Shown: one piece after another, positions 1 through 64,000 of the stretch
Layout: each line of letters opens with the position of its first letter
Position numbering within the stretch: position 1 is the first letter of the stretch
Origin: Armatimonadota bacterium
Lineage (GTDB): Bacteria > Armatimonadota > Chthonomonadetes > Chthonomonadales > Chthonomonadaceae
Length of the DNA: 64,000 bases
Reading direction: 5' to 3'
Assembly (NCBI GenBank): GCA_028871815.1
Contig: JAGWMJ010000005.1
Coordinates: 62,001 to 126,000 of the forward strand
Notes under the pieces: generated by a model
Told to the model about the DNA's origin: nothing
The model's database searches: none
Seen by the model: the letters and a program-made list of their open reading frames with translations, nothing else
Made by a program: the position numbers and the translations under genes

Positions 1-89
1 ACGCAGCGGCCCTCAGTCGGTTTTGTCACAGAATGCCCCCAATGTTGCGATAGCCGGCGCGGACCAGGCCTGCCAAGGTACGTACGATA

Positions 90-734
90 CTACCGCTCAC
101 CTCGCTCCGCTATTTTGTCGATGAGCCCGTACTCCAGCGCCTCCTGCGGAGACATGAAGTAATCACGATCCATGTCGCGGCGCACGCGCTCTTGCGTTTG
201 CCCGGAGTGGTGAGCCAGGATCTCGTTGATGGTGTCGTGCATCCGAACCATCTCCTTCAGTCGGATCTCGGCATCCTGAACGGGGCCCTCAAAGCCGCCC
301 GAGACCGCGTGTATCATGATGCGCGAGTTGGGTAGTGCGTAACGCTTACCGGTCCGCCCACCGGTTAGCAGTACCGAAGCCATAGAGGCCGCAAGGCCGA
401 CGCAGATGGTTGCTATGTCGCACTTTACCATCTGCATCACATCGTAGATTGCCAGCCCAGCCGAGACGCTGCCGCCCGGACTGTTGATGTAGACATCGAT
501 ATCGGCGTCGGCATCCTCCTTCTCAAGGAAAAGAATCTCGGCGATCACCAGGTTTGCGAGGTGGTCGCCGATCGGCTCTCCGATAAAGATAATGCGATCC
601 TTGAGCAGGCGTGAGTAGATGTCGTACGCTCGCTCGCCACGCGCACTTTGCTCCACCACCATCGGAATCACGTTGTCCGGACGCCAGATCGATTGCATCA
701 TGTTTGGGTTATCGCTTCGTGTTGTATTGACCAT
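90..734 (-). CDS. clpP: ATP-dependent Clp protease proteolytic subunit ClpP
   Basis: Serine protease core that assembles as two stacked heptameric rings and degrades proteins unfolded by ClpX or another Clp ATPase in the cytoplasm. The 214-residue product is family length. The catalytic triad can be placed as Ser117 (in GLAASMAS), His142 (in MIHAVSGG) and Asp191 (in DRDYF). The usual MIHQP around the histidine is MIHAV here, a mild departure. About 15 N-terminal residues precede the conserved start of the fold, and alternative ATGs exist at codons 12 and 13. The gene lies 11 bp downstream of trigger factor on the same strand, the widespread tig-clpP order. clpX, if present, would lie past the left edge. 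No terminator is visible in the 89 bases after the stop. Confidence 0.97.
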
Positions 735-745
735 ATTGAACAGGC

Positions 746-2143
746 TCAGCTATCTTCAGCTTCTGTCGAAGCGGGTGCCGAATCCGCAGCGGGCTCACCA
801 CCGCTTTCGGTTTCCGCCCCCTGCCCGCCCGCGGCCTCGCCGGCCCGTTCCGTTACGGGCTCTGCATCCACAACGGTATTGTTGTTCAACAGGAACGCAC
901 GTATCCGCTCGGTCAGAATGCCCGCCGAGACCGCACCCTCCAGCCGGTTGGCCGCGGCTCGGCCCGAAAGCAGGCTGCTGGGGATCCGCTCTTGCTCAAC
1001 CATCTCCGTGAGACGCTCGTCCACCTCGTCGTGGCCAACCTCGATGCCGTTCGCTTTCGCGATCTCATTGCATACCAGTACGGATCTGAGTCGCTGCTCC
1101 GCCGACGGACGCAGGCGCTGCAGAATGCCCTCCACGTCGAGGTTGTTTTGCTGCAGGTAAGCTTCCAGCGAGCTGCCGTTCTGCTGCAAGTCGCGATCCA
1201 GGTGCCGCGCAAGTGTCAACGCCTGTTCGGTGACCATGCCTTCGGGATACTGAATCTCCGAGGATTCAATGATCTGCGACAGTAAGTCGGACTCAACAGC
1301 CTGGAGCGCGGTCCGTTGATTTCGCGCAATGAGATTTGCTGAAATCGTTTCTCGCAGCGCAGCCACGGTCTCCACGCCGGCCACCTTCAGGGCGAATGCG
1401 TCGTCGACTGCTGGAAGCTCCGGCGCATTGATTCGATGCAGGGTAACGGTGACCTGACCCGATTTACCGCTGGAAGCATCCCCCTCCGTTGAATCCGGCG
1501 CCGGCACCGCGAAGGTACGGGTTTCGCCAATCGCCATACCGATGATTTCACTTAGAAACGGCTCGGACCCGGATCCCGCGTGGGCGAGCTGCCTTCGTTG
1601 CGGCTCCGGTTCACCGCCTTCCTGCGCCCACGTGGCGTCTATCACCAACGTGTCACCGGCTTCCACACTCCGCCCAGTGACATCGGCAAGGCGCGCATTC
1701 GACTCGCGCATCCGCTGAATCACTGCGTCAACATCGGCTTCGGTCACCTCAACTACCGGGCGCCGGGCTGTAAGGCCCTTGACGGGACCAAGCTTTACAA
1801 TCGCGTCAAGTTCAACTACGGCTGACCATTTGTAAGGCTCGTTATCCACCATGTCGCCGGCATCCACATGCGGATCACCGTTTGGCGTGAGTTGCTTCTC
1901 GTCAAGCGCCTGCCTGCCCGTGTTTAGCAGCACAATGTCGCGCGCCCTCTCCCGGACGCGGTCACGGTCTGCAAACTGCTCGACGATGTTTCGAGGCGCC
2001 TTGCCGGGCCGGAAGCCCGGTACACGGACAGCGCGGCCGGCCTCACGCCACGCCTGCGCGAACGCGCCGGAGACCTCGGCGGCATCTACCTCAACCTCGA
2101 GCTTTACCGTACAGGGGCCGACGTTCTCAAGTTGAACCTGCAT
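746..2143 (-). CDS. tig: Trigger factor
   Basis: Ribosome-associated chaperone and peptidyl-prolyl isomerase that shields nascent chains at the exit tunnel. The ribosome-docking signature GFRPGKAP sits at residues 43-50 in the N-terminal domain. The FKBP-like PPIase domain follows at roughly residues 155-240 and the helical C-terminal chaperone domain at about 245-420. The last ~40 residues are a Glu/Ala/Ser/Gly-rich tail that is probably disordered. At 465 residues it is slightly longer than the usual 430-450 because of that tail. The ATG start opens directly on the conserved N-terminal beta strand. It is very likely cotranscribed with clpP. Two hairpins just upstream separate it from the preceding same-strand gene. 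Confidence 0.96.
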
Positions 2144-2172
2144 GAATTACTCTGCTAACAGCGTGGAGCCGG

Positions 2173-2199
2173 ACTGCCGTGTTGTGCAAGTGCGGCAGT
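2173..2199 (-). other. Short hairpin in the tig leader
   Basis: Arms actgccg (2173-2179) and cggcagt (2193-2199) form a 7-bp perfect stem with a 13-base loop, 30 bases upstream of the trigger-factor start codon and downstream of the stronger hairpin at 2221-2247. It could be a leader structure. There is no T tract on either side and no function can be assigned. Confidence 0.35.
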
Positions 2200-2220
2200 T
2201 CAACCGCCGGCTCACGGCAA

Positions 2221-2247
2221 ACCCCGCTTCATCCGTATAAGCGGGGT
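2221..2247 (-). terminator. Terminator-like hairpin upstream of tig
   Basis: Perfect 9-bp arms accccgctt (2221-2229) and aagcggggt (2239-2247) enclose a 9-base loop. Read on the minus strand the hairpin is followed by TTTGCC, so the T tract is short. It lies 33 bases after the stop of the basic Ala/Pro-rich gene, where a terminator would be expected. It may attenuate rather than fully stop transcription into tig-clpP, because no separate promoter for tig was recognised. Confidence 0.55.
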
Positions 2248-2279
2248 CGTGATGATCGATTACCGTGTTCACCGTCGCT

Positions 2280-2765
2280 CTAACCGCCCGATTCTCCATC
2301 GGACGCCGGCGCATCGGACCCGGCTTTTTCCGCCGCGGCCTTTGCACTCGTGGCTCTTGGCGCTCGAGCAGGCTTTTCTCCCTTGACGGCCTCGGGTGAG
2401 GCGGCCTTCGGCGAAGCCGCCTTTGGGGTCCTGGCTGGTGCCGGCTTGTCGGCCGTCGGTGATGCTGCCTGTACGGCAACCGGCGTAGCTGCGGAGGCCG
2501 CACGAGGGGCCCTGGCAGCACGAGCCGGTTTGGTTTCTGTGGCAACGGCCACCGGCGCAACCTCGGTCACTGCAGCTTCAGCCACCGTCGGAGCGACCGT
2601 TTTCTTTGGCCTCGGCGCCTTTACGGGGGCTACGGCAATTGTGGTTTTCGGCGCGCGCAATGTGGGCGTGCTTGCCGCCTTGGCAGCCACGGCCAGCTTT
2701 TTCAGTCGCTCGGCCTCACGCTTCCGGCGGTGCCGGATCTCCTTCGATCGAATTCGCACTGGCAA
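2280..2765 (-). CDS. Basic N-terminus with long Ala/Pro/Lys-rich tail, function unknown
   Basis: A 161-residue protein with two parts. Residues 1-25 are strongly basic and look conserved (RSKEIRHRRKREAERLKK), probably one amphipathic helix. The remainder is low-complexity Ala/Pro/Lys/Thr with repeated PKAASP, RAPRA and AEA-type units, resembling histone-H1-like or other nucleic-acid-binding tails. The composition is partly a product of GC-rich codons, but no in-frame stop interrupts it. The gene has a well-formed promoter at 2813-2842 and a GGGGAG Shine-Dalgarno sequence a few bases before a TTG start (a GTG two codons later is an alternative). I do not recognise the family. A nucleic-acid-binding or ribosome-associated role is inferred only from charge. 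Confidence 0.72.
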   Translation of the reverse strand: MPVRIRSKEIRHRRKREAERLKKLAVAAKAASTPTLRAPKTTIAVAPVKAPRPKKTVAPTVAEAAVTEVAPVAVATETKPARAARAPRAASAATPVAVQAASPTADKPAPARTPKAASPKAASPEAVKGEKPARAPRATSAKAAAEKAGSDAPASDGESGG

Positions 2766-2812
2766 GATTCTCCCCGGCCGGCTTGGTCTGAAACGCGGCC
2801 GCTACTCGTGTG

Positions 2813-2842
2813 GTTATACCAGAGCGGTTGCCCCCCCGTCAA
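2813..2842 (-). promoter_or_regulatory. Sigma70-type promoter for the basic Ala/Pro-rich gene
   Basis: On the minus strand, -35 TTGACG (2842-2837) and -10 TATAAC (2818-2813) are separated by 18 bp. Transcription would start near 2806, giving a leader of about 40 bases. It may also drive tig-clpP by read-through. Confidence 0.65.
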
Positions 2843-2867
2843 TCAGCACGAGCGCAGGAGGCGCCCC

Positions 2868-3692
2868 TCAGGCGCTGCACCGCCAGGCGGAAACCTCCTC
2901 ATATCTACTTCGCATTGCCGCGCTGTGCCGTCTTACTATTTCCACGCCGTTGACCGATGCGTGGACGAGGCGTTCCGAAGAGAGGCAGAGGGCAACATGC
3001 GTGATGGCGCGGCTGGATGTGCCGGCGGCCGCCCGAAAGAAAACCAGATCTGCAGGCTCCAGTGCCTCTGCAGCGGTTATCACCCTGCCGCCGGATGCGC
3101 CTGCCTGCATCCAGGCATCACGTGGCAGCCGGACGCCGCACCAGCCGAACACACGCTGCACCAGGCCGGAGCAATCAAATCCAAATGGCGTGACGCCGCC
3201 CCACAAGTACGGCGCCCCGGCAAAACCGGCTGCCAGGCGACAAACCGTTTCGGCAGCAAAAGCTGGTCGCTCAACCGTTACGCAGCATGCATCCACGGTG
3301 CCGAACCTCCAGCCACGCGGTTGCGGCCACGCCACGGCAAACCTGCCTGCCGGTGCGCGAGCGCGAATACGAAGCACTTCCGCGCCAAACGGCGCCAGGA
3401 GCGAGTTCGCCACAACCGATCGCCGCGTGAACGTCGCAAACGCCGAAGACACGTATGCCGGCTCCCCGCTGGGCCGTTGGCCAGCCGTGGCTGCCATTTG
3501 AAGGTGACTGCGGAGCAGCCAGCCCGTATAGCCGTCCGGCGTTTCTAGCCGGACGAATGGGCCGGAATGCTCCAGCACCTGCACAGTTTCGCCCAACACC
3601 GACTGGCTGACGACCTCAGCCCTTTCATGAGGCTCGGCTCGAAGGCTCGAAACAGTTAGCGCGGTTGTTGCCCGTCCAATTCGCATCTCCAT
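2868..3692 (-). CDS. SH3 and NlpC/P60 domain cell-wall hydrolase
   Basis: Predicted gamma-D-glutamyl-diamino-acid endopeptidase that cleaves peptidoglycan stem peptides or their recycling products. From the chosen ATG the protein has 274 residues. An SH3b-like domain lies at about residues 8-65 (GYTGWLL at its end), a second SH3-like segment at about 78-140, then an NlpC/P60 domain at about 150-265. The catalytic cysteine is Cys174 in FDCSG, the base His232 in THVAL, and the third polar residue is probably His244. The reading frame continues upstream to a TTG at 3722; an ATG at 3686 is also possible. An AAGGGG sequence upstream favours 3692. No convincing signal peptide is seen with any of these starts, so a cytoplasmic recycling role like that of YkfC is possible. 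Confidence 0.9.
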   Translation of the reverse strand: MEMRIGRATTALTVSSLRAEPHERAEVVSQSVLGETVQVLEHSGPFVRLETPDGYTGWLLRSHLQMAATAGQRPSGEPAYVSSAFATFTRRSVVANSLLAPFGAEVLRIRARAPAGRFAVAWPQPRGWRFGTVDACCVTVERPAFAAETVCRLAAGFAGAPYLWGGVTPFGFDCSGLVQRVFGWCGVRLPRDAWMQAGASGGRVITAAEALEPADLVFFRAAAGTSSRAITHVALCLSSERLVHASVNGVEIVRRHSAAMRSRYEEVSAWRCSA

Positions 3693-3819
3693 GCAGATAG
3701 TTTGCCCCTTAACGCGCCACAATGGTGCGGACGATTACCGACTTGACCCAGGTTGAACTCCGGGTCGACCGCGCTCACGATGCCCGGAGCAGTAAGGCAG
3801 TACTGGAGGTGAGCAAGGC

Positions 3820-4461
3820 ATGCAGTCGTATCACTGGATCCTCTGGAATGTGATGTTGGCGGCTGTTCCGGCAGCTTGCGCGTACGTGATGGAGGCTGGA
3901 CTGAAGGTTGCGCGCAAACTGCACATTCCAGCGGCTGTAGTACTGGCGCCGCTCGCTCCGGTATGGCTTGCATTTCTTCCCAACTCGTGTTATCTGCTCA
4001 CCGAGTGGCGGCACTTTCTTTTTGACCGGCCGTACACCGCGATGCGCGCCGCAGCCGCCGTGGAGCATATCAAGCGGTTGGACGTCGCCGTCTGGGGGCT
4101 CTACTTTGTGCTGTACGCGGCTATCGGCGCGCTCTGCTTTGGCCTGGCAATTCGCCCGGTGGCGCGGATGATGGGCAGGCGCCGAGCGTTAAGGGCGCTG
4201 GCAGCTGTACCGTTCTTTTTTCTGGTCTCGCTCGGCGTCTATCTCGGACTGATTGTGCGTCTTAACTCGTGGGATCTGGCGCGACGGCCGGCTTTGGTTT
4301 TGCAATCGGCACAAGAGGCGCTGTCGCGGCCGATACTGGCCAACGCGATACTGGTGTTTGCCGTGCTGCTGTACCTACTCTACATGACGGTGGATGTATG
4401 GATCGATGGACTTGCACTACGTATCGGCAGCGTTCACCTTGCTGGACGGAGGAGCGGATGA
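3820..4461 (+). CDS. DUF1361 family integral membrane protein
   Basis: A 213-residue, very hydrophobic protein with about six transmembrane helices (residues ~5-22, 40-58, 88-112, 128-150 and 172-192 are the clearest). The segment LAFLPNSCYLLTEWRHF at about residues 46-62 matches the characteristic FLPN-x-x-Y-hydrophobic-T signature of DUF1361, a family of unknown function. Its stop codon overlaps the ATG of the next gene (ATGA), so the two are translationally coupled. The coupling to a sugar-type oxidoreductase may be incidental. Confidence 0.85.
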   Translation: MQSYHWILWNVMLAAVPAACAYVMEAGLKVARKLHIPAAVVLAPLAPVWLAFLPNSCYLLTEWRHFLFDRPYTAMRAAAAVEHIKRLDVAVWGLYFVLYAAIGALCFGLAIRPVARMMGRRRALRALAAVPFFFLVSLGVYLGLIVRLNSWDLARRPALVLQSAQEALSRPILANAILVFAVLLYLLYMTVDVWIDGLALRIGSVHLAGRRSG

Positions 4462-5558
4462 ATAGACCCGTCAGGATCGGGATGCTGTCGTTTGCGCACG
4501 GTCACGTAGGCGTTTACGCGCGCGAACTGGCTGCGCGCGACGACGCCGAATTGACCGCGTGCTGGGATTCCGACACCGACCGGATGCATGCCATGGCCGC
4601 GACTTTCGGCATGCAAGCGGAGCCCGACCTGGATCGATTTCTGAGCCGGGATGACGTGGAGTGCGTCATCATAGGCAGCGAGACGGCCTACCACGCCCGG
4701 CATGCTGTGATGGCCCTCCGCCGCGGTAAGGCGGTGCTGCTGCAGAAACCGATGGCTCTCACCTTGCCGGAGTGTGACGAGATCATTCGGGAAGCAGCCG
4801 CCGCGGGCCGCTGGTTCAGCCTTGCATTCCAGATGCGATGCGACCCAGTGAACATCGCGATACGCAGCATCGTTCAGTCTCACCGGTTGGGACGGCTGAT
4901 CTTTATCCGGCGACGCCATTGCATCGGCGTGCTGTTCAACGATCAGTTCGTGAATGGCGCAACCCGTTGGCATACCGAGCAATGGGCAAACCGCGGCATG
5001 TTTTTTGACGACGCAATTCACGCAATCGATTGGCTTACGTGGACGCTGGACCGACTGCCCGAATCGTGCACTGCCGAGATATCTAATACGATCGGTCGCA
5101 TCGAAACCGACGACACCGGCGTGGCGATCTATCGGTACAGCGACGGCTTGACGGCCACGGTAATGAACAGCAGCGTTATCCTTGCGGGTGAGAACACGAC
5201 CGAGATATATGGCGATAAGGGGGTTTTGATCCAGAACCACGGCGATGGCCCATCATCTTCATGCATGCCGGCTTGCGGAGGGTGTGCCCTAAAACTCTGG
5301 GAGACCACGGATTCCGGATCCGGCTGGACCGACCTGGGCCTCCCAATCCAGCAGCAGGGTGAGCGAATCGCCGCGGTTGTTCCTGTATTCCTGAGCGCCT
5401 ATCGAGCCGGCGTCCCGATGTGCAGCGCCCAGGAGGGCCGCAGATCGGTGGAGATGTGCCTTGCCGCCTACCGGTCATCGCATTTGGGGCAGCGCGTGCG
5501 GCTGCCGCTGACGCACGATGAACTGGATCGCGTACCGGCGCCGCCGGGCCAGGGATGA
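4458..5558 (+). CDS. Gfo/Idh/MocA family NAD(P)-dependent oxidoreductase
   Basis: Probable sugar or inositol-type dehydrogenase of 366 residues. The N-terminal Rossmann fold begins at residue 5 (RIGMLSFAHGHVG, a variant of the usual GxGxxG). The active-site lysine motif, normally EKP, reads QKP at residues 96-98 (Lys97). The conserved substrate-domain segment around DDAIHAIDWLTW (about 184-195) carries the His/Asp pair. The open frame extends upstream to 4269, but the ATG at 4458 has GGAGG just before it and overlaps the stop of the DUF1361 gene, so it is preferred. Substrate cannot be assigned. Many family members in such genomes act on oxidised sugars. Confidence 0.93.
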   Translation: MNRPVRIGMLSFAHGHVGVYARELAARDDAELTACWDSDTDRMHAMAATFGMQAEPDLDRFLSRDDVECVIIGSETAYHARHAVMALRRGKAVLLQKPMALTLPECDEIIREAAAAGRWFSLAFQMRCDPVNIAIRSIVQSHRLGRLIFIRRRHCIGVLFNDQFVNGATRWHTEQWANRGMFFDDAIHAIDWLTWTLDRLPESCTAEISNTIGRIETDDTGVAIYRYSDGLTATVMNSSVILAGENTTEIYGDKGVLIQNHGDGPSSSCMPACGGCALKLWETTDSGSGWTDLGLPIQQQGERIAAVVPVFLSAYRAGVPMCSAQEGRRSVEMCLAAYRSSHLGQRVRLPLTHDELDRVPAPPGQG

Positions 5559-5918
5559 ACAACAGCCGGGACGGGATGCGGCGCTTTATAGCAGGCCGAC
5601 CACAAAGCGCGTAGCCGTCGCAGAACGCCCTTCGCTGCCGACCGGCGCGCCTGTCTCTCGCTGCAGCCTTGCCCAGTGGGAGCCGTCTCAGACGTTTTCG
5701 ACCGAAGCATCGCCCAGCAACGTGAGAGCGCCCGGAAGACTGTGACTCTATCGCAGGCGCAGACCAAACACAGAAGAGTTATGAAATACTGCCGTCTGCA
5801 AACCGGTGCCTGCGCAGGAACAAACTGCAGCCCAGCCGCGTCGAACGGACCAGCACTTCCCTACCGACGAGGTCAGGGGGTTTGGTAGCTTGTCGCGCCA
5901 TGTCGCCCGTCAACCGGC
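5559..5918 (+). other. Non-coding stretch before the exopolysaccharide promoter
   Basis: About 360 bases without a believable gene. The short open frames here have no Shine-Dalgarno site, no recognisable domain and atypical composition. No terminator with a T tract was seen after the oxidoreductase. Confidence 0.5.
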
Positions 5919-5947
5919 TTGACACATACGCGATACTAGGATAAACT
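5919..5947 (+). promoter_or_regulatory. Sigma70-type promoter of the exopolysaccharide genes
   Basis: -35 TTGACA (5919-5924, perfect) and -10 TAAACT (5942-5947) with 17-bp spacing. The start point would fall near 5954, leaving an untranslated leader of about 205 bases before the BY-kinase gene at 6160. The leader was checked for c-di-GMP riboswitch landmarks and none were convincing. It contains short inverted repeats but no obvious attenuator. Confidence 0.7.
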
Positions 5948-6159
5948 GCTTTTCCTTCCGCGCGTTTCGCTGTGTGCGGTCAGGAGGCCGCGCATGGCAG
6001 CAACACAGGTCGCCGGCGCCCAGCATGAAAGGCGCACTGCGTAACAAGCCAGGTCGGTGGAGCGGATACGATAACCTGTCGAATACCATTTCGCGACCCC
6101 GCCCTACGAGCCCTTGTTCCTGCATCCCCACTTCAGGCATTGTTGAGGAATAGTCACCT

Positions 6160-8406
6160 ATGAGAGATGAGCTGATCGACAGCGGCCCCCAGTTCGGAAT
6201 CCGCGAATACCTTGAGATCCTTCGGCGACGCAAGGCGATCATCATCCAGACGCTGGTACTGGTGATGGTTGTTGGTCTCATCGTAACCTTCATGACGAAG
6301 CCGCTGTATCGCTCCACGACAAAGATTCTGGTCGAGGGGAAAAACATGGTGGTCGCCAGCATCAATGCCAACGACCCGATGAGCAACCTCTATCAGCCGG
6401 ACGTGGGACATGAGGTTCCGACGCAGCTGGAAGTAATTCAGAGCGCTTCCGTAGTCCGCAGCGCCATGGATGAAGCCGGCATTCCGCGGACGGTGCCGGG
6501 GCAGGTGGGCTCACCGGCATACCTCTCCGCCTCACAGGTGAATGACACCGACGTTCTGGAAGTGGATGCGGAGTCGCATAATCCAGAGTGGGCCTTTGCA
6601 CTTGCCCGTACCATTGAGCCAACGTACCTGACGTACGTAACCGGCAACCAGAAGGAGCAGGTGCTGACGGCCCTGCGCTTTGCATCGGACCAGTTGACCA
6701 AGGAGAACAAGGCGCTTGAGAACTCTGCGAACGCGTTAGAGGCATTCAAGCAGCATGCCGGCGTCGTCGGCGTGGAGACGGAGAAGGCGGCCCGCATCAA
6801 CGATGAGATCACCGCGCAGGCAACCGTGCGTAGTATTGAGGGCGAGCTGGCCGCCAATAGGGCGCGACTTGCCTCCCTGCAGGGCGATCTCACCTCGACG
6901 CCGGCGATGGTGACAACACCGCAAACCGTTACAAATCTGCAAGAGATCCAGAACGCTCAGGATCGGCTTGCGCAGCTTCAGCAGGAGCGTGCGCGTCTGC
7001 TTGTAAACTACAAGCCGAATTCGATACCACTTCAGAAGATTGGCGCGCAGATCGCGGACGCCACAACGGTTCTGAACTCGATACCGAAGACGGTATCCAC
7101 GATCAGCCGGCAGGTGAATCCCGAAGTTCAGAGCATCCAGGATCGTATTTCGCAGGCACAGGCTGACGTAGCTTCTTCAACGGCATCGTTGGCAGCCGCA
7201 CAACAGAAGGCTGCGCAGGTTTCGGCGGGACTCGGTCGCTTTTCCCAGATTGAGCACACGAATACCGACCTTCAGCGGGAGTACGACAAGCACTCAGCCG
7301 CTGTTGACACGCTCAGCACAATGGTGCTCGATCTGCGGCTGCGGGCCAATGCCGAGCACGACCCGGTTCTCACGATTTCCGCAGCTACGCCTCCGACTCT
7401 GGTTCGACCGCAGAAAGCGCTGTATCTTGTTCTCAGCCTGGTGCTCGGGTTGGTGCTGGGCGTGGCATTTGCCGTAGTTCAAGACTTCCTGGACGACAGG
7501 ATCCGCGATCCCGAAGAGGCACGGCGCATTACCGGCTCTCCGCCGCTGGGTTATGTTCCGCTTGCAGGTAACCAGAGCGCATTGCTTATCGAGCAGCCGC
7601 GCAGTGGCCTCGTGCTGGAGAGCTTCCGTGTGCTTCGCTCCAACGTGGGATTCGCGGCTGTAGATGCCCCGACAATGTCGCTCACCATCACCAGCACCGT
7701 TCCATCTGAAGGCAAATCACTAACATCCACCAATCTTGCCGTGGCCATGGCGCTGGATGGGCGGCGCGTCATTCTGGTTGACGCCGACTTGCGGCGCCCA
7801 ACGCTTCACCGTAACTTTGCCGTGAACAAGCATCCGGGCTTGACCAACATCCTGCTCGGTGAACTGAAAGCCAGCGAAGCCCTGATTGATACACGGGTCG
7901 AGGGTCTGCGCCTGCTCACATCCGGGCCGGTGCCGCCCAATCCCGCCGAGCTGCTGAACTCACAGGCAATGCGTCACCTTCAGAACGAGCTCAAGTCCAT
8001 GGCGGACGTGGTGATTTTCGACAGCCCGCCCTGCCTGGCAACTGCCGACGCGCAGGTACTGGCCAGCGGAACGGATGGAGTTATCTACGTGATGCAGTTC
8101 GGCGCCGCCAAGAAGTCTGAGGTGCGCCATTCGTTCGACTTGCTCAACCAGGCGCACGCACGCATGCTCGGCATCGTATATAACAAGGTAGACACTTCGG
8201 GTCGGAGCGGCGGATACTACTATGGCTACTATAGCCACTATAAGTACTACGCCTCGCCAGCGGCCGACGACCCCGGTGATGTTGGGGAAGGCGCGGCGGT
8301 TCGGTCGATTGGAGCCAATGGCGGCAACGGTTCGCATAACGGCGCAGCCCGGCAAAATGGCTCAGCCTCACATGACAAGCCGCAAGACGCCAACGGCAAG
8401 GAGTAG
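6160..8406 (+). CDS. Polysaccharide co-polymerase fused to a BY-type tyrosine kinase (Wzz/Wzc-like)
   Basis: Inner-membrane regulator of polysaccharide chain length and export, 748 residues. The Wzz domain starts at about residue 12. TM1 lies at ~26-45 and TM2 at ~420-440. A periplasmic coiled-coil region at ~165-390 lies between them. The cytoplasmic kinase has Walker A at 512-520 (STVPSEGKS), Walker A' at 538-546 (ILVDADLRR) and Walker B at 617-622. A tyrosine cluster at 686-697 has eight Tyr in twelve residues and is the autophosphorylation tail. After it comes a 50-residue Gly/Asn/Ala-rich end, so the cluster is not at the extreme C-terminus as is usual. It is the first gene after the promoter at 5919 and lies 4 bp before the export gene. 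No separate phosphatase gene is present. Confidence 0.95.
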   Translation: MRDELIDSGPQFGIREYLEILRRRKAIIIQTLVLVMVVGLIVTFMTKPLYRSTTKILVEGKNMVVASINANDPMSNLYQPDVGHEVPTQLEVIQSASVVRSAMDEAGIPRTVPGQVGSPAYLSASQVNDTDVLEVDAESHNPEWAFALARTIEPTYLTYVTGNQKEQVLTALRFASDQLTKENKALENSANALEAFKQHAGVVGVETEKAARINDEITAQATVRSIEGELAANRARLASLQGDLTSTPAMVTTPQTVTNLQEIQNAQDRLAQLQQERARLLVNYKPNSIPLQKIGAQIADATTVLNSIPKTVSTISRQVNPEVQSIQDRISQAQADVASSTASLAAAQQKAAQVSAGLGRFSQIEHTNTDLQREYDKHSAAVDTLSTMVLDLRLRANAEHDPVLTISAATPPTLVRPQKALYLVLSLVLGLVLGVAFAVVQDFLDDRIRDPEEARRITGSPPLGYVPLAGNQSALLIEQPRSGLVLESFRVLRSNVGFAAVDAPTMSLTITSTVPSEGKSLTSTNLAVAMALDGRRVILVDADLRRPTLHRNFAVNKHPGLTNILLGELKASEALIDTRVEGLRLLTSGPVPPNPAELLNSQAMRHLQNELKSMADVVIFDSPPCLATADAQVLASGTDGVIYVMQFGAAKKSEVRHSFDLLNQAHARMLGIVYNKVDTSGRSGGYYYGYYSHYKYYASPAADDPGDVGEGAAVRSIGANGGNGSHNGAARQNGSASHDKPQDANGKE

Positions 8407-8410
8407 CGGA

Positions 8411-9586
8411 ATGAAGAGGCACAGCCAAATTGCGGCTACGGCCGGCGCCATCGTCTGTTTGGCGCTGGCGTGGCGCGCCGCAGGGGCTCAGGAGACACCA
8501 TCCTCCTATCGGCTTGGAGCCGGCGATGTGATTGAGGTTACCGTACCTAACTATGTGGATACGGAAAAGGACCTGGATCAGGTACTTACCGTCTTGCCGG
8601 ACGGCACTATCACCTACCCCGAAATCGGCCGTGTGGTTGCGGCCGGCATTACGCCCGAGAAACTCGGCGCCGAGATACAGACCGTGCTCAGCAAGACGCG
8701 CAACAACGCGGACGTGCTGGTGATTGTCAAGGAGGTTCACTCCCGTAAGGTGAGCGTGGTTGGCGCCGTACACCAGCAAGGCCAGTACGACCTGGGACCA
8801 GGCTGGCGCGTTATGGACGCGATAGCCGCGGCCGGCGGACTTTCGACCGAGGTTCAGTGGACCAAAGGCCGATTGATCCGCGGACCATCTACGGTCGCGT
8901 TGAACCTTGTCGAGGCGCTCGCCCTGCCGAACTCCGACGCCAATCCAACGCTGCGCCCGGGCGACCTCGTTATTCTGGACCAGCAAGACGTGCACAACCA
9001 GGTGCATGTGCTGGGAGCCGTGGCGCGGGCCGGCGCGTACGATCTCGAACAGAACATGACGCTCTTCTCGCTGCTCTCTGAGGCCGGCGGCGCGTCGGAC
9101 AATGCAGCCCTGAAGCAGGTGTATGTATTGCGTAACGGCAAGCAGATACCGCTCGACCTGTACCCGGTGCTGGCGGAGGGCCGTGATGACCCAACCATCT
9201 CCACGTTCACGATGCATCCGGGCGACACACTCTTTGTACCGGTTATCCAGGCACAGTACGCGGTGATGGGCGATGTGCTCAAACCCGCCTACTACACGCT
9301 GCCGGAGAATCCCGCAGACGCCACGCTCCTCAAAGCCCTCAGCAGGGCCGGCGGTCAGTCAGCCGATGCCGACCTATCCAGAGCTGTGATCATCCATACT
9401 GCCGGCGGCCAGAATACAACCCAGAAGGTGAATATCGCGCAAATGCTCCAGCACGGGGATCTTGCCCCAAACCTGCGCCTGGCCGGTGGCGACGTGCTCT
9501 TCATACCGCCGAAGGGTCAAAAGCGGACTTTCGCAGATTTCTTCTATGCGCTCAGCGGTCTCTCGTACCTGCGAACCTTGTTCTGA
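8411..9586 (+). CDS. Wza-like polysaccharide export protein with SLBB domains
   Basis: Envelope export component, 391 residues from the ATG at 8411. An N-terminal signal peptide (basic MKRHS, hydrophobic stretch to about residue 22, cleavage likely after AAGA near 26) lacks a lipobox, so this is not a typical Wza lipoprotein. A Poly_export domain (YRLGAGDVIEVTV at ~33-45, through ~115) is followed by three SLBB repeats at about 118-195, 198-275 and 285-370. The C-terminal amphipathic helix that forms the Wza outer-membrane pore is not apparent; the protein ends YLRTLF. Together with the kinase upstream it makes the standard co-polymerase/exporter pair. The gene is followed by a strong terminator, so the ligase-like gene behind it is probably a separate transcript. 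Confidence 0.93.
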   Translation: MKRHSQIAATAGAIVCLALAWRAAGAQETPSSYRLGAGDVIEVTVPNYVDTEKDLDQVLTVLPDGTITYPEIGRVVAAGITPEKLGAEIQTVLSKTRNNADVLVIVKEVHSRKVSVVGAVHQQGQYDLGPGWRVMDAIAAAGGLSTEVQWTKGRLIRGPSTVALNLVEALALPNSDANPTLRPGDLVILDQQDVHNQVHVLGAVARAGAYDLEQNMTLFSLLSEAGGASDNAALKQVYVLRNGKQIPLDLYPVLAEGRDDPTISTFTMHPGDTLFVPVIQAQYAVMGDVLKPAYYTLPENPADATLLKALSRAGGQSADADLSRAVIIHTAGGQNTTQKVNIAQMLQHGDLAPNLRLAGGDVLFIPPKGQKRTFADFFYALSGLSYLRTLF

Positions 9587-9614
9587 CAGTCGGCTCGTGA
9601 GCCGGTATCCACCA

Positions 9615-9645
9615 GCAAACGGGGCGGCAAGGCCGCCCCGTTTGC
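9615..9645 (+). terminator. Strong intrinsic terminator-like hairpin after the export gene
   Basis: Perfect 14-bp arms gcaaacggggcggc (9615-9628) and gccgccccgtttgc (9632-9645) enclose a 3-base loop. The T run lies within the 3' arm (cgttt) and is not extended. It is placed 29 bases after the stop codon. Confidence 0.8.
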
Positions 9646-9903
9646 GCATCCGGCGGTAATTGTATAGCGCGGTTCGCGCAACGCCGGCAGTTTTTTAGCG
9701 ACCTACCCGATATTTCACCCAGATGGCACTCTTTTGGGTGTACAATATGGTGCTGCCACTGTGCCGGGGATGGCAGCGCTGTACTCCCCGGCATTACCCT
9801 AAACCCGCGCATGCGGATGTGCAAGGCACCGCATGCCATTTCGTGGACGGTTTGGCGCGGATGTGTAAGTCACCGTGCCGGCCGGCCAGGAGAAAGTTCA
9901 GGA

Positions 9904-12123
9904 ATGAAACGAAAGACTGAAACCTGGTGGGCGCAAGTGCTGCAGAATCGCCTCATAGCACTTGTCCTGGCGATGGTGGTCATAGTACCGCTGATCGCCA
10001 CTCCCGCCGATGGCCGCATCCATGGTGTGGCCGCATTCGCGTTCGAAGGATTGGCGATCCTTCTCTTTGGCACTCTAATCCTGCGGTCCAAGTGGGACCT
10101 TCGGCGGGAGAAGATTGTCGCGTTTCTCAAAACAGGCCCGAACCTGCCTATCCTGGCGCTTGGCGTCCTCGGTGGTATTTCGGTTCTGTATGCAGCCCAC
10201 AAGGGATATGCAGAGCAGGCGCTCCTTCAACTGGTCGCCGGCATTCTGATCTACTTCGTGGCTGCGTACCAGTTCCGCAGGTCTGAGCACCTGACCAAAC
10301 TGGTAGACACTGTCATGGCGGTAGGAGCTGTCGCAGCGATCTACGGCTTTGTGCAGTACGGGCTTTCGAGCACGCACTCGGTAGTCGGACCGTTCGGAAA
10401 CGACCAGCTGATGGGCTCGTTCCTGATGATCCTCCTGCCGCTGCTGGGCATCACCGCCCTTACCGAGAAGTCACCAGCACGCAAAAACGTGGCGATGGTG
10501 GTTACGGTAATGGTGGGCGCATGCCTCGCACTTGCCCACTCACGTAGCGCGTGGCTCGGCCTTACGGCCGGCGCCGCCGTTATTGGCGTACTGGCAATCG
10601 TGCTTGCCCGCCGCGGCACGCAGCTCTTCGGTCGGAAGGCCGACGTGGTGCTGCCGATCGCGATGGTGATTTCCGCCATTGCGCTGTTCCTGTTCCTGGC
10701 GCCGAACAGCGGCTCGATCCTCGATCGGGTTGCCTCAATCGGCAACGCCAACGGCCAAAGCACCTTCATTCAGCGCGAAACCCAGTGGGCCGGCAGTCTG
10801 AAGATGGTTGCTAACAAGCCAATCCTGGGATACGGCATCGGCCAGTATCCTCCGGATCAAGCGGCATTCACTCACGTGGGTGTTACAACCGCCGGCGCCA
10901 AGCTGATGGGCAGCAACGCAGTGCTCCTGCCATCGCTTCTCGAGCAGGCTCACGACTACTATCTGCAGCTTACGGCAGAGCTTGGCCTTACGGGCCTTCT
11001 GCTGATGCTGGCGGTTCTCGGCTCGTTCCTGACATTGGGCCTCATGAAGGTTCGATCGATGGACGCGGGCGTGCGCCGCAACGTACTTCTCGCCTCGATC
11101 GCCGCTATCGTTGCCTTTATGGTTGACGCAATGGCGAGTCCGTCGTGGCAGTTCGGTCAGATTTCGATGTTTATGTGGCTGATGCTGGGCGTTGGCGTAA
11201 GCTGCGCGCGCGGTCATCAGCGCCGGGATCGCGAAGAGGCAGAGGTAGCGGCGTCGCCGCGGCTCAGCCGGGCTACCGCCCTCGTGGGCGCAGGCCTTAT
11301 GGCAACCATGCTTCCCTCCGTGGTCTTCGCGAACATCGGAAACCGCTATGTGCCGCCGGTTAGCGCCACGCTGGGCGCCAGTCCGGATCCTGATCCGGGC
11401 GGAACACAGATCCAGCTGCAGGCGATCGTGCGATTCAACGATGGAAGCACCGTTGACTTCACCAACGACCCGAGCACGGCAACCTTCTCAGCGACGCGAG
11501 TCCGCGGCACGGGCCCGGTCGGGCAGCTGGGCGGACCGAACAACAGCGTGTACAGTCCGGCAGCCGGCGAAAACGATGAGATCCTCTTCAAAGTGAATCT
11601 CAGCGTGCTCGTAACCAGCCGGCAGACCGGCGGCGGTACGATCCACATGCTTCAGGCGTCCCGCGCCGTTGCCGTTGGGAACTTCGTAGTTACAGGTTCC
11701 TCGAGCAACACCGGCGCAGCCATCGCGGGCGGCATTGGCGGCGCAGCGCTTCTTTATGAAGTGTTCGCGGCGCATGGTGGTCCTGCCGCAGGTGGCGGAA
11801 CCGGGAAGAATGTGCTGATTCGGCCAGGTAACGCATCGGTAACTGAGGGGCAGAGCCAGGCGTTTACGCTGTGGGCACGCGTCAACGGCGACAAGCTTGT
11901 TGACGTTACGCTCAGCAAGTACACGCGGTTCACGGTGGAAGGTGGCCACGGCTACCTGACCGGCCCGAACGACTCGGTCTACCAATCGGTTGCCGGAGAG
12001 CCGGAATCGGTTACCGTGACGGGCGAATACAGCGGCCCCGAAGTTCAGGGCAGCGATACCAGCTCGCTTAAGGTTACCGAGGCCATACCCGGACCAGCAG
12101 GTACCAACGCAGGCGATCCGTAA
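9904..12123 (+). CDS. O-antigen ligase/polymerase-like membrane protein fused to two C-terminal beta domains
   Basis: A 739-residue protein from the ATG at 9904 (AGGAG upstream; the frame stays open to 9811). Residues 1-435 form a Wzy/WaaL-type membrane domain with about 12 helices, including the Wzy_C-type landmarks SRSAWLGL (213-220) and EQAHDYYLQL (347-356) in the large periplasmic loop. After a basic linker (439-456), one further helix (~458-476) leads to two beta-rich modules at about 485-592 and 635-725. Both contain a related core: GPNNSVYSPAAGE (544-556) and GPNDSVYQSVAGE (687-699). A Gly/Ala-rich hydrophobic segment at 605-622 separates them. They look like bacterial Ig-like modules and should be extracytoplasmic. 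A -10-like TACAAT at 9741 is the only upstream promoter hint. The gene would polymerise or ligate the polysaccharide exported by the genes upstream. Confidence 0.88.
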   Translation: MKRKTETWWAQVLQNRLIALVLAMVVIVPLIATPADGRIHGVAAFAFEGLAILLFGTLILRSKWDLRREKIVAFLKTGPNLPILALGVLGGISVLYAAHKGYAEQALLQLVAGILIYFVAAYQFRRSEHLTKLVDTVMAVGAVAAIYGFVQYGLSSTHSVVGPFGNDQLMGSFLMILLPLLGITALTEKSPARKNVAMVVTVMVGACLALAHSRSAWLGLTAGAAVIGVLAIVLARRGTQLFGRKADVVLPIAMVISAIALFLFLAPNSGSILDRVASIGNANGQSTFIQRETQWAGSLKMVANKPILGYGIGQYPPDQAAFTHVGVTTAGAKLMGSNAVLLPSLLEQAHDYYLQLTAELGLTGLLLMLAVLGSFLTLGLMKVRSMDAGVRRNVLLASIAAIVAFMVDAMASPSWQFGQISMFMWLMLGVGVSCARGHQRRDREEAEVAASPRLSRATALVGAGLMATMLPSVVFANIGNRYVPPVSATLGASPDPDPGGTQIQLQAIVRFNDGSTVDFTNDPSTATFSATRVRGTGPVGQLGGPNNSVYSPAAGENDEILFKVNLSVLVTSRQTGGGTIHMLQASRAVAVGNFVVTGSSSNTGAAIAGGIGGAALLYEVFAAHGGPAAGGGTGKNVLIRPGNASVTEGQSQAFTLWARVNGDKLVDVTLSKYTRFTVEGGHGYLTGPNDSVYQSVAGEPESVTVTGEYSGPEVQGSDTSSLKVTEAIPGPAGTNAGDP

Positions 12124-12182
12124 TCGCCCATCCGCTGCAGAGTGGACGGGCCTTGCACCGCCTTCCATTCGACGCATAGGAT

Positions 12183-12219
12183 AAAAGGCCGCCGCCCAGC
12201 AGTGGGCGGCGGCCTTTTT
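12183..12219 (+). terminator. Strong intrinsic terminator after the ligase-like gene
   Basis: Perfect 16-bp stem (arms 12183-12198 and 12203-12218; inner parts ggccgccgccca and tgggcggcggcc) with a gcag tetraloop, flanked by AAAA before and TTTTT after. It is the best-formed terminator in the window and could work in both directions. It closes the exopolysaccharide region. Confidence 0.92.
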
Positions 12220-12625
12220 GTCAGATTGTCGGACACGCTCGTAATCTCGAAGGTGCGTGCCCTCTATTGTCCGGCGGGTAGAAACCGTCAGGCTGGCGCC
12301 GCAATGCCGCCGTCGGCCTCGCCTGAATTTCGACGGTCGGCAAGCGCCGGCAGATCCCTCGCAGCGCTCCTGTTAACAGCGCACCACGGCGCTAAGCTAA
12401 AAACATTGGCTGGTGGAGAGTGTACGGCGACCAGACGCCCAACTGCTGGTAATGTGCCGCGCCGAACGCGTTATTTCAGCCCGGTAGTCGCAATAGCTCC
12501 AAGTGACCCCTCCGACAAGCGCTCCTCACACCGGAAGCATCTACGCGCGGAACAGCGGCGTAAGCGAATGGGAGATTGCCAAATCCGGGTATGGCTGCGA
12601 GGCAGTTAACTAGTTCAAAACCACA
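12220..12625 (+). other. Gene-free stretch between terminator and decayed fragment
   Basis: About 400 bases in which no gene, RNA or ordered repeat was recognised. The 155-codon plus-strand frame that crosses the terminator (12142-12609) reads through its stem and has no domain or ribosome-binding site. Confidence 0.45.
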
Positions 12626-12797
12626 CAACGGCGAACCACCGCTCGGTGTTAGGCTCACCACGTGCATGCGACTCAAGCGGAAGGTGGCCACGGGCTACCA
12701 ACGCGCGTGAGTAGCCCGGTCTACCAATAGGTTGGCGGCGATCCGGCAACCGTTACCTTAGCAGTCTCGTACGCAGAGGACCGGAAGTTCAGGGTCA
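12626..12797 (+). pseudogene. Decayed copy of the 3' end of the ligase-like gene (second beta domain)
   Basis: This segment aligns base by base with 11883-12054 inside the ligase-like gene. Both spans are 172 bases, starting at caacggcga and ending near gaagttcaggg. By eye about two thirds of positions match, with long exact blocks such as gaaggtggccacgg and cggtctaccaat. In the parental frame the copy has TAG (12728-12730) where the parent has a serine codon TCG, and small compensating indels. It has no start, no promoter and no downstream continuation. It is best read as the remnant of a tandem duplication of the gene or of its C-terminal module. Confidence 0.8.
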
Positions 12798-12981
12798 CGC
12801 GTGCCCCGCCTTTCCGGCGGTGATTACCGATCTCAACGCGATCAAGACTAATGACACTTCGCGGTACTCGCTCGTCCACTGCACGATCGATTTGCCCCGC
12901 GTTGGCCAGTATCGCAGGCAATTGAGGTGGGGGGTCGCTGTCGACCACCCCACCCCAATTTGTCACCGTCTCGGCCGCAGG

Positions 12982-15900
12982 TTACGGGTTTACCGTAATA
13001 TACGCCGCGCGGGCAATGGAGAGGTAGGTGCCCGTGATGCGAACCACTGTGGTGACGGCTGGCGGTGATGTGACCACACGGAACGTCACGGAGCTGGAAC
13101 CGGCCGGCACCAGCACGTAGCGCGGCGGCAAAGCCACGCCCGGCGCAGATGACACCAGCCTCACGGTGACACCGCCAACCGGCGCAGTGCCGGAGAGGCG
13201 CACCGTACCGGTGGCGGAGGCGCCGCCGACCACCGTGGAGGGGCTGATGCTGACCGACACGAGGTGTACCGGCTGAGGGGTAACCGTGAAGGCCGCACCC
13301 AGCGAGGTCCCGCCGCCTGGCGTTGGATTGGTAACCGTCACTGAGAAAGTGCCTGCCACTGTGAGATCCGTCGCCGGGATGGCGGCAGTGAGCGACGTGC
13401 CGCTGTTGAATGTCGTCGTGAGCCCCGCCCCATTCCATTTTACGACGCTGGTGCTTACGAAACCGGTGCCGGTGACCGTAACGTTCGTCGCGCCGGTTCC
13501 CGCCATCACGGTCGACGGCGACAGACTGCTTATGACCGGCGATGGGTTGTTGATCGCAAACGACAGCGCATTGGATGCCGCGCTTCCCGGGTTGGTGGCC
13601 GTCACGGACGCCGTGCCGGTTGCCGCGATGTCGGTTGCCGGCACAGTGGCCTGAAGCTGCGTAGGACTGGTAACGGTGGTCGTGAGGCCGGTTCCGTTCC
13701 ATGCCACCACAGCACCGCTCTGGAAACCGGAACCGTTTACCAGCAGCGTGAAGCCCGGCCCGCCAACAATGGCGGACGAAGGTGAGAGGCTGGTCAGGGT
13801 TGGTGCGGCCGCGGCGAGCGAGATTTCCCATGCCGACCGGCCATGCGTGTATGCGGCCAACAGGTTCAAACTGGAGTTGAACGCCAGATCAGCAACCTGC
13901 GCATCGGCCAGGCCCGTGCCGAACAGGCTCCATTGCGTGGCCACGGTCGACTGATACACGCCATCATCCGTTCCCACCCAGACGGTGCCGTTCGTCCAGT
14001 TAACCTTGATCGCGTTTGTAGGTATGTCTGGCAGGTTGCCGGTTTCGTCCGTCCATGAGCTGCCGCTGTTCGAGGTAAAGAAGACGTGTCCCGTGCCGGC
14101 GGAACCGGTAAACCGGTCCCGCACGATATAGGCCTGTGCCGCGTTGGCCGGATTGACGCTGATATCCTGAAAGTGATCGGTGAAACCGGTCACATTCCTG
14201 GTCGCCCACGAACCACCATCGTTCGTCGTGACGTAGATGGAGCCGCCTGCGGAGGCATAGACTGTGCTTCCGCTCACGCCTACGCAGTTCACGGTGGCAC
14301 CAGGGTTGTTAAACCCGCTACTGCCGGCTACGCCGATTTCTTTCCAGGTCGTGGTGTCATTTGTGGTTTCCCAGACGCCGGTTGTGGGAAACAGCAGCCG
14401 CGAGGAGTTGGACGGATCCATCGTAAAGTGCGGGTAAAAGTCGGAGCTTTCGCCGCTCGGCGGCCCGGCGGAGTTCCAGGTGCTGCCGCCATCGGTAGAC
14501 TTGGCGAGGTCGTTACCACTGTATGTGTGGTACATGATGAGCGGGTTGGTCTGGTTGATCTTGCAGAATCCCCCATCGCCGCCATCAATCTCGGGCCAGA
14601 TGGTGTTGTTGTTGTACTCCTCGGTCCCGTCGTCCTGGCTTCCGGCTAAGGCGAACAGCGAGTTGGTCGGATGCAGGTCACCGCCGGTGAATTGAGTGGT
14701 CGCGAGGTTGCCGTTGATCGACTCCCACTGCAGGTTGGCGGGGCTCAGGGTGTCCAGCCGCCAGATGCCTCCGTCGCAGCCATTCAGCAGGCGGCCGGAG
14801 GCATCAAAGGTCAACGAATGTTCATCCGTATGCGGTCCGTTACCGGAGGAGTCGCTCTGAACGTTGCTCCACGTCGTGCCGCCATCCGTCGACTCCGCCA
14901 CGTTTTCGCCGCTGAAGTCGCCGGCGCCGGCGATGAAGACCACGCTGGCGTTAGTTGGGCTCACGCCGATCGGCATGTCGTACCATGCCTGTGGCTGCGC
15001 GACGTTGGGCGCAGAAGTCAACTGCGACCAGCTCGTGCCGCCATTGGTCGTCTTCCAGACACCAAGGATTCCGCTTGTGCTGATATTCTCCACAACGCTA
15101 TAGATCGTGCTGGGCGCCGATGGAGCAATCGCAATATGGATCCAGCCAACATTGCCATTGGTGTGCCCGTTGGGGTGGCCGGACAGCAGTGTCCACGTGC
15201 TTCCACTGTCCGTAGATTCGTAGACGCCGTTGTTGGCGCTGCCCCCGACGTTTCCGACCGCACAGTAGACGGTACTCGGCGTTGTTGGGTTTATAGCCAC
15301 ATCGCTGAATGGGTCGATCGACGTTGTAATCGCCGACGTCATCTTGGTCCACGTCGAACCGCCGTCCGTCGATTTGTAGATACCGGGACCGCCGCCGTAG
15401 CTTCCGTTCGCGCCGAAGTCTCCCATGGCTGCGTAGACGATGTTCGCGTTTGTGGGATCGACCGCGATACGCGACGTTGTCATACCGACGAATGCACCGC
15501 CTCCGGTTTCTAATGTCCACGTAGAACCGGCATCGGTAGAGACCAGAATACCGAGGCCATACCGTGAGTCACCGGCATTGTTGGCCTCACCGGTACCGGC
15601 ATAGATCACGTTGGCGTTGGATGGCGCTACAGCGATAGCGCCCATCGCGAGGTCGGGCTCCGTGTCCGTCAGGGGCACCCAGCTCGTACCGCCGTTGGTC
15701 GTTTTCCATACGCCGCCGCCGGCCGGCGCCAGATAGATCGTATTTGCATCGGTGGGGGAACCGGCCGCGTCAGCCACCCGGCCGGACATGCCGGACTCTA
15801 CGCCGAAGCCGTTGAACTCCATAAGCGGCGCAGGACCGATAAGCTGCCACGTTCCACCCAGCTGCGGTGTGTAAAAACCACGCGGCGGCGGAAGCGTCAC

Positions 15901-16041
15901 CTGGTTGAGGAGCATTTGACTGCGCGTCGCGCGCACGTGCAGGATGGGCCGGTGGTTCTGTGCAATTGCCGGAAGGCAGGGGGTGAAACAGGCAGCCAGC
16001 GCGCTTGCCAGTACGGCCGATCTCCGAATTGAAGCGTTCAT
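12982..16041 (-). CDS. Large secreted Asp-box beta-propeller protein with TIG/IPT domains
   Basis: A 1019-residue protein. The ATG at 16041 has GGAG 8 bases upstream and opens a clear signal peptide (MNASIRRS, hydrophobic core, AIAQ near residue 28); the frame is open to 16119. From about residue 90 to 740 there are at least ten BNR/Asp-box units of the form S/T-T-D/N-x-G-x-S/T-W (for example STDGGSTW, TTNGGTSW, STDSGSTW), as in sialidase, VPS10/sortilin and photosystem-assembly propellers. Two TIG/IPT modules follow (SLSPSSAIVGG and SLSPSTVMAG starts), then a last Ig-like module to the C-terminus. No sialidase catalytic set, sorting signal or membrane anchor was seen. A carbohydrate-binding or adhesive surface role is inferred. 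Confidence 0.9.
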   Translation of the reverse strand: MNASIRRSAVLASALAACFTPCLPAIAQNHRPILHVRATRSQMLLNQVTLPPPRGFYTPQLGGTWQLIGPAPLMEFNGFGVESGMSGRVADAAGSPTDANTIYLAPAGGGVWKTTNGGTSWVPLTDTEPDLAMGAIAVAPSNANVIYAGTGEANNAGDSRYGLGILVSTDAGSTWTLETGGGAFVGMTTSRIAVDPTNANIVYAAMGDFGANGSYGGGPGIYKSTDGGSTWTKMTSAITTSIDPFSDVAINPTTPSTVYCAVGNVGGSANNGVYESTDSGSTWTLLSGHPNGHTNGNVGWIHIAIAPSAPSTIYSVVENISTSGILGVWKTTNGGTSWSQLTSAPNVAQPQAWYDMPIGVSPTNASVVFIAGAGDFSGENVAESTDGGTTWSNVQSDSSGNGPHTDEHSLTFDASGRLLNGCDGGIWRLDTLSPANLQWESINGNLATTQFTGGDLHPTNSLFALAGSQDDGTEEYNNNTIWPEIDGGDGGFCKINQTNPLIMYHTYSGNDLAKSTDGGSTWNSAGPPSGESSDFYPHFTMDPSNSSRLLFPTTGVWETTNDTTTWKEIGVAGSSGFNNPGATVNCVGVSGSTVYASAGGSIYVTTNDGGSWATRNVTGFTDHFQDISVNPANAAQAYIVRDRFTGSAGTGHVFFTSNSGSSWTDETGNLPDIPTNAIKVNWTNGTVWVGTDDGVYQSTVATQWSLFGTGLADAQVADLAFNSSLNLLAAYTHGRSAWEISLAAAAPTLTSLSPSSAIVGGPGFTLLVNGSGFQSGAVVAWNGTGLTTTVTSPTQLQATVPATDIAATGTASVTATNPGSAASNALSFAINNPSPVISSLSPSTVMAGTGATNVTVTGTGFVSTSVVKWNGAGLTTTFNSGTSLTAAIPATDLTVAGTFSVTVTNPTPGGGTSLGAAFTVTPQPVHLVSVSISPSTVVGGASATGTVRLSGTAPVGGVTVRLVSSAPGVALPPRYVLVPAGSSSVTFRVVTSPPAVTTVVRITGTYLSIARAAYITVNP

Positions 16042-16523
16042 TACAGGTCTCCGTAGATTCAAAACACATGGGCGCTTCCACCAGATACCGGGCGAACGCC
16101 TCCGGCGCGTGGAACCCATCTGTACGGCGATGGCCGGCGCTGCGGTATGACGCCACCTACCCTTCCGCTACGAGGCGGGGTGGTGCGAGATAAGACGCGC
16201 AGTTGAGCCGGTTCGATTGTCCTTGCCGCCGATGCGGCTGGTTCAGCGGTGTATTCACCACCGGAGATGGATTATACTCCTTTGTTTTGCCAGGCAATTC
16301 GCAAAAAACATCGGGCAGTGCTCGCGCGTAGTTAGCAGGAGGTCGCCACTTTCGCCGCGTGACGCGGGCGACATCGTATGTCGCGCGACACCGGGAGATA
16401 CTGAGCTCTTCGGCGTGACGCTCCGGTGCTCGTTGCTTGGCGCGGGCACGGGAAGCACAGGCTGAAGCGCTCTGCGACCTGGCCGGTACGGGTCTGCAAG
16501 GCTGGCTTGACAAGAGGTCTCAA
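16042..16523. other. Divergent intergenic region between the Asp-box and beta-propeller genes
   Basis: About 480 bases between divergent genes. No coding region is convincing. The one clear element is the minus-strand -10 at 16271-16276. No riboswitch or RNA gene was recognised. Confidence 0.5.
16271..16297 (-). promoter_or_regulatory. Possible promoter of the Asp-box gene
   Basis: On the minus strand a perfect -10 TATAAT (16276-16271) has TTGCCT (16297-16292) 15 bp upstream. The spacing is short, so the -35 is weak. It would leave a leader of about 220 bases. Confidence 0.35.
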
Positions 16524-17549
16524 ATGCGGAGCTCGGATGTTCGATGCTTGATCGGCGTACAGGCGGTGACCTGCGTATTGGTCTTTCTCCTGCTCAGTTG
16601 TCCGGAAGCAGGCTGTGCGCGCAGTACGGCTCCTCCCGTCCTTCACATGGTTGCAGACGTACCGCTCCCAGGGGCGACGACACGATTTGACTATCAGAGC
16701 TACGACCCAACCGCTCACAGGCTCTACATCAGCCACATGGGTGATGGCGCGTTAATCGTATTCGATACGCTTACACGGCAGGTCGTGGCTGTAATTCGTG
16801 GATTGCCCTCTTGCACGGGTGTTCGCGCAGTACCGGCACTTGGCCGCGTATTCGTCAGCTCTCCGGGCCTCCATGCCGTAGCTGTGTACAACAGTCAAAC
16901 CCTCCAGCGCATTGCCCTGATACACGGCCCGCGTTTTCCAGATGGCATCGCGTGGTCTCCCGCCGACGACAGGGTCTTCGTCTCAGACGAGTCGGGGCGC
17001 GCCGTTTGGGCCATCGACGCCGTGCACAACCGGATACTCCGGCGCATTCCGCTGGATGGCGAGGCCGGGAACACGCATTACGATTCCCGCCAGCACCTGG
17101 TATACACCACCAACCAGACGGCCAACGCGCTAGAGGCGATAGATCCTGTGCGGCTGGCGGTGAAGGCTACCTACCCGCTCGCGATCGGCAGGGGCAGCCA
17201 TGGCTGGCTGATCGACGAAAAGCACCAACTGGCCTACATAACCTGTGAGGATGATGCAAGCCTGCTGGTTTTCAATCTGGCGACGCATCGGATCATGGCA
17301 AGTTACCGTGTGGGCGCCGGACCGGATGTGCTGCGAATGGATGCCAATCTTCACCGCCTCTATGTGGCGTGCGAGTCCGGTGTCGTGAATATCTTCCGGC
17401 AGGCTGGTGACCACCTGGCTGAGATTGGTTCGTTGACCGTCCCGGCGGCACATACCGTCGAACTGGATCCAAATACCGGACTGGTCTACCTGGCGCTCAA
17501 GGATATTCACGGACACGCAGTGCTTCGCATCTTGAGAGAGGTTCACTAG
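16524..17549 (+). CDS. YVTN-type beta-propeller lipoprotein or secreted protein
   Basis: A 341-residue protein with an N-terminal export signal (hydrophobic ~9-25) ending in LLSC, a weak lipobox with Cys26. The rest is a seven-bladed-propeller-like series of 40-45-residue repeats, each with a blade such as HRLYISHMGDGALIVFDTLT, DDRVFVSDESGRAVWAID, HLVYTTNQTANALEAID and HRLYVACESGVVNIF. This pattern is typical of YVTN/Lactonase-like propellers. The ATG at 16524 with AGAGGT upstream is preferred over the open frame from 16437. It is followed after 63 bp by an aldolase of the DHDPS/sialate lyase family, so the two may be cotranscribed. Ligand unknown. Confidence 0.85.
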   Translation: MRSSDVRCLIGVQAVTCVLVFLLLSCPEAGCARSTAPPVLHMVADVPLPGATTRFDYQSYDPTAHRLYISHMGDGALIVFDTLTRQVVAVIRGLPSCTGVRAVPALGRVFVSSPGLHAVAVYNSQTLQRIALIHGPRFPDGIAWSPADDRVFVSDESGRAVWAIDAVHNRILRRIPLDGEAGNTHYDSRQHLVYTTNQTANALEAIDPVRLAVKATYPLAIGRGSHGWLIDEKHQLAYITCEDDASLLVFNLATHRIMASYRVGAGPDVLRMDANLHRLYVACESGVVNIFRQAGDHLAEIGSLTVPAAHTVELDPNTGLVYLALKDIHGHAVLRILREVH

Positions 17550-17612
17550 CGATTGGATTCTGCACCCGACGCGCTGTGCGGCGGGCAAGCGGACGCGGCG
17601 GCAGGCCATACC

Positions 17613-18530
17613 ATGGAAACACCGGAAGCAATTCGGAGCGGGCTCATTGCACCACCACACACGCCGTTCACGCCGGATGGCAATCTGGACACGTCACGGA
17701 TTGTACGCCAGGCCGACCGGTTTGTTCGCACCGGCATCACCGGGGTCTTCGTTTGCGGCAGTACCGGCGAGGGTCTTTCCCTCACATCCGCCGAGCGCCG
17801 GACCGTGCTCGAGGCCTGGGTTGCGGCTTCCGCAGGCCGCCTCGTCGTCATCGCGCATGTCGGCTGCACAAGCGCACAGGAAGCGCGGGAGCTCGCAACG
17901 CACGCGAAGGCAGTGGGCGCAGACGCGATAGGTGCGCTGCCACCGTTCTACCACAGCCCGGCTACCATTGAAGACCTCGTGCGGACGATGCGGTTTATCG
18001 CCGACGGTGCGGTTGATTTGCCATTCTACTACTATCACATTCCCATGTTATCGCACGTACAGCTCCCGATGCTGGCCTTCGCAGATCAGGCGGTAGAGCA
18101 GATACCGAACTTTGCCGGCATCAAGTACACGCACAACCACCTTGTGGAGTACACCGCGCTGCGCGAGGCGCATCCAGACCTTGCGATGTTCTGGGGTCTG
18201 GATGAACTTCTGGTTCCTGCAATGAGCTGCGGGTGCGTGGCCGCGGTGGGCAGCTGCTACAACCTCGCCGCACGGTTCTTCCTCAAGATGATGGCAGCTT
18301 ACCGGGGTGGTGACCTGCAGGACGCGCTGGCACACCATCAAACCGCCGTACAGTTCGTCTCGAAGTTACTGCCGCTCGGCGTTGTGCCCTCCCAAAAGGC
18401 GATCCTGGCTGGGCTGGGTCTGGACCTCGGGCCGCCACGCCTGCCGCTTCGGTCGCCGGATCCCCCGGAGGCTGCGCGATTGTTCGATGCCGTCAGCAGG
18501 CTCGGTCTACTGGACGTGGAGCCGCAATAA
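17613..18530 (+). CDS. DHDPS/N-acetylneuraminate lyase family aldolase
   Basis: Class I (Schiff-base) pyruvate aldolase of 305 residues from the ATG at 17613. The carboxylate-binding motif GSTGEG is at residues 49-54, the catalytic tyrosine is Tyr141 in FYYYHIP, and the Schiff-base lysine is Lys171 in GIKYT. YHIP and the following hydrophobic segment resemble N-acetylneuraminate lyase more than dihydrodipicolinate synthase (which has YNVP or YNIP). True dapA genes are also usually slightly shorter. A sialate, 2-keto-3-deoxy sugar acid or related substrate is likely. An upstream TTG at 17553 would add 20 non-homologous residues and is rejected. No kinase or epimerase for sialic acid lies nearby. 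Confidence 0.88.
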   Translation: METPEAIRSGLIAPPHTPFTPDGNLDTSRIVRQADRFVRTGITGVFVCGSTGEGLSLTSAERRTVLEAWVAASAGRLVVIAHVGCTSAQEARELATHAKAVGADAIGALPPFYHSPATIEDLVRTMRFIADGAVDLPFYYYHIPMLSHVQLPMLAFADQAVEQIPNFAGIKYTHNHLVEYTALREAHPDLAMFWGLDELLVPAMSCGCVAAVGSCYNLAARFFLKMMAAYRGGDLQDALAHHQTAVQFVSKLLPLGVVPSQKAILAGLGLDLGPPRLPLRSPDPPEAARLFDAVSRLGLLDVEPQ

Positions 18531-18668
18531 GGTCACGGCGACGAAACCAGCGCGCACTTCCGCGCGACGGTCACTTCAAATCCAGGTCACGCTTTGAGAT
18601 CGGTTAGCGCCGGTCAATTAGCCGCTCCCCGCACAGCCTCCGCAACCTGAGACGTGTCCGGTGCGCGG

Positions 18669-20150
18669 CTACAGCTTGACGCTTAGGCGCGTCACCGATG
18701 CGGCGGGTAGTGTGACCACGTCACTCTCCTCATCGTGTTGCAGCGGATGGCTGGCGACAGCGTCAGGATGCTGGAACGTGTTGTGCGCGTGATAATCACC
18801 ACCGGGTGCTGCGAGCGTCTCAGCCGCCGTTATCCTGACACGGCCGCTCGCGGCGCGAAGTTGAACATCAACCGGACACGTGGCGGAGCTGTTTGTCAGC
18901 GTCAATGTGGCGGATCCGCGTGCCAGGCTCGAGGCCGAAGCTGCCACCAGCGGCATGTCAAACCGGCCGGGCGCCAGCTCGGAATCCACCTGTGTTCGCA
19001 GCGCATCGGCGCCCTGATGCGGCGCGAACATCCGGTACACATGCCATGTTGGTGTGCGAACAAGGCGGTCTTCCTCAGTCAGCAGCACCGCCTGCAGTAC
19101 ATTGATGGTCTGCGCTATGTTCGCCATGGTCACCACTGCAGCATGATTGTTGAAGATGTTGAGCGTAATGGCTGCGACCAGAGCATCGCGGATGGTGTTC
19201 TGCTGCCACAGGAACGAGGGATTCTCGCCAGGCGTTGCAGGATGCCATGTGCCCCACTCATCAATAATCAGGCCGATCTCACCGTCCGGGTCGACCTCGC
19301 GGAGCGCAGCCGACTGTGCCCGAATGAGGTTCTCGATGCCGGCGGCCCTGGCCAGCAGCTCTGTCCACTGGTCCTCGGTGTATTCCAGTGCCGAGCCGGC
19401 GGTGCCGCAGTAGTAGTGCGCGGCGAAGCCATGCACACGCTCGCCTTGCCCGTAGTCGCGCCGGAGGCGGGCAAAGAATCGGCGCGTCCATTCCAGGTCA
19501 TTGCCATTTGGTCCGCACGCAATCAGATGGAGTTGACTGCCGCTGTAGTTCCGCATGAAGGTGGCGTAACGCCGATAATCTGCGGCATAATCCTCGGGCG
19601 AGAGGTTACCGCCGCAGCCCCACAGCTCGTTGCCCACGCCCCAGAATCGCACCTTGAAGGGTTCGGCGCTCCCGTTTCGCGCACGAAGCTGCGCCAGCGA
19701 GCTGTCGCCGGCATAGTTGCAGTACTCAACCCAATCGCGCAGCTCGCGAGGCGAACCGCTGCCAACGTTGCCACACAGATACGGTTCCGCGCCGGTCATG
19801 CGACACAGATCGAGGAACTCGTGTGTACCGAATTCATTCGATTCCAGCGTCTCGCCCCAGTGGATATTCACCGTGGTGGGCCGATGCTCGCGCAGGCCGA
19901 CCCCGTCGCGCCAGTGATAGTCATCGGCAAAGCAGCCGCCCGGCCATCGGATTACAGCCGGCCGTATTTCCGACAGTGCCTGGATCACATCATTGCGTAT
20001 GCCGCGTGTGTTCGGAATGCGCGACTGTTCGCCAACCCAGCATCCGCCGTAGATGCAGGCGCCGAGATGCTCCATGAAGTGGCCATACAGATTCGGCGAG
20101 ATACGGCCGATCGGCTCATCCGCCAGGATCGTTACCGTGGCTGTAGTCAA
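18669..20150 (-). CDS. GH51 alpha-L-arabinofuranosidase
   Basis: Retaining glycosidase that removes terminal alpha-L-arabinofuranosyl groups from arabinan, arabinoxylan or their oligosaccharides. It has 493 residues, a normal length, and no signal peptide, so it should act in the cytoplasm. The (beta/alpha)8 domain carries the acid/base Glu175 in GVGNELWG and the nucleophile Glu298 in IIDEWG; IRWPGGCFADDYHW (67-80) is the conserved substrate-binding segment. The C-terminal beta sandwich starts near residue 390. The start is TTG with GGGGAG six bases upstream. It lies 21 bp after the GH127 gene on the same strand, so the two arabinofuranosidases are probably one transcript. Confidence 0.95.
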   Translation of the reverse strand: MTTATVTILADEPIGRISPNLYGHFMEHLGACIYGGCWVGEQSRIPNTRGIRNDVIQALSEIRPAVIRWPGGCFADDYHWRDGVGLREHRPTTVNIHWGETLESNEFGTHEFLDLCRMTGAEPYLCGNVGSGSPRELRDWVEYCNYAGDSSLAQLRARNGSAEPFKVRFWGVGNELWGCGGNLSPEDYAADYRRYATFMRNYSGSQLHLIACGPNGNDLEWTRRFFARLRRDYGQGERVHGFAAHYYCGTAGSALEYTEDQWTELLARAAGIENLIRAQSAALREVDPDGEIGLIIDEWGTWHPATPGENPSFLWQQNTIRDALVAAITLNIFNNHAAVVTMANIAQTINVLQAVLLTEEDRLVRTPTWHVYRMFAPHQGADALRTQVDSELAPGRFDMPLVAASASSLARGSATLTLTNSSATCPVDVQLRAASGRVRITAAETLAAPGGDYHAHNTFQHPDAVASHPLQHDEESDVVTLPAASVTRLSVKL

Positions 20151-20171
20151 AAGCAGCTCCCCAGATTCAAG

Positions 20172-22595
20172 TTAATCCGTATCGCGGAAAGTATCGGGCC
20201 CGGATACTCGCCACTGCTGGATGCCGGCCGCCCAATCCGGCTTCAGCTGCAGCTCCAACCGTAGTGCGGTTGTAACGACCGGTTGAAACGAAACGCGGCA
20301 CCATCCATCATCCCGGATTGGCCAACCGGCATTCTGGTCCGAACGGGATACAGGCGCCCAGCCGCTGGCGGTACGGTACATGAGTCGCCAGGAGGCCGGC
20401 AGGCGGCACTCACCGCGCCCGGTGTCATCAAACCAGTAGACCTGCGACGAGTCGATGGTAACGGGATGCTTCCACGTGTACTGCACCCACTCAGCTGTGC
20501 CTTTATGCGGCCACCAGTGGCACAGCGCCGGCGGCTGCTGACCAGAGCTGGCAGGGTCACGCCCGTTGTTGATTCCCCAGGGCTGGCAGTTACCGCTCAC
20601 ATACGACATGCTGACTTGTGCTGACCGCTCCAACGTGCCGTAGATCGGAGCCGGCGGCTGTTCCGGAATCCAGATCTCCATAGCGTCCGGCGTGCGATTA
20701 TCCCAGCAATACCACGGAATCGCGCGGATTGGAACGCGCTTTACGCTCGATGCCGTCTCGTAGAGACCGCCGGGCCAATCCCGAGAGCCCTGCGTCTCTC
20801 CCGTTCCGGCTATGGTGACCACGCCATTCAAAAGGTGGGCATCGTAGGCGCAGGTAAGCGCGCTCTGTACAGGCAGCGCCAGGGCGGCGACCGGCGCCGA
20901 CTGGTCGACGCCCTCCAGGCAGTATATTAGTGGACCACGTGCCAGCGCGACTTTGCCGACGTCATTCTTCACGAGCGGATTTGCCTGAATCCGCCGGACC
21001 GGCATCGGCATGTAGTAACGCACCGAATCGCCGTTACGCCACACGCGATCGATTGCGATATAACCGCGCTTGACCGCCGGCGGCATCAGGCTGCCATTGA
21101 CGCGCACCTTCTCACCGCGGCACCACCCCGGAGCCCGCAGATTGAGAGCGAAGCGACCCGGTTTCTTGAGCTGAACCCGAATCTCCACGAGCCCGCTCCA
21201 GGGATAGACGGTCTTCACTGCAAGTGTTACGGGCTCTCCATCGACGCGCGTCTGTACGGTGCCCTGCACAAACAGGTTCAGGTAGATGGATCCTGGGCCA
21301 GAGGCGGCAACATACTCGCCGAGAGCCGCAATCGTCCGTGCGGCATTCGGCGGGCAGCATGCACATGAGAACCAGCCGGAACGGGCGTAGCCGCCGGGAC
21401 ACGCCAATGGGTTGCCATAGAAGAAAGTATGGCCATCCAGCGAGACTCCATCGAGCATCCCATTGTAGAGCGCGCGCTCCATCTCGTCGGCATATCGGCC
21501 GTCGCCAAACAGCAGATTCATCCTGTGCGCCCACAGAATCATGGCGACAGAGGCGCAGGTCTCCTGATACGCGCTCTGGTTCGGCAGGTCGTAGTCCGTG
21601 GTGAAGCCTTCGTTTGACCCGGTGGACCCCACCCCGCCCGTAACATACATCCGCTTCTCGGTGGTGTTGTCCCAAATGCGGCGAAGGGCCGTCAACAGCG
21701 TTTCGTCGTGCGTCATAGCGGCGACATCGGTGGCGCCGGCCATCAAGTATCCGGCTCGCACGGCATGTCCCTGCAAGACGCGACGGTCGACGATGCGTTG
21801 ATTATCGAGCCAGTACGTACCGTCGTACTGCGACAACGCTGTGTGGTGCTCCGTGGCAAAGAACTTTGTGCCACGATTCATGATAAAAAAGCGCGCCAGG
21901 CGGAAGTAACGTCGCCTGCCGGTTACACGGTAGAGCTTCATCAGCGCCAATTCGATTTCCGGATGGCCGGGATAGCCCATGCGCTTGCCGGGCCCGGAGC
22001 CGAATATGGAAGAGAGGTGATCGGCCAGGCGCGTCGCCACATTCAACAGATCGCGGTGACGCGTTGCCTGGTACCACGCGACAGCGGCCTCAAACATGTG
22101 TCCTGCGCAGTACATCTCGTGATTGTCGCGCAGGTTCACATACTCCACGCCGGGGTGGTTTACCTCGTACCAGGTGTCCAGGTAGCCGTCGGGCCTCTGA
22201 GCGGCGGCTATCAGGCGCACGATCGCCTCTACTTGCGCTTCCATGCCCGGGTCGGGGTGGGTAGCCAGCGAGTACGAGACGGCCTCGATCACTTTATACA
22301 CATCGGAGTCCATGAAGACTGGACCCGAATAGCCGCTGTGAATGTTGGCAGCCGCTAACCGAAAATCGGTAAGGTTGCCGGCCTGTTTGAGCATATTGAG
22401 GCTGTGCGGTAGCGACACCCGCCGGATCGCCTTTTGCCTTGGCGCCCAGAAGCCCTTACCGATGGTCACGCTGGTGAGCGGGATCTCGGTGAGGTTCGCC
22501 GTCCGCGGCTGCTGAGCCAGGAGCGGCACAGCCGTAATCGAGGTGGTCAGAAGCGCAGTAACAAGCGTAGCGTGCGGCAGAAAGCGGATTCTCAC
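20172..22595 (-). CDS. GH127-family beta-L-arabinofuranosidase, secreted
   Basis: Cysteine-dependent glycosidase (former DUF1680) that cleaves beta-L-arabinofuranosides such as those on hydroxyproline-rich plant glycoproteins. The GTG at 22595 has GGAGGG eight bases upstream and starts a signal peptide (MRIRFLPHATL to about residue 28); the frame remains open to 22631. In this numbering the zinc/nucleophile set is Glu345 and Cys347 (YQETCAS) and Cys413-Cys414 (CACCPPN). The family (alpha/alpha)6 barrel spans about 35-420, followed by beta domains and a C-terminal ~140-residue galactose-binding-like module (VDSS-type QVYWFDDTG segment). The length of 807 is more than the ~650 of the shortest family members because of that module. 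Partner of the GH51 gene. Confidence 0.93.
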   Translation of the reverse strand: MRIRFLPHATLVTALLTTSITAVPLLAQQPRTANLTEIPLTSVTIGKGFWAPRQKAIRRVSLPHSLNMLKQAGNLTDFRLAAANIHSGYSGPVFMDSDVYKVIEAVSYSLATHPDPGMEAQVEAIVRLIAAAQRPDGYLDTWYEVNHPGVEYVNLRDNHEMYCAGHMFEAAVAWYQATRHRDLLNVATRLADHLSSIFGSGPGKRMGYPGHPEIELALMKLYRVTGRRRYFRLARFFIMNRGTKFFATEHHTALSQYDGTYWLDNQRIVDRRVLQGHAVRAGYLMAGATDVAAMTHDETLLTALRRIWDNTTEKRMYVTGGVGSTGSNEGFTTDYDLPNQSAYQETCASVAMILWAHRMNLLFGDGRYADEMERALYNGMLDGVSLDGHTFFYGNPLACPGGYARSGWFSCACCPPNAARTIAALGEYVAASGPGSIYLNLFVQGTVQTRVDGEPVTLAVKTVYPWSGLVEIRVQLKKPGRFALNLRAPGWCRGEKVRVNGSLMPPAVKRGYIAIDRVWRNGDSVRYYMPMPVRRIQANPLVKNDVGKVALARGPLIYCLEGVDQSAPVAALALPVQSALTCAYDAHLLNGVVTIAGTGETQGSRDWPGGLYETASSVKRVPIRAIPWYCWDNRTPDAMEIWIPEQPPAPIYGTLERSAQVSMSYVSGNCQPWGINNGRDPASSGQQPPALCHWWPHKGTAEWVQYTWKHPVTIDSSQVYWFDDTGRGECRLPASWRLMYRTASGWAPVSRSDQNAGWPIRDDGWCRVSFQPVVTTALRLELQLKPDWAAGIQQWRVSGPDTFRDTD

Positions 22596-22724
22596 GAGGT
22601 TGGCCCTCCAAAGGCGGAATCGGCGGCGCAAACGTGCCTGTCTGCGCCGTCAACACCGCCAGGCCAACTTCGCCAAACCACACCGAGATGCCTGCCCCGC
22701 CCGGTTGCGCAGGCACGGCGCCAT

Positions 22725-24137
22725 TCAGTCGGAGCCGATATCCACCGTCGCCGCAGTCACGGAAGTGCCGGAGAGCGTGCCGTGCACGCGCACGCTCTCG
22801 CCGGCCTTGAGCTGTGCGAAGAAAGCCGCCATGGTAATTGGCTGTCCCTTCAGACGGTAGGCCGTACCAGCCACGGTTTGAACCAGAAGAGATCCGCCCG
22901 GATTGATGAAACCATCCCACTGGGTACGGGTTTGCACGGTGAACGATGCCTGAGCAAGATCGATGGTCGACACCGGCCCGCTGAGTTCCACCTCCCCGGC
23001 CTCGTGCGACTGATCGATCCGGCACAGAAATGCCGTGATCGTGTTGGAACTGCTGTCGTACGAACCAACCACCTTCACGCCCAGCGAACCGCCGAGTATG
23101 CTGAAGAAGGCGGCAGGCGTCTCAATCACACCGCCGTCGTCGCGCAGAACGGTGTTGGCGGTAACCAATACGTTGACGGTGGATAGCTGAGGCAGCAGAT
23201 GCCGGCAGCTGCCCACGGTCACTTGAAATGATCCAGCGCTTGGAAGGACGTTGGTCGGCGCTCCGCGTACTGCGACGGCGGTGTCGCTGTCCCCGCTGCC
23301 CGCGACATCAATCTGGACCGCCGTCGCCTCGACGGCATGCAGGCTGGTGTTGCGGATGCCGAACACCTCCACCAACTCACCGTTCGCCAGTACAGGGCTC
23401 GGCGATGCATCGGAGTTGTAGACGACCGTGCCCTGATTCACATCGACCTGTATGACTTCGCCCGAGGCGGCCTGCAGCGAGAATGACAGGTTCGGGGCCG
23501 TGCCGCTGAGGCCGGAAACGGAGCCATCCCACTCACGTGGGGTTTGGCGCGATTCGTCGGAGATTCCGCTCTCGTCCCCCTCGCTCATGGCGGTGGCGAG
23601 TTTCCCGCCCGTGATCATGAACCCGGCAAGGTTGAAGTCGATGGCAATATCGTCGCTGCCGGAGGATTCGGTGCGTGGACTCTTCAGGTTGAACGAAACT
23701 GCAACCTGCCCGCTGCCTGCACTCTGCCCGCTGATCGGTACAACCTGCCCGCTTGGCGATGCCGAGGTGAAGACGGTTGCATCAGCTCCAAGCACAACGC
23801 GCGCCATTGTGTAGATACCGGGCGTAACGCTACCGGAGCCGAGGAATGCGAAGAGCGGGCCATGGGAGTCGTGCAGCGACGCCAGGTCGACGACGACTCC
23901 GGATGGATCGGACCATGCCGATAGAGGCGCGCCGTGGGCCGTGGCCAGTTCCACGTGATACAGGGTTACCCAGACGTGCGTGTATGGCGAACCTGGCGTA
24001 TCCGTCATCCACGTGTTGATAGCGGCCGAACGGGTTGCGCCAGGGCCGCCACTTGAGCCGGTACCGCCGCCACCGCCGCATCCGGCAAGCCCAATGGCGG
24101 CAAGCACCAATAGCGCCAGGGCAGTTCGAGTTTTCAT
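22725..24137 (-). CDS. Lipoprotein with DUF4382 and DUF5666-like domains
   Basis: Exported lipoprotein of 470 residues. The ATG at 24137 has GAGGAG seven bases upstream. The signal peptide ends in LAGC with Cys20 as the lipidated residue, followed by a Gly-rich spacer. Residues ~40-185 match the DUF4382 pattern (opening INTWMTDTP, with the conserved VWVTLYHVEL and DLASLHD segments). The second half (about 205-470) has three repeated DUF5666-like beta modules, each with a G-x-V or P-V-x-x-I start and an ALV/VEV-G core. Both families are of unknown function and typical of surface lipoproteins. It lies 130 bp upstream of the GH127 gene on the same strand. Confidence 0.85.
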   Translation of the reverse strand: MKTRTALALLVLAAIGLAGCGGGGGTGSSGGPGATRSAAINTWMTDTPGSPYTHVWVTLYHVELATAHGAPLSAWSDPSGVVVDLASLHDSHGPLFAFLGSGSVTPGIYTMARVVLGADATVFTSASPSGQVVPISGQSAGSGQVAVSFNLKSPRTESSGSDDIAIDFNLAGFMITGGKLATAMSEGDESGISDESRQTPREWDGSVSGLSGTAPNLSFSLQAASGEVIQVDVNQGTVVYNSDASPSPVLANGELVEVFGIRNTSLHAVEATAVQIDVAGSGDSDTAVAVRGAPTNVLPSAGSFQVTVGSCRHLLPQLSTVNVLVTANTVLRDDGGVIETPAAFFSILGGSLGVKVVGSYDSSSNTITAFLCRIDQSHEAGEVELSGPVSTIDLAQASFTVQTRTQWDGFINPGGSLLVQTVAGTAYRLKGQPITMAAFFAQLKAGESVRVHGTLSGTSVTAATVDIGSD

Positions 24138-24215
24138 GGTTCGTCTCCTCACAAAGCGCAGGCTGTTGACGGTGGGGATACCGTTAAGACGACCGGGATC
24201 TGCACAATGTTCTCA

Positions 24216-24797
24216 CTACCGAACGCGTACGCAAATCTCCGGCGTGGCAGCCAAATCGATTGTGCCTACATACTCGAGCTCGCGAAACCGCCCGTTGTAA
24301 TCCAGCCCGCAGCCCACCACGAACTCCGGACCGATTTCAAAGCCTACGAAATCCGGCGTGCAGACGCGTTCGGCTCTGTGTCTGCGGCTCAGCAGCGCAC
24401 AGCTCCGCAGGCTTCGTGGCGCCACAGGAAGCATGCGTGCCAGCAGCCACTCCAGCGTCTGTCCGGTATCGACAATATCCTCAACAATCAACACGTCGCG
24501 GTCGCCTATCGGTTCAGTCAGGTCCTGTAAGAGGCGCAGAGTGCCGGATTGCGCGCCGCTGTAGCTGGCGACGCGGATGAAGTCGAAAGTGAGCGGTACC
24601 GAAATGGCGCGAGCCAGCTCTGCTGCAAAAAAGAACGCCCCATGAAGCACTACCACCAGGTGCAGCGGTCCACTGCGATTCACTGCGGATACAGCGTCGC
24701 CAAGTTCCTGAACCCGGCGCGCCACGTCGCGCGCGGATATCAGTTCATGAACAGTCAACTCATCCGCGGAGGCTTGTGATGCGTTGCACCCGCTCAC
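24216..24797 (-). CDS. hpt: Hypoxanthine phosphoribosyltransferase
   Basis: Purine salvage enzyme converting hypoxanthine or guanine and PRPP to IMP or GMP. The GTG at 24797 (AAGGAG five bases upstream) overlaps the stop of the prolyl oligopeptidase gene by one base and gives 193 residues, the family length. The open frame extends to 24953 but would overlap the neighbour by 150 bases. The PRPP-binding loop is VLIVEDIVDTGQTL at about 102-115 with Glu106-Asp107 and Asp110, and the first-loop segment LHGAFFF is at 51-57. Cytoplasmic. Confidence 0.93.
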   Translation of the reverse strand: MSGCNASQASADELTVHELISARDVARRVQELGDAVSAVNRSGPLHLVVVLHGAFFFAAELARAISVPLTFDFIRVASYSGAQSGTLRLLQDLTEPIGDRDVLIVEDIVDTGQTLEWLLARMLPVAPRSLRSCALLSRRHRAERVCTPDFVGFEIGPEFVVGCGLDYNGRFRELEYVGTIDLAATPEICVRVR

Positions 24798-26962
24798 TAC
24801 CACTCCTTCGGAACCGGCACGTCCAGCACCTTGGAGAGAAACGCCCAGCGATCGGCCGTTTCTTCCAGGATTTTGGAGATCGGCTTCCCGCCACCGTGCC
24901 CGGCGCGTGTTTCTATGCGGATGAGGACGGGGTTTGGCCCCGCCTGCGCCCACTGCATTTCGGCGGTGAACTTGAAGCTGTGGGCCGGTACCACCCGATC
25001 ATCGTGATCGCTGGTTGTAACCAGGGTGGCGGGATAGTGCGTGCCCTTATGAATGTTCTGGAGCGGTGAGTAAGCACGCAGAACCTTGAAATCGGCCGGA
25101 TTCTCAGGCGAACCATACTCGGATTGCCAACCCCAGCCGATGGTGAACTTGTTGAAGCGGAGCATGTCCATCACACCGACCTCTGGGACGGCTGCTGCAA
25201 ACAGGTCCGGCCGCTGGGTTTCGCAGGCGCCCACCAAAAGCCCACCGTTGCTGCCACCACCAATCGAAAGCTTCGGTGTCGAGGTGTAACGGTTGGAGAT
25301 CAGCCACTGCGCGGCGGCGATGAAGTCATCAAAAACGTTCTGCTTCTTGTGCTTCATGCCTGCCTTGTGCCATGCCTCTCCATACTCACCACCACCGCGG
25401 ATATTCGCCACGGCGAATATCCCGCCCATATCCAGCCATACCGGTATGGAGGGTGAGAAGAACGGCGTGATCGAGATGTCGAAACCGCCGTACCCGTACA
25501 GGTACACGGGGTTCTTACCGTTGCGTACCACGCCCTTTTTGTAGACCAGAAACATGGGTACGCGCGTGCCATCTTTGCTGTGATAGAACACCTGGCGAAC
25601 CACATAGTTGGCCGGCTCGAAGTCGACCGTTGGCCGTTTGTAAAGGTAGCTCCGCCCGGTGGCAATATCGTAGCGATAGATGGTATTCGGACGTGTGAAA
25701 CTTGTAAACGAGTAGAAGGTCTCCTTGTCGAGCGACGTTCCGGAAAAGCCCGTCGCGTACCCGATAGCCGGCAGTTTGATCTCGCCCGCCGGCGCGCCGG
25801 TTTCGCTGAAGATGCGTACGCGTGAACTTGCGTCCTTCAGGTACGAGACGATGATCCGGCCACCCACCATCGAAGCTCCGTCGATCGCGTCCGACTGCTC
25901 GGCGACCACCGTGTGTCGTGCTTCGGGATGCTGGATATCGATGGAGATGACGCGCTTCATCGGCGCGCCAAGATCGGTGGAGAAGAAGAACTTCGGTCCA
26001 ACGTTGCCAATGAAGTTGTACTGGGCGTCGAAGCCATCGAGCAGCTTGACAACTTTTCCGCCGCCGGCCGGAATGGATGGCTGGAGGGGATTCCCGAGAT
26101 CCTGATAGTAGACGCGATTCCTTGTTTCCGTGCCAACCCACACGGTGATGATGAGGTAGTGACCGTCATCGGTTACGCTGCCGTCGAATCCCCAGTCCTT
26201 GTTCTTTTTGCTCTGATAGATCAGTGTATCGGCGGATTGCGGCGTACCGAGGCGGTGGTAATACAGCTTCTGATAGTAGTTGGCGGCCTGGAGTTTGGCC
26301 TGCGGATCCGGCGCGTCGTACGCACTGTAGAAGAAGCCCCTGTTATCGTGCGTCCAGCTTGCGCCTGAAAACTTGCTCCATTTGATGTCGTCACTGGTGT
26401 CTTCACCGGTGGCCACGTCGCGAACTTTCCACTCCATCCAGTCTGAGCCCGCAGACTGCACGCTGTAGGCAATGTACTTACCGTCCCAGCTCGGGACTAT
26501 TGAGCCCAGAGCCACAGTTCCATCGGCGCTCAGTTTGTTGGGATCGATGAGCACGCGTGGCTCGCCCTTCAAGCCGTAGCTGGTGTAGAGAACCGCCTGA
26601 TTCTGCAGTCCATCGTTTTTGCTGAAGAAGTAGTGTCCGGCCCGATGCTCGGGCATGCCGTAGCGCTCATAGTTCCAGAGCTTCTGGAGCCGATGGAGAA
26701 TTCGCGCGCGGCCGGGAACCTTGTCCAGCCAGCCGAAGGTCAACTGGTTCTCCGCCTCAATCCAGGCGTGCGTTTCGGGTGAATTGGCATCTTCCAACCA
26801 GCGGTAAGGATCCGGCACACGCACGGCGCCGTACTCATCTACGACGGTGCCGCGAGGCGCTGCTGGATAGTGGATCGGACCACGCTTCTCCAGGCGGGCG
26901 CCCCCATCGGAAACGAGGGACGCCAGCAAAACGACTGCTGCCACAACGGGAAGATTAAGCAA
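24797..26962 (-). CDS. Prolyl oligopeptidase (S9A), exported
   Basis: Serine peptidase that cleaves short peptides after proline. It has 721 residues with a seven-bladed N-terminal propeller (about 80-440) and an alpha/beta hydrolase domain. The triad is Ser571 (GGGSNGG), Asp654 (SDHDDRV) and His689 (RAGHGGGKP). The N-terminus is hydrophobic (LNLPVVAAVVLLASLV), indicating export or a membrane anchor, unlike the cytosolic mammalian enzyme. The start is TTG with AAAGGAA nine bases upstream; no better start lies before the conserved region IHYPAAPRG. It couples by overlap to hpt downstream. Confidence 0.95.
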   Translation of the reverse strand: MLNLPVVAAVVLLASLVSDGGARLEKRGPIHYPAAPRGTVVDEYGAVRVPDPYRWLEDANSPETHAWIEAENQLTFGWLDKVPGRARILHRLQKLWNYERYGMPEHRAGHYFFSKNDGLQNQAVLYTSYGLKGEPRVLIDPNKLSADGTVALGSIVPSWDGKYIAYSVQSAGSDWMEWKVRDVATGEDTSDDIKWSKFSGASWTHDNRGFFYSAYDAPDPQAKLQAANYYQKLYYHRLGTPQSADTLIYQSKKNKDWGFDGSVTDDGHYLIITVWVGTETRNRVYYQDLGNPLQPSIPAGGGKVVKLLDGFDAQYNFIGNVGPKFFFSTDLGAPMKRVISIDIQHPEARHTVVAEQSDAIDGASMVGGRIIVSYLKDASSRVRIFSETGAPAGEIKLPAIGYATGFSGTSLDKETFYSFTSFTRPNTIYRYDIATGRSYLYKRPTVDFEPANYVVRQVFYHSKDGTRVPMFLVYKKGVVRNGKNPVYLYGYGGFDISITPFFSPSIPVWLDMGGIFAVANIRGGGEYGEAWHKAGMKHKKQNVFDDFIAAAQWLISNRYTSTPKLSIGGGSNGGLLVGACETQRPDLFAAAVPEVGVMDMLRFNKFTIGWGWQSEYGSPENPADFKVLRAYSPLQNIHKGTHYPATLVTTSDHDDRVVPAHSFKFTAEMQWAQAGPNPVLIRIETRAGHGGGKPISKILEETADRWAFLSKVLDVPVPKEW

Positions 26963-27029
26963 GTGATCGTATTCCTTTCCAAATTCTCCAAAGCTGCCGA
27001 TGCCGGGCAGCGCCTCATCGGGCAGTACT

Positions 27030-27899
27030 CTACCTATGCCAGATCAAAGGGTTCTGACGATCGTTGTTCAGCACGTCGCCAGGCTTGAGGGCAGCAAAAT
27101 AGTCTGGCGGCAGTACGTTCTGTGTACCGTTGAACGTACTACCGTCGGGCATGTAGGCGCAAGTCATAGCGCGCCGCGGTCGTGGAGTCATATTGGCGCC
27201 GGCTCCGTGTGCCGTGCGGCCATTGTGAAACACGGCGCTGCCGGCGGCGCAGTCGGCCGGGACGGCATCCAGCTTTTCCCACTCCGGGTAGCTGTCGAAC
27301 AGGCTGCGCTGATTCGTGCTGATACCGGCGTTTTTGCCGGTGAACTGCTTATGGGTTCCGGGCAGGTACCAGAGGCATCCGTTCGCGAGCGTCGCGTCGT
27401 CTAGAGCGACCCAGATTGAGAGTGAATCCGGCGATGTGAATGACCAGTACGGGTTATCCAGATGCCATCCCGTTGGATTGCCCCATGGCTGCTTGTAGAG
27501 CGCCTGGTCGTGCCAGATCCGTATTCCGTCGACGCCGGCGAGCGAACCGGCCATTCGTCCAAGTCGCGGGTCGAGCATCAGGTCCGCCATGCCGGCGTGC
27601 GTATCGGCGAGGCGCACGCACTGTACAAAAACCTGCGCGTAGAAGTTGTTGGGATCTGCCTGGTTGGTCCAGGCCGTTCGGTCGAGACCGTCGGATTTGG
27701 CGGCAGCCTCCAGGCGCTGTTCCACGGCCTCATCCGTTACGCTGCGCCACGTGTTCAACTCGCCGTCGGTCAGAAAATTCGGTATGATGAGGAAGCCATC
27801 ACGCTGGTAACGCTCAATCTGCTCCTGCGACACATCCGTAAGCATGGCAGTCTGCTGCTCCTGGCCCGCTGAATCGGGGGAATGGACGTTTACATCCAT
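27030..27899 (-). CDS. Phytanoyl-CoA dioxygenase (PhyH) family Fe(II)/2-oxoglutarate oxygenase
   Basis: Non-heme iron oxygenase of 289 residues. The facial triad is complete: His146-x-Asp148 in GWHLDNPYW and His231 in TAHGAGAN, with Arg241 or Arg243 as the 2-oxoglutarate anchor. The conserved WYLPGTHK segment is at about 177-184. Substrate unknown; such proteins are numerous in soil and plant-associated bacteria. The ATG at 27899 is used, but Met19 has an AGGAG upstream at 12 bases and is possible. The gene is divergent from fdhD with only 48 bp between starts, so promoters must overlap. Confidence 0.9.
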   Translation of the reverse strand: MDVNVHSPDSAGQEQQTAMLTDVSQEQIERYQRDGFLIIPNFLTDGELNTWRSVTDEAVEQRLEAAAKSDGLDRTAWTNQADPNNFYAQVFVQCVRLADTHAGMADLMLDPRLGRMAGSLAGVDGIRIWHDQALYKQPWGNPTGWHLDNPYWSFTSPDSLSIWVALDDATLANGCLWYLPGTHKQFTGKNAGISTNQRSLFDSYPEWEKLDAVPADCAAGSAVFHNGRTAHGAGANMTPRPRRAMTCAYMPDGSTFNGTQNVLPPDYFAALKPGDVLNNDRQNPLIWHR

Positions 27900-27947
27900 G
27901 GCAGGTTACCCCGAAAAGTCAACCAATCGCCTCTATAGCCGGTCCGG

Positions 27948-28814
27948 ATGCTGCCTGTGAAAACCGTGGACGGCTCAACTCCCGTCCACCGGTACTGCGG
28001 TTCCGCATCCGCCCGGTGCGAATTCGACACGGTACCGGTTGAAGCGCCGATCGAGATTTGCGCCGGCATTGTTTCCGCGGGCCGACGTACGCACCTCCCA
28101 CTGGGAATAACCTTGCGCACACCCGGCGCCGATGTGGACCTGGTTACCGGCTGGCTCTTCGCCGAAGGTGTGGTTGACCGTATGGCCGATATCATGTCGC
28201 TGGAGTGTGGTGGCGATGACCATGGTGACCGAGTGGTAGCCGAGTTGTCGCCCGGCGCATCGGCACGGGCAGCGGGACGAAGCCGCTCCTCCACATCCAC
28301 GGCCGCTTGTGGCGCCTGCAGCCATGGGTCGCTCGTCACGCTCGCGGAGACGCCGGCGCCACCGGTGCCCAATTCGGTAACGTTTGGGCCTGCCGAGTTG
28401 TGCGCCGTGCCGCATCAAGTGCGCAGCCGCCAGCCTCACTTCGCACGGACAGGCGGAGTGCACGCGGCCGCGCTCTTTCAGCCCGACGGAACTGTGCTGG
28501 CGGTGGGCGAGGACATCGGCCGTCATAACGCGCTGGACAAAGTCATCGGGTCGCATCTGCGCGCCGGCAAAGCGTTTGACGGTCTCGGCGTGTTCCTGAG
28601 TGGCAGGTCGGGATACGAGCTGATACAAAAGGCGGCACGCGCCCAACTCGAACTGGTCGCCTCGGTAGGCGCTCCAAGCAGTCTGGCAATTCAGTTAGCG
28701 AACCGGTGTGGCGTAACGTTGGTCGGTTTCCTGCGAGGAGACGAGTTTAACGTATACACCCACGCCGACCGCATACAGGCGAATTCGCCTGCGGAGGTAC
28801 GTGATGAAGCTTAG
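27948..28814 (+). CDS. fdhD: FdhD sulfurtransferase for molybdenum enzyme maturation
   Basis: Transfers sulfur from a cysteine desulfurase to the Mo-bis-MGD cofactor, a step required by formate dehydrogenases. It has 288 residues. The catalytic cysteines are Cys121 and Cys124 in AACGACSHG, and the cofactor-binding signature GEDIGRHNALDKVIG is at about 187-201. A formate dehydrogenase or other molybdenum oxidoreductase gene is not in the window. The gene overlaps the next small gene by 11 bases, so the two are translationally coupled. The Shine-Dalgarno site is weak (ccggtccgg). Confidence 0.94.
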   Translation: MLPVKTVDGSTPVHRYCGSASARCEFDTVPVEAPIEICAGIVSAGRRTHLPLGITLRTPGADVDLVTGWLFAEGVVDRMADIMSLECGGDDHGDRVVAELSPGASARAAGRSRSSTSTAACGACSHGSLVTLAETPAPPVPNSVTFGPAELCAVPHQVRSRQPHFARTGGVHAAALFQPDGTVLAVGEDIGRHNALDKVIGSHLRAGKAFDGLGVFLSGRSGYELIQKAARAQLELVASVGAPSSLAIQLANRCGVTLVGFLRGDEFNVYTHADRIQANSPAEVRDEA

Positions 28815-29172
28815 GGTCCGCGGCGATTCGATCCGCATGCGGCTGACCCGCACGGAGGTGGAGCGATTGACAACGGCCGGCGAGGTGCATGATGCCGTGC
28901 ACTTCGACAGCGGCAGCGCCGTAATGGCATACGCCATTCAGACCTGTGCGAACGTAGCCGTGGCATGGGCCGAGTTCACCGACGGCACGCTGCGAGTTAT
29001 TGCCGACCGCGAGACCATAAGGCTGTGGGCAAGCTCGGATGAGGTAGCGCTGCAGTGGAACGGCACGCTGCCGGCAATTCTTATCGAGAAAGACTTCGCC
29101 TGCCTGCAGCCACGAGTCGATGAGGACCGTGCCGACCTGTTTCCGAATCCACACGCGGACCGCTGCAGTTGA
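28804..29172 (+). CDS. Small conserved protein coupled to fdhD (DUF7009-like)
   Basis: A 122-residue soluble protein starting MKLRVRGDSIRMRLT and containing IEKDFACLQPR near its C-terminus. This pattern matches a small conserved family I associate with DUF7009; the name is from memory and should be checked. It has no signal peptide, membrane segment or known catalytic motif. The ATG at 28804 has GGAGG six bases upstream and overlaps the end of fdhD. The family cannot be given a function. Tight coupling suggests a role linked to molybdenum-enzyme maturation, which is an inference from context only. Confidence 0.78.
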   Translation: MKLRVRGDSIRMRLTRTEVERLTTAGEVHDAVHFDSGSAVMAYAIQTCANVAVAWAEFTDGTLRVIADRETIRLWASSDEVALQWNGTLPAILIEKDFACLQPRVDEDRADLFPNPHADRCS

Positions 29173-29177
29173 CCGGA

Positions 29178-30002
29178 ATGCGGACCGTTTTGCTGATGGG
29201 GGCGAGCCAGGGGATCGGTCGGGCAGTGGCGCTTCGGTTCGCCGCTCACGACTGCTGCATTCTGGTCGGCGATCGAAATGCCGAACTGGCAGAGCGGTTG
29301 TCCGATGAGGTTGCGAGCGTGTTTGGCGCCGGTCGGGCCGCCTGGCGGCTTGCGGACTGCACCAACAGCCTATCCGCGGCGAATTTCGCACGAGCCGCCA
29401 TTGAGGAGTTCGGGCAGGCCGACGTGCTGGCGCACGTGGCCGGCATTTTCATCCCGCCCCGCCCGGAGTCCGCGCGCAGCAATTCCGCCGATACCCTGCG
29501 CACCCTCGAGGTGAACGTGGCGGGCGCCTTGACGATGGCGGAAGCGGCTCGCGATGTGATAGTCTCCACCTCCGGTAAAGGGTGCATGGTGCTGATATCC
29601 AGTGCCAACGCGGTGGTGGCGAAGTCTGGCAGTATCGCCTACGACACCAGCAAGGCCGCCGTCAGTCACCTGGTGCGGGAGCTTGCCGTTAGTTGCGCGC
29701 CGCACATCCGGGTCAATGGAGTAGCGCCGGCCGGAGTCGTGGAGGGCTCCGGCCAGTTTCCACGTGAGCGGCTGCTATCGTCGCTCGCCAAATACGCGAT
29801 ACCGCATCATGACTCGGAAAGCACGGATAAGCTCGCCACAAAGCTCGGGGATTTCTACGCGGAGCGGACCCTCCTCAAGCGATCCGTGCCGCCGGATGCG
29901 GTCGCAGAGGCGGTGGTGGCCCTTTGCAGTGACGGTTTCGGTTGGACAACCGGTCATGTGGTACCGGTAGATGCCGGCCTGCCGGACGCATTTCTACGAT
30001 AG
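29178..30002 (+). CDS. Short-chain dehydrogenase resembling the C-terminal half of RhaD-type fusions
   Basis: NAD(P)-dependent SDR of 274 residues. The cofactor motif GASQGIG is at residues 8-14, and the catalytic residues are Ser142, Tyr155 and Lys159 (YDTSK) with Asn113. The C-terminal third (LGDFYAERTLLKRSV, then DAVAEAVVALCSD and TTGHVVPVDAG) closely follows the dehydrogenase half of bifunctional rhamnulose-1-phosphate aldolase/alcohol dehydrogenase proteins, where it acts on lactaldehyde. Here it stands alone. A TTG at 29169 that overlaps the previous stop codon is an alternative start. Either way it lies directly behind the fdhD pair. Confidence 0.87.
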   Translation: MRTVLLMGASQGIGRAVALRFAAHDCCILVGDRNAELAERLSDEVASVFGAGRAAWRLADCTNSLSAANFARAAIEEFGQADVLAHVAGIFIPPRPESARSNSADTLRTLEVNVAGALTMAEAARDVIVSTSGKGCMVLISSANAVVAKSGSIAYDTSKAAVSHLVRELAVSCAPHIRVNGVAPAGVVEGSGQFPRERLLSSLAKYAIPHHDSESTDKLATKLGDFYAERTLLKRSVPPDAVAEAVVALCSDGFGWTTGHVVPVDAGLPDAFLR

Positions 30003-30074
30003 GCCATCTGCAACGCTTCCGCTAGCGGTTGCCTACGGTTAGTAACTCAACAGGGATCGATCCCAACTCGCAAC

Positions 30075-32876
30075 ATGCCGATCGAACTTGAGTTTACGGG
30101 CTGGGAAGGCCTCTTTCTACCGCTCCTCGTAGCATCGCTTCATCGCCGGTTCGTGGCGCAAGACGATTGGGACATGGGCGCGGTTGTGGTGGTACTCCGC
30201 AGCGCACGCGGTAGAGCAAGGCTGCTGCAGCTCCTCGCCGAGCGTGCCGCGGCTGACCACCTGCTGCTGACTCCGCCGGATATCGTAACGCCGGGCCGAC
30301 TGCCGGAAGCTTTGATGGCGCACGGCACGGCTGAGCCACCGGACATCGTGGATGCACTGGCATGGCTTACTGCAGTGCATACCCACGGTGGGGACGTACT
30401 CGCTGACCTTTTGGGTCCCGCCGCTGAAGCCGGTAGCGGCGGACGCATGATGCGCAGTCTCAGCGACGACATTCGGGCACTCTATCTCGAGCTCTCTGCG
30501 GCCGGCCTGTCCATGCTGGAGGCATCGCGACGGCTCATGGCTGCCGGATTTGCCGATGCCGGCACTCGGATTGCGGGCCTCGAAGCGATTGTGTCGGAAC
30601 ATAACCGGCTGGTCGAAGCGGCTGGCTTCGTGGATCGCGAGGCCCAGCGGGCAACGACGGCTCTGCACGGTGATCTGCGATGCGACCGGACGATCGTTCT
30701 GGCCGGCGTGGTGGAGCTACCCGTGCCGGCTCGCGATATGCTGCTGAAGAGCGGCGCACAGGCAATCGCTCTCGTTCATGCACCGGAATCTGCGGCCGAG
30801 GGCTTCGATGCGTTGGGATGTCTCGATCCGGAGTACTGGCTCAACCGTGAGAACGCCGCGGGTGATCTACGGATCCTCACGGTCAAGCGGCCGGCGGAGC
30901 AGGCGCCGGCGATCGCCCTCCTGTTGAACGAAATCGGCGGTGACCTCGAGGCCGACGCAGTTACCGTTGGCTTGTGCGACGAGCGGCTGGCCGCACAAAT
31001 GCAGCGTGAACTTACCGGCGCCGGAGTACCGTGCCGAATTGCGGCAGGAACGGAGCTTTCGAAAAGCACCGTATTCAAGCTTCTACGCAGCATAGCCGCG
31101 TACGTTGAGCGTCCAACGCCGAGCAACCTGGCCATTCTGGCGCGAGAGCCGGATCTGGCTGCCTGGATGGTCAACACCGGCGTGGTTGCCAACGAAAACA
31201 TCCTTATACGGGAACTAGACCGATGGATTACCGAACTGACGCCCTGCACGATCACTCCGCCCGTAACATACGGCGCTATCCAACGCCTGCTTGCCGCGCT
31301 CGACGGTGTGCTTCATCCCCTCCTCCAGCTGCAGCCCGCATCCGAAACGGCCGCGCAACTTATGCTCGCGCTGGGGGCCATATACCAGTCGGTTGAACTG
31401 GCGCCCCACAGAGAGCGATCCCGATCGGCCAGCCTCACCGCGGCGGCGGAGATACTACGCACATGCGCCGGCCTGCGCGCGGATTGCGATCTGAACGCAG
31501 CTGTATCCGCGTCGGAACTACTGCGCCTGTTGACGGACTGCCTTGCCGAAACGACCACACCCGATGAGCTTTCGGGCGATGTGGTGGAACTGGCAGGCTG
31601 GCTGGAACTTCACCTCGACGACGCGCAAGTACTCTTGCTCGCCAGCGCCAACGATGAGTTCCTGCCGGCGCGTACTCCCGCGAATGCACTCATCACGGCC
31701 GACGAGACGGCGTCGCTAGCGACTGTGTCGGCCGGGGAGCGTCTTGCCCGTGACAGCTACCTTTTCGCCGCGATGCGAGTCGGCCGTCGAGCGTTTGCCG
31801 TGGTATGCAGCCAGTCAGGCACCGATGAAGAGCCGCTGATGCCGTCCCGGCTGCTGGCGCAGTGCGAGCCGGCTGTTCTGGTCGACCGGATCAAGGCGTT
31901 TACCGAATTGCGGCAGCGTTACCACTTCGCGACGCCTGACGTGCCGTCGCCTGCTACCGGCGCGTTTCTCATTCCGCCGCCGGATGGCGCATCGCCCGCA
32001 CTGGCTGCGATGCCGGTCACGGGTTTCCGTGCCTACTTGCGATGTCCATATCGGTTCTATCTCAAATACGTCCGCCGGGTGCGCGAGCAGCGTGATGACG
32101 CCGTGGAGCTGGACCCTGCTGCGTTCGGAAACCTGCTTCATGCCACACTTGCGGCATTCGGGCGCAACGATGCCGTTCGGGACGAGCAGAACCCCGAAAC
32201 AATTGCCCGCTTCCTCCGAAGCGAGTTAGAGGAACAACTGCGCAAAACGGTTGGGAGTGAGCGCAGCGCCTTTGTAGAGGCGCAGCACATCGCGTTAGAG
32301 AGCCGCCTTGAGGTGTTTGCACGGCTTCAAGCGCAGCATGCTGCCGCCGGCTGGCGGATCGTGGCAGCCGAAACAGAATTGGCAGGCGTGCTGCCGGGAA
32401 CCGCAACCCCGATTACGGGCCGAATCGACCGGATCGATCGGCGTGACGGCCACCTGCTCATTTTGGACTACAAGTCGGGCCGCGTACGAATACCGGAAAA
32501 GTCCCATCGCGGCCGTGAAGGTGACCCGACTGCCTGGATCGATCTCCAGCTTCCCGCCTACCTGCTATTGACGGACGCGGCCAAATACGACGCTGAAAGT
32601 GCCCGGGCAGGCATCATCTGCCTGCCGGCAGCCCGCAAAGACGCGGCCGTGCACGAGGCAGGCTGGACGGCCGAGGATCTGGCAGCCGCACAGAAGACGG
32701 CCGTCGACGTGATCCACAAAGTGGAGGCCGGCATCTTCTGGCCGCCGTCGAGTGAGCCGGACGACGATGACGAACTGAGTCCTATACTGCTGGACAGGAC
32801 ACGAGACTGGGCGTCTGTTCGTCAAGAGTCGGTTGTTTCGGCAGCTTCAGCCGCACGGCGGCCTCCTGCACCCTGA
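30075..32876 (+). CDS. AddB/RexB-like PD-(D/E)XK nuclease subunit
   Basis: A 933-residue protein forming a pair with the helicase-nuclease behind it (stop and start overlap, TGATG). The C-terminal nuclease domain starts near CPYRFYLKYVRR (about 658-669) with Asp785 in GRIDRID, and Asp798 and Lys800 in ILDYKSG as the D-(D/E)-x-K core, then a QLPAYLLL motif. The N-terminal ~600 residues resemble the inactive helicase fold of AddB; no Walker A is present. Cys661 is the only cysteine at the expected first iron-sulfur position, and the C-terminal Cys cluster of Bacillus AddB is absent, so an Fe-S cluster is unlikely. Expected role: DNA double-strand break end resection. Confidence 0.88.
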   Translation: MPIELEFTGWEGLFLPLLVASLHRRFVAQDDWDMGAVVVVLRSARGRARLLQLLAERAAADHLLLTPPDIVTPGRLPEALMAHGTAEPPDIVDALAWLTAVHTHGGDVLADLLGPAAEAGSGGRMMRSLSDDIRALYLELSAAGLSMLEASRRLMAAGFADAGTRIAGLEAIVSEHNRLVEAAGFVDREAQRATTALHGDLRCDRTIVLAGVVELPVPARDMLLKSGAQAIALVHAPESAAEGFDALGCLDPEYWLNRENAAGDLRILTVKRPAEQAPAIALLLNEIGGDLEADAVTVGLCDERLAAQMQRELTGAGVPCRIAAGTELSKSTVFKLLRSIAAYVERPTPSNLAILAREPDLAAWMVNTGVVANENILIRELDRWITELTPCTITPPVTYGAIQRLLAALDGVLHPLLQLQPASETAAQLMLALGAIYQSVELAPHRERSRSASLTAAAEILRTCAGLRADCDLNAAVSASELLRLLTDCLAETTTPDELSGDVVELAGWLELHLDDAQVLLLASANDEFLPARTPANALITADETASLATVSAGERLARDSYLFAAMRVGRRAFAVVCSQSGTDEEPLMPSRLLAQCEPAVLVDRIKAFTELRQRYHFATPDVPSPATGAFLIPPPDGASPALAAMPVTGFRAYLRCPYRFYLKYVRRVREQRDDAVELDPAAFGNLLHATLAAFGRNDAVRDEQNPETIARFLRSELEEQLRKTVGSERSAFVEAQHIALESRLEVFARLQAQHAAAGWRIVAAETELAGVLPGTATPITGRIDRIDRRDGHLLILDYKSGRVRIPEKSHRGREGDPTAWIDLQLPAYLLLTDAAKYDAESARAGIICLPAARKDAAVHEAGWTAEDLAAAQKTAVDVIHKVEAGIFWPPSSEPDDDDELSPILLDRTRDWASVRQESVVSAASAARRPPAP

Positions 32877-35800
32877 TGTCCAGCTCTGAACCAACATCTG
32901 AACCGGCGTACACTGCAACTGCAGAGGTCGTCTACGCGTCTGCGGGCACTGGAAAAACCTGGAGTCTGACGCAGCGATACCGCGACGCGCTTGAACGCGG
33001 CGCCGAACCCGGCGCGATTCTCGCCACGACATTCACCAGGCTGGCGTCAGCCGAGATTCTGAATCGCGTACTCACTGAACTGGCGACGCACAGCGCCACG
33101 GGCGCCGAGGTGCTGACCCGCTTCTGCCGAGGCGCCGACGCACTGCACGTCTCCACCATCGACAGCTTTCTGTCGGCGATAACCTCAGCCTACCGGTACC
33201 GGACCGGAATACCGTACGGCGTTCGGTTAACCGACAGCGGCTCACCGGAGGTACAGCGGCTGCTTTCCACATCACTCACGCAGGCGCTTGCGAGCGTGGA
33301 TCGGCCTGCTCTCGCCGACCTGCTCGCACAGCTTGAGCCCGGCCGCGATATAAGCGCGCCGGCCGCTAAGTTGGTAAGCTCGGTGATGCAGATGCAGGCG
33401 CTTTACGTCGAGAGCGGCGATGAAGCCTGGCGGCAATTCGATGCACCACCGGTCGAACTGTGGCGCTACGCCACGGTCGCCGACCGACTCGACGTTGCCT
33501 CCGAGGCAGCCGGCGGCAATCCGAGCCTGCAAAAACTGCTTGACAAATGCGCCGCAGCATGCCGCTCGCAGCATCCTCCCGAGCCGGGCACCGAGACCGC
33601 ATTCAATATCGCCGCTGCGGGTACCTACTCCAGGAAAGAGGTTCCGGATGAAGTGCGCGCGGCTTGCAGTGACTACCGCGACATCAGTATCGCCGCGCTA
33701 CGGTTTGATACGGCGGCAAAAACGCACGGCCTGGCAAACCTGCTCAGCCGGTTGACGCCCGTATTTACCGAGGAGCGCTTGAGCGCCGGACTCGCGCTGT
33801 TCGAGGATGTTACACGTGCGGCTGCGGCGATCGTTGAGGCGGAGGGCGCCGCTTCGGTTTGGCAAAGGATGCGCTGGTCGGTGACCCACCTGATGCTTGA
33901 TGAGTTTCAGGATACGAGTCGCCTTCAGTGGCGCGTGCTCCTCCCACTCGCCCGCCACTGCATGGCGAGCGGCGCGGCAGGGGGACTCTTCGTAGTCGGC
34001 GACACCAAGCAGGCAATTTACGGCTGGCGTGGCGGCTGCGCAGCAATCATGAGCACGCTGCCGGAACAGCTGCTGGGCATTCAACAGAGTCACCTCAAAA
34101 AGAACTACCGATCGTCGCAGGTCGTCCTCGACTTCGTCAACCACATTTTTGAGAACCTGGACAGCAACACCGAATTCCGGACACTTGATGCGGAGACCGC
34201 CGCAGCATGGAGTTCGGCGTTCCGACGGCATGTAGCCAACGACGCCTCGCGTCCGGGCTGCGTTGTGATATTTGAGTCGCCGGCAGACGGTGAACCGGAG
34301 GCCGACGACGGCGATGATGAGACCCCTGCGCGATGTACACCACACGTGGCGTGCGTGGCAGACCGCGTTGCGGAGCTACGGCGCTCGCATCCCGGCGCCA
34401 CCATAGGCGTACTGGCTCAGCGTGTCAAGTGGGTGCGTTCGGTGGTCGCGGAACTGCATGCGCGCAATATCCCCACGACCGGGGAGGGGGGCGAGCAGCC
34501 AGACGAAGATCCGGCGATTACACGCGTCCTGGCCATGCTCACGCTGATCGATCATCCAGGCGACAGCGTATGTGAGCTAGCTGTGAGAAACTCACCGATC
34601 GCAGACGCGTTTGGCCTTCAGGCCGACGAGCCGCTTGATAGCTGGCTCCGGGGCATGCGACGGCAGCTTGTAGAGCAAGGTTATGCCGCGACGATCGCGA
34701 TGGCGCTACAGCGCCTCACCGCCAACGGACAGCTCTCCAGCGCGCAGGTGGAGCGACTTACGCTGCTGGCACGCGCCGCAGATGCCTTCGATGCTCGGGG
34801 CGGTGGGAGGCCGATCGAGTTTGTGCGCGAGGTGCGCCATACCAGTTTCCCGGTCCAGGCCGGGTCCGCTGTCCGAGTCATGACCGTGCATGCAGCGAAA
34901 GGCCTGCAATTTGACGCCGTGGTGGTGGCCGATATCGATCGGCAAATGCCGGGGACGCTGCCGGAGGCGATTCCAATCCGGAAAGACCCTACTGGGCCCA
35001 TCATCGGTGTGACCTGCTGGCCAAACAAGCAGCTGCAGGCAGACGACGACACCTTCAAAAAGGCCGCGGACGACTGGCGCGCCGAACAGGTACAGGAGGG
35101 GCTGAACAACCTCTATGTAGCCCTGACGCGGGCGCGTCAATGCCTGGTACTGGTGCTGCCGGCTGCAGGCAGGCATCGGCTTTCGGGCGCAACGGTCGTG
35201 CGAACCGGAGCGAACCTGCCGTCCTCCGCAGAGGGTATGCCGGGCGACCGCACCATCTATACATCGGGTGACCTGAACTGGACGCTCACGCGCGCGCCTG
35301 AGCCGGAAGTCGAACGGATCGCCGTGCCTCAGCCGTCGTTTACAGCCGGCGGCAGTCATACGAGGCGTTATCTGCCGGTTCGCTCGCCATCCATGTCGGA
35401 GTCCGCCACGATACGCGGCGCCGACCTGTTCCAGGCGACCGGTTTCGAAGGCAGGAGCCACGGAACGGCGGTGCATGCGATGTTCAGTACAGTCAAGTGG
35501 TTGGACGAACACAGTCCGCTTGACGCCGAACTCGTGGACGCGCTGGCAGCTGCAGGAGCAATCTCCGGAGCGACGGACGACCGACTGCCACCCCTGCTCG
35601 CTACTTTTCGGGCAATGCTTTCGCGGCCGGTCCTTGCGGCGCTGTTGAGTAGGAGCTCATGGCCGCCTGGAGATGACGCCGAAGTCTGGCGTGAGCGCCG
35701 GTTTACCGTGGCGGGAGCCAACGCACTTACGACCGGTGTGTTCGACCGCGTCGTGGTTACGCGGCGCGGTGGGCGCCCGGTCAAGGCTGAGATACTCGAC

Positions 35801-35998
35801 TTCAAGACCGACTTGCCGGGTGCGGACGGTGCCGCCAGGCTGATCGCGCTCTATGCGGGTCAGATGGCCGCGTACCAGACGGCGGCTGCTTCGATGTTGA
35901 ATCTGGCCGAGAATCAGGTGAGCGCGCGGCTCGTGCTGGTTGGTACCGGCGAGGTCGTCTTGATGCCTGGAGGCGATTCAGGCGGCACGACGTCGTGA
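32876..35998 (+). CDS. AddA-like UvrD-family helicase/nuclease
   Basis: SF1 DNA helicase with a C-terminal nuclease, 1040 residues. Walker A is ASAGTGKT at 21-28, Walker B LDEFQD with Asp342-Glu343, motif III GDTKQAIYGWRGG follows at about 377-389, motif V MTVHAAKGLQFD at about 669-680 and motif VI YVALTRAR at 747-754. The RecB-type nuclease has Asp975 and Lys977 (ILDFKTD) followed by the QMAAYQ motif. Together with the partner upstream it forms an AddAB-type end-resection complex. The two genes overlap by one base. No recombinase gene is adjacent. Confidence 0.93.
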   Translation: MSSSEPTSEPAYTATAEVVYASAGTGKTWSLTQRYRDALERGAEPGAILATTFTRLASAEILNRVLTELATHSATGAEVLTRFCRGADALHVSTIDSFLSAITSAYRYRTGIPYGVRLTDSGSPEVQRLLSTSLTQALASVDRPALADLLAQLEPGRDISAPAAKLVSSVMQMQALYVESGDEAWRQFDAPPVELWRYATVADRLDVASEAAGGNPSLQKLLDKCAAACRSQHPPEPGTETAFNIAAAGTYSRKEVPDEVRAACSDYRDISIAALRFDTAAKTHGLANLLSRLTPVFTEERLSAGLALFEDVTRAAAAIVEAEGAASVWQRMRWSVTHLMLDEFQDTSRLQWRVLLPLARHCMASGAAGGLFVVGDTKQAIYGWRGGCAAIMSTLPEQLLGIQQSHLKKNYRSSQVVLDFVNHIFENLDSNTEFRTLDAETAAAWSSAFRRHVANDASRPGCVVIFESPADGEPEADDGDDETPARCTPHVACVADRVAELRRSHPGATIGVLAQRVKWVRSVVAELHARNIPTTGEGGEQPDEDPAITRVLAMLTLIDHPGDSVCELAVRNSPIADAFGLQADEPLDSWLRGMRRQLVEQGYAATIAMALQRLTANGQLSSAQVERLTLLARAADAFDARGGGRPIEFVREVRHTSFPVQAGSAVRVMTVHAAKGLQFDAVVVADIDRQMPGTLPEAIPIRKDPTGPIIGVTCWPNKQLQADDDTFKKAADDWRAEQVQEGLNNLYVALTRARQCLVLVLPAAGRHRLSGATVVRTGANLPSSAEGMPGDRTIYTSGDLNWTLTRAPEPEVERIAVPQPSFTAGGSHTRRYLPVRSPSMSESATIRGADLFQATGFEGRSHGTAVHAMFSTVKWLDEHSPLDAELVDALAAAGAISGATDDRLPPLLATFRAMLSRPVLAALLSRSSWPPGDDAEVWRERRFTVAGANALTTGVFDRVVVTRRGGRPVKAEILDFKTDLPGADGAARLIALYAGQMAAYQTAAASMLNLAENQVSARLVLVGTGEVVLMPGGDSGGTTS

Positions 35999-36609
35999 CT
36001 ATTGGGAAGCATTCGTTCGATTATTATCCAGCATTGACCGGACGACGAACGATGTGCAAAGCGGCCGGCTAACCAATCCGAGCCGCGTTACTGCGCGAGA
36101 CGAACTTGAGTTCTCGCTGGCTAGCGGGCCACAGGCCGGCTTTTGAAGGCAAGGCTATCCGTTAACCTGGTCGTGCAATGCAGCATGCCGGACCGGCGAC
36201 AAGCGGCAGTCCCCGACCGCACCTGCATTAGTCACGTAGGCACGCGCCGACGGTGCCCGACCTGAGTTGCCGATTGGTCCGTATAGGATTCAGGTTGAGC
36301 AGTGCATCGATCGCAAACCCCGCACTTCAGTGATTTTTCGAACGGACAATCTTTTGCGGCATCCTCGAGCCCGTGGTTCTATAACCAGAGAGGCGACGGC
36401 CCCAACGATAGTCAAGAGGTTGCATGGGCCTGATTGGTCGGATCGCGGTTGGCGGCCGTGCGCATACAATCTACGACTACCCGGAGTGGCACCAATGAGA
36501 TGGGTACGCCGGACGCCCGAGGCCCTTCGGCCTCCGCTCGCTTTCAGCCGGCGCTTCGTCGCTGTGGTACCATCGACGAAGCCCGAACCGGTGTCGTGAG
36601 AACAACGCG
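35999..36609. other. Gene-free stretch after the helicase/nuclease pair
   Basis: About 610 bases with no supported gene. The 110-codon plus-strand frame at 36267-36599 has no domain and no Shine-Dalgarno site. No RNA gene or terminator with a T tract was seen. Confidence 0.5.
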
Positions 36610-36996
36610 ATGACAGCGCCCACAGAAGCAAAACTGATTGCCATCGCGCCTCAATTTCTGGTGCCAGACCTGCAGGCGGCCCTCGATTTTTATCTCGAAC
36701 GGCTGGGCTTTCGCATCGCCTTCCGGTACAGCGATTTCTACGCCGCGGTAGAGCGCGATGGAATGATGATCCATCTCAAGCATTCCGACGAGCCAGACCC
36801 CGGCCGCCGCACCAAACAGCACGGCGACCACCTGGATGCCTACATCAGCGTGACTGGTGTGGTGGCCCTGTACGAGGAATACCAGCGGCGCGGCGTTGCG
36901 TTTGCCCAGCCGCTTCAGGCCACAGCGTGGGGCACACAGGAGTTTGTTGTTTGGGATAACAGCGGCTACATTCTCTACTTCGGCCAACCATCCTGA
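36610..36996 (+). CDS. VOC (glyoxalase/bleomycin-resistance) family protein
   Basis: A 128-residue one-module-pair VOC protein. It opens APQFLVPDLQAALDFYLERLGFR, the typical first beta-alpha unit, and ends with FVVWDNSGYILYFGQ, the typical last strand with D-x-x-G-Y-x-L-x-F. Members bind a metal or small hydrophobic ligand and act as isomerases, dioxygenases or antibiotic-binding proteins. Metal ligands cannot be placed with certainty; candidates are His36-type positions near the first strand, His93-region residues and the Tyr/Phe near the end. It is single, with no operon partner. Substrate unknown. Confidence 0.85.
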   Translation: MTAPTEAKLIAIAPQFLVPDLQAALDFYLERLGFRIAFRYSDFYAAVERDGMMIHLKHSDEPDPGRRTKQHGDHLDAYISVTGVVALYEEYQRRGVAFAQPLQATAWGTQEFVVWDNSGYILYFGQPS

Positions 36997-37958
36997 CAAC
37001 TGCCCGACCGTCGTCGTTCTGCCGTCCGATCGGCGCGTCGAGTACCACGACAGAGCATCAGGTACGCCATGGGACTGTTGCCACTTAGGCTGCCTATGCG
37101 ACCTACCGATATGGTGACCGTTTGGCTGGCTCCTGAAGATCGGGACTTCACACGCCGTGCGCTGCGTAGCGCGGAAGGTGGGTAAAGAGACAGGCAGGGT
37201 TGCGAGTCGTCCGGTGCCGTTCTCATACCAGCCGGTCGGCCCAACTCTACACTTGTCGCGAGCTCGCGCTCCTGTGCATCGTCATCCTTCTAACGCCTCA
37301 GTACGCGATCGCCCCGCATGCGTAACGATGCAGGGCGGGCTGGCAGGCGAAAGAGGCGTGCTCTCCCGGCTGCGAGACCTTCGCGACACCTTAACCGCCA
37401 TCACCAGCTTCGTGGCGCCAGCGACGATGCGTGGCCTCGTTGACCTGCTCCCGGTTGGGCCGCCGGGCGTGTTCGTGAGCGGAGTCAAACTTTACACAGG
37501 GCATATCCACTTTGATAATGGGCTATGGGGGCGGCGACCGAAGAGTGGATGGAAGGCACGGACCCCGAAGAACCGGTCCGGACGGGCACGGGACAACCGC
37601 AGATCGGCGCTCGCCAACCTGCAACAAGAACCGGGAAAACCGCAAGCATTGAAAGATGTGTTCATCCCCGTCATCGCGGTCGTCGCGTGTGTTGGCTCGC
37701 ACAGCCTCAGAGGCGATTGCAGCGCATTTTGAGAGCGGCGATTCTGCGAGAATCGCCGCTCTCAGTCGCGTTGCAGCGCGGGCCAACCGTACGATATCCC
37801 GGCAGCATTGCGATGCTGCGACGGGTCTGTGGCGAACCGGCCCTGCCGGTTCGTCGGGGCGTTTGACAGCGGATTTGCACGTTCGCGGCCGTCATCCGCG
37901 CTGCCGCCAGACATTGAGAAGGCTCAGGTCCTTACTCCGCGCTAGCAGCGCGATCCAT
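36997..37958. other. Gene-poor stretch with hairpins
   Basis: Nearly 1 kb without a supported gene. The longest frame (37157-37732, 191 codons, plus) is Arg/Pro-rich, has no Shine-Dalgarno sequence or recognised domain, and is treated as spurious. The notable content is the group of perfect hairpins at 37731-37853. Confidence 0.5.
37731..37853. repeat. Cluster of three perfect inverted repeats
   Basis: Three hairpins within 123 bases: arms gagagcggcgattc and gaatcgccgctctc (37731-37744 and 37750-37763, 5-base loop); cagcat and atgctg (37803-37808 and 37813-37818); cgaaccggc and gccggttcg (37833-37841 and 37845-37853, 3-base loop). None is followed by a T tract. Their density is far above that of neighbouring DNA and may mark a mobile repeat (REP/MITE-like) or a structured RNA. 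Confidence 0.6.
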
Positions 37959-37988
37959 TGCCGTTGAGGGCGTACGGCGGTGTATAAT
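37959..37988 (+). promoter_or_regulatory. Promoter placed for a leaderless DinB transcript
   Basis: -35 TTGCCG (37959-37964) and a perfect -10 TATAAT (37983-37988) with 18-bp spacing. The GTG start of the DinB gene is at 37994, six bases after the -10, so transcription would begin at or within the start codon. Confidence 0.5.
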
Positions 37989-37993
37989 GCCGT

Positions 37994-38479
37994 GTGCCCA
38001 CATCACGCAGAGACATCATCAAGGGCCGGCTCGCAACGGCCCGCAAGTGGCTCGATTCGGTAACCGTTCGCCTCACGCCAGACCTGATGGACTGGGCGCC
38101 GGCCGAAGGCATGCGCACCGTGGGCGGTCAGCTTGCAGAAATCGTGAGTGTTGAGCTGCCGCTCGTTCCATTTATGAAAAACGGCGTAGCGATGACCGAT
38201 GCTGAAATGAACGCCGTTGTTGGGGATTGGGACGACTTGGAGAACATGAAGCAGAAGCTCGTTGATATCCGCAACTCCACCTTGCTGTATCTCGCCTCGC
38301 TTTCGGAAGCGGAGTTGGACGCGCCAAGTACGGTCAGTGAGGACTGGTATGGCTGTTTCTGGCAGCCAGGCGAGCCGCGTGCCGAGCATTTTGTAAACAT
38401 CGCCGAGCACGAGTACTACCACGCCGGCCAACTTATCTCCTATATGTGGTTCAGAGGCGATGATCCCTACCGATGGTGA
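37994..38479 (+). CDS. DinB-family protein
   Basis: A 161-residue four-helix DinB/YfiT-like protein with about residues 8-150 forming the bundle. The C-terminal metal motif HEYYHAGQL is present (two histidines, about 139-147). The first histidine of the usual triad, normally in a GHLAWHE-like segment, is replaced: the equivalent region reads GGQLAEIVSVEL. Metal binding is therefore doubtful. Related proteins act as thiol-dependent transferases or are of unknown function. The start is GTG directly after a TATAAT box, so the mRNA may be leaderless. Confidence 0.82.
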   Translation: MPTSRRDIIKGRLATARKWLDSVTVRLTPDLMDWAPAEGMRTVGGQLAEIVSVELPLVPFMKNGVAMTDAEMNAVVGDWDDLENMKQKLVDIRNSTLLYLASLSEAELDAPSTVSEDWYGCFWQPGEPRAEHFVNIAEHEYYHAGQLISYMWFRGDDPYRW

Positions 38480-38660
38480 GTGCCGGAGCCGGACTGGAGC
38501 ATGCGCCGTCGCCGGCGCGCATTAAACGGTATTCGCGCGGTAGCGGCCACAGCTTTCGGGCTGCGACGCAGCCATACCAGAGACGGCAACGTTATGCCGG
38601 CACAAACCTTTCCGGCTATGGCCCGTAGCAGCGGGTAAACTAACCAGCCGCGCACACTAC

Positions 38661-38750
38661 GGAGTGATGTCCGAGTTGGTCTAAGGAGCACGACTGGAAA
38701 TCGTGTAGCGGGCGAAAGCTTGCTCGAGGGTTCGAATCCCTCTCACTCCG
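38661..38750 (+). tRNA. tRNA-Ser (GGA anticodon)
   Basis: A 90-base class II tRNA. The acceptor arm is GGAGTGA (38661-38667) paired with TCACTCC (38743-38749), followed by discriminator G at 38750. The anticodon stem cacga/tcgtg encloses the loop ctggaaa with anticodon GGA. A long variable arm (about 38706-38726) and a T loop ggttcgaatcc complete it. CCA is not encoded. It reads UCC and UCU serine codons. Confidence 0.96.
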
Positions 38751-38799
38751 CGTTTAGCCGCTGCGCCCGCACCTTGCCGGGCGCAGAAACTGCAGAACC

Positions 38800-40281
38800 T
38801 TGACAGAACGCTTCCGGCCAGCCTCCCGATTGGTACGTCGCGCTATCCGCGCGCTGATTCTGGGCCTCACCGTGGTGCTGGTCTACTTCGGTGGCCAGGG
38901 CGCGGCCTTCGTTTACCGGCACCACCTTGCCAATGAGGTGGGCGACGCGTGGCACTTTGCGCCCGTAGCCGGGTTCTCGCGCCGTACCCGTTTCCTGGTG
39001 ATTGCGCCACACCCGGACGATGAGGCGCTGGGCGCCTCCGGCGCTATCCAACAGACGCTCGAGGCGGGCGGCGCGGTCTGCGTGGTGGTTGTAACCAATG
39101 GCGATGGCTTTGCCACTGCCGTCAAGCGTCAGTTCCGCACGATGACCCCAACGCCCGCCAATTATGTGGCGTTTGGCGAAATGCGCCAGCAAGAGACGCT
39201 GCGCGCCATGCGCGTCCTTGGCGTACCATCAGCCAACGTTGACTTCCTCGGTTATCCCGATGGTGGCGTCAACCATATCTGGATGAACCACTGGTCGCCG
39301 CTCGATCCCTATCTATCGCGAGATACGCGCAGCCGGCGATCGCCCTACACGCTGGCATATCGGCAGGGCGCACCGTATTGTGGCGCCGCCATTCTCGCCG
39401 ACCTTCGGCAGATTATGGTGCAGTTTCAGCCAACCGTGATTGCCGTATGCCATCCCGATGAGGATCATCCGGACCATCGCGCAGTAGCGGCGTTCACCGA
39501 CCTTGCTCTACAAACTGTGCGCGACGGGCCGAGTCCGCCGGCATGGTCCCGTTCGGCTCTGCTTATCCACTATCTCATCCACCGCGGCGACTGGCCGCTG
39601 CCGCAGGGCTTGGACGCCCGCGACCCGCTCCTTCCGCCGGCCGAAATGGCAGCGCTGGATACGCAGTGGCGAGAGCTTCCAGTTACCACCGGCCAGGAGG
39701 AAAACAAGGAGCAGGCGATCCGTATGTACGCAACGCAGATGGCGATTATGCAGCCGTTTCTGCAATCGTTCGTCCGCGCAACCGAACTGTACGGAACCAT
39801 ACAAGAGGGTTCCGTCCCAATACTTGCCAACCAGGCCGGACTGCAGCACGTTCAGTGGTCGGCAGTGGTGCCGGCGCTCCTCGACCCGGTGCGCGACAAC
39901 ATGCTGGCAGATCTGCAGGGCAGCGGAGACATTCGTGCCCTGTACGTATGTCACGACAGCCGGCGCGTCTATTTCCGGATGGAGCTGCGGCAGCGGCCAA
40001 CTCAGGCGTTCCGGTACTCGTTCACCGTGAGGCCGTTTCGGGAGGTGGACTTGAGTCCGGACGCCGCTCTGGAAGTGGATGTTGGCGCCGGTGGCAAGAA
40101 CGTAGCGGATCCCCCCGGACTGACCACGAAATGGACCTCGGACTCGGTGCAGGCCAGCGTGCCGATCGCCGACCTCGACCCGTCTACGGACCATCCTCTC
40201 CAATTCATCAGCATTTCCGGCACCGCCTCGCTAGCGGGAGTGACTGTGGATGTAACCGGCGCCCGGATCCTCGCTTGGTAG
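38800..40281 (+). CDS. PIG-L/LmbE-type N-acetylglucosaminyl deacetylase, membrane anchored
   Basis: Zinc-dependent deacetylase of 493 residues from a TTG start that has no clear Shine-Dalgarno sequence; a later start is possible. An N-terminal transmembrane helix (~16-32) precedes the catalytic domain, which begins FLVIAPHPDDEALG. Metal ligands are His71 and Asp74 in PHPDDE and His226 in HPDEDHPDHRA. The catalytic domain ends near residue 330. The final ~150 residues form a beta-rich extension that family members usually lack. The substrate is unknown; family enzymes deacetylate GlcNAc-linked intermediates such as mycothiol, bacillithiol or GPI precursors. The stop overlaps nadD's start. Confidence 0.9.
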   Translation: MTERFRPASRLVRRAIRALILGLTVVLVYFGGQGAAFVYRHHLANEVGDAWHFAPVAGFSRRTRFLVIAPHPDDEALGASGAIQQTLEAGGAVCVVVVTNGDGFATAVKRQFRTMTPTPANYVAFGEMRQQETLRAMRVLGVPSANVDFLGYPDGGVNHIWMNHWSPLDPYLSRDTRSRRSPYTLAYRQGAPYCGAAILADLRQIMVQFQPTVIAVCHPDEDHPDHRAVAAFTDLALQTVRDGPSPPAWSRSALLIHYLIHRGDWPLPQGLDARDPLLPPAEMAALDTQWRELPVTTGQEENKEQAIRMYATQMAIMQPFLQSFVRATELYGTIQEGSVPILANQAGLQHVQWSAVVPALLDPVRDNMLADLQGSGDIRALYVCHDSRRVYFRMELRQRPTQAFRYSFTVRPFREVDLSPDAALEVDVGAGGKNVADPPGLTTKWTSDSVQASVPIADLDPSTDHPLQFISISGTASLAGVTVDVTGARILAW

Positions 40282-40889
40282 GTGCCGGAAACCAGCAAGT
40301 TCGGATTGGTGTTCTCGGCGGGGTGTTCAATCCGATCCACTTTGGGCATCTGCAGGTTGCCGAGGAAGCCGTTCGGGTATTGGGACTTCATACGCTGCTG
40401 GTTATGCCAAATGGCTACCCGCCGCACAAGTTCGGCGAAGCGCTGGCGCTGCCCGGTCATCGGCTGGCGATGGCGCAGTTAGCCATTCTTGGCCACCAGC
40501 GATTTGAATGCTGCGAAATCGAGATGGCGCCACCGGGTCCGCACTATACCGTTGATACCATGAGTGCGCTATTGCTGCGCTACCCAGGCGCCGACTTCTG
40601 GCAGATAATTGGCGCAGATACGCTGCCGCAACTCGCCGGCTGGCGCGGCATCGACGCACTTTGCAAGATGGTCCGGTTTTGTGTTGCAGCGCGTGGTTGT
40701 GCTGAACCGGCCGCGCATTCTGTGGCTTCCGTACCGTACCGTGGTGCACGCGTAACGGCCCTCGAGATGCCACCGAATAGTATTAGTTCCAGCGATATCC
40801 GGGACCGTGTTCGACGAGGCCAGTCGATCCGTGAGCTAACACCGGCCGCCGTTTGCGAGTATATTGAACAGCACAATCTGTATCGCTGA
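40275..40889 (+). CDS. nadD: Nicotinate-nucleotide adenylyltransferase
   Basis: Converts nicotinate mononucleotide and ATP to deamido-NAD in NAD synthesis. From the TTG at 40275, overlapping the previous stop codon by 7 bases, it has 204 residues, the family length. The nucleotidyl-transferase motif GGVFNPIHFGHL spans about 15-26, and ISSSDIRDR near residue 170 is the C-terminal ISSTxIR signature. The frame is open far upstream (to 39543) but without homology there. It is followed by rsfS, the usual nadD-rsfS order. The start is inferred from the conserved N-terminus. Confidence 0.93.
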   Translation: MVGAGNQQVRIGVLGGVFNPIHFGHLQVAEEAVRVLGLHTLLVMPNGYPPHKFGEALALPGHRLAMAQLAILGHQRFECCEIEMAPPGPHYTVDTMSALLLRYPGADFWQIIGADTLPQLAGWRGIDALCKMVRFCVAARGCAEPAAHSVASVPYRGARVTALEMPPNSISSSDIRDRVRRGQSIRELTPAAVCEYIEQHNLYR

Positions 40890-40912
40890 TGGCGTGCGCG
40901 GGAGATGAGCCG

Positions 40913-41389
40913 ATGCCGGCGCGTAAGAAACAGGCCGAACAAACTACCGATTCTGAGTTCCGATGCCGTCTGGTGGCCGCAGCGGCCGACTCACTGCGCG
41001 CGTCCGACATTGTGGCGCTGGACCTACGTCCGCTCACAATCATTGCCGACTTCTTTGTGATCTGTACAGGCAAATCCAGTGTGCAGATTCGCTCCATTGC
41101 CGACCGGATGGAGGAGCGAATGCGCGCACAAGGTTACCGGAAGCACCGGATTGAAGGATATCGCGACGGCACGTGGATTCTTCTGGATTATGGCGACGTG
41201 GTTGCCCACGTGATGGCCGCCGAAGCTCGTGAATTCTACAATCTGGAGACGTTCTGGGCAGCGGCCGAGCGCCTGGAGTTGGTGCTGGACGTTGAGTCCA
41301 CTGCCACCCCACCGGAGCTGCCGGCCGTGCGGACCACCTCCGCTCGCACGCGTACAACAAAGAGCCCGGCGCTTCAAATCCAGACCTGA
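40913..41389 (+). CDS. rsfS: Ribosomal silencing factor RsfS
   Basis: Binds ribosomal protein L14 and blocks subunit joining when nutrients are low. The ATG at 40913 has GGAG eight bases upstream and gives 158 residues; an ATG at 40889 overlapping the nadD stop would add eight residues. The conserved core SLRASDIVALDLRPLTIIAD and the segment GDVVAHVMAAEAREFYNLETFW are diagnostic. The last ~30 residues (after LELVLDVE) are a variable tail. Part of the nadD-rsfS-gmk-coaBC-rodA run. Confidence 0.94.
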   Translation: MPARKKQAEQTTDSEFRCRLVAAAADSLRASDIVALDLRPLTIIADFFVICTGKSSVQIRSIADRMEERMRAQGYRKHRIEGYRDGTWILLDYGDVVAHVMAAEAREFYNLETFWAAAERLELVLDVESTATPPELPAVRTTSARTRTTKSPALQIQT

Positions 41390-41410
41390 TCGCGGTACGA
41401 CGACGCTGCA

Positions 41411-42331
41411 ATGGAAACTCCGGAAGCGCATCAGAGCTCGAACCCGACGCCTGCCACCGGATCTGGTAACGGCGACGCGATACGCGACGACCCACAGCAG
41501 CGACGTAAGGTAGAGGCGGAGTTGGCGCGTCTGGGACTTGCTCCAGACGCCATCCGCCGCTTCGTGGATAGTGACGCGCATGCTGCGGACCGCCCTCCAG
41601 CAGATATTGCCAAACCACGAGCCGCTGCGGTCGGAAAAGCGTCACTTGAATCGCTTGCAGCGATGGCCGCCGAGTTGGCAGCAGCCAATGCGTCCAAACG
41701 ACTGGAAGAGCTGAAGCAGGTCGATTTGGGCCTTCCACCGGTTCGCGAAGTGACCCGTGAGGAGGCCGAACGTGCGGAAACGATGCTGCGCGAGGCGCAG
41801 ATGCTTCGGCGACGCGAAAAGTGGAACGATGCCATCGCCAAATGCCACGAAGCAATCAACGTGGCCCCTACCGACGCGGCCGGGATCGAGATGCTGGGCG
41901 ACCTCTACCAGAGCGTTGGACGAGTCCAGGAAGCCATGGCGGCATACAAGCATGCGGTCACCATCAATCCCAAGCGAGTAGGCGCTGAGCGGAAGTTTGG
42001 GGATCTTCTCATGCGGCAGGAGCAATGGTCGCACGGTGATCCGGAGGCGATGCCGGTCAATCCCTTCGCGGCCGTTCTACTCTCCATGCTCATCCCGGGC
42101 GCCGGACAGATCCACAATCACGACACGCTCAAGGGCATTGTCTGCCTGGTGCTTGACGGCGTATTCGGCTGGGTGCTCACGGCTACGTCGGTCGGCTTTC
42201 CGGCGTTTCGAACCGGGCGAGGGCTCCATACCACCCCGTTTGTTACGATGGCAGTTGCCGGCATATACTACATTGCGGTTTTGATGGACGCAAACCTCGT
42301 GGCACGCGCTGGAGGTAAACATCGCGACTGA
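41411..42331 (+). CDS. TPR protein with C-terminal membrane domain
   Basis: A 306-residue protein. Residues 1-75 are low-complexity and charged. About 115-200 form two tetratricopeptide repeats (WNDAIAKCHEAINVAPTDA and GRVQEAMAAYKHAVTINPKR cores). From ~218 there are about three hydrophobic segments (AAVLLSMLIPGAGQ, GIVCLVLDGVFGWVLTA, TPFVTMAVAGIYYIAVLMDA), ending with a short charged tail. The GAGQ segment resembles DUF5683 or TM2-like membrane modules. It may place a TPR scaffold at the membrane. It sits between rsfS and gmk in a closely spaced run (21 and 13 bp gaps). Function unknown. Confidence 0.82.
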   Translation: METPEAHQSSNPTPATGSGNGDAIRDDPQQRRKVEAELARLGLAPDAIRRFVDSDAHAADRPPADIAKPRAAAVGKASLESLAAMAAELAAANASKRLEELKQVDLGLPPVREVTREEAERAETMLREAQMLRRREKWNDAIAKCHEAINVAPTDAAGIEMLGDLYQSVGRVQEAMAAYKHAVTINPKRVGAERKFGDLLMRQEQWSHGDPEAMPVNPFAAVLLSMLIPGAGQIHNHDTLKGIVCLVLDGVFGWVLTATSVGFPAFRTGRGLHTTPFVTMAVAGIYYIAVLMDANLVARAGGKHRD

Positions 42332-42344
42332 TTTTGATGCCCCG

Positions 42345-43031
42345 ATGACTACAGACCAGTCGGCAGCGAATCGCGGTATCGCCTGGGGCCGATGCGTACG
42401 TTCCGCTGGGCGGCTTTTCGTGCTCAGTGGTCCATCGGGCGTGGGTAAGGACACGCTCTTTGCACAGTCGCGCCAGCAGCTGAGCCAGATGGAGCGAAGC
42501 GTCAGCTGCACCACGCGGAAGCCGCGCCTGGGTGAGCGCGACGGCGTTGACTACCACTTTTGGAGCGAGGAACGTTTCTCCGAATCGGTAAGCAGCGGAG
42601 ATTTTCTCGAATCCGCGGAATATGGCGGCAACTGGTACGGCACGCTCCGGGATCCGGTGGTGCACTTGCTGTCTACGGGCATCGACGTGATGCTGATTAT
42701 CGAAGTGAAGGGCGCGCTAAAGGCGCGGGCAAGTATTCCCGATGCCGTGTTGATCTATGTAGCGCCACCCAGCTTCGCCGAACTGCGACGGCGGCTTGAG
42801 AACCGGCCCGACTTTAGCGCCGAGAAGATCGCAGCCCGGCTGGCGATAGCCGTTGAGGAGCTTGCCAGCGTTCCGGAGTACGACTACCTGATTGTAAACC
42901 AGCAACTGGATGCGGCCGCTGCGCAGCTTTCGGAGGTGGTGCGTTCAGAGCGCCTTCGCATCGATCCGGTGGCCGCGGCATCCCTGGCGTCCGGCCTTCA
43001 ACGCGAGCTGGTGGCGCCACGAAATGGCTGA
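42345..43031 (+). CDS. gmk: Guanylate kinase
   Basis: Phosphorylates GMP to GDP. It has 228 residues; the P-loop GPSGVGKDT is at 29-37, and the GMP-binding TTRKPRLGERDGVDYHF segment is at about 56-72. The Walker A motif has Asp36 where Ser or Gly is more usual. Residues 1-20 before the fold are non-conserved, so a later start is possible. The 3' end overlaps coaBC by 8 bases. The order differs from the common gmk-rpoZ-coaBC in that no omega-subunit gene lies between. Confidence 0.94.
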   Translation: MTTDQSAANRGIAWGRCVRSAGRLFVLSGPSGVGKDTLFAQSRQQLSQMERSVSCTTRKPRLGERDGVDYHFWSEERFSESVSSGDFLESAEYGGNWYGTLRDPVVHLLSTGIDVMLIIEVKGALKARASIPDAVLIYVAPPSFAELRRRLENRPDFSAEKIAARLAIAVEELASVPEYDYLIVNQQLDAAAAQLSEVVRSERLRIDPVAAASLASGLQRELVAPRNG

Positions 43032-44244
43032 GCATTCCGGGCCGTCGATCCTGTTGTGTGTTGGCGGCAGTATAGCGGCATACAAAGCCGCGGACCTCTG
43101 CAGCGGCCTGCTGAAGCTGGGCGCTGAGGTGACCGTGGCCCTAACGGCCTCCGCGACGAGATTCATAGGGCCGGCCACGTTCCGCGGCCTGACAGGCTCG
43201 GATCCGCTGACCGACGTATTTGATGAGCCGATCGCGCACCGGATGGCACACATTGCAGTGGCGCAACACGCCGCTCTGGTACTTGTAGCGCCAGCGACGG
43301 CAAACCTGCTTGCCAAAATGGCTGCCGGCATCGCCGATGACATCGTTACCACATGCTTGCTGGCTGTGCCCAAACAGACACCGGTGCTAGCTGCACCAGC
43401 CATGAACACGGCGATGTGGGAGCATGCCGCAACGCGGGCCAATGTTGAGCTGCTGCAGAAGCGCGGGGTGCAGTTGATACCGCCCGACTCCGGCCTTCTT
43501 GCATGTGGCGATATTGGCGAAGGACGGCTTGCCAACGTGGCCACGATAATGGCCGAAGTACAGAGCCGCCTTGCTGTGTCCACCAGCCTCGCCGGCCTAC
43601 GTGTGCTGATTACCGCCGGCGCCACGCGTGAGCCGCTGGACCCCATCCGGTTTCTATCTAACCGCTCCAGCGGAAAGATGGGCTTTGCCCTCGCCGAAGT
43701 TGCCAGGGAGCGCGGCGCCGCTGTGACCGTCCTGGCAGGCTTCACCACGGCGCCAGAGCCGGCCGGCATCCGCGTGGTGCGCGCATCGTCAGCAGCAGAG
43801 ATGCATGCTTTGGCGCTCGACCTGTGCGGCGAAACCGATGTGATTATCGCGGCGGCCGCGGTAGCCGACTACACGCCCGTGGCGCCCGCCTCGGCAAAAC
43901 TGAAGAAGCTGCAGAGCGGCGAGAAGCTGACGGTGGAGTTCGTGCGAACGCCCGACATCCTCGCAGATATCTCCGCGGCACGTCGCCCGGGCCAGACCAT
44001 CGTGGGCTTCGCCGCCGAAACGCACGACCTCGCAGCCCATGCGCGCCAGAAACTAAAATCCAAGGCACTCGATCTGGTGGTTGGAAACAACGTAATGCGC
44101 CGCGGCGCCGGCTTTGAGACCGACACCAATGCCATTACCATCATCTGGCCGGACGGGCGGAGTGAAGAGCACGATGTGATGCCAAAGCGGGCTGTTGCCG
44201 ATCGCATCTGGGATGCGATTGAGCTTGCGCGCCGAAGTTCGTGA
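43024..44244 (+). CDS. coaBC: Bifunctional phosphopantothenoylcysteine decarboxylase/synthetase
   Basis: Two steps of coenzyme A synthesis. From the ATG at 43024 the protein has 406 residues. The CoaC flavoprotein half begins ILLCVGGSIAAYKAADL and carries PAMNTAMW (about 123-130) and the catalytic Cys in GLLACGDIGEGRL. The CoaB half starts at ITAGATREPLDPIRFLSNRSSGKMG, the usual linker, with the CTP-binding ADYTP segment after it. The gene overlaps the gmk 3' end by 8 bases and is overlapped by rodA's GTG start, so the three are translationally coupled. Confidence 0.96.
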   Translation: MAEHSGPSILLCVGGSIAAYKAADLCSGLLKLGAEVTVALTASATRFIGPATFRGLTGSDPLTDVFDEPIAHRMAHIAVAQHAALVLVAPATANLLAKMAAGIADDIVTTCLLAVPKQTPVLAAPAMNTAMWEHAATRANVELLQKRGVQLIPPDSGLLACGDIGEGRLANVATIMAEVQSRLAVSTSLAGLRVLITAGATREPLDPIRFLSNRSSGKMGFALAEVARERGAAVTVLAGFTTAPEPAGIRVVRASSAAEMHALALDLCGETDVIIAAAAVADYTPVAPASAKLKKLQSGEKLTVEFVRTPDILADISAARRPGQTIVGFAAETHDLAAHARQKLKSKALDLVVGNNVMRRGAGFETDTNAITIIWPDGRSEEHDVMPKRAVADRIWDAIELARRSS

Positions 44245-45356
44245 TTGCGCAGCTGCTCGATTCTCGCTACCGGCGCACGGTGGATTGGGCGCTTTTTGCC
44301 ATTACCGCAGTGCTGTGCGCACTCGGCATTGTGTTCATCTTCAGCGCTACCCGCGGCCTTCCGGGCGAGGCCTGGAAAAAACAGTTGTTGGCAATTGTGC
44401 TTGGCTGCTTTGCGCTGGTCGCTGCGATGCGCGTCGATTTTCATCGCTATACGCGCTACTGCACCCGCCTGTACGTTGCCACCCTGATTCTCCTCATTAT
44501 TGTGCTGAAAGCCGCACCGGCAACCAACGGAGCCGCCCGCTGGATCCGCATCGGAGGCTTTCCGTTTCAGCCGTCCGAGTTTGCGAAGCTCGTCGTCATC
44601 TATGGCCTGGCTGTTTTCCTCAAGAACCGGCAGGAAGAGATCGGCGAACTCCGGACGGTGCTGCTCTCCCTGGCGTGGGTAGCTGTACCGATGGCTCTTA
44701 TCTTCAAGCAGCCGGATCTTGGTACAGCGCTGGTCATATTTGCAATATGGCTAGGCATGGTGTTCATGGCCGGTGGTCGCCTCCGGCATATCGGCGGTCT
44801 CCTGGCGATTGGCGCCGTACTGTTCGTGGGGCTCTGGTTCAGCGGGCGGGTGTTGAAGCACTACCAAAAGAACCGGCTCATCGCATTTGTCAATCCGGAA
44901 GCCGAACCCAAGGAGGCCGGATATCACATCCTTCAGGCGCGCATCGCGATCGGTTCCGGCCAGATGTGGGGCCAGGGCTACCTCAAAGGCACCGAGGTTC
45001 ATGGCGGGTATATACCGGAGCGGCAATCGGACTTCATATTCACCGATATCGGTGAAGAGTGGGGCTTTGTAGGCGCACTCGCCGTTATCGGCCTTTACGT
45101 AGCGCTATTGTGGCGCGGTGCGCTTGTTGTGGCGGCGGCTTCACAGGATTTTCTCGGCCAGATGATCGCCACCGGAATCGTAACGATGTTGGCAGTGCAT
45201 GTGCTGGTGAATATCGGCATGAATGTGGGCATCATGCCGGTAACCGGGGTGCCGCTGCCGCTGATCTCGGTGGGGGGCAGCAACGTCGTCTCTACACTTA
45301 TCGCCGTGGGCCTGTTGCAATCGGTAGGCATCAGGCACCACCGCCTGCTCTTCTAG
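44241..45356 (+). CDS. rodA: RodA/FtsW-type peptidoglycan glycosyltransferase
   Basis: SEDS-family membrane glycosyltransferase polymerising lipid II during cell elongation or division. It has 371 residues with about ten transmembrane helices. Family landmarks are GAARWIRIGGFPFQPSEFAKL, then DLGTALVI and the C-terminal MPVTGVPLPLISVGGSNVVSTL. The gene begins at GTG overlapping the coaBC stop by 4 bases. No penicillin-binding protein partner is adjacent. The RodA rather than FtsW assignment rests on overall resemblance and is not certain. It is convergent with sucC; only six bases separate the two stop codons and no terminator is visible. Confidence 0.93.
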   Translation: MIAQLLDSRYRRTVDWALFAITAVLCALGIVFIFSATRGLPGEAWKKQLLAIVLGCFALVAAMRVDFHRYTRYCTRLYVATLILLIIVLKAAPATNGAARWIRIGGFPFQPSEFAKLVVIYGLAVFLKNRQEEIGELRTVLLSLAWVAVPMALIFKQPDLGTALVIFAIWLGMVFMAGGRLRHIGGLLAIGAVLFVGLWFSGRVLKHYQKNRLIAFVNPEAEPKEAGYHILQARIAIGSGQMWGQGYLKGTEVHGGYIPERQSDFIFTDIGEEWGFVGALAVIGLYVALLWRGALVVAAASQDFLGQMIATGIVTMLAVHVLVNIGMNVGIMPVTGVPLPLISVGGSNVVSTLIAVGLLQSVGIRHHRLLF

Positions 45357-45362
45357 CCCCAG

Positions 45363-46514
45363 CTACCTCGACAGGGCGACGATCCGCGCGGCAGCCTCTT
45401 CCATGGTTGCCATCGGGATGAGGCGGCTGCCTTTGAGAATAGCGGCCCCCTCCTCGGCGCGCGTGCCGGCCAGGCGAACCACAATCGGCAGCTTCAACTC
45501 CACACCATCGATCGCGCTCAGTATGCCGTGCGCCACCTCATCACAGCGCGTTATGCCGCCAAAAATGTTGATGAGGATGCCGCGCACGTTCGTGTCACTC
45601 ATCACCAGGTTGATGCAGCTGCGAACACGCTCGGCTTGCGCTCCGCCGCCTACATCCAGAAAGTTAGCGGGAGACCCACCCGCGCGCTTCACCTCGTCCA
45701 TGGTTGTCATGGTGAGGCCGGCGCCGTTGCAGATGATGCCGATATCTCCACCTAAATGCACGTACGCAATATCCTGTTTGTGGGCCTCGGCCTCTATCGG
45801 ATCCTCTTCCGCCGATTCGGCCCACTGCGCCAGTTCCGGATGGCGGAACAGAGCGCTGTCATCCACCTCAAACTTGGCGTCGGCGGCAACTACGGCGCCA
45901 TCGGCCGTGATGGCTAGTGGATTGACTTCAACGAGCGCGCCATCCATGGCGGTAAAGCACTTGTAGAGCTGCGCGCCAAGCGTTACGATTCTATTGACAG
46001 CCGCGCGGTTAAGACCGGCGCGGTACGCTGCGTCTCGCAGGGCAAATTCGCACAAGCCGACGAGCGGATCGACGTCCACCTTTACGATGGCCTCCGGCGT
46101 CTCTTCAGCCACCTGCTCTATATCCATGCCGCCCTTGGCGCTCAGCATCACCACGTTATGGCGGGTTGTCCGGTCCGGCACAATCCCAAGATAGTATTCG
46201 CTCGTAATCTCAATGGGCGCTTCAATAAGCAGCCGGTCGATGCGGAGGCCGTCCGGCGCCTGTTTGGTCTTGAGAAGCATCCCCAGCAGTTGGCCGGCGA
46301 CCTCCACAGCCTCTGATGCCGAGTGCACCACACGAATGCCACCGGCTTTGCCCCGGCCCCCAGTATGGACCTGGGCTTTCAGCACACCGGCGCCGCCAAG
46401 CCGCTCAACGGCCGCGGCGGCCTCAGCGGCTTCGACGATGACCCCGGCATTTGCCGGCACGGCCACGCCCCACCGTGCGAAAACCTCTTTTGCCTGATAC
46501 TCATGCAGTTTCAA
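45363..46514 (-). CDS. sucC: Succinyl-CoA synthetase beta subunit
   Basis: ATP-grasp subunit of the TCA-cycle enzyme that forms succinate from succinyl-CoA with ATP or GTP synthesis. It has 383 residues; the start is TTG with GGAG nine bases upstream. Landmarks are MKLHEYQAKEVF at the N-terminus, GRGKAGGIRV (ATP-binding loop), LVEVNPLAI and FGGITRCDEVA (CoA/phosphate-binding). The alpha subunit gene sucD, which usually follows directly, is not present: the next gene is the convergent rodA. sucD must therefore be encoded elsewhere. Confidence 0.95.
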   Translation of the reverse strand: MKLHEYQAKEVFARWGVAVPANAGVIVEAAEAAAAVERLGGAGVLKAQVHTGGRGKAGGIRVVHSASEAVEVAGQLLGMLLKTKQAPDGLRIDRLLIEAPIEITSEYYLGIVPDRTTRHNVVMLSAKGGMDIEQVAEETPEAIVKVDVDPLVGLCEFALRDAAYRAGLNRAAVNRIVTLGAQLYKCFTAMDGALVEVNPLAITADGAVVAADAKFEVDDSALFRHPELAQWAESAEEDPIEAEAHKQDIAYVHLGGDIGIICNGAGLTMTTMDEVKRAGGSPANFLDVGGGAQAERVRSCINLVMSDTNVRGILINIFGGITRCDEVAHGILSAIDGVELKLPIVVRLAGTRAEEGAAILKGSRLIPMATMEEAAARIVALSR

Positions 46515-46795
46515 CTTGGTACACTCCGGAACGGAAGGTTTAGGCGCCGGCGGCCTGCAAAACTTGCAACATCTGGCGCAACATTCCGAATAGATTCGTA
46601 TTTATAGTCTAGCGGCTTTGCCATTTTGGCGCAACAGGCGCCCAGACCTCGTTCGGTTGCAAATCGGGCGGCTGGCGGGAGGCGTGTATTACCGCTGCAT
46701 CACACTTGAATACCCATTTGGGTTTCACACACCCTGCCGACACGCGCCAGTGGCGAAACGGTCGGCGTGACCGGCCGTTTTGAGGCTTGACGCCA
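46515..46795. other. Divergent intergenic region between sucC and rpoB
   Basis: About 280 bases plus the rpoB promoter region to 46859. rplJ, rplL and other genes that often precede rpoB are absent. A minus-strand TATAAA box lies near 46605, but a matching -35 was not found. Confidence 0.45.
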
Positions 46796-46825
46796 TTGAC
46801 CGGTATGTGCGCAACGTGGTAAACT
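46796..46825 (+). promoter_or_regulatory. rpoB promoter
   Basis: -35 TTGACC (46796-46801), 18-bp spacer, -10 TAAACT (46820-46825). The same -10 hexamer occurs in the exopolysaccharide promoter. Start near 46832 gives a ~28-base leader carrying AGGAGG at 46846-46851. Confidence 0.7.
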
Positions 46826-46859
46826 ATCGTTTCGTGTTCAGAAATAGGAGGGCTTTCTG

Positions 46860-49800
46860 TTGAAGGAAATTCAGCACGCCACCAAGCGTGTTTCCCACGT
46901 GGTCGAGATCCCCAGCCTGGTTGAGCTTCAGTTGGATTCGTACAAGTGGTTTCTGGAAGAAGGCCTGCACGAGCTATTTGAGAGCTTTTCGCCCATTCGA
47001 GACTTTCAAGGCAAAACCGAGATCTATCTCGAAGATTTTACCATTGGCGAGCCGAAGTACTCGGTGGAGGAGTGTCGCGATCGCGACATGACCTTTGAGG
47101 CGCCGATCAAGGCCTCCATCTCAGTTGTACACTCCAACGACGAGCGCGTAAGGAGCGAGGTCTATCTCGGCGATCTGCCGCTGATGACGGATAAGGGCAC
47201 CTTTGTCATCAACGGCGCCGAGCGGGTGGTGGTAAGCCAGCTGGCGCGCTCGCCCGGCGTCTACTTTGAAGATGACATCTCGTATTCGGGCAGGTTTCTC
47301 TACCACGCCAAGATCATTCCCCAAGAGGGCGCGTGGATTGAAGTGGAAGCCGACGATGACTGCAAGGTAACGCTGCGCATCGGTCAACTGAAGAAGATAC
47401 CGCTCACCACGCTGCTGCGCGCGCTGAACGAGTTTGCGCCGGCTCGCCTGCCGTTGCGCATGCCGATATCGGCGGCGATCAACAGCGCCTTGATCTATTC
47501 CAAGCCGAATCTCGTAGACGGCTCGCCCGACAAGGGTCCAGTCGCCAGCGGATTCCTGACGCGCGTCTTCGCCGAGGCTGTTGCGGATAGCAAAACCGGC
47601 GAGGTTCTCGCCAGCGCCGGCACAGCCGCCACGCAGGCCCGCCTCACGGAACTGGCTGCAAAGCTTGGCGACAGCCACGAGGTGGTGGTTGAAACGCCCA
47701 GCGTCACCACGCTGGATATCGTACGCGCATTCGGCCAGAAGGCAAAACTCACCGAGGTTACTCCCGAAGCGCTCACAGGAGTGCGTTTGGCTCAGGATGT
47801 TACTGACGCCAAAGGAAAGGTGATCGCGCGCGCCTACCAGGCGCTGGACCGTACATCGGCGACCGCCATTAGCGAGTTGGGCCTGGATTCGGTAGATATC
47901 ATTCAACTGAGCCCTTACGTAGCGGCGACGCTGGCGATTGACATCAACAACGAGCCTGACCCGGGCAAAAACGACGACGAAGCCTACAGGACGTCGGTGA
48001 TTACGCAGGCGCTGCTGGATATTCAGAAGACGGTGCGACCCTCCGAGCCGTCCACGTATGAATCGGCGCGCACCCTCATCCTTGGCACGTTCTACGACCC
48101 TCGTCGCTACGACACCGCCAAGGTGGGACGGTTCAAGATCAACAAGAAGCTGGAGCAGACGCTTCCCCTTTCCGCCCGCACTTTGTGCAGGGAGGATCTT
48201 GTCGGCATTCTGCGATACATCATCAATCTGAACGCCGGCAAGGGCACCAAAGACGATATCGACCATCTCGAGAACAAGCGCGTTCGTAGTGTAGGCGAGC
48301 TGCTGGCGTCGCAGCTGCGCATGGGCTTCATGCGGATGGAGAAGGTAGCCCGCGAGCGGATGGCCTCTGCGGATGCCGAAAACGTCTCCGCACAAACGGT
48401 TCTCAGCGTCAAGCCGATCAGCGCCAGTATCAAGAGCTTCTTCGGCAGCAGTCAGTTGAGCCAGTTTATGGATCAGACGAATCCGCTGGCAGAGATTACG
48501 GCAAAGCGCAAGCTCTCGGCGTTGGGGCCCGGCGGCCTGTCACGCCAGAGCGCCAAACTCGAGGTGCGCGACGTTCACCACAGCCACTATGGGCGCATCT
48601 GCCCCATCGAGACGCCGGAAGGGCCAAACATCGGCCTCATCGGCTCGCTGGCCGTGCACGCTCGCGTTGACGAGTATGGCTTTATTGAAACGCCCTATCG
48701 AAAGGTAAATGGCGGCGTGGTGACCGGTGACATCGTCTGGATGACAGCCGATGAGGATTTCCGCTACCACATAGCACCCGCGAACCTGAAACTGGACGAG
48801 CACGGACGCTTTGAAGAAGGCGAAGTGCAGGTCCGCTTCGAGGACGCTTACCCCGTGGTCAGCCGCTCCAAGGTGGAGTACATGGATGTGGCGCCCGTGC
48901 AGCTCATCTCCATTGCCACCGCCATGATTCCGTTCATCGAGAATGATGAAGCCACGCGGGCACTGATGGGCGCCAACATGCAGCGGCAGGCCGTTCCCAC
49001 CTTGCGGCCCACCGCCCCGATTGTGAAGACCGGCATGGAACGCCGGACTGCCCGGGATTCCGGCGCGATGATCCTGGCGCGGCGCAGCGGCGTGGTGAAG
49101 CGCGTAACCGCGGACCAGATCGACGTGCTCACGGAAGACGGCAAGATAGACAACTATCGGCTGATCAACCTGCTGCGCTCCAACAACTCTACATGCATCA
49201 CGCAGCGTCCCGTGGTCAACAACGGGCAGCGCGTTCGCCAGGGTCAGGTGCTTACCGACGGTCCGTGTACAGATCACGGCGAGCTGGCGCTGGGCCAAAA
49301 CGTGCTCGTTGCGTTTATGCCCTGGGGCGGTTACAACTTTGAAGACGCCATCCTGCTCTCCGAGCGGCTGGTCAAAGACGACGTTTTCACGTCGATCCAT
49401 ATCGAAGAGTTTGACCGCGAAGCGCGCGACACCAAGCTAGGACCGGAAGAGATCACGCGAGATATCCCCAACGTGGGTGAGGAGATGCTCAAGGATCTGG
49501 ACGAAGACGGCATCGTCCGCATCGGCGCCGAAGTGCACCCGGAAGATATCCTTCTCGGCGAAGTTGCACCGAAGGGTCAGGGCGAGTTGACGGCTGAGGA
49601 GCGGCTCATCATCGCTATCTTCGGCAAGAAAGCCGAAGAGACGCGCGACGTTTCGCTGCGCGTTCCCCACGGCAACGGCGGACGTGTGGTGGATGTGAAG
49701 GTTTTCAGTCGCTTCAAGTATCAGGGCTCGCGAGATCGGCGGATCTACAACTTCTGCAAGAAGGCGACCGACGGTGAGCAGGATTCGAGCGGCGGCGACC

Positions 49801-50978
49801 TGCTGCGGCTTCAGGCAGACGAACTGAATCCGGGCGTGAACATGATGGTCCGTGTCTACCTGGCGCAGAAGCGCAAGATCATGGAAGGCGACAAGATGGC
49901 GGGTCGTCACGGCAACAAAGGTGTTGTCAGCAAGATCCTGCCGACGGAAGACATGCCGTTCCTGCCGGACGGCACGCCGGTGGACATCGTGCTCAACCCG
50001 CTCGGCGTCCCATCGCGAATGAACATCGGACAGGTGCTTGAAACACACCTGGGTTATGTGGGCCACCACCTGAACTGCACATTTGTGAGCCCGGCGTTCG
50101 AGGGATCGACCGAATCCGAGATACGCGGCGAAATGTGGCGCCTGGCCGAACACTTTCGCAAAAGCGTGCTGGAGAATTACGTCAACAGCGAACTCCGCCT
50201 GGATATGCGCTTCAGTTCCGGCGCGGCCACCGGCGACATGCTGCTGCAGATCGGCGAGCGCCTGCAGTCGCTGAATCCGGAAGCACTGGAGGCGGTGAGT
50301 CGCATTGTGGGTGGCCCGCCTGTGCCCATTCCCCAGCCGGCTGAAGATGGCGCTCCAGCCGGGCCGATGGGCCCTGACTACGACGTATCGGCAATCGTGG
50401 AGCGCATCAAGGAAAACGCCTGGGCACGCGCCAGCTATGATCCGCTTACCGGCAAAACGCGACTGGTTGACGGACTGACCGGCGAGTTTTTCGATATGCC
50501 CGTAACCGTAGGCATTATCTACATGCTGAAGTTAGCCCACCTTGTGGATGACAAGATCCATGCCCGGTCAACCGGCCCATACTCGCTGGTTACACAGCAG
50601 CCGCTGGGCGGCAAGGCACAGTTCGGCGGGCAGCGGTTTGGTGAAATGGAGGTGTGGGCGCTGGAAGCATACGGCGCGGCGTATACCCTCCAGGAGATCC
50701 TCACCATCAAATCCGACGACGTGCAGGGCCGCGTCAAAACGTACGAGAGCATCGTGAAGGGCGACAGCATCCTTGAGCCGGGCGTTCCAGAGTCGTTCAA
50801 GATCCTGGTTAACGAACTTCAGAGCCTGGCGCTCAAGGTTACGGTTCTGGATGCCGCAGATAACCCGATCGATCTGCGCGACCACGATGACGACCTGGAC
50901 CGGCACGGCGACCCCGTGAAGAACCTGACGCGTCAGCGGTCGCGCGGATTGAAGATGGAGTCCGACGACGTCTTGTAG
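46860..50978 (+). CDS. rpoB: RNA polymerase beta subunit
   Basis: Catalytic core subunit of RNA polymerase, 1372 residues, from a TTG start with AGGAGG eight bases upstream. All core landmarks are present: [19 protein letters not shown] (rifampicin region), [17 protein letters not shown] and GRHGNKG near residue 1015. Two features stand out. In the rifampicin pocket Ala548 and Lys551 replace the residues equivalent to E. coli His526 and Arg529. At about 225-365 a doubled module ([17 protein letters not shown] and [17 protein letters not shown]) is inserted before the [12 protein letters not shown] segment. A further long insertion lies at about 1090-1195, before [13 protein letters not shown]. 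rpoC follows 101 bases after the stop. Confidence 0.97.
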
Positions 50979-50997
50979 CTTTACCGGATCAACTTCC

Positions 50998-51036
50998 GCC
51001 GACCTCTCAACCCTTTCGCGCGGCTGAGAGGTCGGC
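50998..51036 (+). other. Hairpin between rpoB and rpoC
   Basis: Perfect 12-bp arms gccgacctctca (50998-51009) and tgagaggtcggc (51025-51036) around a 15-base loop, in the short space between rpoB and rpoC. The weak following T content makes termination unlikely; processing or pausing is more plausible. Confidence 0.55.
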
Positions 51037-51079
51037 GCTACCTGTCTCTGTTTGAGCATTGGCCGGAGGTATCGCAGCG

Positions 51080-54000
51080 ATGGCGGACGCCAGTACGTTC
51101 TCTAAGATCCGGATTGGTATCGCATCTCCCAAAGAGATCGAAGAGTGGTCGAAAGGCGAGGTCAAGAAGCCCGAGACCATAAACTACCGCACCTACAAGC
51201 CGGAGCGGGACGGGCTGTTTTGCGAGCGGATTTTCGGTCCCGTAAAGGACTGGGAGTGCCATTGCGGCCGCTACCGCAAGGTGAAGTACAAGGGCGTAGT
51301 CTGCGAGCGGTGCGGTGTTGAAGTAACTCGCTCGAAAGTCCGCCGTGAGCGAATGGGCCACATCCTGCTCGCGGCTCCGGTGTGCCACATCTGGTACCTC
51401 AAGGGCGTGCCGAGCCCACTGGCATTGCTGCTGGACATCAGCCCGCGCTTGCTGGAAAAGGTGCTCTATTTCGCGTCGTATATCGTAACCCGGGTGGATC
51501 GGCCGATGATCGCGGCAAATCAGCCCGAGATACAGGCCGCCGTCGCCGCCGAGGTTGAATCGCTCACCCGTGAGGCAGAGAGTATTCCGGCGCTGCTGGA
51601 AGAGGAGTTCGCGCGCGAGCTGGAGCTGCACAAGGCGCCCGAGCATATCTCCGAGTACTCCACGGAAGAGTTGAATATCTGGGATGAGGATACGATAAAG
51701 CAGAAGCGTGCCTACCTGGCCGAGCGCATCAATCAGGAGCAGCAGGAGCTGGAGGGGCGCATCATCGACCTCACCGACCCGACCGAAGGCTCGGTAGTGC
51801 TGCTCAACAAGCTGGAGAAGCGGGCGTTGATTTCGGAGGATCAGTTTCGCTCGCTTGAGCGACTGATTGAGGTGTTGACCCAACGGACCGGCGATGACTG
51901 GACGCAGGCCGTCCACGCCGGACTGGGCGGTACGGCCGTCAAGGAGTTGTTGGCTGAGGTAGACCTCGAGCGGCTGTCGCGCACGTTGCGTGAAGAGATA
52001 GCCAACGTACAGGGGCCCCGGCGTGTTCGCGCTATCAAACGTCTTGAGATGTCGGAAGCGTTCATCGCGTCAAAAGCTCAGCCGCAGTGGATGGTCATGG
52101 ACTGCGTGCCCGTCATTTCGCCGGAGCTGCGCCCCATGGTTCAACTGGATGGTGGCCGGTTCGCCACCTCCGACCTGAACGACCTGTACCGCCGGATCAT
52201 CAACCGAAACAACCGCCTGAAGAAGATTACCGAGATACGCGCGCCCGAAAGCATCGTCAATCACGAAAAGCGGCTTCTGCAGGAAGCGGTGGATGCGCTC
52301 ATCGACAACGGCCGGCGACAAAGGCCGGTGGTGGGCAGCAACAACCGTGCGCTGAAGTCACTCAGCGACATGCTGAAAGGCAAAGAAGGACGGTTTCGCA
52401 AGAACCTGCTTGGCAAGCGCGTCGACTATAGTGGCCGCTCCGTAATCGTGGTGGGGCCACACCTCAAGCTGCACCAGTGCGGGCTGCCGAAAGAGATGGC
52501 GCTGGAGCTGTTCAAGCCTTTCGTGATGAAGACGCTGGTTCTGCGTGGGTTTACCAGCAATATCAAAGCCGCAAAGCGGATGATCGAGAAGATGCTGCCC
52601 GAAGTCTGGGATGCGCTTGAGCATGTCATCGGTGAGCACCCGGTACTGTTGAACCGCGCACCAACCCTCCACCGCCTGGGCATACAGGCGTTCGAGCCGG
52701 TACTGGTGGATGGCAAGGCCATTCAGGTTCATCCACTGGTATGTAAAGCGTTCAACGCTGATTTTGATGGCGATCAGATGGCGGTGCATGTGCCGCTTTC
52801 GGCATACGCGCAGGCCGAGGCCCGCGTGCTGATGCTCTCCAGCCACAACCTGTTCAGCCCCGCTAACGGCGGGCCGATTGTGGCGCCGGATAAAGACATC
52901 ATCCTGGGTTCGTACTACATCACCATGATGCGCGTCCCTACAGATCCGACGCCGTCGCGGCAGCGCCTCTTCGGCACGCCAGAAGAGGCGATGCTGGCGT
53001 ATGAGACTGGCGCCATTACCCTTCACGAACCGATCATCGTGCGCATCGCCACGGCGCCGGATGGAGCAGCCGGCGGTCGCGAGCGCCGCACGGTCGGCAC
53101 GCTTGGCCCGAACGGCTTGCCGGACCCAGCTACATGTACCACAGCGGGACGGCTGCTGTTCAACCAGATCCTGCCGCTGCGCCTGCGCTACCGCGACCGC
53201 AGCCTCTTTACCACGATCAACAAGAAGGAGATTGGCGAGGTTGTCACCGCGGTCTACGAGGCCGAAGGCAAGGAGTGCTGCGTCAACTTCCTGGACGACC
53301 TGAAGGCGCTGGGATTCAAGTACGCCACCAAAGCCGGTATCACGATCTCGATGACCGACATGGATGTGCCGGCGGAGTCGCGTGACTCCATCATCCAAAC
53401 CGCGCAGACCGAAGTGAACCAGATCAACCGGAGTTACAATCGCGGCTCACTCTCCAGCGCAGAGCGCAAATCCAAGATTCTGGAGAAGTGGCTGAAGGCG
53501 TCGGATGATGTCGGAAAGAGCATCCAGGCTCAATTCGAGGCCAACAATCCGCTCTACATCATCACCGACTCCGGAGCGCGCGGAAGCTGGAAGCAGTTTA
53601 CGCAGCTTTCGGGAATGCGCGGATTGATGACCGACCCGTTCGGCAACCTGATCGAGGACCTCCCGATCAAGTCGAACTTCCACGAGGGTCTCAATGTCCT
53701 TGAGTTCTTCATCTCAACGCACGGTGCCCGCAAGGGGATGGCTGACACGGCGCTCCGCACCGCGGACGCGGGCTACCTGACGCGCAGGTTGGTGGATGTT
53801 GCTCAAGATGTGATCGTGCGCGACGTGGATTGCTACACAACCAGCGGCGTAAACCTGGCTGAGATTCTGGAAGGCACCGAAGTCCTGGAAGAGTTGGGTG
53901 ACCGGCTCAAGGGGCGGTGCCCCACGCACGACGTGATAAACCCCATAACGGGTGAACTGATGTGTCCGGCCGACGAGATGATGCCGGACAGCACGGCTCG

Positions 54001-55903
54001 GCTGCTGAACGATATCCGCATAATTGCTCAAGACCTGGTGCCTGTGGAGGCAGCGGACACCCAGTCTGGGTACGACACTGTGGACCCGCGGACTGGTGAA
54101 CTGATCGGCCGGCACGACTACGCGAGGGCGAATATCGTGGCGCGTGAAGGACAGAACACCACCGTGGCGGGCGCCGAGGCAATTCTGCTGGAAGATGTTC
54201 GGGTGCTCCATACCACAGACCGGATTCGACCAGCCGACAAGATTACCGAGATCACGCGATCGCTTGGCGTGTGGGTACGCTCGGTACTCACGTGTGAGCT
54301 CCGACAGGGCGTCTGCGCACGCTGCTATGGCCGCGACCTGGCAACGGGGCGACTGGTTGATATCGGAATCGCCACCGGAATAATCGCCGCACAGTCGATC
54401 GGCGAACCGGGCACTCAGCTGACGATGCGTACCTTCCATACTGGAGGCGTCGCCGGTAAGCACCTCACGGGCGTCGCCAACGTGAAAGAGAAGCGCCAGT
54501 CGACGCTGCGCGAGCTCCATCAGGATATCCGGCTCGGGGTTGTCAGCCTGGAAGAGACCTCCGCAGCGCGAGGTGGCCGCAGCGCGCGACCGGGTGACCT
54601 ACCATCCAGCCTGCGCGGCATGCGCGCTGAGTCGGAGACGGACTCGCTGGAACAGCGACGCCACGACCGCGAACGATCCCGCTCAATCCAGGCCTTCCTG
54701 AAGGTGCTGGAAGACCAGGTGCACGGACTGCTGCGGGTTCAGGAGCTGTTCGAGGCGCGTCGGCCTAAGGGTCAGGCGATTATCACAGAGGTCGGCGGGC
54801 TGGTTGAGCGCATCGAAACCGCTGGTCTACGCCGCGTAGTGGTGCGAACGCGACAGGATTTGAACGAGAACCTGCCCCACTGCGGGCTGGGAACCGATGC
54901 GGTATCGGCGGAAGAGATCCTGGACGAAACAGGGAACACTCTGTTGCGGCCCGATCAGCAGATTACCGACAAGGAGCTCAGGAAGATTCTGCAGATGGGG
55001 ATCCGAAGCCTGGCCCTCTACAAGGTTTCACTGGTGCCCTATCGCGGAAACCTTGAGGTTACCGAAGGGCAGACGGTGTTGCCGGGTGACAGGCTCACGG
55101 AAGGTCCGCTCGATCCGCACAAGGTGCTGGAGCTGCAGGGCCCGCGCGGCGTCCAGGATTACCTCGTTCGCGAGATTCAAAGCGTCTACAAGAGCCAGGG
55201 CGTGGAGATCAACGACAAGCATGTCGAAGTGATTGTGCGCCAAATGCTCCGTAAGCGGAAGGTCCGCAATCCTGGAGACAGCCGGTTTCTTCCGGGCCAG
55301 TACGTTGACAAGTTTGTGTTTGAGGATGAAAACACGCGCACGGTGAACGCCGACGGCCAGCCGGCAACTGCCGACTGGGTGCTGCTCGGCATCACGGACG
55401 CATCTCTGGCAACGGAAAGCTTCCTTTCGGCAGCCTCGTTCCAGAAGACCACGCGCGTGTTGACGGAAGCGGCCGTTCGAGGCAAGAAGGACGACCTGGT
55501 CGGCCTTAAAGAGAATGTGATTATCGGTCGGCTGATACCGGCCGGAACTGGACTGCCATCATACCGCAGCCTGGAGCTGGCCACAGCCGATGGTACGCCG
55601 CTGATTGTGGCTCCCGTTCGCCGTGACGACCGCCAGCTGCGCATCGGCAGCGACGACGAGATGATAATGGCTGAGCGACAGCGCCAGGAGCTGCTCTCTG
55701 CCGTTCCGGAAGATCTGGAAGGTATGGCCATCATAACGCTAGGGCCATCATCGACCAGCATGGACGATGATGACGACTACGTTGAGGCTCCGCGCCGCGA
55801 GCTCGATACCGACGTGCTGGACATGGACGACGTGGCTTTCGGCGACGGCGACGATCTGGATGCCGACCTTTCCGAGGTGCCGGATATCGATCCGATGGAA
55901 TAG
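51080..55903 (+). CDS. rpoC: RNA polymerase beta' subunit
   Basis: Largest catalytic subunit, 1607 residues from the ATG at 51080 (GGAGG ten bases upstream; an upstream TTG at 51059 would add seven). The zinc-binding segment [19 protein letters not shown] is near the N-terminus. The Mg-binding loop [12 protein letters not shown] lies near residue 565. Behind the trigger-loop segment FHTGGVAG an 89-residue charged insertion (54458-54724) precedes [15 protein letters not shown], at the same site where E. coli carries its SI3 insertion. The last ~45 residues are a strongly acidic tail (DDDDDYVE onward). It is read with rpoB. Confidence 0.97.
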
Positions 55904-55941
55904 GCGCTCGCACCTCTCTCCGACCGGCGATGGAGAACGAA

Positions 55942-55988
55942 ATACCGGCGATGGCCCGCGCGGAATGCACGCGAGGCATCCCCGGTAT
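55942..55988 (+). other. Hairpin 39 bases after rpoC
   Basis: Arms ataccggcgatg (55942-55953) and catccccggtat (55977-55988) pair with one mismatch; the loop contains a small inner cgcg repeat. No T tract follows, so it is an imperfect terminator candidate only. It lies between rpoC and the convergent PhyH gene. Confidence 0.4.
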
Positions 55989-56028
55989 TCTGCTGCTGAA
56001 GCCGCAGAGGTAACGTAAGAGGAAACGC

Positions 56029-56790
56029 CTACTCGGGTGGCGTGGAGGTTATGAAGCGCTCCGGATATCTTGCATTCGGGGCTTCAAGCAACTCGCGCTG
56101 CCGGGGTGTAAGATCCGGGTAATCCTGAACGCAATAGTATCGGGAAGCCCACGACAGCGGCGCCGGGCTGTACTTGTAAAACAGCGTCCGCCGTTCTGCT
56201 GCAGACGTCCAGGGCAGCGTACCGTGCGTTAGAGCCTCCGTGAAGATGATTGCCGTGCCTGCCGGCGCCGCAACCTTCTGAACACAATCCAGCGATGCCG
56301 CCTGTGTGCGCCAGTGTTCCGGAAACGGAATGTTGCTCTTGTGGCTGCCGGAGACTACCGCGAACCCGCCGTTACCGGGGTTCACATCTTTGAGGTTGAA
56401 CGCTACAACCATCAAGCCGTTTCTCATCTCTCCATTATTGTAGTGGTAGTACTGCGTGGCGTCAAACGGGGTGGCGCCTCCATGAAGAATGTTGATGCCG
56501 GGCGCCGGTGGCTTGCGGAGCACCACCGCATACTCGTGGTCGAGACGCAGTCCCGCGCCGAGCAGCTCGAGGAGACGCGGATAGATGGCGGCGTGATCAA
56601 TGAGATCGCGATACGCCCTCCCCCAATCGAGCAGGTGTGTAAAGCGGTGGCGATACGAATCGGCCGTCATCTCCGCTTCGACACGACGATCCATCAGCGC
56701 GTTCAGTTGCTGCAGTTCGTCGGCGCTGAGAGCATCTGGTATCGTAATCCAGCCCTGCAGGTCAAACAGAAACCTCTCATCACCCGTCAT
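56029..56790 (-). CDS. PhyH-type Fe(II)/2-oxoglutarate enzyme with His-x-Gly motif
   Basis: A 253-residue member of the phytanoyl-CoA dioxygenase fold. The distal iron histidine is likely His189 (LTHGTLPW), with Arg200 or Arg201 as 2-oxoglutarate anchor; GGFAVVSGSHKSNIPFP (141-157) is conserved. The proximal motif, usually His-x-Asp, reads His103-Gly104-Gly105 in NILHGGATPFD. Asp110 lies seven residues on and could compensate. Loss of the aspartate ligand is the hallmark of Fe/2OG halogenases, but this subfamily with HGG may simply be a divergent oxygenase. It lies 12 bp downstream of the DUF697 gene on the same strand. Confidence 0.85.
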   Translation of the reverse strand: MTGDERFLFDLQGWITIPDALSADELQQLNALMDRRVEAEMTADSYRHRFTHLLDWGRAYRDLIDHAAIYPRLLELLGAGLRLDHEYAVVLRKPPAPGINILHGGATPFDATQYYHYNNGEMRNGLMVVAFNLKDVNPGNGGFAVVSGSHKSNIPFPEHWRTQAASLDCVQKVAAPAGTAIIFTEALTHGTLPWTSAAERRTLFYKYSPAPLSWASRYYCVQDYPDLTPRQRELLEAPNARYPERFITSTPPE

Positions 56791-56802
56791 ACGATCTCTT
56801 TC

Positions 56803-57831
56803 CTAATGGGAGTCGCTCTGTTCGGGCGGCGGAGCCGCTTCAATGGCTCGGGGCTCGCCGTGAACGCGTACTTCCGTCAATCCGCGTCTACGTGGTTGTT
56901 GGCCACGCTTTGCTCGAATACGTGCCGCCAGCGCCTGCACCGTTCCCTGTGACGCCTTCAAGGCGTCTTGATAAACGCTCCTTAAAACGTCTGAGGATGG
57001 CGCGGCGCCGTTTTCATAATAGTACTGGGCGCCTTTGCCCACGGTTACCGTGCCGGCGTAGGCGATGGATGCGCGCGCCAGGAATCCGACAAACGGCACC
57101 GCTCCAACGAGTTCACGGGCAATCGCCCGCCAGCCAAAACCGTTGGCCAGAACTGGGCCGAGCTCGGAGGAACGCCGGCGAAAGTCCACGGTCAAGCCAT
57201 TGGCCGCAGCCAGCTTCATGACCATCATCACCTGATTCTTGGTAAGCACCACCATATCGCTGATGCTGTTCACCGGAAGCAGGATCGCGGAGAAAGGAAT
57301 AGCCTCTGCGATTCCGGTCAAAAGAGCAAATTGCGCATTAACGGCGGCGGTGTCGGCGATGATGGCAGCGACCACGTGCGGTCGGAATGCGGGAAATCGC
57401 CTCGCCAGTGCGAGCGCCAACTCGGGGCGTTCATCCAGAATGCGATGGAGCGTGTTCGGCCAGCCACCCAGTTGGACCACGTTAAAGTGGCTCCCTCGAG
57501 CCTCGGCCGCCATCGGGTTGTTTGAAAGATCGATTGTAATGTCGGCGGCCGGCGAGACCCTGGCTGCCTCTCCAAGCGTATCGTACTGGTGAACTGCCTT
57601 CTGCGACTCCGTCGGCGCAATAAGCCGGCGAGCGCCGGAATGCTCCAGCAGTTTGGCAGCCAACGCAGCGCGCTCTTCGCTCGGTCCGACGATGGCAATA
57701 CTTACCGGACGCTCGGCTTCCTGCGCGATCGCGCGAACGGAGACGCTTTTAAGCGTTCCCCAGAAGTTCTTGATGCCGCCAGTACGAACGGCTGCGGTGG
57801 TGAGAGAGCTTGGCATACTGGGCTTACGCAC
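56803..57831 (-). CDS. DUF697-type membrane-associated protein
   Basis: A 342-residue protein. Residues ~45-170 form a Rossmann-like region (VSIAIVGPSEERAALAAKLL) without a complete Walker A. A DUF697-like region follows at about 180-300: ILLPVNSISDMVVLTKNQVMMVMKLA, then AIARELVGAVPFVGFLARASIAYAGTV with a hydrophobic hairpin. Such domains often sit with GTPase domains (YcjF-like); the GTP-binding part here looks degenerate. The C-terminus is basic and Pro-rich. The start is GTG at 57831, with an ATG at codon 6 as alternative. Probably cotranscribed with the PhyH gene. Function unknown. Confidence 0.75.
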   Translation of the reverse strand: MRKPSMPSSLTTAAVRTGGIKNFWGTLKSVSVRAIAQEAERPVSIAIVGPSEERAALAAKLLEHSGARRLIAPTESQKAVHQYDTLGEAARVSPAADITIDLSNNPMAAEARGSHFNVVQLGGWPNTLHRILDERPELALALARRFPAFRPHVVAAIIADTAAVNAQFALLTGIAEAIPFSAILLPVNSISDMVVLTKNQVMMVMKLAAANGLTVDFRRRSSELGPVLANGFGWRAIARELVGAVPFVGFLARASIAYAGTVTVGKGAQYYYENGAAPSSDVLRSVYQDALKASQGTVQALAARIRAKRGQQPRRRGLTEVRVHGEPRAIEAAPPPEQSDSH

Positions 57832-57881
57832 GGGCTGCGCGCTGGGTTTCTGAACGAGCAGTCCCTTAGAGGCCGCCGTTC

Positions 57882-58658
57882 TTAAAGTTTGAAGAGGGAA
57901 TCGGGCAGGCCGACGTTGACTTTGATGTTGGTGTAGGCAGTCTCGCCGGCCTCCTCACCCTCGTTGTTTACCGCCTCTATCCGCGTGGGAAACCAGATTC
58001 CGGGCGCGGCCTGGATCGGATCTCGATAGTAGTAGATAGCGTTGATCTTGCCTTTCTGGCTGTACTCTTCGCGCTTTACCACTACATGTGTTCGCGGGTC
58101 GATCCAGACCAAACGGTGCGATGTATCGCCGAACGAGGCGTGATACTGGAGATTGAAGCAGGCGCACGGGACGCCGTATACGGGCCGCACCCCGAGGAAC
58201 TGTGCCTGAGCTATTGTAAGATAGGCTGGCGAAAGTAGCCCCACATCCAAAAGCGTTTTTCGCTTGCCGGGGCTGTCGCCCAGGTTGCTCACTGTGCGAA
58301 TGCCAACAGCCGGTATCTTGACGTACTGCGTTGCGCCATTGACCACCAGGCTGGCCCTGGCAGGACCCAGGTGCGCATCCAGCCTCAGCATATTCTGTTC
58401 CTTGTAGCGGAGCAGGATGTTGCCCTTCAGTTTGTAGATGCTGCCAAAGTCCTTGTTGATCTTGCGGCCGGCGGCATCGTTGTAGTGCAGCACGTGCAGG
58501 GTGCAAGAAAAGTCCTTCAGGTTGCGGACCAGGTAGTCGGCGATATTCCCGCTGATGTGAGAGCTGCCAGCGGTGGGCACGCTCCGTGCCCCACCCGCGG
58601 TCATCACTGCCGCCAATGTGCAGACTGCAATCGCGCTGACTTTGTCCCGAGTGACCAT
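57882..58658 (-). CDS. LolA/DUF1571-like exported protein
   Basis: Periplasmic or outer-surface protein of 258 residues, with a signal peptide (VSAIAVCTLAAVMTAGGA, about residues 7-24 from the ATG at 58658). The rest is an 11-stranded beta sheet-type fold: IYKLKGNILLRYKEQNMLRLDAHLG and RLVWIDPRTHVVVKREEYSQKG are typical of outer-membrane-lipoprotein-sorting (LolA-like) and DUF1571 families. A longer frame starts at 58709. A lipid- or lipoprotein-carrier role is possible but is not shown. Lies 50 bp upstream of the DUF697 gene, same strand, and 99 bp downstream of dnaE. Confidence 0.78.
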   Translation of the reverse strand: MVTRDKVSAIAVCTLAAVMTAGGARSVPTAGSSHISGNIADYLVRNLKDFSCTLHVLHYNDAAGRKINKDFGSIYKLKGNILLRYKEQNMLRLDAHLGPARASLVVNGATQYVKIPAVGIRTVSNLGDSPGKRKTLLDVGLLSPAYLTIAQAQFLGVRPVYGVPCACFNLQYHASFGDTSHRLVWIDPRTHVVVKREEYSQKGKINAIYYYRDPIQAAPGIWFPTRIEAVNNEGEEAGETAYTNIKVNVGLPDSLFKL

Positions 58659-58757
58659 AAACTGCTCTGCTCCCTGCCGCTTCGCGTTCTGCGTCCGGCG
58701 CTTCTTCATGTTACCTTACGGTGGGTGTGGCGAAAGTGCGCCGCACGGGCGTTTCGC

Positions 58758-61700
58758 TCAATCGGTCCAAACAGTCTGGCTGCCGGTTATGCGCTCTATG
58801 TCGGTGCGGAACGCAGAACCATCATTCACCTTCAGGCCGGTTTGGAGCACGTATTCGGTACCGCTGTGCCGGATGTGGAGCAGCAGTCCGAGTCCACCGG
58901 ACTTCGCCTCATGGCGTCCGACTGCATTGCGAACGGTGGCGAGGTGCGGCTGGCGATCCCCGTGGATCAACACGTGCGCTATGCCGGTACCGGGGCGGGC
59001 ATCGGTCATCGCCTCCACGGAGTTCACGAGGATCTCGATTCTGCGGTCCGCCTCGTCGGTCTCTGTTTCAATCTCAATTACCGACACCTTAGCGCGGACG
59101 GTCACCCAGGCATCGGCCTGAGCTACGGAACCGGTCTCTTCATACGCCCTTGGGAACATGGTGCACGCAATGGCGCCGGTTGGGTCCTCCAACGTGAAGT
59201 GCGCCATCGTCGCCGCTGATTTCTTGACGCGGCGACGGTCGATGCTTGTGATGATTCCGGCAAGGAGGACCTGCTCACCGTGCACGGCATCCGCTAGCTG
59301 CTTTACGAACGTTATGCCTGCGCGGCGAAGCTTCGGCGCCATATCAGCCATGGGATGTCCGGAGATGTACACACCCAAAAGCTCCCGCTCAAGGCTGAGC
59401 AGCTTTGTGCGATGGTACTCGGGCAGCGTGCTTGGTCCATCATCGATCGCGGGCTGGTTGGCATCCTCCTGAACAAACAGCGTCTGGTTGCCCTGCTTTT
59501 CGTTACGCGCGTCGCGCGCGGCACGCCGCATCATGGCATCCAGGCTCTCGGCCATGCCTCTTCGCGTTGTATCGCCAGCCACACCATCCAGCGCACCGCA
59601 ATGCACCAGTGCCTCCAGTACGGCCCGGTTCACAGAGCTCCCTTCCTGCGCTCCCACGCGAGCCATAAACTGTGCGAATGATACGAACGCCCCGCCGCGG
59701 TCGCGTTCGCTCACAATGCGATCAGCGGCGTTCCGGCCTACGCCTCTGATAGCGGTGAGACCAAATCTGATGCTGCCTGAAACGCTTGCTTCGGTCTCCA
59801 GCGCATCGGCTTCCTCCAGAGTAAAATCCGCACCACTGCGGTTGATATCGGGTGGCTCAACGCGCAGGCCCATCCGCCGCGCCTCCTCCACAAACACCGC
59901 AAGTCGGTCACCTTTGTCTTTGAAGCAGTCCATGAGCGCGGCCATGAACTGACGCGGATAGTTTGCCTTGAGCCAGGCCGTCTTGTAGGCAATTTTGGCG
60001 TAGCACACAGCATGCGCTTTGTTGAATCCGTATCCGGCAAACGGCAAAATGAGGTCGAATATCCGCTCGGCGCACTCTGCCGGTACGCCTTTCGCCGCCG
60101 CTCCGTTCAAGAAGGCAGCGCGCTGCTGATCGAGGTCCGTGGCGTTCTTCTTGCCGATGGCGCTTCGGAAAACATCGGCCTGGCCAAGCGAATAGCCGGC
60201 TACAGCACGGGCGATCTCAAGCACCTGCTCCTGGTAGACAATGACGCCGTACGTATCCGCCAGAATCGGGTCGAGAAGCGGGTGGATACTCTTCACCGTC
60301 GACCTTCCGTGACGACAACTGATGAACTTCGAAATCTCGTCAATTGGGCCGGGCCGATAGAGCGCAACCATTGCGGCGAGGTCGCGCACCGATTCCGGCT
60401 TAAGCTCACGGATGTGCTGCCGCATCTTTTCCGATTCAAGCTGAAACACGCCGATGCACTCGCCGCCGCCCAAGAGTTCAAAGGTCCGAGCGTCGGTTTC
60501 GGGCAGCGTGTCGAAGTCGACTTTAGCGCCCGTTGTTGCCTCAATGCTGCGCAGCGTCTGCGCCAGAATTGTAAGGTTGATGAGACCCAGGAAATCCATC
60601 TTTAGCAGCCCGATTTGGGCCAGCATCGGAGCCGGGTACTGCGTCACGCAGAGGCCGGAGTCGGATCGGCCGAGCGCGGTATAGTTGACGAGGGGGTCGC
60701 GCGAGATGATAACGCCGGCGGCATGCACCGATTTGTGCCTTGCGATTCCCTCAAGCTTCTGGGCTACCGAAATCAGGCGCTGTAATTCCGGATCGCGCGA
60801 AACTGCAGTAGCAAACTCCGGCACCTTATCAAGCGCTTCCTGGATCGTGAATGACGAAGCCTTTGGCATCAAGCGGCAGATACTGTCGGCAACATTGTGA
60901 TGCAACCCTAACGCGCGCGCCGAATCCTTGATAGCCGCGCGTGCCGCCATCGTACCAAATGTTGTGATCTGCGCAACGCGCGCTTCGAGCGGATTCTGTT
61001 GGTCCGGACTGTACTTCTGGGTAACGTACTCAATCACTTCGGCGCGCCGAGCATCTTCAAAATCCATGTCCACATCCGGCATCTGCTTGCGTTCCACGTT
61101 CAGGAACCGCTCAAAAGTCAGCCCGAACTCCAGCGGATTCACGTCAACAATACCAACGGCATACGAGACCAGGCTTGCGGCAGCAGAACCGCGAACGCCA
61201 AAAAACATCTTTCGCTGGCGCGCAAACTGTGCAAAATCGCGCACGATGAGAATATACGGCGCAAAGCCGGTCTGCTCAATCACCTGCAACTCCGACGAGA
61301 GGCGACTGCGAACCTCTGCGCCCGGCGTGCCCCCCCAGATGCGCTCCATGCCCTCGTATGCCAGCTGCGAGAGGTATTCGTCGGCCGATTTGCCCTCCGG
61401 CAGGTCCGGATCCGGGAGTGGACAGCGTCCAAACTCGAGCGCGACGTTACAGCGATCGGCAATCTGAACGGTGTTTTCCAGCGCGGCCGGCGTTTCGCGA
61501 AAGAGCGCCGCCATCTGCGCATGGTCCTTCAGATAGAACTCCTTCGTGGCGTACCTTAGCCGTTTGACGTCGGATACGTTCGTGTTGGTTTGAATGCAGA
61601 GAAGGATATCGTGCGGCTCGGCGTCTTCGGCCTCCAAATAGTGCACGTCGTTGGAGCAGACCAGCTGCAGGCGCAGCTCCCGGGCAATTCGTACCAGTTG

Positions 61701-62270
61701 TTCGTTGCAGTGCTGCTGTTCCGGGATGCCGTGGTTTTGCAGCTCAATAAAGTATCGCTCGGGTCCGAACACTTCGCGGTACCAAGCGGCGGCATCCCTC
61801 GCCCGTTCGTAGTCACCATCCAGAATGCCCTGGCACACCTCGCCTGCGAGGCAGGCGCTTGTTACTATAACACCCTCCGAAAACTGCTCCAGTACCTCGC
61901 GGTCGATTCGCGGCTTTCCGTAAAACCCTTCCAGCGCGGCGATTGAGGTGAGCTTGAGAAGATTCCGGTAGCCCTCATTGGTAGCGGCAATCAAAAGCAG
62001 GTGCCATGGGTCACGATCCATCGCTGCCGACTTATCATGCCGTGACCGAGGCGCCATATAGGCCTCAACGCCGAGGAGCGGCTTGATCTTCTCTTCCGCG
62101 CAAGCGATGTAGAATTCCGCCGCGCCGTACATAACTCCGTGATCGGTCAGCGCCAGCGCAGGCATGCCGAGTTGAGCGGCATGCCGGACCAGAGGCTTGA
62201 TCCGGTTAGCGCCATCGAGGAGGCTGTATTCAGAGTGGCAGTGCAGATGGACGAACTGGCTGGAGGCCAT
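58758..62270 (-). CDS. dnaE: DNA polymerase III alpha subunit
   Basis: Replicative DNA polymerase, 1170 residues. The N-terminal PHP domain begins FVHLHCHSEYSLLDG with intact metal-binding histidines (His8, His10) and LTDHGVMYG. The polymerase catalytic aspartates are Asp399 and Asp401 in MPDVDMDFED. The conserved EQVLEIARAVAGYS and GYGFNKAHAVCYA segments lie in the palm/fingers region. A helix-hairpin-helix segment (GIRGVGRNAADRI) and an OB-fold (VLLAGIITSIDRRR, about 1000-1085) follow. This is DnaE, not PolC. The ATG start is supported by the conserved N-terminus. Confidence 0.97.
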   Translation of the reverse strand: MASSQFVHLHCHSEYSLLDGANRIKPLVRHAAQLGMPALALTDHGVMYGAAEFYIACAEEKIKPLLGVEAYMAPRSRHDKSAAMDRDPWHLLLIAATNEGYRNLLKLTSIAALEGFYGKPRIDREVLEQFSEGVIVTSACLAGEVCQGILDGDYERARDAAAWYREVFGPERYFIELQNHGIPEQQHCNEQLVRIARELRLQLVCSNDVHYLEAEDAEPHDILLCIQTNTNVSDVKRLRYATKEFYLKDHAQMAALFRETPAALENTVQIADRCNVALEFGRCPLPDPDLPEGKSADEYLSQLAYEGMERIWGGTPGAEVRSRLSSELQVIEQTGFAPYILIVRDFAQFARQRKMFFGVRGSAAASLVSYAVGIVDVNPLEFGLTFERFLNVERKQMPDVDMDFEDARRAEVIEYVTQKYSPDQQNPLEARVAQITTFGTMAARAAIKDSARALGLHHNVADSICRLMPKASSFTIQEALDKVPEFATAVSRDPELQRLISVAQKLEGIARHKSVHAAGVIISRDPLVNYTALGRSDSGLCVTQYPAPMLAQIGLLKMDFLGLINLTILAQTLRSIEATTGAKVDFDTLPETDARTFELLGGGECIGVFQLESEKMRQHIRELKPESVRDLAAMVALYRPGPIDEISKFISCRHGRSTVKSIHPLLDPILADTYGVIVYQEQVLEIARAVAGYSLGQADVFRSAIGKKNATDLDQQRAAFLNGAAAKGVPAECAERIFDLILPFAGYGFNKAHAVCYAKIAYKTAWLKANYPRQFMAALMDCFKDKGDRLAVFVEEARRMGLRVEPPDINRSGADFTLEEADALETEASVSGSIRFGLTAIRGVGRNAADRIVSERDRGGAFVSFAQFMARVGAQEGSSVNRAVLEALVHCGALDGVAGDTTRRGMAESLDAMMRRAARDARNEKQGNQTLFVQEDANQPAIDDGPSTLPEYHRTKLLSLERELLGVYISGHPMADMAPKLRRAGITFVKQLADAVHGEQVLLAGIITSIDRRRVKKSAATMAHFTLEDPTGAIACTMFPRAYEETGSVAQADAWVTVRAKVSVIEIETETDEADRRIEILVNSVEAMTDARPGTGIAHVLIHGDRQPHLATVRNAVGRHEAKSGGLGLLLHIRHSGTEYVLQTGLKVNDGSAFRTDIERITGSQTVWTD

Positions 62271-62365
62271 TCAGCATCTCGATTCGTGGTTTTGGAGCGT
62301 TTGCCCGCAGTTGCCGGCACGCACCCAATTGCATACCCTAAACCCGATTGGCGCCGGCACGCCTT

Positions 62366-63541
62366 TCAAAACGAATCGTGGATATTCATCGGAGGGCCGG
62401 CGAGGGCGCGTTCCAGCGTCTCCCACGACGTTTGTTCGCTCACATGAACAAGCCCGGCATTGCGGAGTTCCATGAGCGATGGGCTTCCGTAGAATGCCTG
62501 GCTCAGAGCACGAATATCGAGGCTCACCTGCGGATCGGCGTTCGTTGGCACGGCCGTCACGGCGCCACCCGAAAGCTCCACGCGCCAGCAGGCGTTGTTC
62601 CACGGGCAAACGTCGTCGGTTATTTGTACATCAGCCGCGCCTTCAGCGTCGGTTAGCGGCTTCCAGCACCCAAAGGCGCCGGCCACATCCACCACGCGTC
62701 CCATGGCGAGCGGCTCCAAACTGGTGTCGATTCCTATTTCGAAGTCGGTCATCCAGAGTGCGTCGTCTTCCGCGGCGTGCCAGCGGAAGCTGTCAGTCTG
62801 CATATTATGTCGACGCATCAAGCCCAGCAGCGCACGCTTGGCCTGCAGGTTCAGCGCGATGAACTCTCCAACCCTGATACGGCTTCCTTCACCGCCCTTC
62901 CAGGTTACATATCCCTCAACCGGCCCGCTTTGCGGATACCTGTAGGTATAGGTGAACGTGTCATCACTATCATCCAGCCGTTGCTGCCACAACTGCGCTC
63001 CACGGACCAGCATGCCACGATAGCGCGTGGCGTACTGGGCGTACGCCCGCTGAATCGCCGGCCGGTCATCCTCGCCGGCGAGTCGCACATGTTCCGTTTC
63101 GGGCACCAGTCGGAAGTGCCCGGCTGGCATGGTGTAGGTGCGCCGACGCCCTACCCACTCCCATCCAAGCCGGCGGTAGTAGCGATAGGCAAATGGAAAC
63201 AGGATGGAGACGGGCTGCCCAACCTCGCGCATGTGCTCCAGCGCCCGCTGCAATGCGGCGCGGGCGTATCCCTTTCCCCTCGAGGCAGGCAGGCAAACAA
63301 CATCGGCGATGCCGCCCATTCTGCACAAGGATCGCTCTCCAAAAACCTGCTCGAAGTCTATCACCACTGCTTTTGCCTGTAACCCGCAGTCATCCCACAC
63401 ACCGAACGTGGTTCGGTCGAGCGGCTGCGGTCCGCTGCCTGCGCCCTTTCGCATAAACCTGCGGTCGCCGAAGAAAAACGCCTGCGACGTCAGGCGTTCC
63501 GAATCGGTGGCTTCATCGTCCCGGACTTCGCGTACAATCAA
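62366..63541 (-). CDS. Eis-like GNAT N-acetyltransferase
   Basis: A 391-residue enzyme with two GNAT domains and a C-terminal SCP2-like domain. The acetyl-CoA loop is LPASRGKGYARAAL (about 83-96), and a conserved YYRRLGWEWVGRRRTYTMPAG segment follows (about 124-144). The protein ends in phenylalanine (HDSF), like mycobacterial Eis, whose terminal carboxylate acts as general base. Eis-type enzymes multi-acetylate aminoglycosides and lysines; substrate specificity here is unknown. The start is ATG at 63541, divergent from the promoter at 63567. Confidence 0.92.
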   Translation of the reverse strand: MIVREVRDDEATDSERLTSQAFFFGDRRFMRKGAGSGPQPLDRTTFGVWDDCGLQAKAVVIDFEQVFGERSLCRMGGIADVVCLPASRGKGYARAALQRALEHMREVGQPVSILFPFAYRYYRRLGWEWVGRRRTYTMPAGHFRLVPETEHVRLAGEDDRPAIQRAYAQYATRYRGMLVRGAQLWQQRLDDSDDTFTYTYRYPQSGPVEGYVTWKGGEGSRIRVGEFIALNLQAKRALLGLMRRHNMQTDSFRWHAAEDDALWMTDFEIGIDTSLEPLAMGRVVDVAGAFGCWKPLTDAEGAADVQITDDVCPWNNACWRVELSGGAVTAVPTNADPQVSLDIRALSQAFYGSPSLMELRNAGLVHVSEQTSWETLERALAGPPMNIHDSF

Positions 63542-63566
63542 GCCTGATGCTCACTTTCTGTGTTAT

Positions 63567-63595
63567 TGACTTGCGCCACAGAACCTGCGATAATC
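63567..63595 (+). promoter_or_regulatory. Sigma70-type promoter of the right-edge leader
   Basis: -35 TTGACT (63567-63572) and -10 GATAAT (63590-63595), spacing 17 bp. Transcription would begin near 63602, just before a strong Shine-Dalgarno sequence. Confidence 0.7.
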
Positions 63596-63628
63596 CTGGC
63601 TGTGCGCGAAAGGAGGTGGTCGCAGAAC

Positions 63629-63664
63629 ATGAATGACTCTCGACGAGGTGATCGGGCGAGCTAG
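63629..63664 (+). CDS. Possible 11-residue leader peptide
   Basis: Reading frame MNDSRRGDRAS followed by TAG. It is preceded by AAAGGAGGTGG at 63610-63620, complementary to the 16S 3' end over nine bases, with a 9-10-base spacer to the ATG. The strength of that site favours real translation. Three arginine codons (CGA, CGA, CGG) suggest an arginine- or ribosome-stalling-dependent leader. The reading frame overlaps the first hairpin at 63653-63672, the arrangement expected of translational attenuation. No gene it could control lies in the window. Confidence 0.55.
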   Translation: MNDSRRGDRAS

Positions 63665-63672
63665 CCCGTTTT
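63653..63672 (+). terminator. Small hairpin with T tract overlapping the leader-peptide stop
   Basis: Arms CGGGC (63653-63657) and GCCCG (63664-63668) enclose a six-base loop and are followed by TTTT. Ribosome arrival at the stop codon (63662-63664) would block it, which is the classical attenuator layout. The stem is short. Confidence 0.5.
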
Positions 63673-63711
63673 AGCTTCGGTTATGAACGGATGGCCGTCC
63701 GGTCACCCGCA

Positions 63712-63744
63712 GGGCCCGCGAAGAGAACTTCTCTTTGCGGGCCC
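63712..63744 (+). other. Long GC-rich hairpin downstream of the leader peptide
   Basis: Arms gggcccgcgaagagaa (63712-63727) and ttctctttgcgggccc (63729-63744) match with one G-T wobble; the tip must open to make a loop. The following T content is weak (gtccatttgt). It may be a terminator or a stable RNA element. It is too long and regular to be chance. Confidence 0.6.
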
Positions 63745-64000
63745 CGTCCATTTGTGCCGGCGCATTATGATGGCGTCTCGGCAGTACACCAGGGCGTTGT
63801 TCGCCGCGCGCCTTCGCCACGTTGGCGTGCGGTAAAGCCACGGCGTATTGCTTTCGACCGGGATAGAGAAGACCAAACAGTGCGGACACGCGGCGGCAAT
63901 TCGGCATGCTGGCCGCCACATCGGTTCGAACCACGTATCGAGGCAGGCAACTTGAATGGTGCGAGTCGCCCACGGGACCGGGTCGTTCGGCGTCACCAGA
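63745..64000. other. Right edge without a supported gene
   Basis: No plus-strand gene is visible after the leader hairpins. Minus-strand frames of ~100 codons (63671-63973 and 63703-63996) overlap each other in different frames and read through the hairpin, so neither is accepted; one may continue past the edge. Confidence 0.4.

What the first reader, a model, noticed from the sequence alone, without database searches (positions are those of the whole stretch)
9904..12123. O-antigen ligase/polymerase fused to two extracellular beta domains
A complete Wzy/WaaL-type membrane domain (with the SRSAWLGL and EQAHDYYLQL landmarks) is continued, in one open frame, by an extra helix and two Ig-like modules that share a GPN-(N/D)-SVY-x-x-x-AGE core. 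O-antigen ligases normally end after the last helix. The modules could hold the acceptor, bind the polymer or anchor the enzyme to the envelope, so the fusion may represent a new polysaccharide-attachment architecture.
Basis: partly seen in the sequence, partly recalled or inferred. Interest (0 to 1): 0.6.

Follow-up and report, generated by a model that had tools for sequence, protein, structure and literature searches.

The report
Sugar polymerase with periplasmic Ig-like tail
A membrane enzyme that most likely joins sugar units into an exported polysaccharide carries an extra membrane helix and small Ig-like (antibody-fold) modules on its end, a real and conserved variant in the bacterial phylum Armatimonadota that may link chain building to the export machine.

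Summary
The fusion is real. The gene at 9904-12123 (739 aa, Chthonomonadaceae, Armatimonadota) has a complete Wzy_C/WaaL-type membrane core (PF04932 E 5e-16; best solved fold is WaaL 7tpg), then a cytoplasmic Arg-rich linker, a 13th helix and two beta modules sharing GPN(N/D)SVYxxxAGE. It is not a frame error. Five orthologues in four related genomes carry the same join in one frame with one module (two are cut by contig ends). In 31 genomes of the order the module was found only inside Wzy frames, never alone. Two sister genes lack the tail. More distant Wzy genes of the phylum carry other beta domains at the same place, with homology unproven. The gene follows wzc and wza, an order kept in all five tailed orthologues (one has wza alone on its contig), so an exopolysaccharide polymerase is more likely than an O-antigen ligase. 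Topology puts the modules in the periplasm. They fit a Big-type Ig fold, but weakly. The best mechanism is that the tail reaches from the polymerase into the Wzc/Wza export channel or holds the nascent chain. This part is inferred. It is a new variant of a known kind. Cleavage of the 13th helix as an internal signal peptide is not excluded.

The parts
6160..8406 (+). wzc-like polysaccharide co-polymerase with C-terminal tyrosine-kinase-type ATPase
   Evidence: Pfam Wzz 2.7e-10, AAA_31 1.7e-9
8411..9586 (+). wza-like outer-membrane polysaccharide export protein (Poly_export + SLBB), N-terminal signal-peptide-like stretch
   Evidence: Pfam Poly_export 5e-17, SLBB_2 8.5e-33
9615..9645 (+). strong hairpin between wza and wzy (attenuator/terminator-like)
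   Evidence: fold -30.3 kcal/mol, z -5.8
9904..11208 (+). Wzy/WaaL-type membrane core, 12 helices, large periplasmic loop 266-362 with H350
   Evidence: Pfam Wzy_C, AlphaFold2 helices, Foldseek to 7tpg E 7.5e-6, positive-inside count
11209..11268 (+). Arg-rich cytoplasmic linker, residues 436-455
   Evidence: positive-inside count
11269..11331 (+). 13th hydrophobic helix, signal-peptide-like end PSVVFA|NIG (residues 456-476)
11344..11667 (+). Ig-like module 1 (GPNNSVYSPAAGE core)
11704..11772 (+). Gly/Ala-rich hydrophobic stretch between the modules (about residues 601-623)
   Evidence: mean hydropathy up to 1.57 in a 19-residue frame
11806..12096 (+). Ig-like module 2 (GPNDSVYQSVAGE core); the counterpart of the single module of relatives
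   Evidence: AlphaFold2 pLDDT 72 beta sandwich; blastp to the G006 module E 2e-16
12180..12222 (+). terminator hairpin after the gene
   Evidence: fold -36.3 kcal/mol, z -7.8, followed by T run

Best explanation
The gene encodes a Wzy-type polysaccharide polymerase (WaaL-fold membrane enzyme) of an exopolysaccharide export unit, wzc-wza-wzy. After the usual 12 helices the chain goes through a cytoplasmic linker and a 13th helix back to the periplasm and ends in two Big-type Ig-like modules. Shown by computation: one continuous frame, an intact core, conservation of the fusion in relatives, a periplasmic side by charge rule, and conserved neighbours. Inferred: the modules act as a periplasmic tether. 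Wzy is known to sit inside the Wzz octamer lumen (PMC10030265), so they would either dock on the Wzc periplasmic barrel or Wza, or hold the growing chain and pass it to the channel. In this lineage the single ancestral module was duplicated.
For: Wzy_C E 5e-16. WaaL 7tpg is the only Foldseek match below 0.001. Invariant R214, R275, R291, H350, E359 in eight rows. Cytoplasmic short loops hold 18 K+R in 68 residues, periplasmic ones 2 in 37, which places the tail in the periplasm. The same fusion is in G006, G009, G013 (two copies) and G018. The module profile finds only Wzy-fused copies in 31 genomes. In the tailed copies wza lies directly upstream in 6 of 6 and wzc in 5 of 6 (the sixth is cut by its contig end), while the two tail-less sister genes have neither beside them. 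The tailed six form a clade (97/95), with the tail-less pair as sister. A tail at the same place in three close species of another family is under purifying selection, dN/dS 0.04-0.08.
Against: No sequence family in Pfam claims the modules, and the Ig fold rests on a 72-pLDDT model with middling matches. Elsewhere in the phylum tail-less Wzy genes also sit by wzc or wza (L072, L074), so the tail is not needed for that pairing. No wzx or initiating transferase was found beside this unit. Contact with Wzc/Wza or polysaccharide is untested.
Confidence: 0.6

Rival explanations
1. It is a ligase that moves a finished polymer from its lipid carrier to an envelope acceptor, and the Ig-like modules bind the acceptor or polymer.
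For: Same fold family as WaaL; a remote sequence match to a solved oligosaccharyltransferase, 9rmk. The unit has no wzx or initiating transferase beside it, and the genome has two other Wzy genes in loci with their own flippase.
Against: Direct partnership with wzc and wza, the secreted-polymer export pair, in all tailed copies of the order; no acceptor gene recognised nearby.
Confidence: 0.22
2. Polyprotein: the 13th helix is an internal signal peptide that signal peptidase I cuts (VFA|NIG), so that enzyme and Ig-like protein are made in fixed ratio and then separate. (This can be true together with the polymerase reading.)
For: All nine tails inspected, from four families, have an Arg, a hydrophobic run and a [small]xA end; five of the six order-level tails also have a Pro six residues before it.
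Against: A home-made cleavage-site score did not rank this site above ordinary helices, and the exit of helix 1 has the same xxA pattern. Tails of family f15 have a plain helix without it.
Confidence: 0.15
3. Two genes joined by a sequencing or assembly error.
For: The 13th helix looks like a signal peptide, as would be seen at the start of a separate gene.
Against: Same join in five orthologues from four other genomes; no separate gene for the module in 31 genomes; smooth codon-position G+C.
Confidence: 0.01
4. The Gly/Ala-rich stretch between the modules is a 14th membrane helix, so module 2 faces the cytoplasm.
For: Hydropathy 1.57 over 19 residues.
Against: The relatives' single module, closest to module 2, directly follows the outward helix 13, so its ancestral side is periplasmic.
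Confidence: 0.05

Closest known systems
WaaL O-antigen ligase (PDB 7tpg) and Wzy_C family PF04932
   Same: Membrane core, catalytic-type Arg and His landmarks, large periplasmic loop.
   Different: A 13th helix and periplasmic Ig-like modules; neighbours are wzc and wza.
Wzy polymerases of Wzx/Wzy pathways (e.g. WzyE with WzzE, PMC10030265)
   Same: Partnered with a Wzz/Wzc-type co-polymerase.
   Different: WzyE is known as a membrane protein in the Wzz lumen; nothing like this tail is described in the papers I could read.
Wzy_C proteins with a TPR tail, such as L003 of the same genome
   Same: A soluble domain after the membrane core.
   Different: TPR-like helices (weak Pfam matches, below cut-off) instead of beta modules.
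Bacterial Ig-like (Big) domains, e.g. Leptospira LigA 8gyr, Pfam Big_4
   Same: Weak sequence match (E 0.03 to LigA; E 0.026 of the G018 module to Big_4), similar sandwich (Z 4.8 over 74 residues, rmsd 3.4).
   Different: Below all family cut-offs; fused to a polymerase rather than to an adhesin.

Membership tests
Wzy_C / WaaL-fold enzymes (PF04932) | Profile match above the curated cut-off | tested here: met
   59.2 bits against 31.7
Wzy_C / WaaL-fold enzymes (PF04932) | WaaL-like fold of the membrane core | tested here: met
   Foldseek 7tpg_B E 7.5e-6, prob 1.00; the model is of moderate confidence
Wzy_C / WaaL-fold enzymes (PF04932) | Conserved Arg and His of the active site | tested here: inconclusive
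   R214, R275, R291, H350 invariant in eight rows; not mapped residue by residue on WaaL
Wzy polymerase of a Wzx/Wzy export pathway | Gene next to PCP (wzc) and OPX (wza) | tested here: met
Wzy polymerase of a Wzx/Wzy export pathway | Gene next to wzx and an initiating transferase | tested here: not met
   family matches lie on other contigs of the genome; pathways can be split, so this lowers but does not exclude
Wzy polymerase of a Wzx/Wzy export pathway | Polymerising activity | not testable with these tools
   needs a mutant and polymer analysis
IctB family (TIGR00947) | Score above the equivalog cut-off | tested here: not met
   73.2 bits against 366.4
Bacterial Ig-like (Big) domains | Pfam match above cut-off | tested here: not met
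   no family for the window tail; G018 tail Big_4 14.5 bits against 22.1
Bacterial Ig-like (Big) domains | Ig-like beta sandwich | tested here: inconclusive
   AlphaFold2 pLDDT 72; best Z 4.8 incl. LigA, Foldseek none below 0.001

The most novel reading that the evidence does not exclude
The polysaccharide polymerase carries its own periplasmic handling arm: Ig-like modules that enter the Wzc/Wza channel and set or pass on the chain, or that are cut free by signal peptidase as a partner made in 1:1 ratio.
Probability: 0.25. Interest if true: 0.6.

Novelty: new variant of a known kind. Interest (0 to 1): 0.42.

Why it matters
How a Wzy polymerase hands its product to the export channel, and how chain length is set, is open. 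A lineage in which polymerase and a periplasmic domain are one chain offers a physical handle: deleting or swapping the modules would test whether a periplasmic arm of Wzy takes part in length control or export. It also marks a conserved polysaccharide unit in Armatimonadota that I found in no paper I could search.

Tried and rejected
Frame error or joined genes: rejected by orthologues. Signal-peptidase cleavage by a home-made score from E. coli signal peptides recalled from general knowledge: does not discriminate; the [small]xA pattern recurs at the exit of helix 1. Homology of the tails of other families (f15, f9) with this one: hhalign probability about 1%, so not shown. Structure of the modules within the full-length model: pLDDT under 40, unusable. 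First genome-contig scan with the single protein found nothing; with the alignment it found six loci. Papers: none in the held library describes a Wzy-Ig fusion or Wzy in Armatimonadota; the WaaL structure paper and the topology-mapping paper are not held. Phyla other than Armatimonadota were not searched for the architecture.

Full report
WHAT IS THERE. The frame at 9904-12123 encodes 739 residues, with a Shine-Dalgarno-like AGGAG near 9888. Pfam finds Wzy_C (59.2 bits, cut-off 31.7) and nothing else. The NCBIfam match to IctB is far below its cut-off. The gene is bounded by two strong hairpins, 9615-9645 and 12180-12222. Upstream on the same strand lie a wzc-type co-polymerase with kinase-type ATPase and a wza-type export protein. 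Codon-position G+C is even through the join.

IS THE FUSION REAL. Whole-genome searches show that the window belongs to a Chthonomonadaceae genome (relatives' titles; phylum Armatimonadota by my own knowledge of that family). Orthologues at 37-46% identity exist in G006, G009, G013 (two copies) and G018. All run from the Wzy core through an Arg-bearing linker and a hydrophobic helix into a beta-rich tail in one frame. G009 and the second G013 copy are cut by contig ends. G010 and G007 stop right after helix 12. A profile of the module matches only these Wzy frames in the 31 genomes of the order, twice in the window and once each in G006, G013 and G018, never a separate gene. The stated refutation ('many relatives where the two parts are separate genes') therefore did not occur.

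CORE AND TOPOLOGY. The AlphaFold2 model of the full protein is moderate for the core and useless for the tail. Its best match among solved structures is the WaaL ligase 7tpg, E 7.5e-6, the only one below 0.001. By sequence, the family profile finds an oligosaccharyltransferase, 9rmk. R214, R275, R291, H350 and E359 are invariant in eight rows. With 12 helices in the core and the N-terminus inside, short cytoplasmic loops hold 18 Lys+Arg in 68 residues and short periplasmic ones 2 in 37; the linker 436-455 holds five and helix 13 then leads out. The modules are therefore most likely periplasmic.

THE MODULES. Modules 1 and 2 share GPN(N/D)SVYxxxAGE. The single module of G006 is closer to module 2 (41% over 87 residues, E 2e-16) than to module 1 (E 7e-7), so module 2 is the ancestral one and module 1 an added copy (inference). 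A model of module 2 with three further rows is a nine-strand sandwich, pLDDT 72. Foldseek has no significant match, and the aligner's best rows include Leptospira LigA at Z 4.8 over 74 residues, the same protein that the sequence profile ranks first at E 0.03. The G018 tail touches Big_4 at E 0.026. A Big-type Ig fold is thus likely but not proven.

SPREAD. In 291 genomes of the phylum, 24 have this Wzy clade. Tails also follow an extra helix in families f15 and f24, and f9 has ASH/HYDIN-type and other beta tails. The f15 and f9 tails are not detectably homologous to the window's. On the tree the Ig label changes at least four times over well-supported branches, so the place after helix 12 looks like a site where beta domains are gained, swapped or lost. 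In three close f15 species the tail is under purifying selection, dN/dS 0.04-0.08, against 0.02-0.03 in the core.

NEIGHBOURS AND FUNCTION. In the order, tailed genes follow wza directly in 6 of 6 cases, with wzc before it in 5; the sixth contig ends there. The two tail-less sister genes are elsewhere. In other families the link is loose: some tail-less genes sit by wzc or wza, and several tailed ones sit by a glycosyltransferase instead. The genome has two other loci with flippase, polymerase and initiating transferase, so this unit may be one part of a split pathway. I prefer polymerase over ligase because wzc and wza serve secreted polymers (established knowledge of the Wzx/Wzy pathway). 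Since WzyE sits in the lumen of the WzzE octamer (PMC10030265), a periplasmic arm on Wzy would lie where the chain grows towards Wza. Binding to Wzc, Wza or polymer is inference.

CLEAVAGE. Helix 13 ends in a signal-peptidase-like [small]xA in all nine tails inspected. A simple score could not tell it from ordinary helix ends, and helix 1 ends alike, so cleavage stays open.

Noticed in passing
window 12626-12794 (+): A decayed copy of part of module 2 lies about 500 bases after the gene: 69.6% identical over 171 bases to 11883-12050, E 4e-20 in a local comparison, with a stop codon inside. It points to repeated duplication of the module.
   Followed up: yes
window 12982-16119 (-): Large secreted-looking protein with a Sortilin-Vps10-type match and, by eye, IPT/TIG-like repeats at its end, convergent with the Wzy gene.
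   Followed up: no
window 18669-22631 (-): Two arabinose-releasing enzymes side by side: alpha-L-arabinofuranosidase and GH127 beta-L-arabinofuranosidase.
   Followed up: no
L016 385-2889 (-): Wzy_C protein of another family in the phylum with ASH/HYDIN-type Ig domains as its tail, a different beta domain at the same place.
   Followed up: partly
L053 9968-11299 (+): Tail-less sister gene ends at a TAG; the next codons (DFHSSTTEVA) resemble the linker of the tailed G006 gene (FYSSTREVA), which suggests loss of a former tail.
   Followed up: partly
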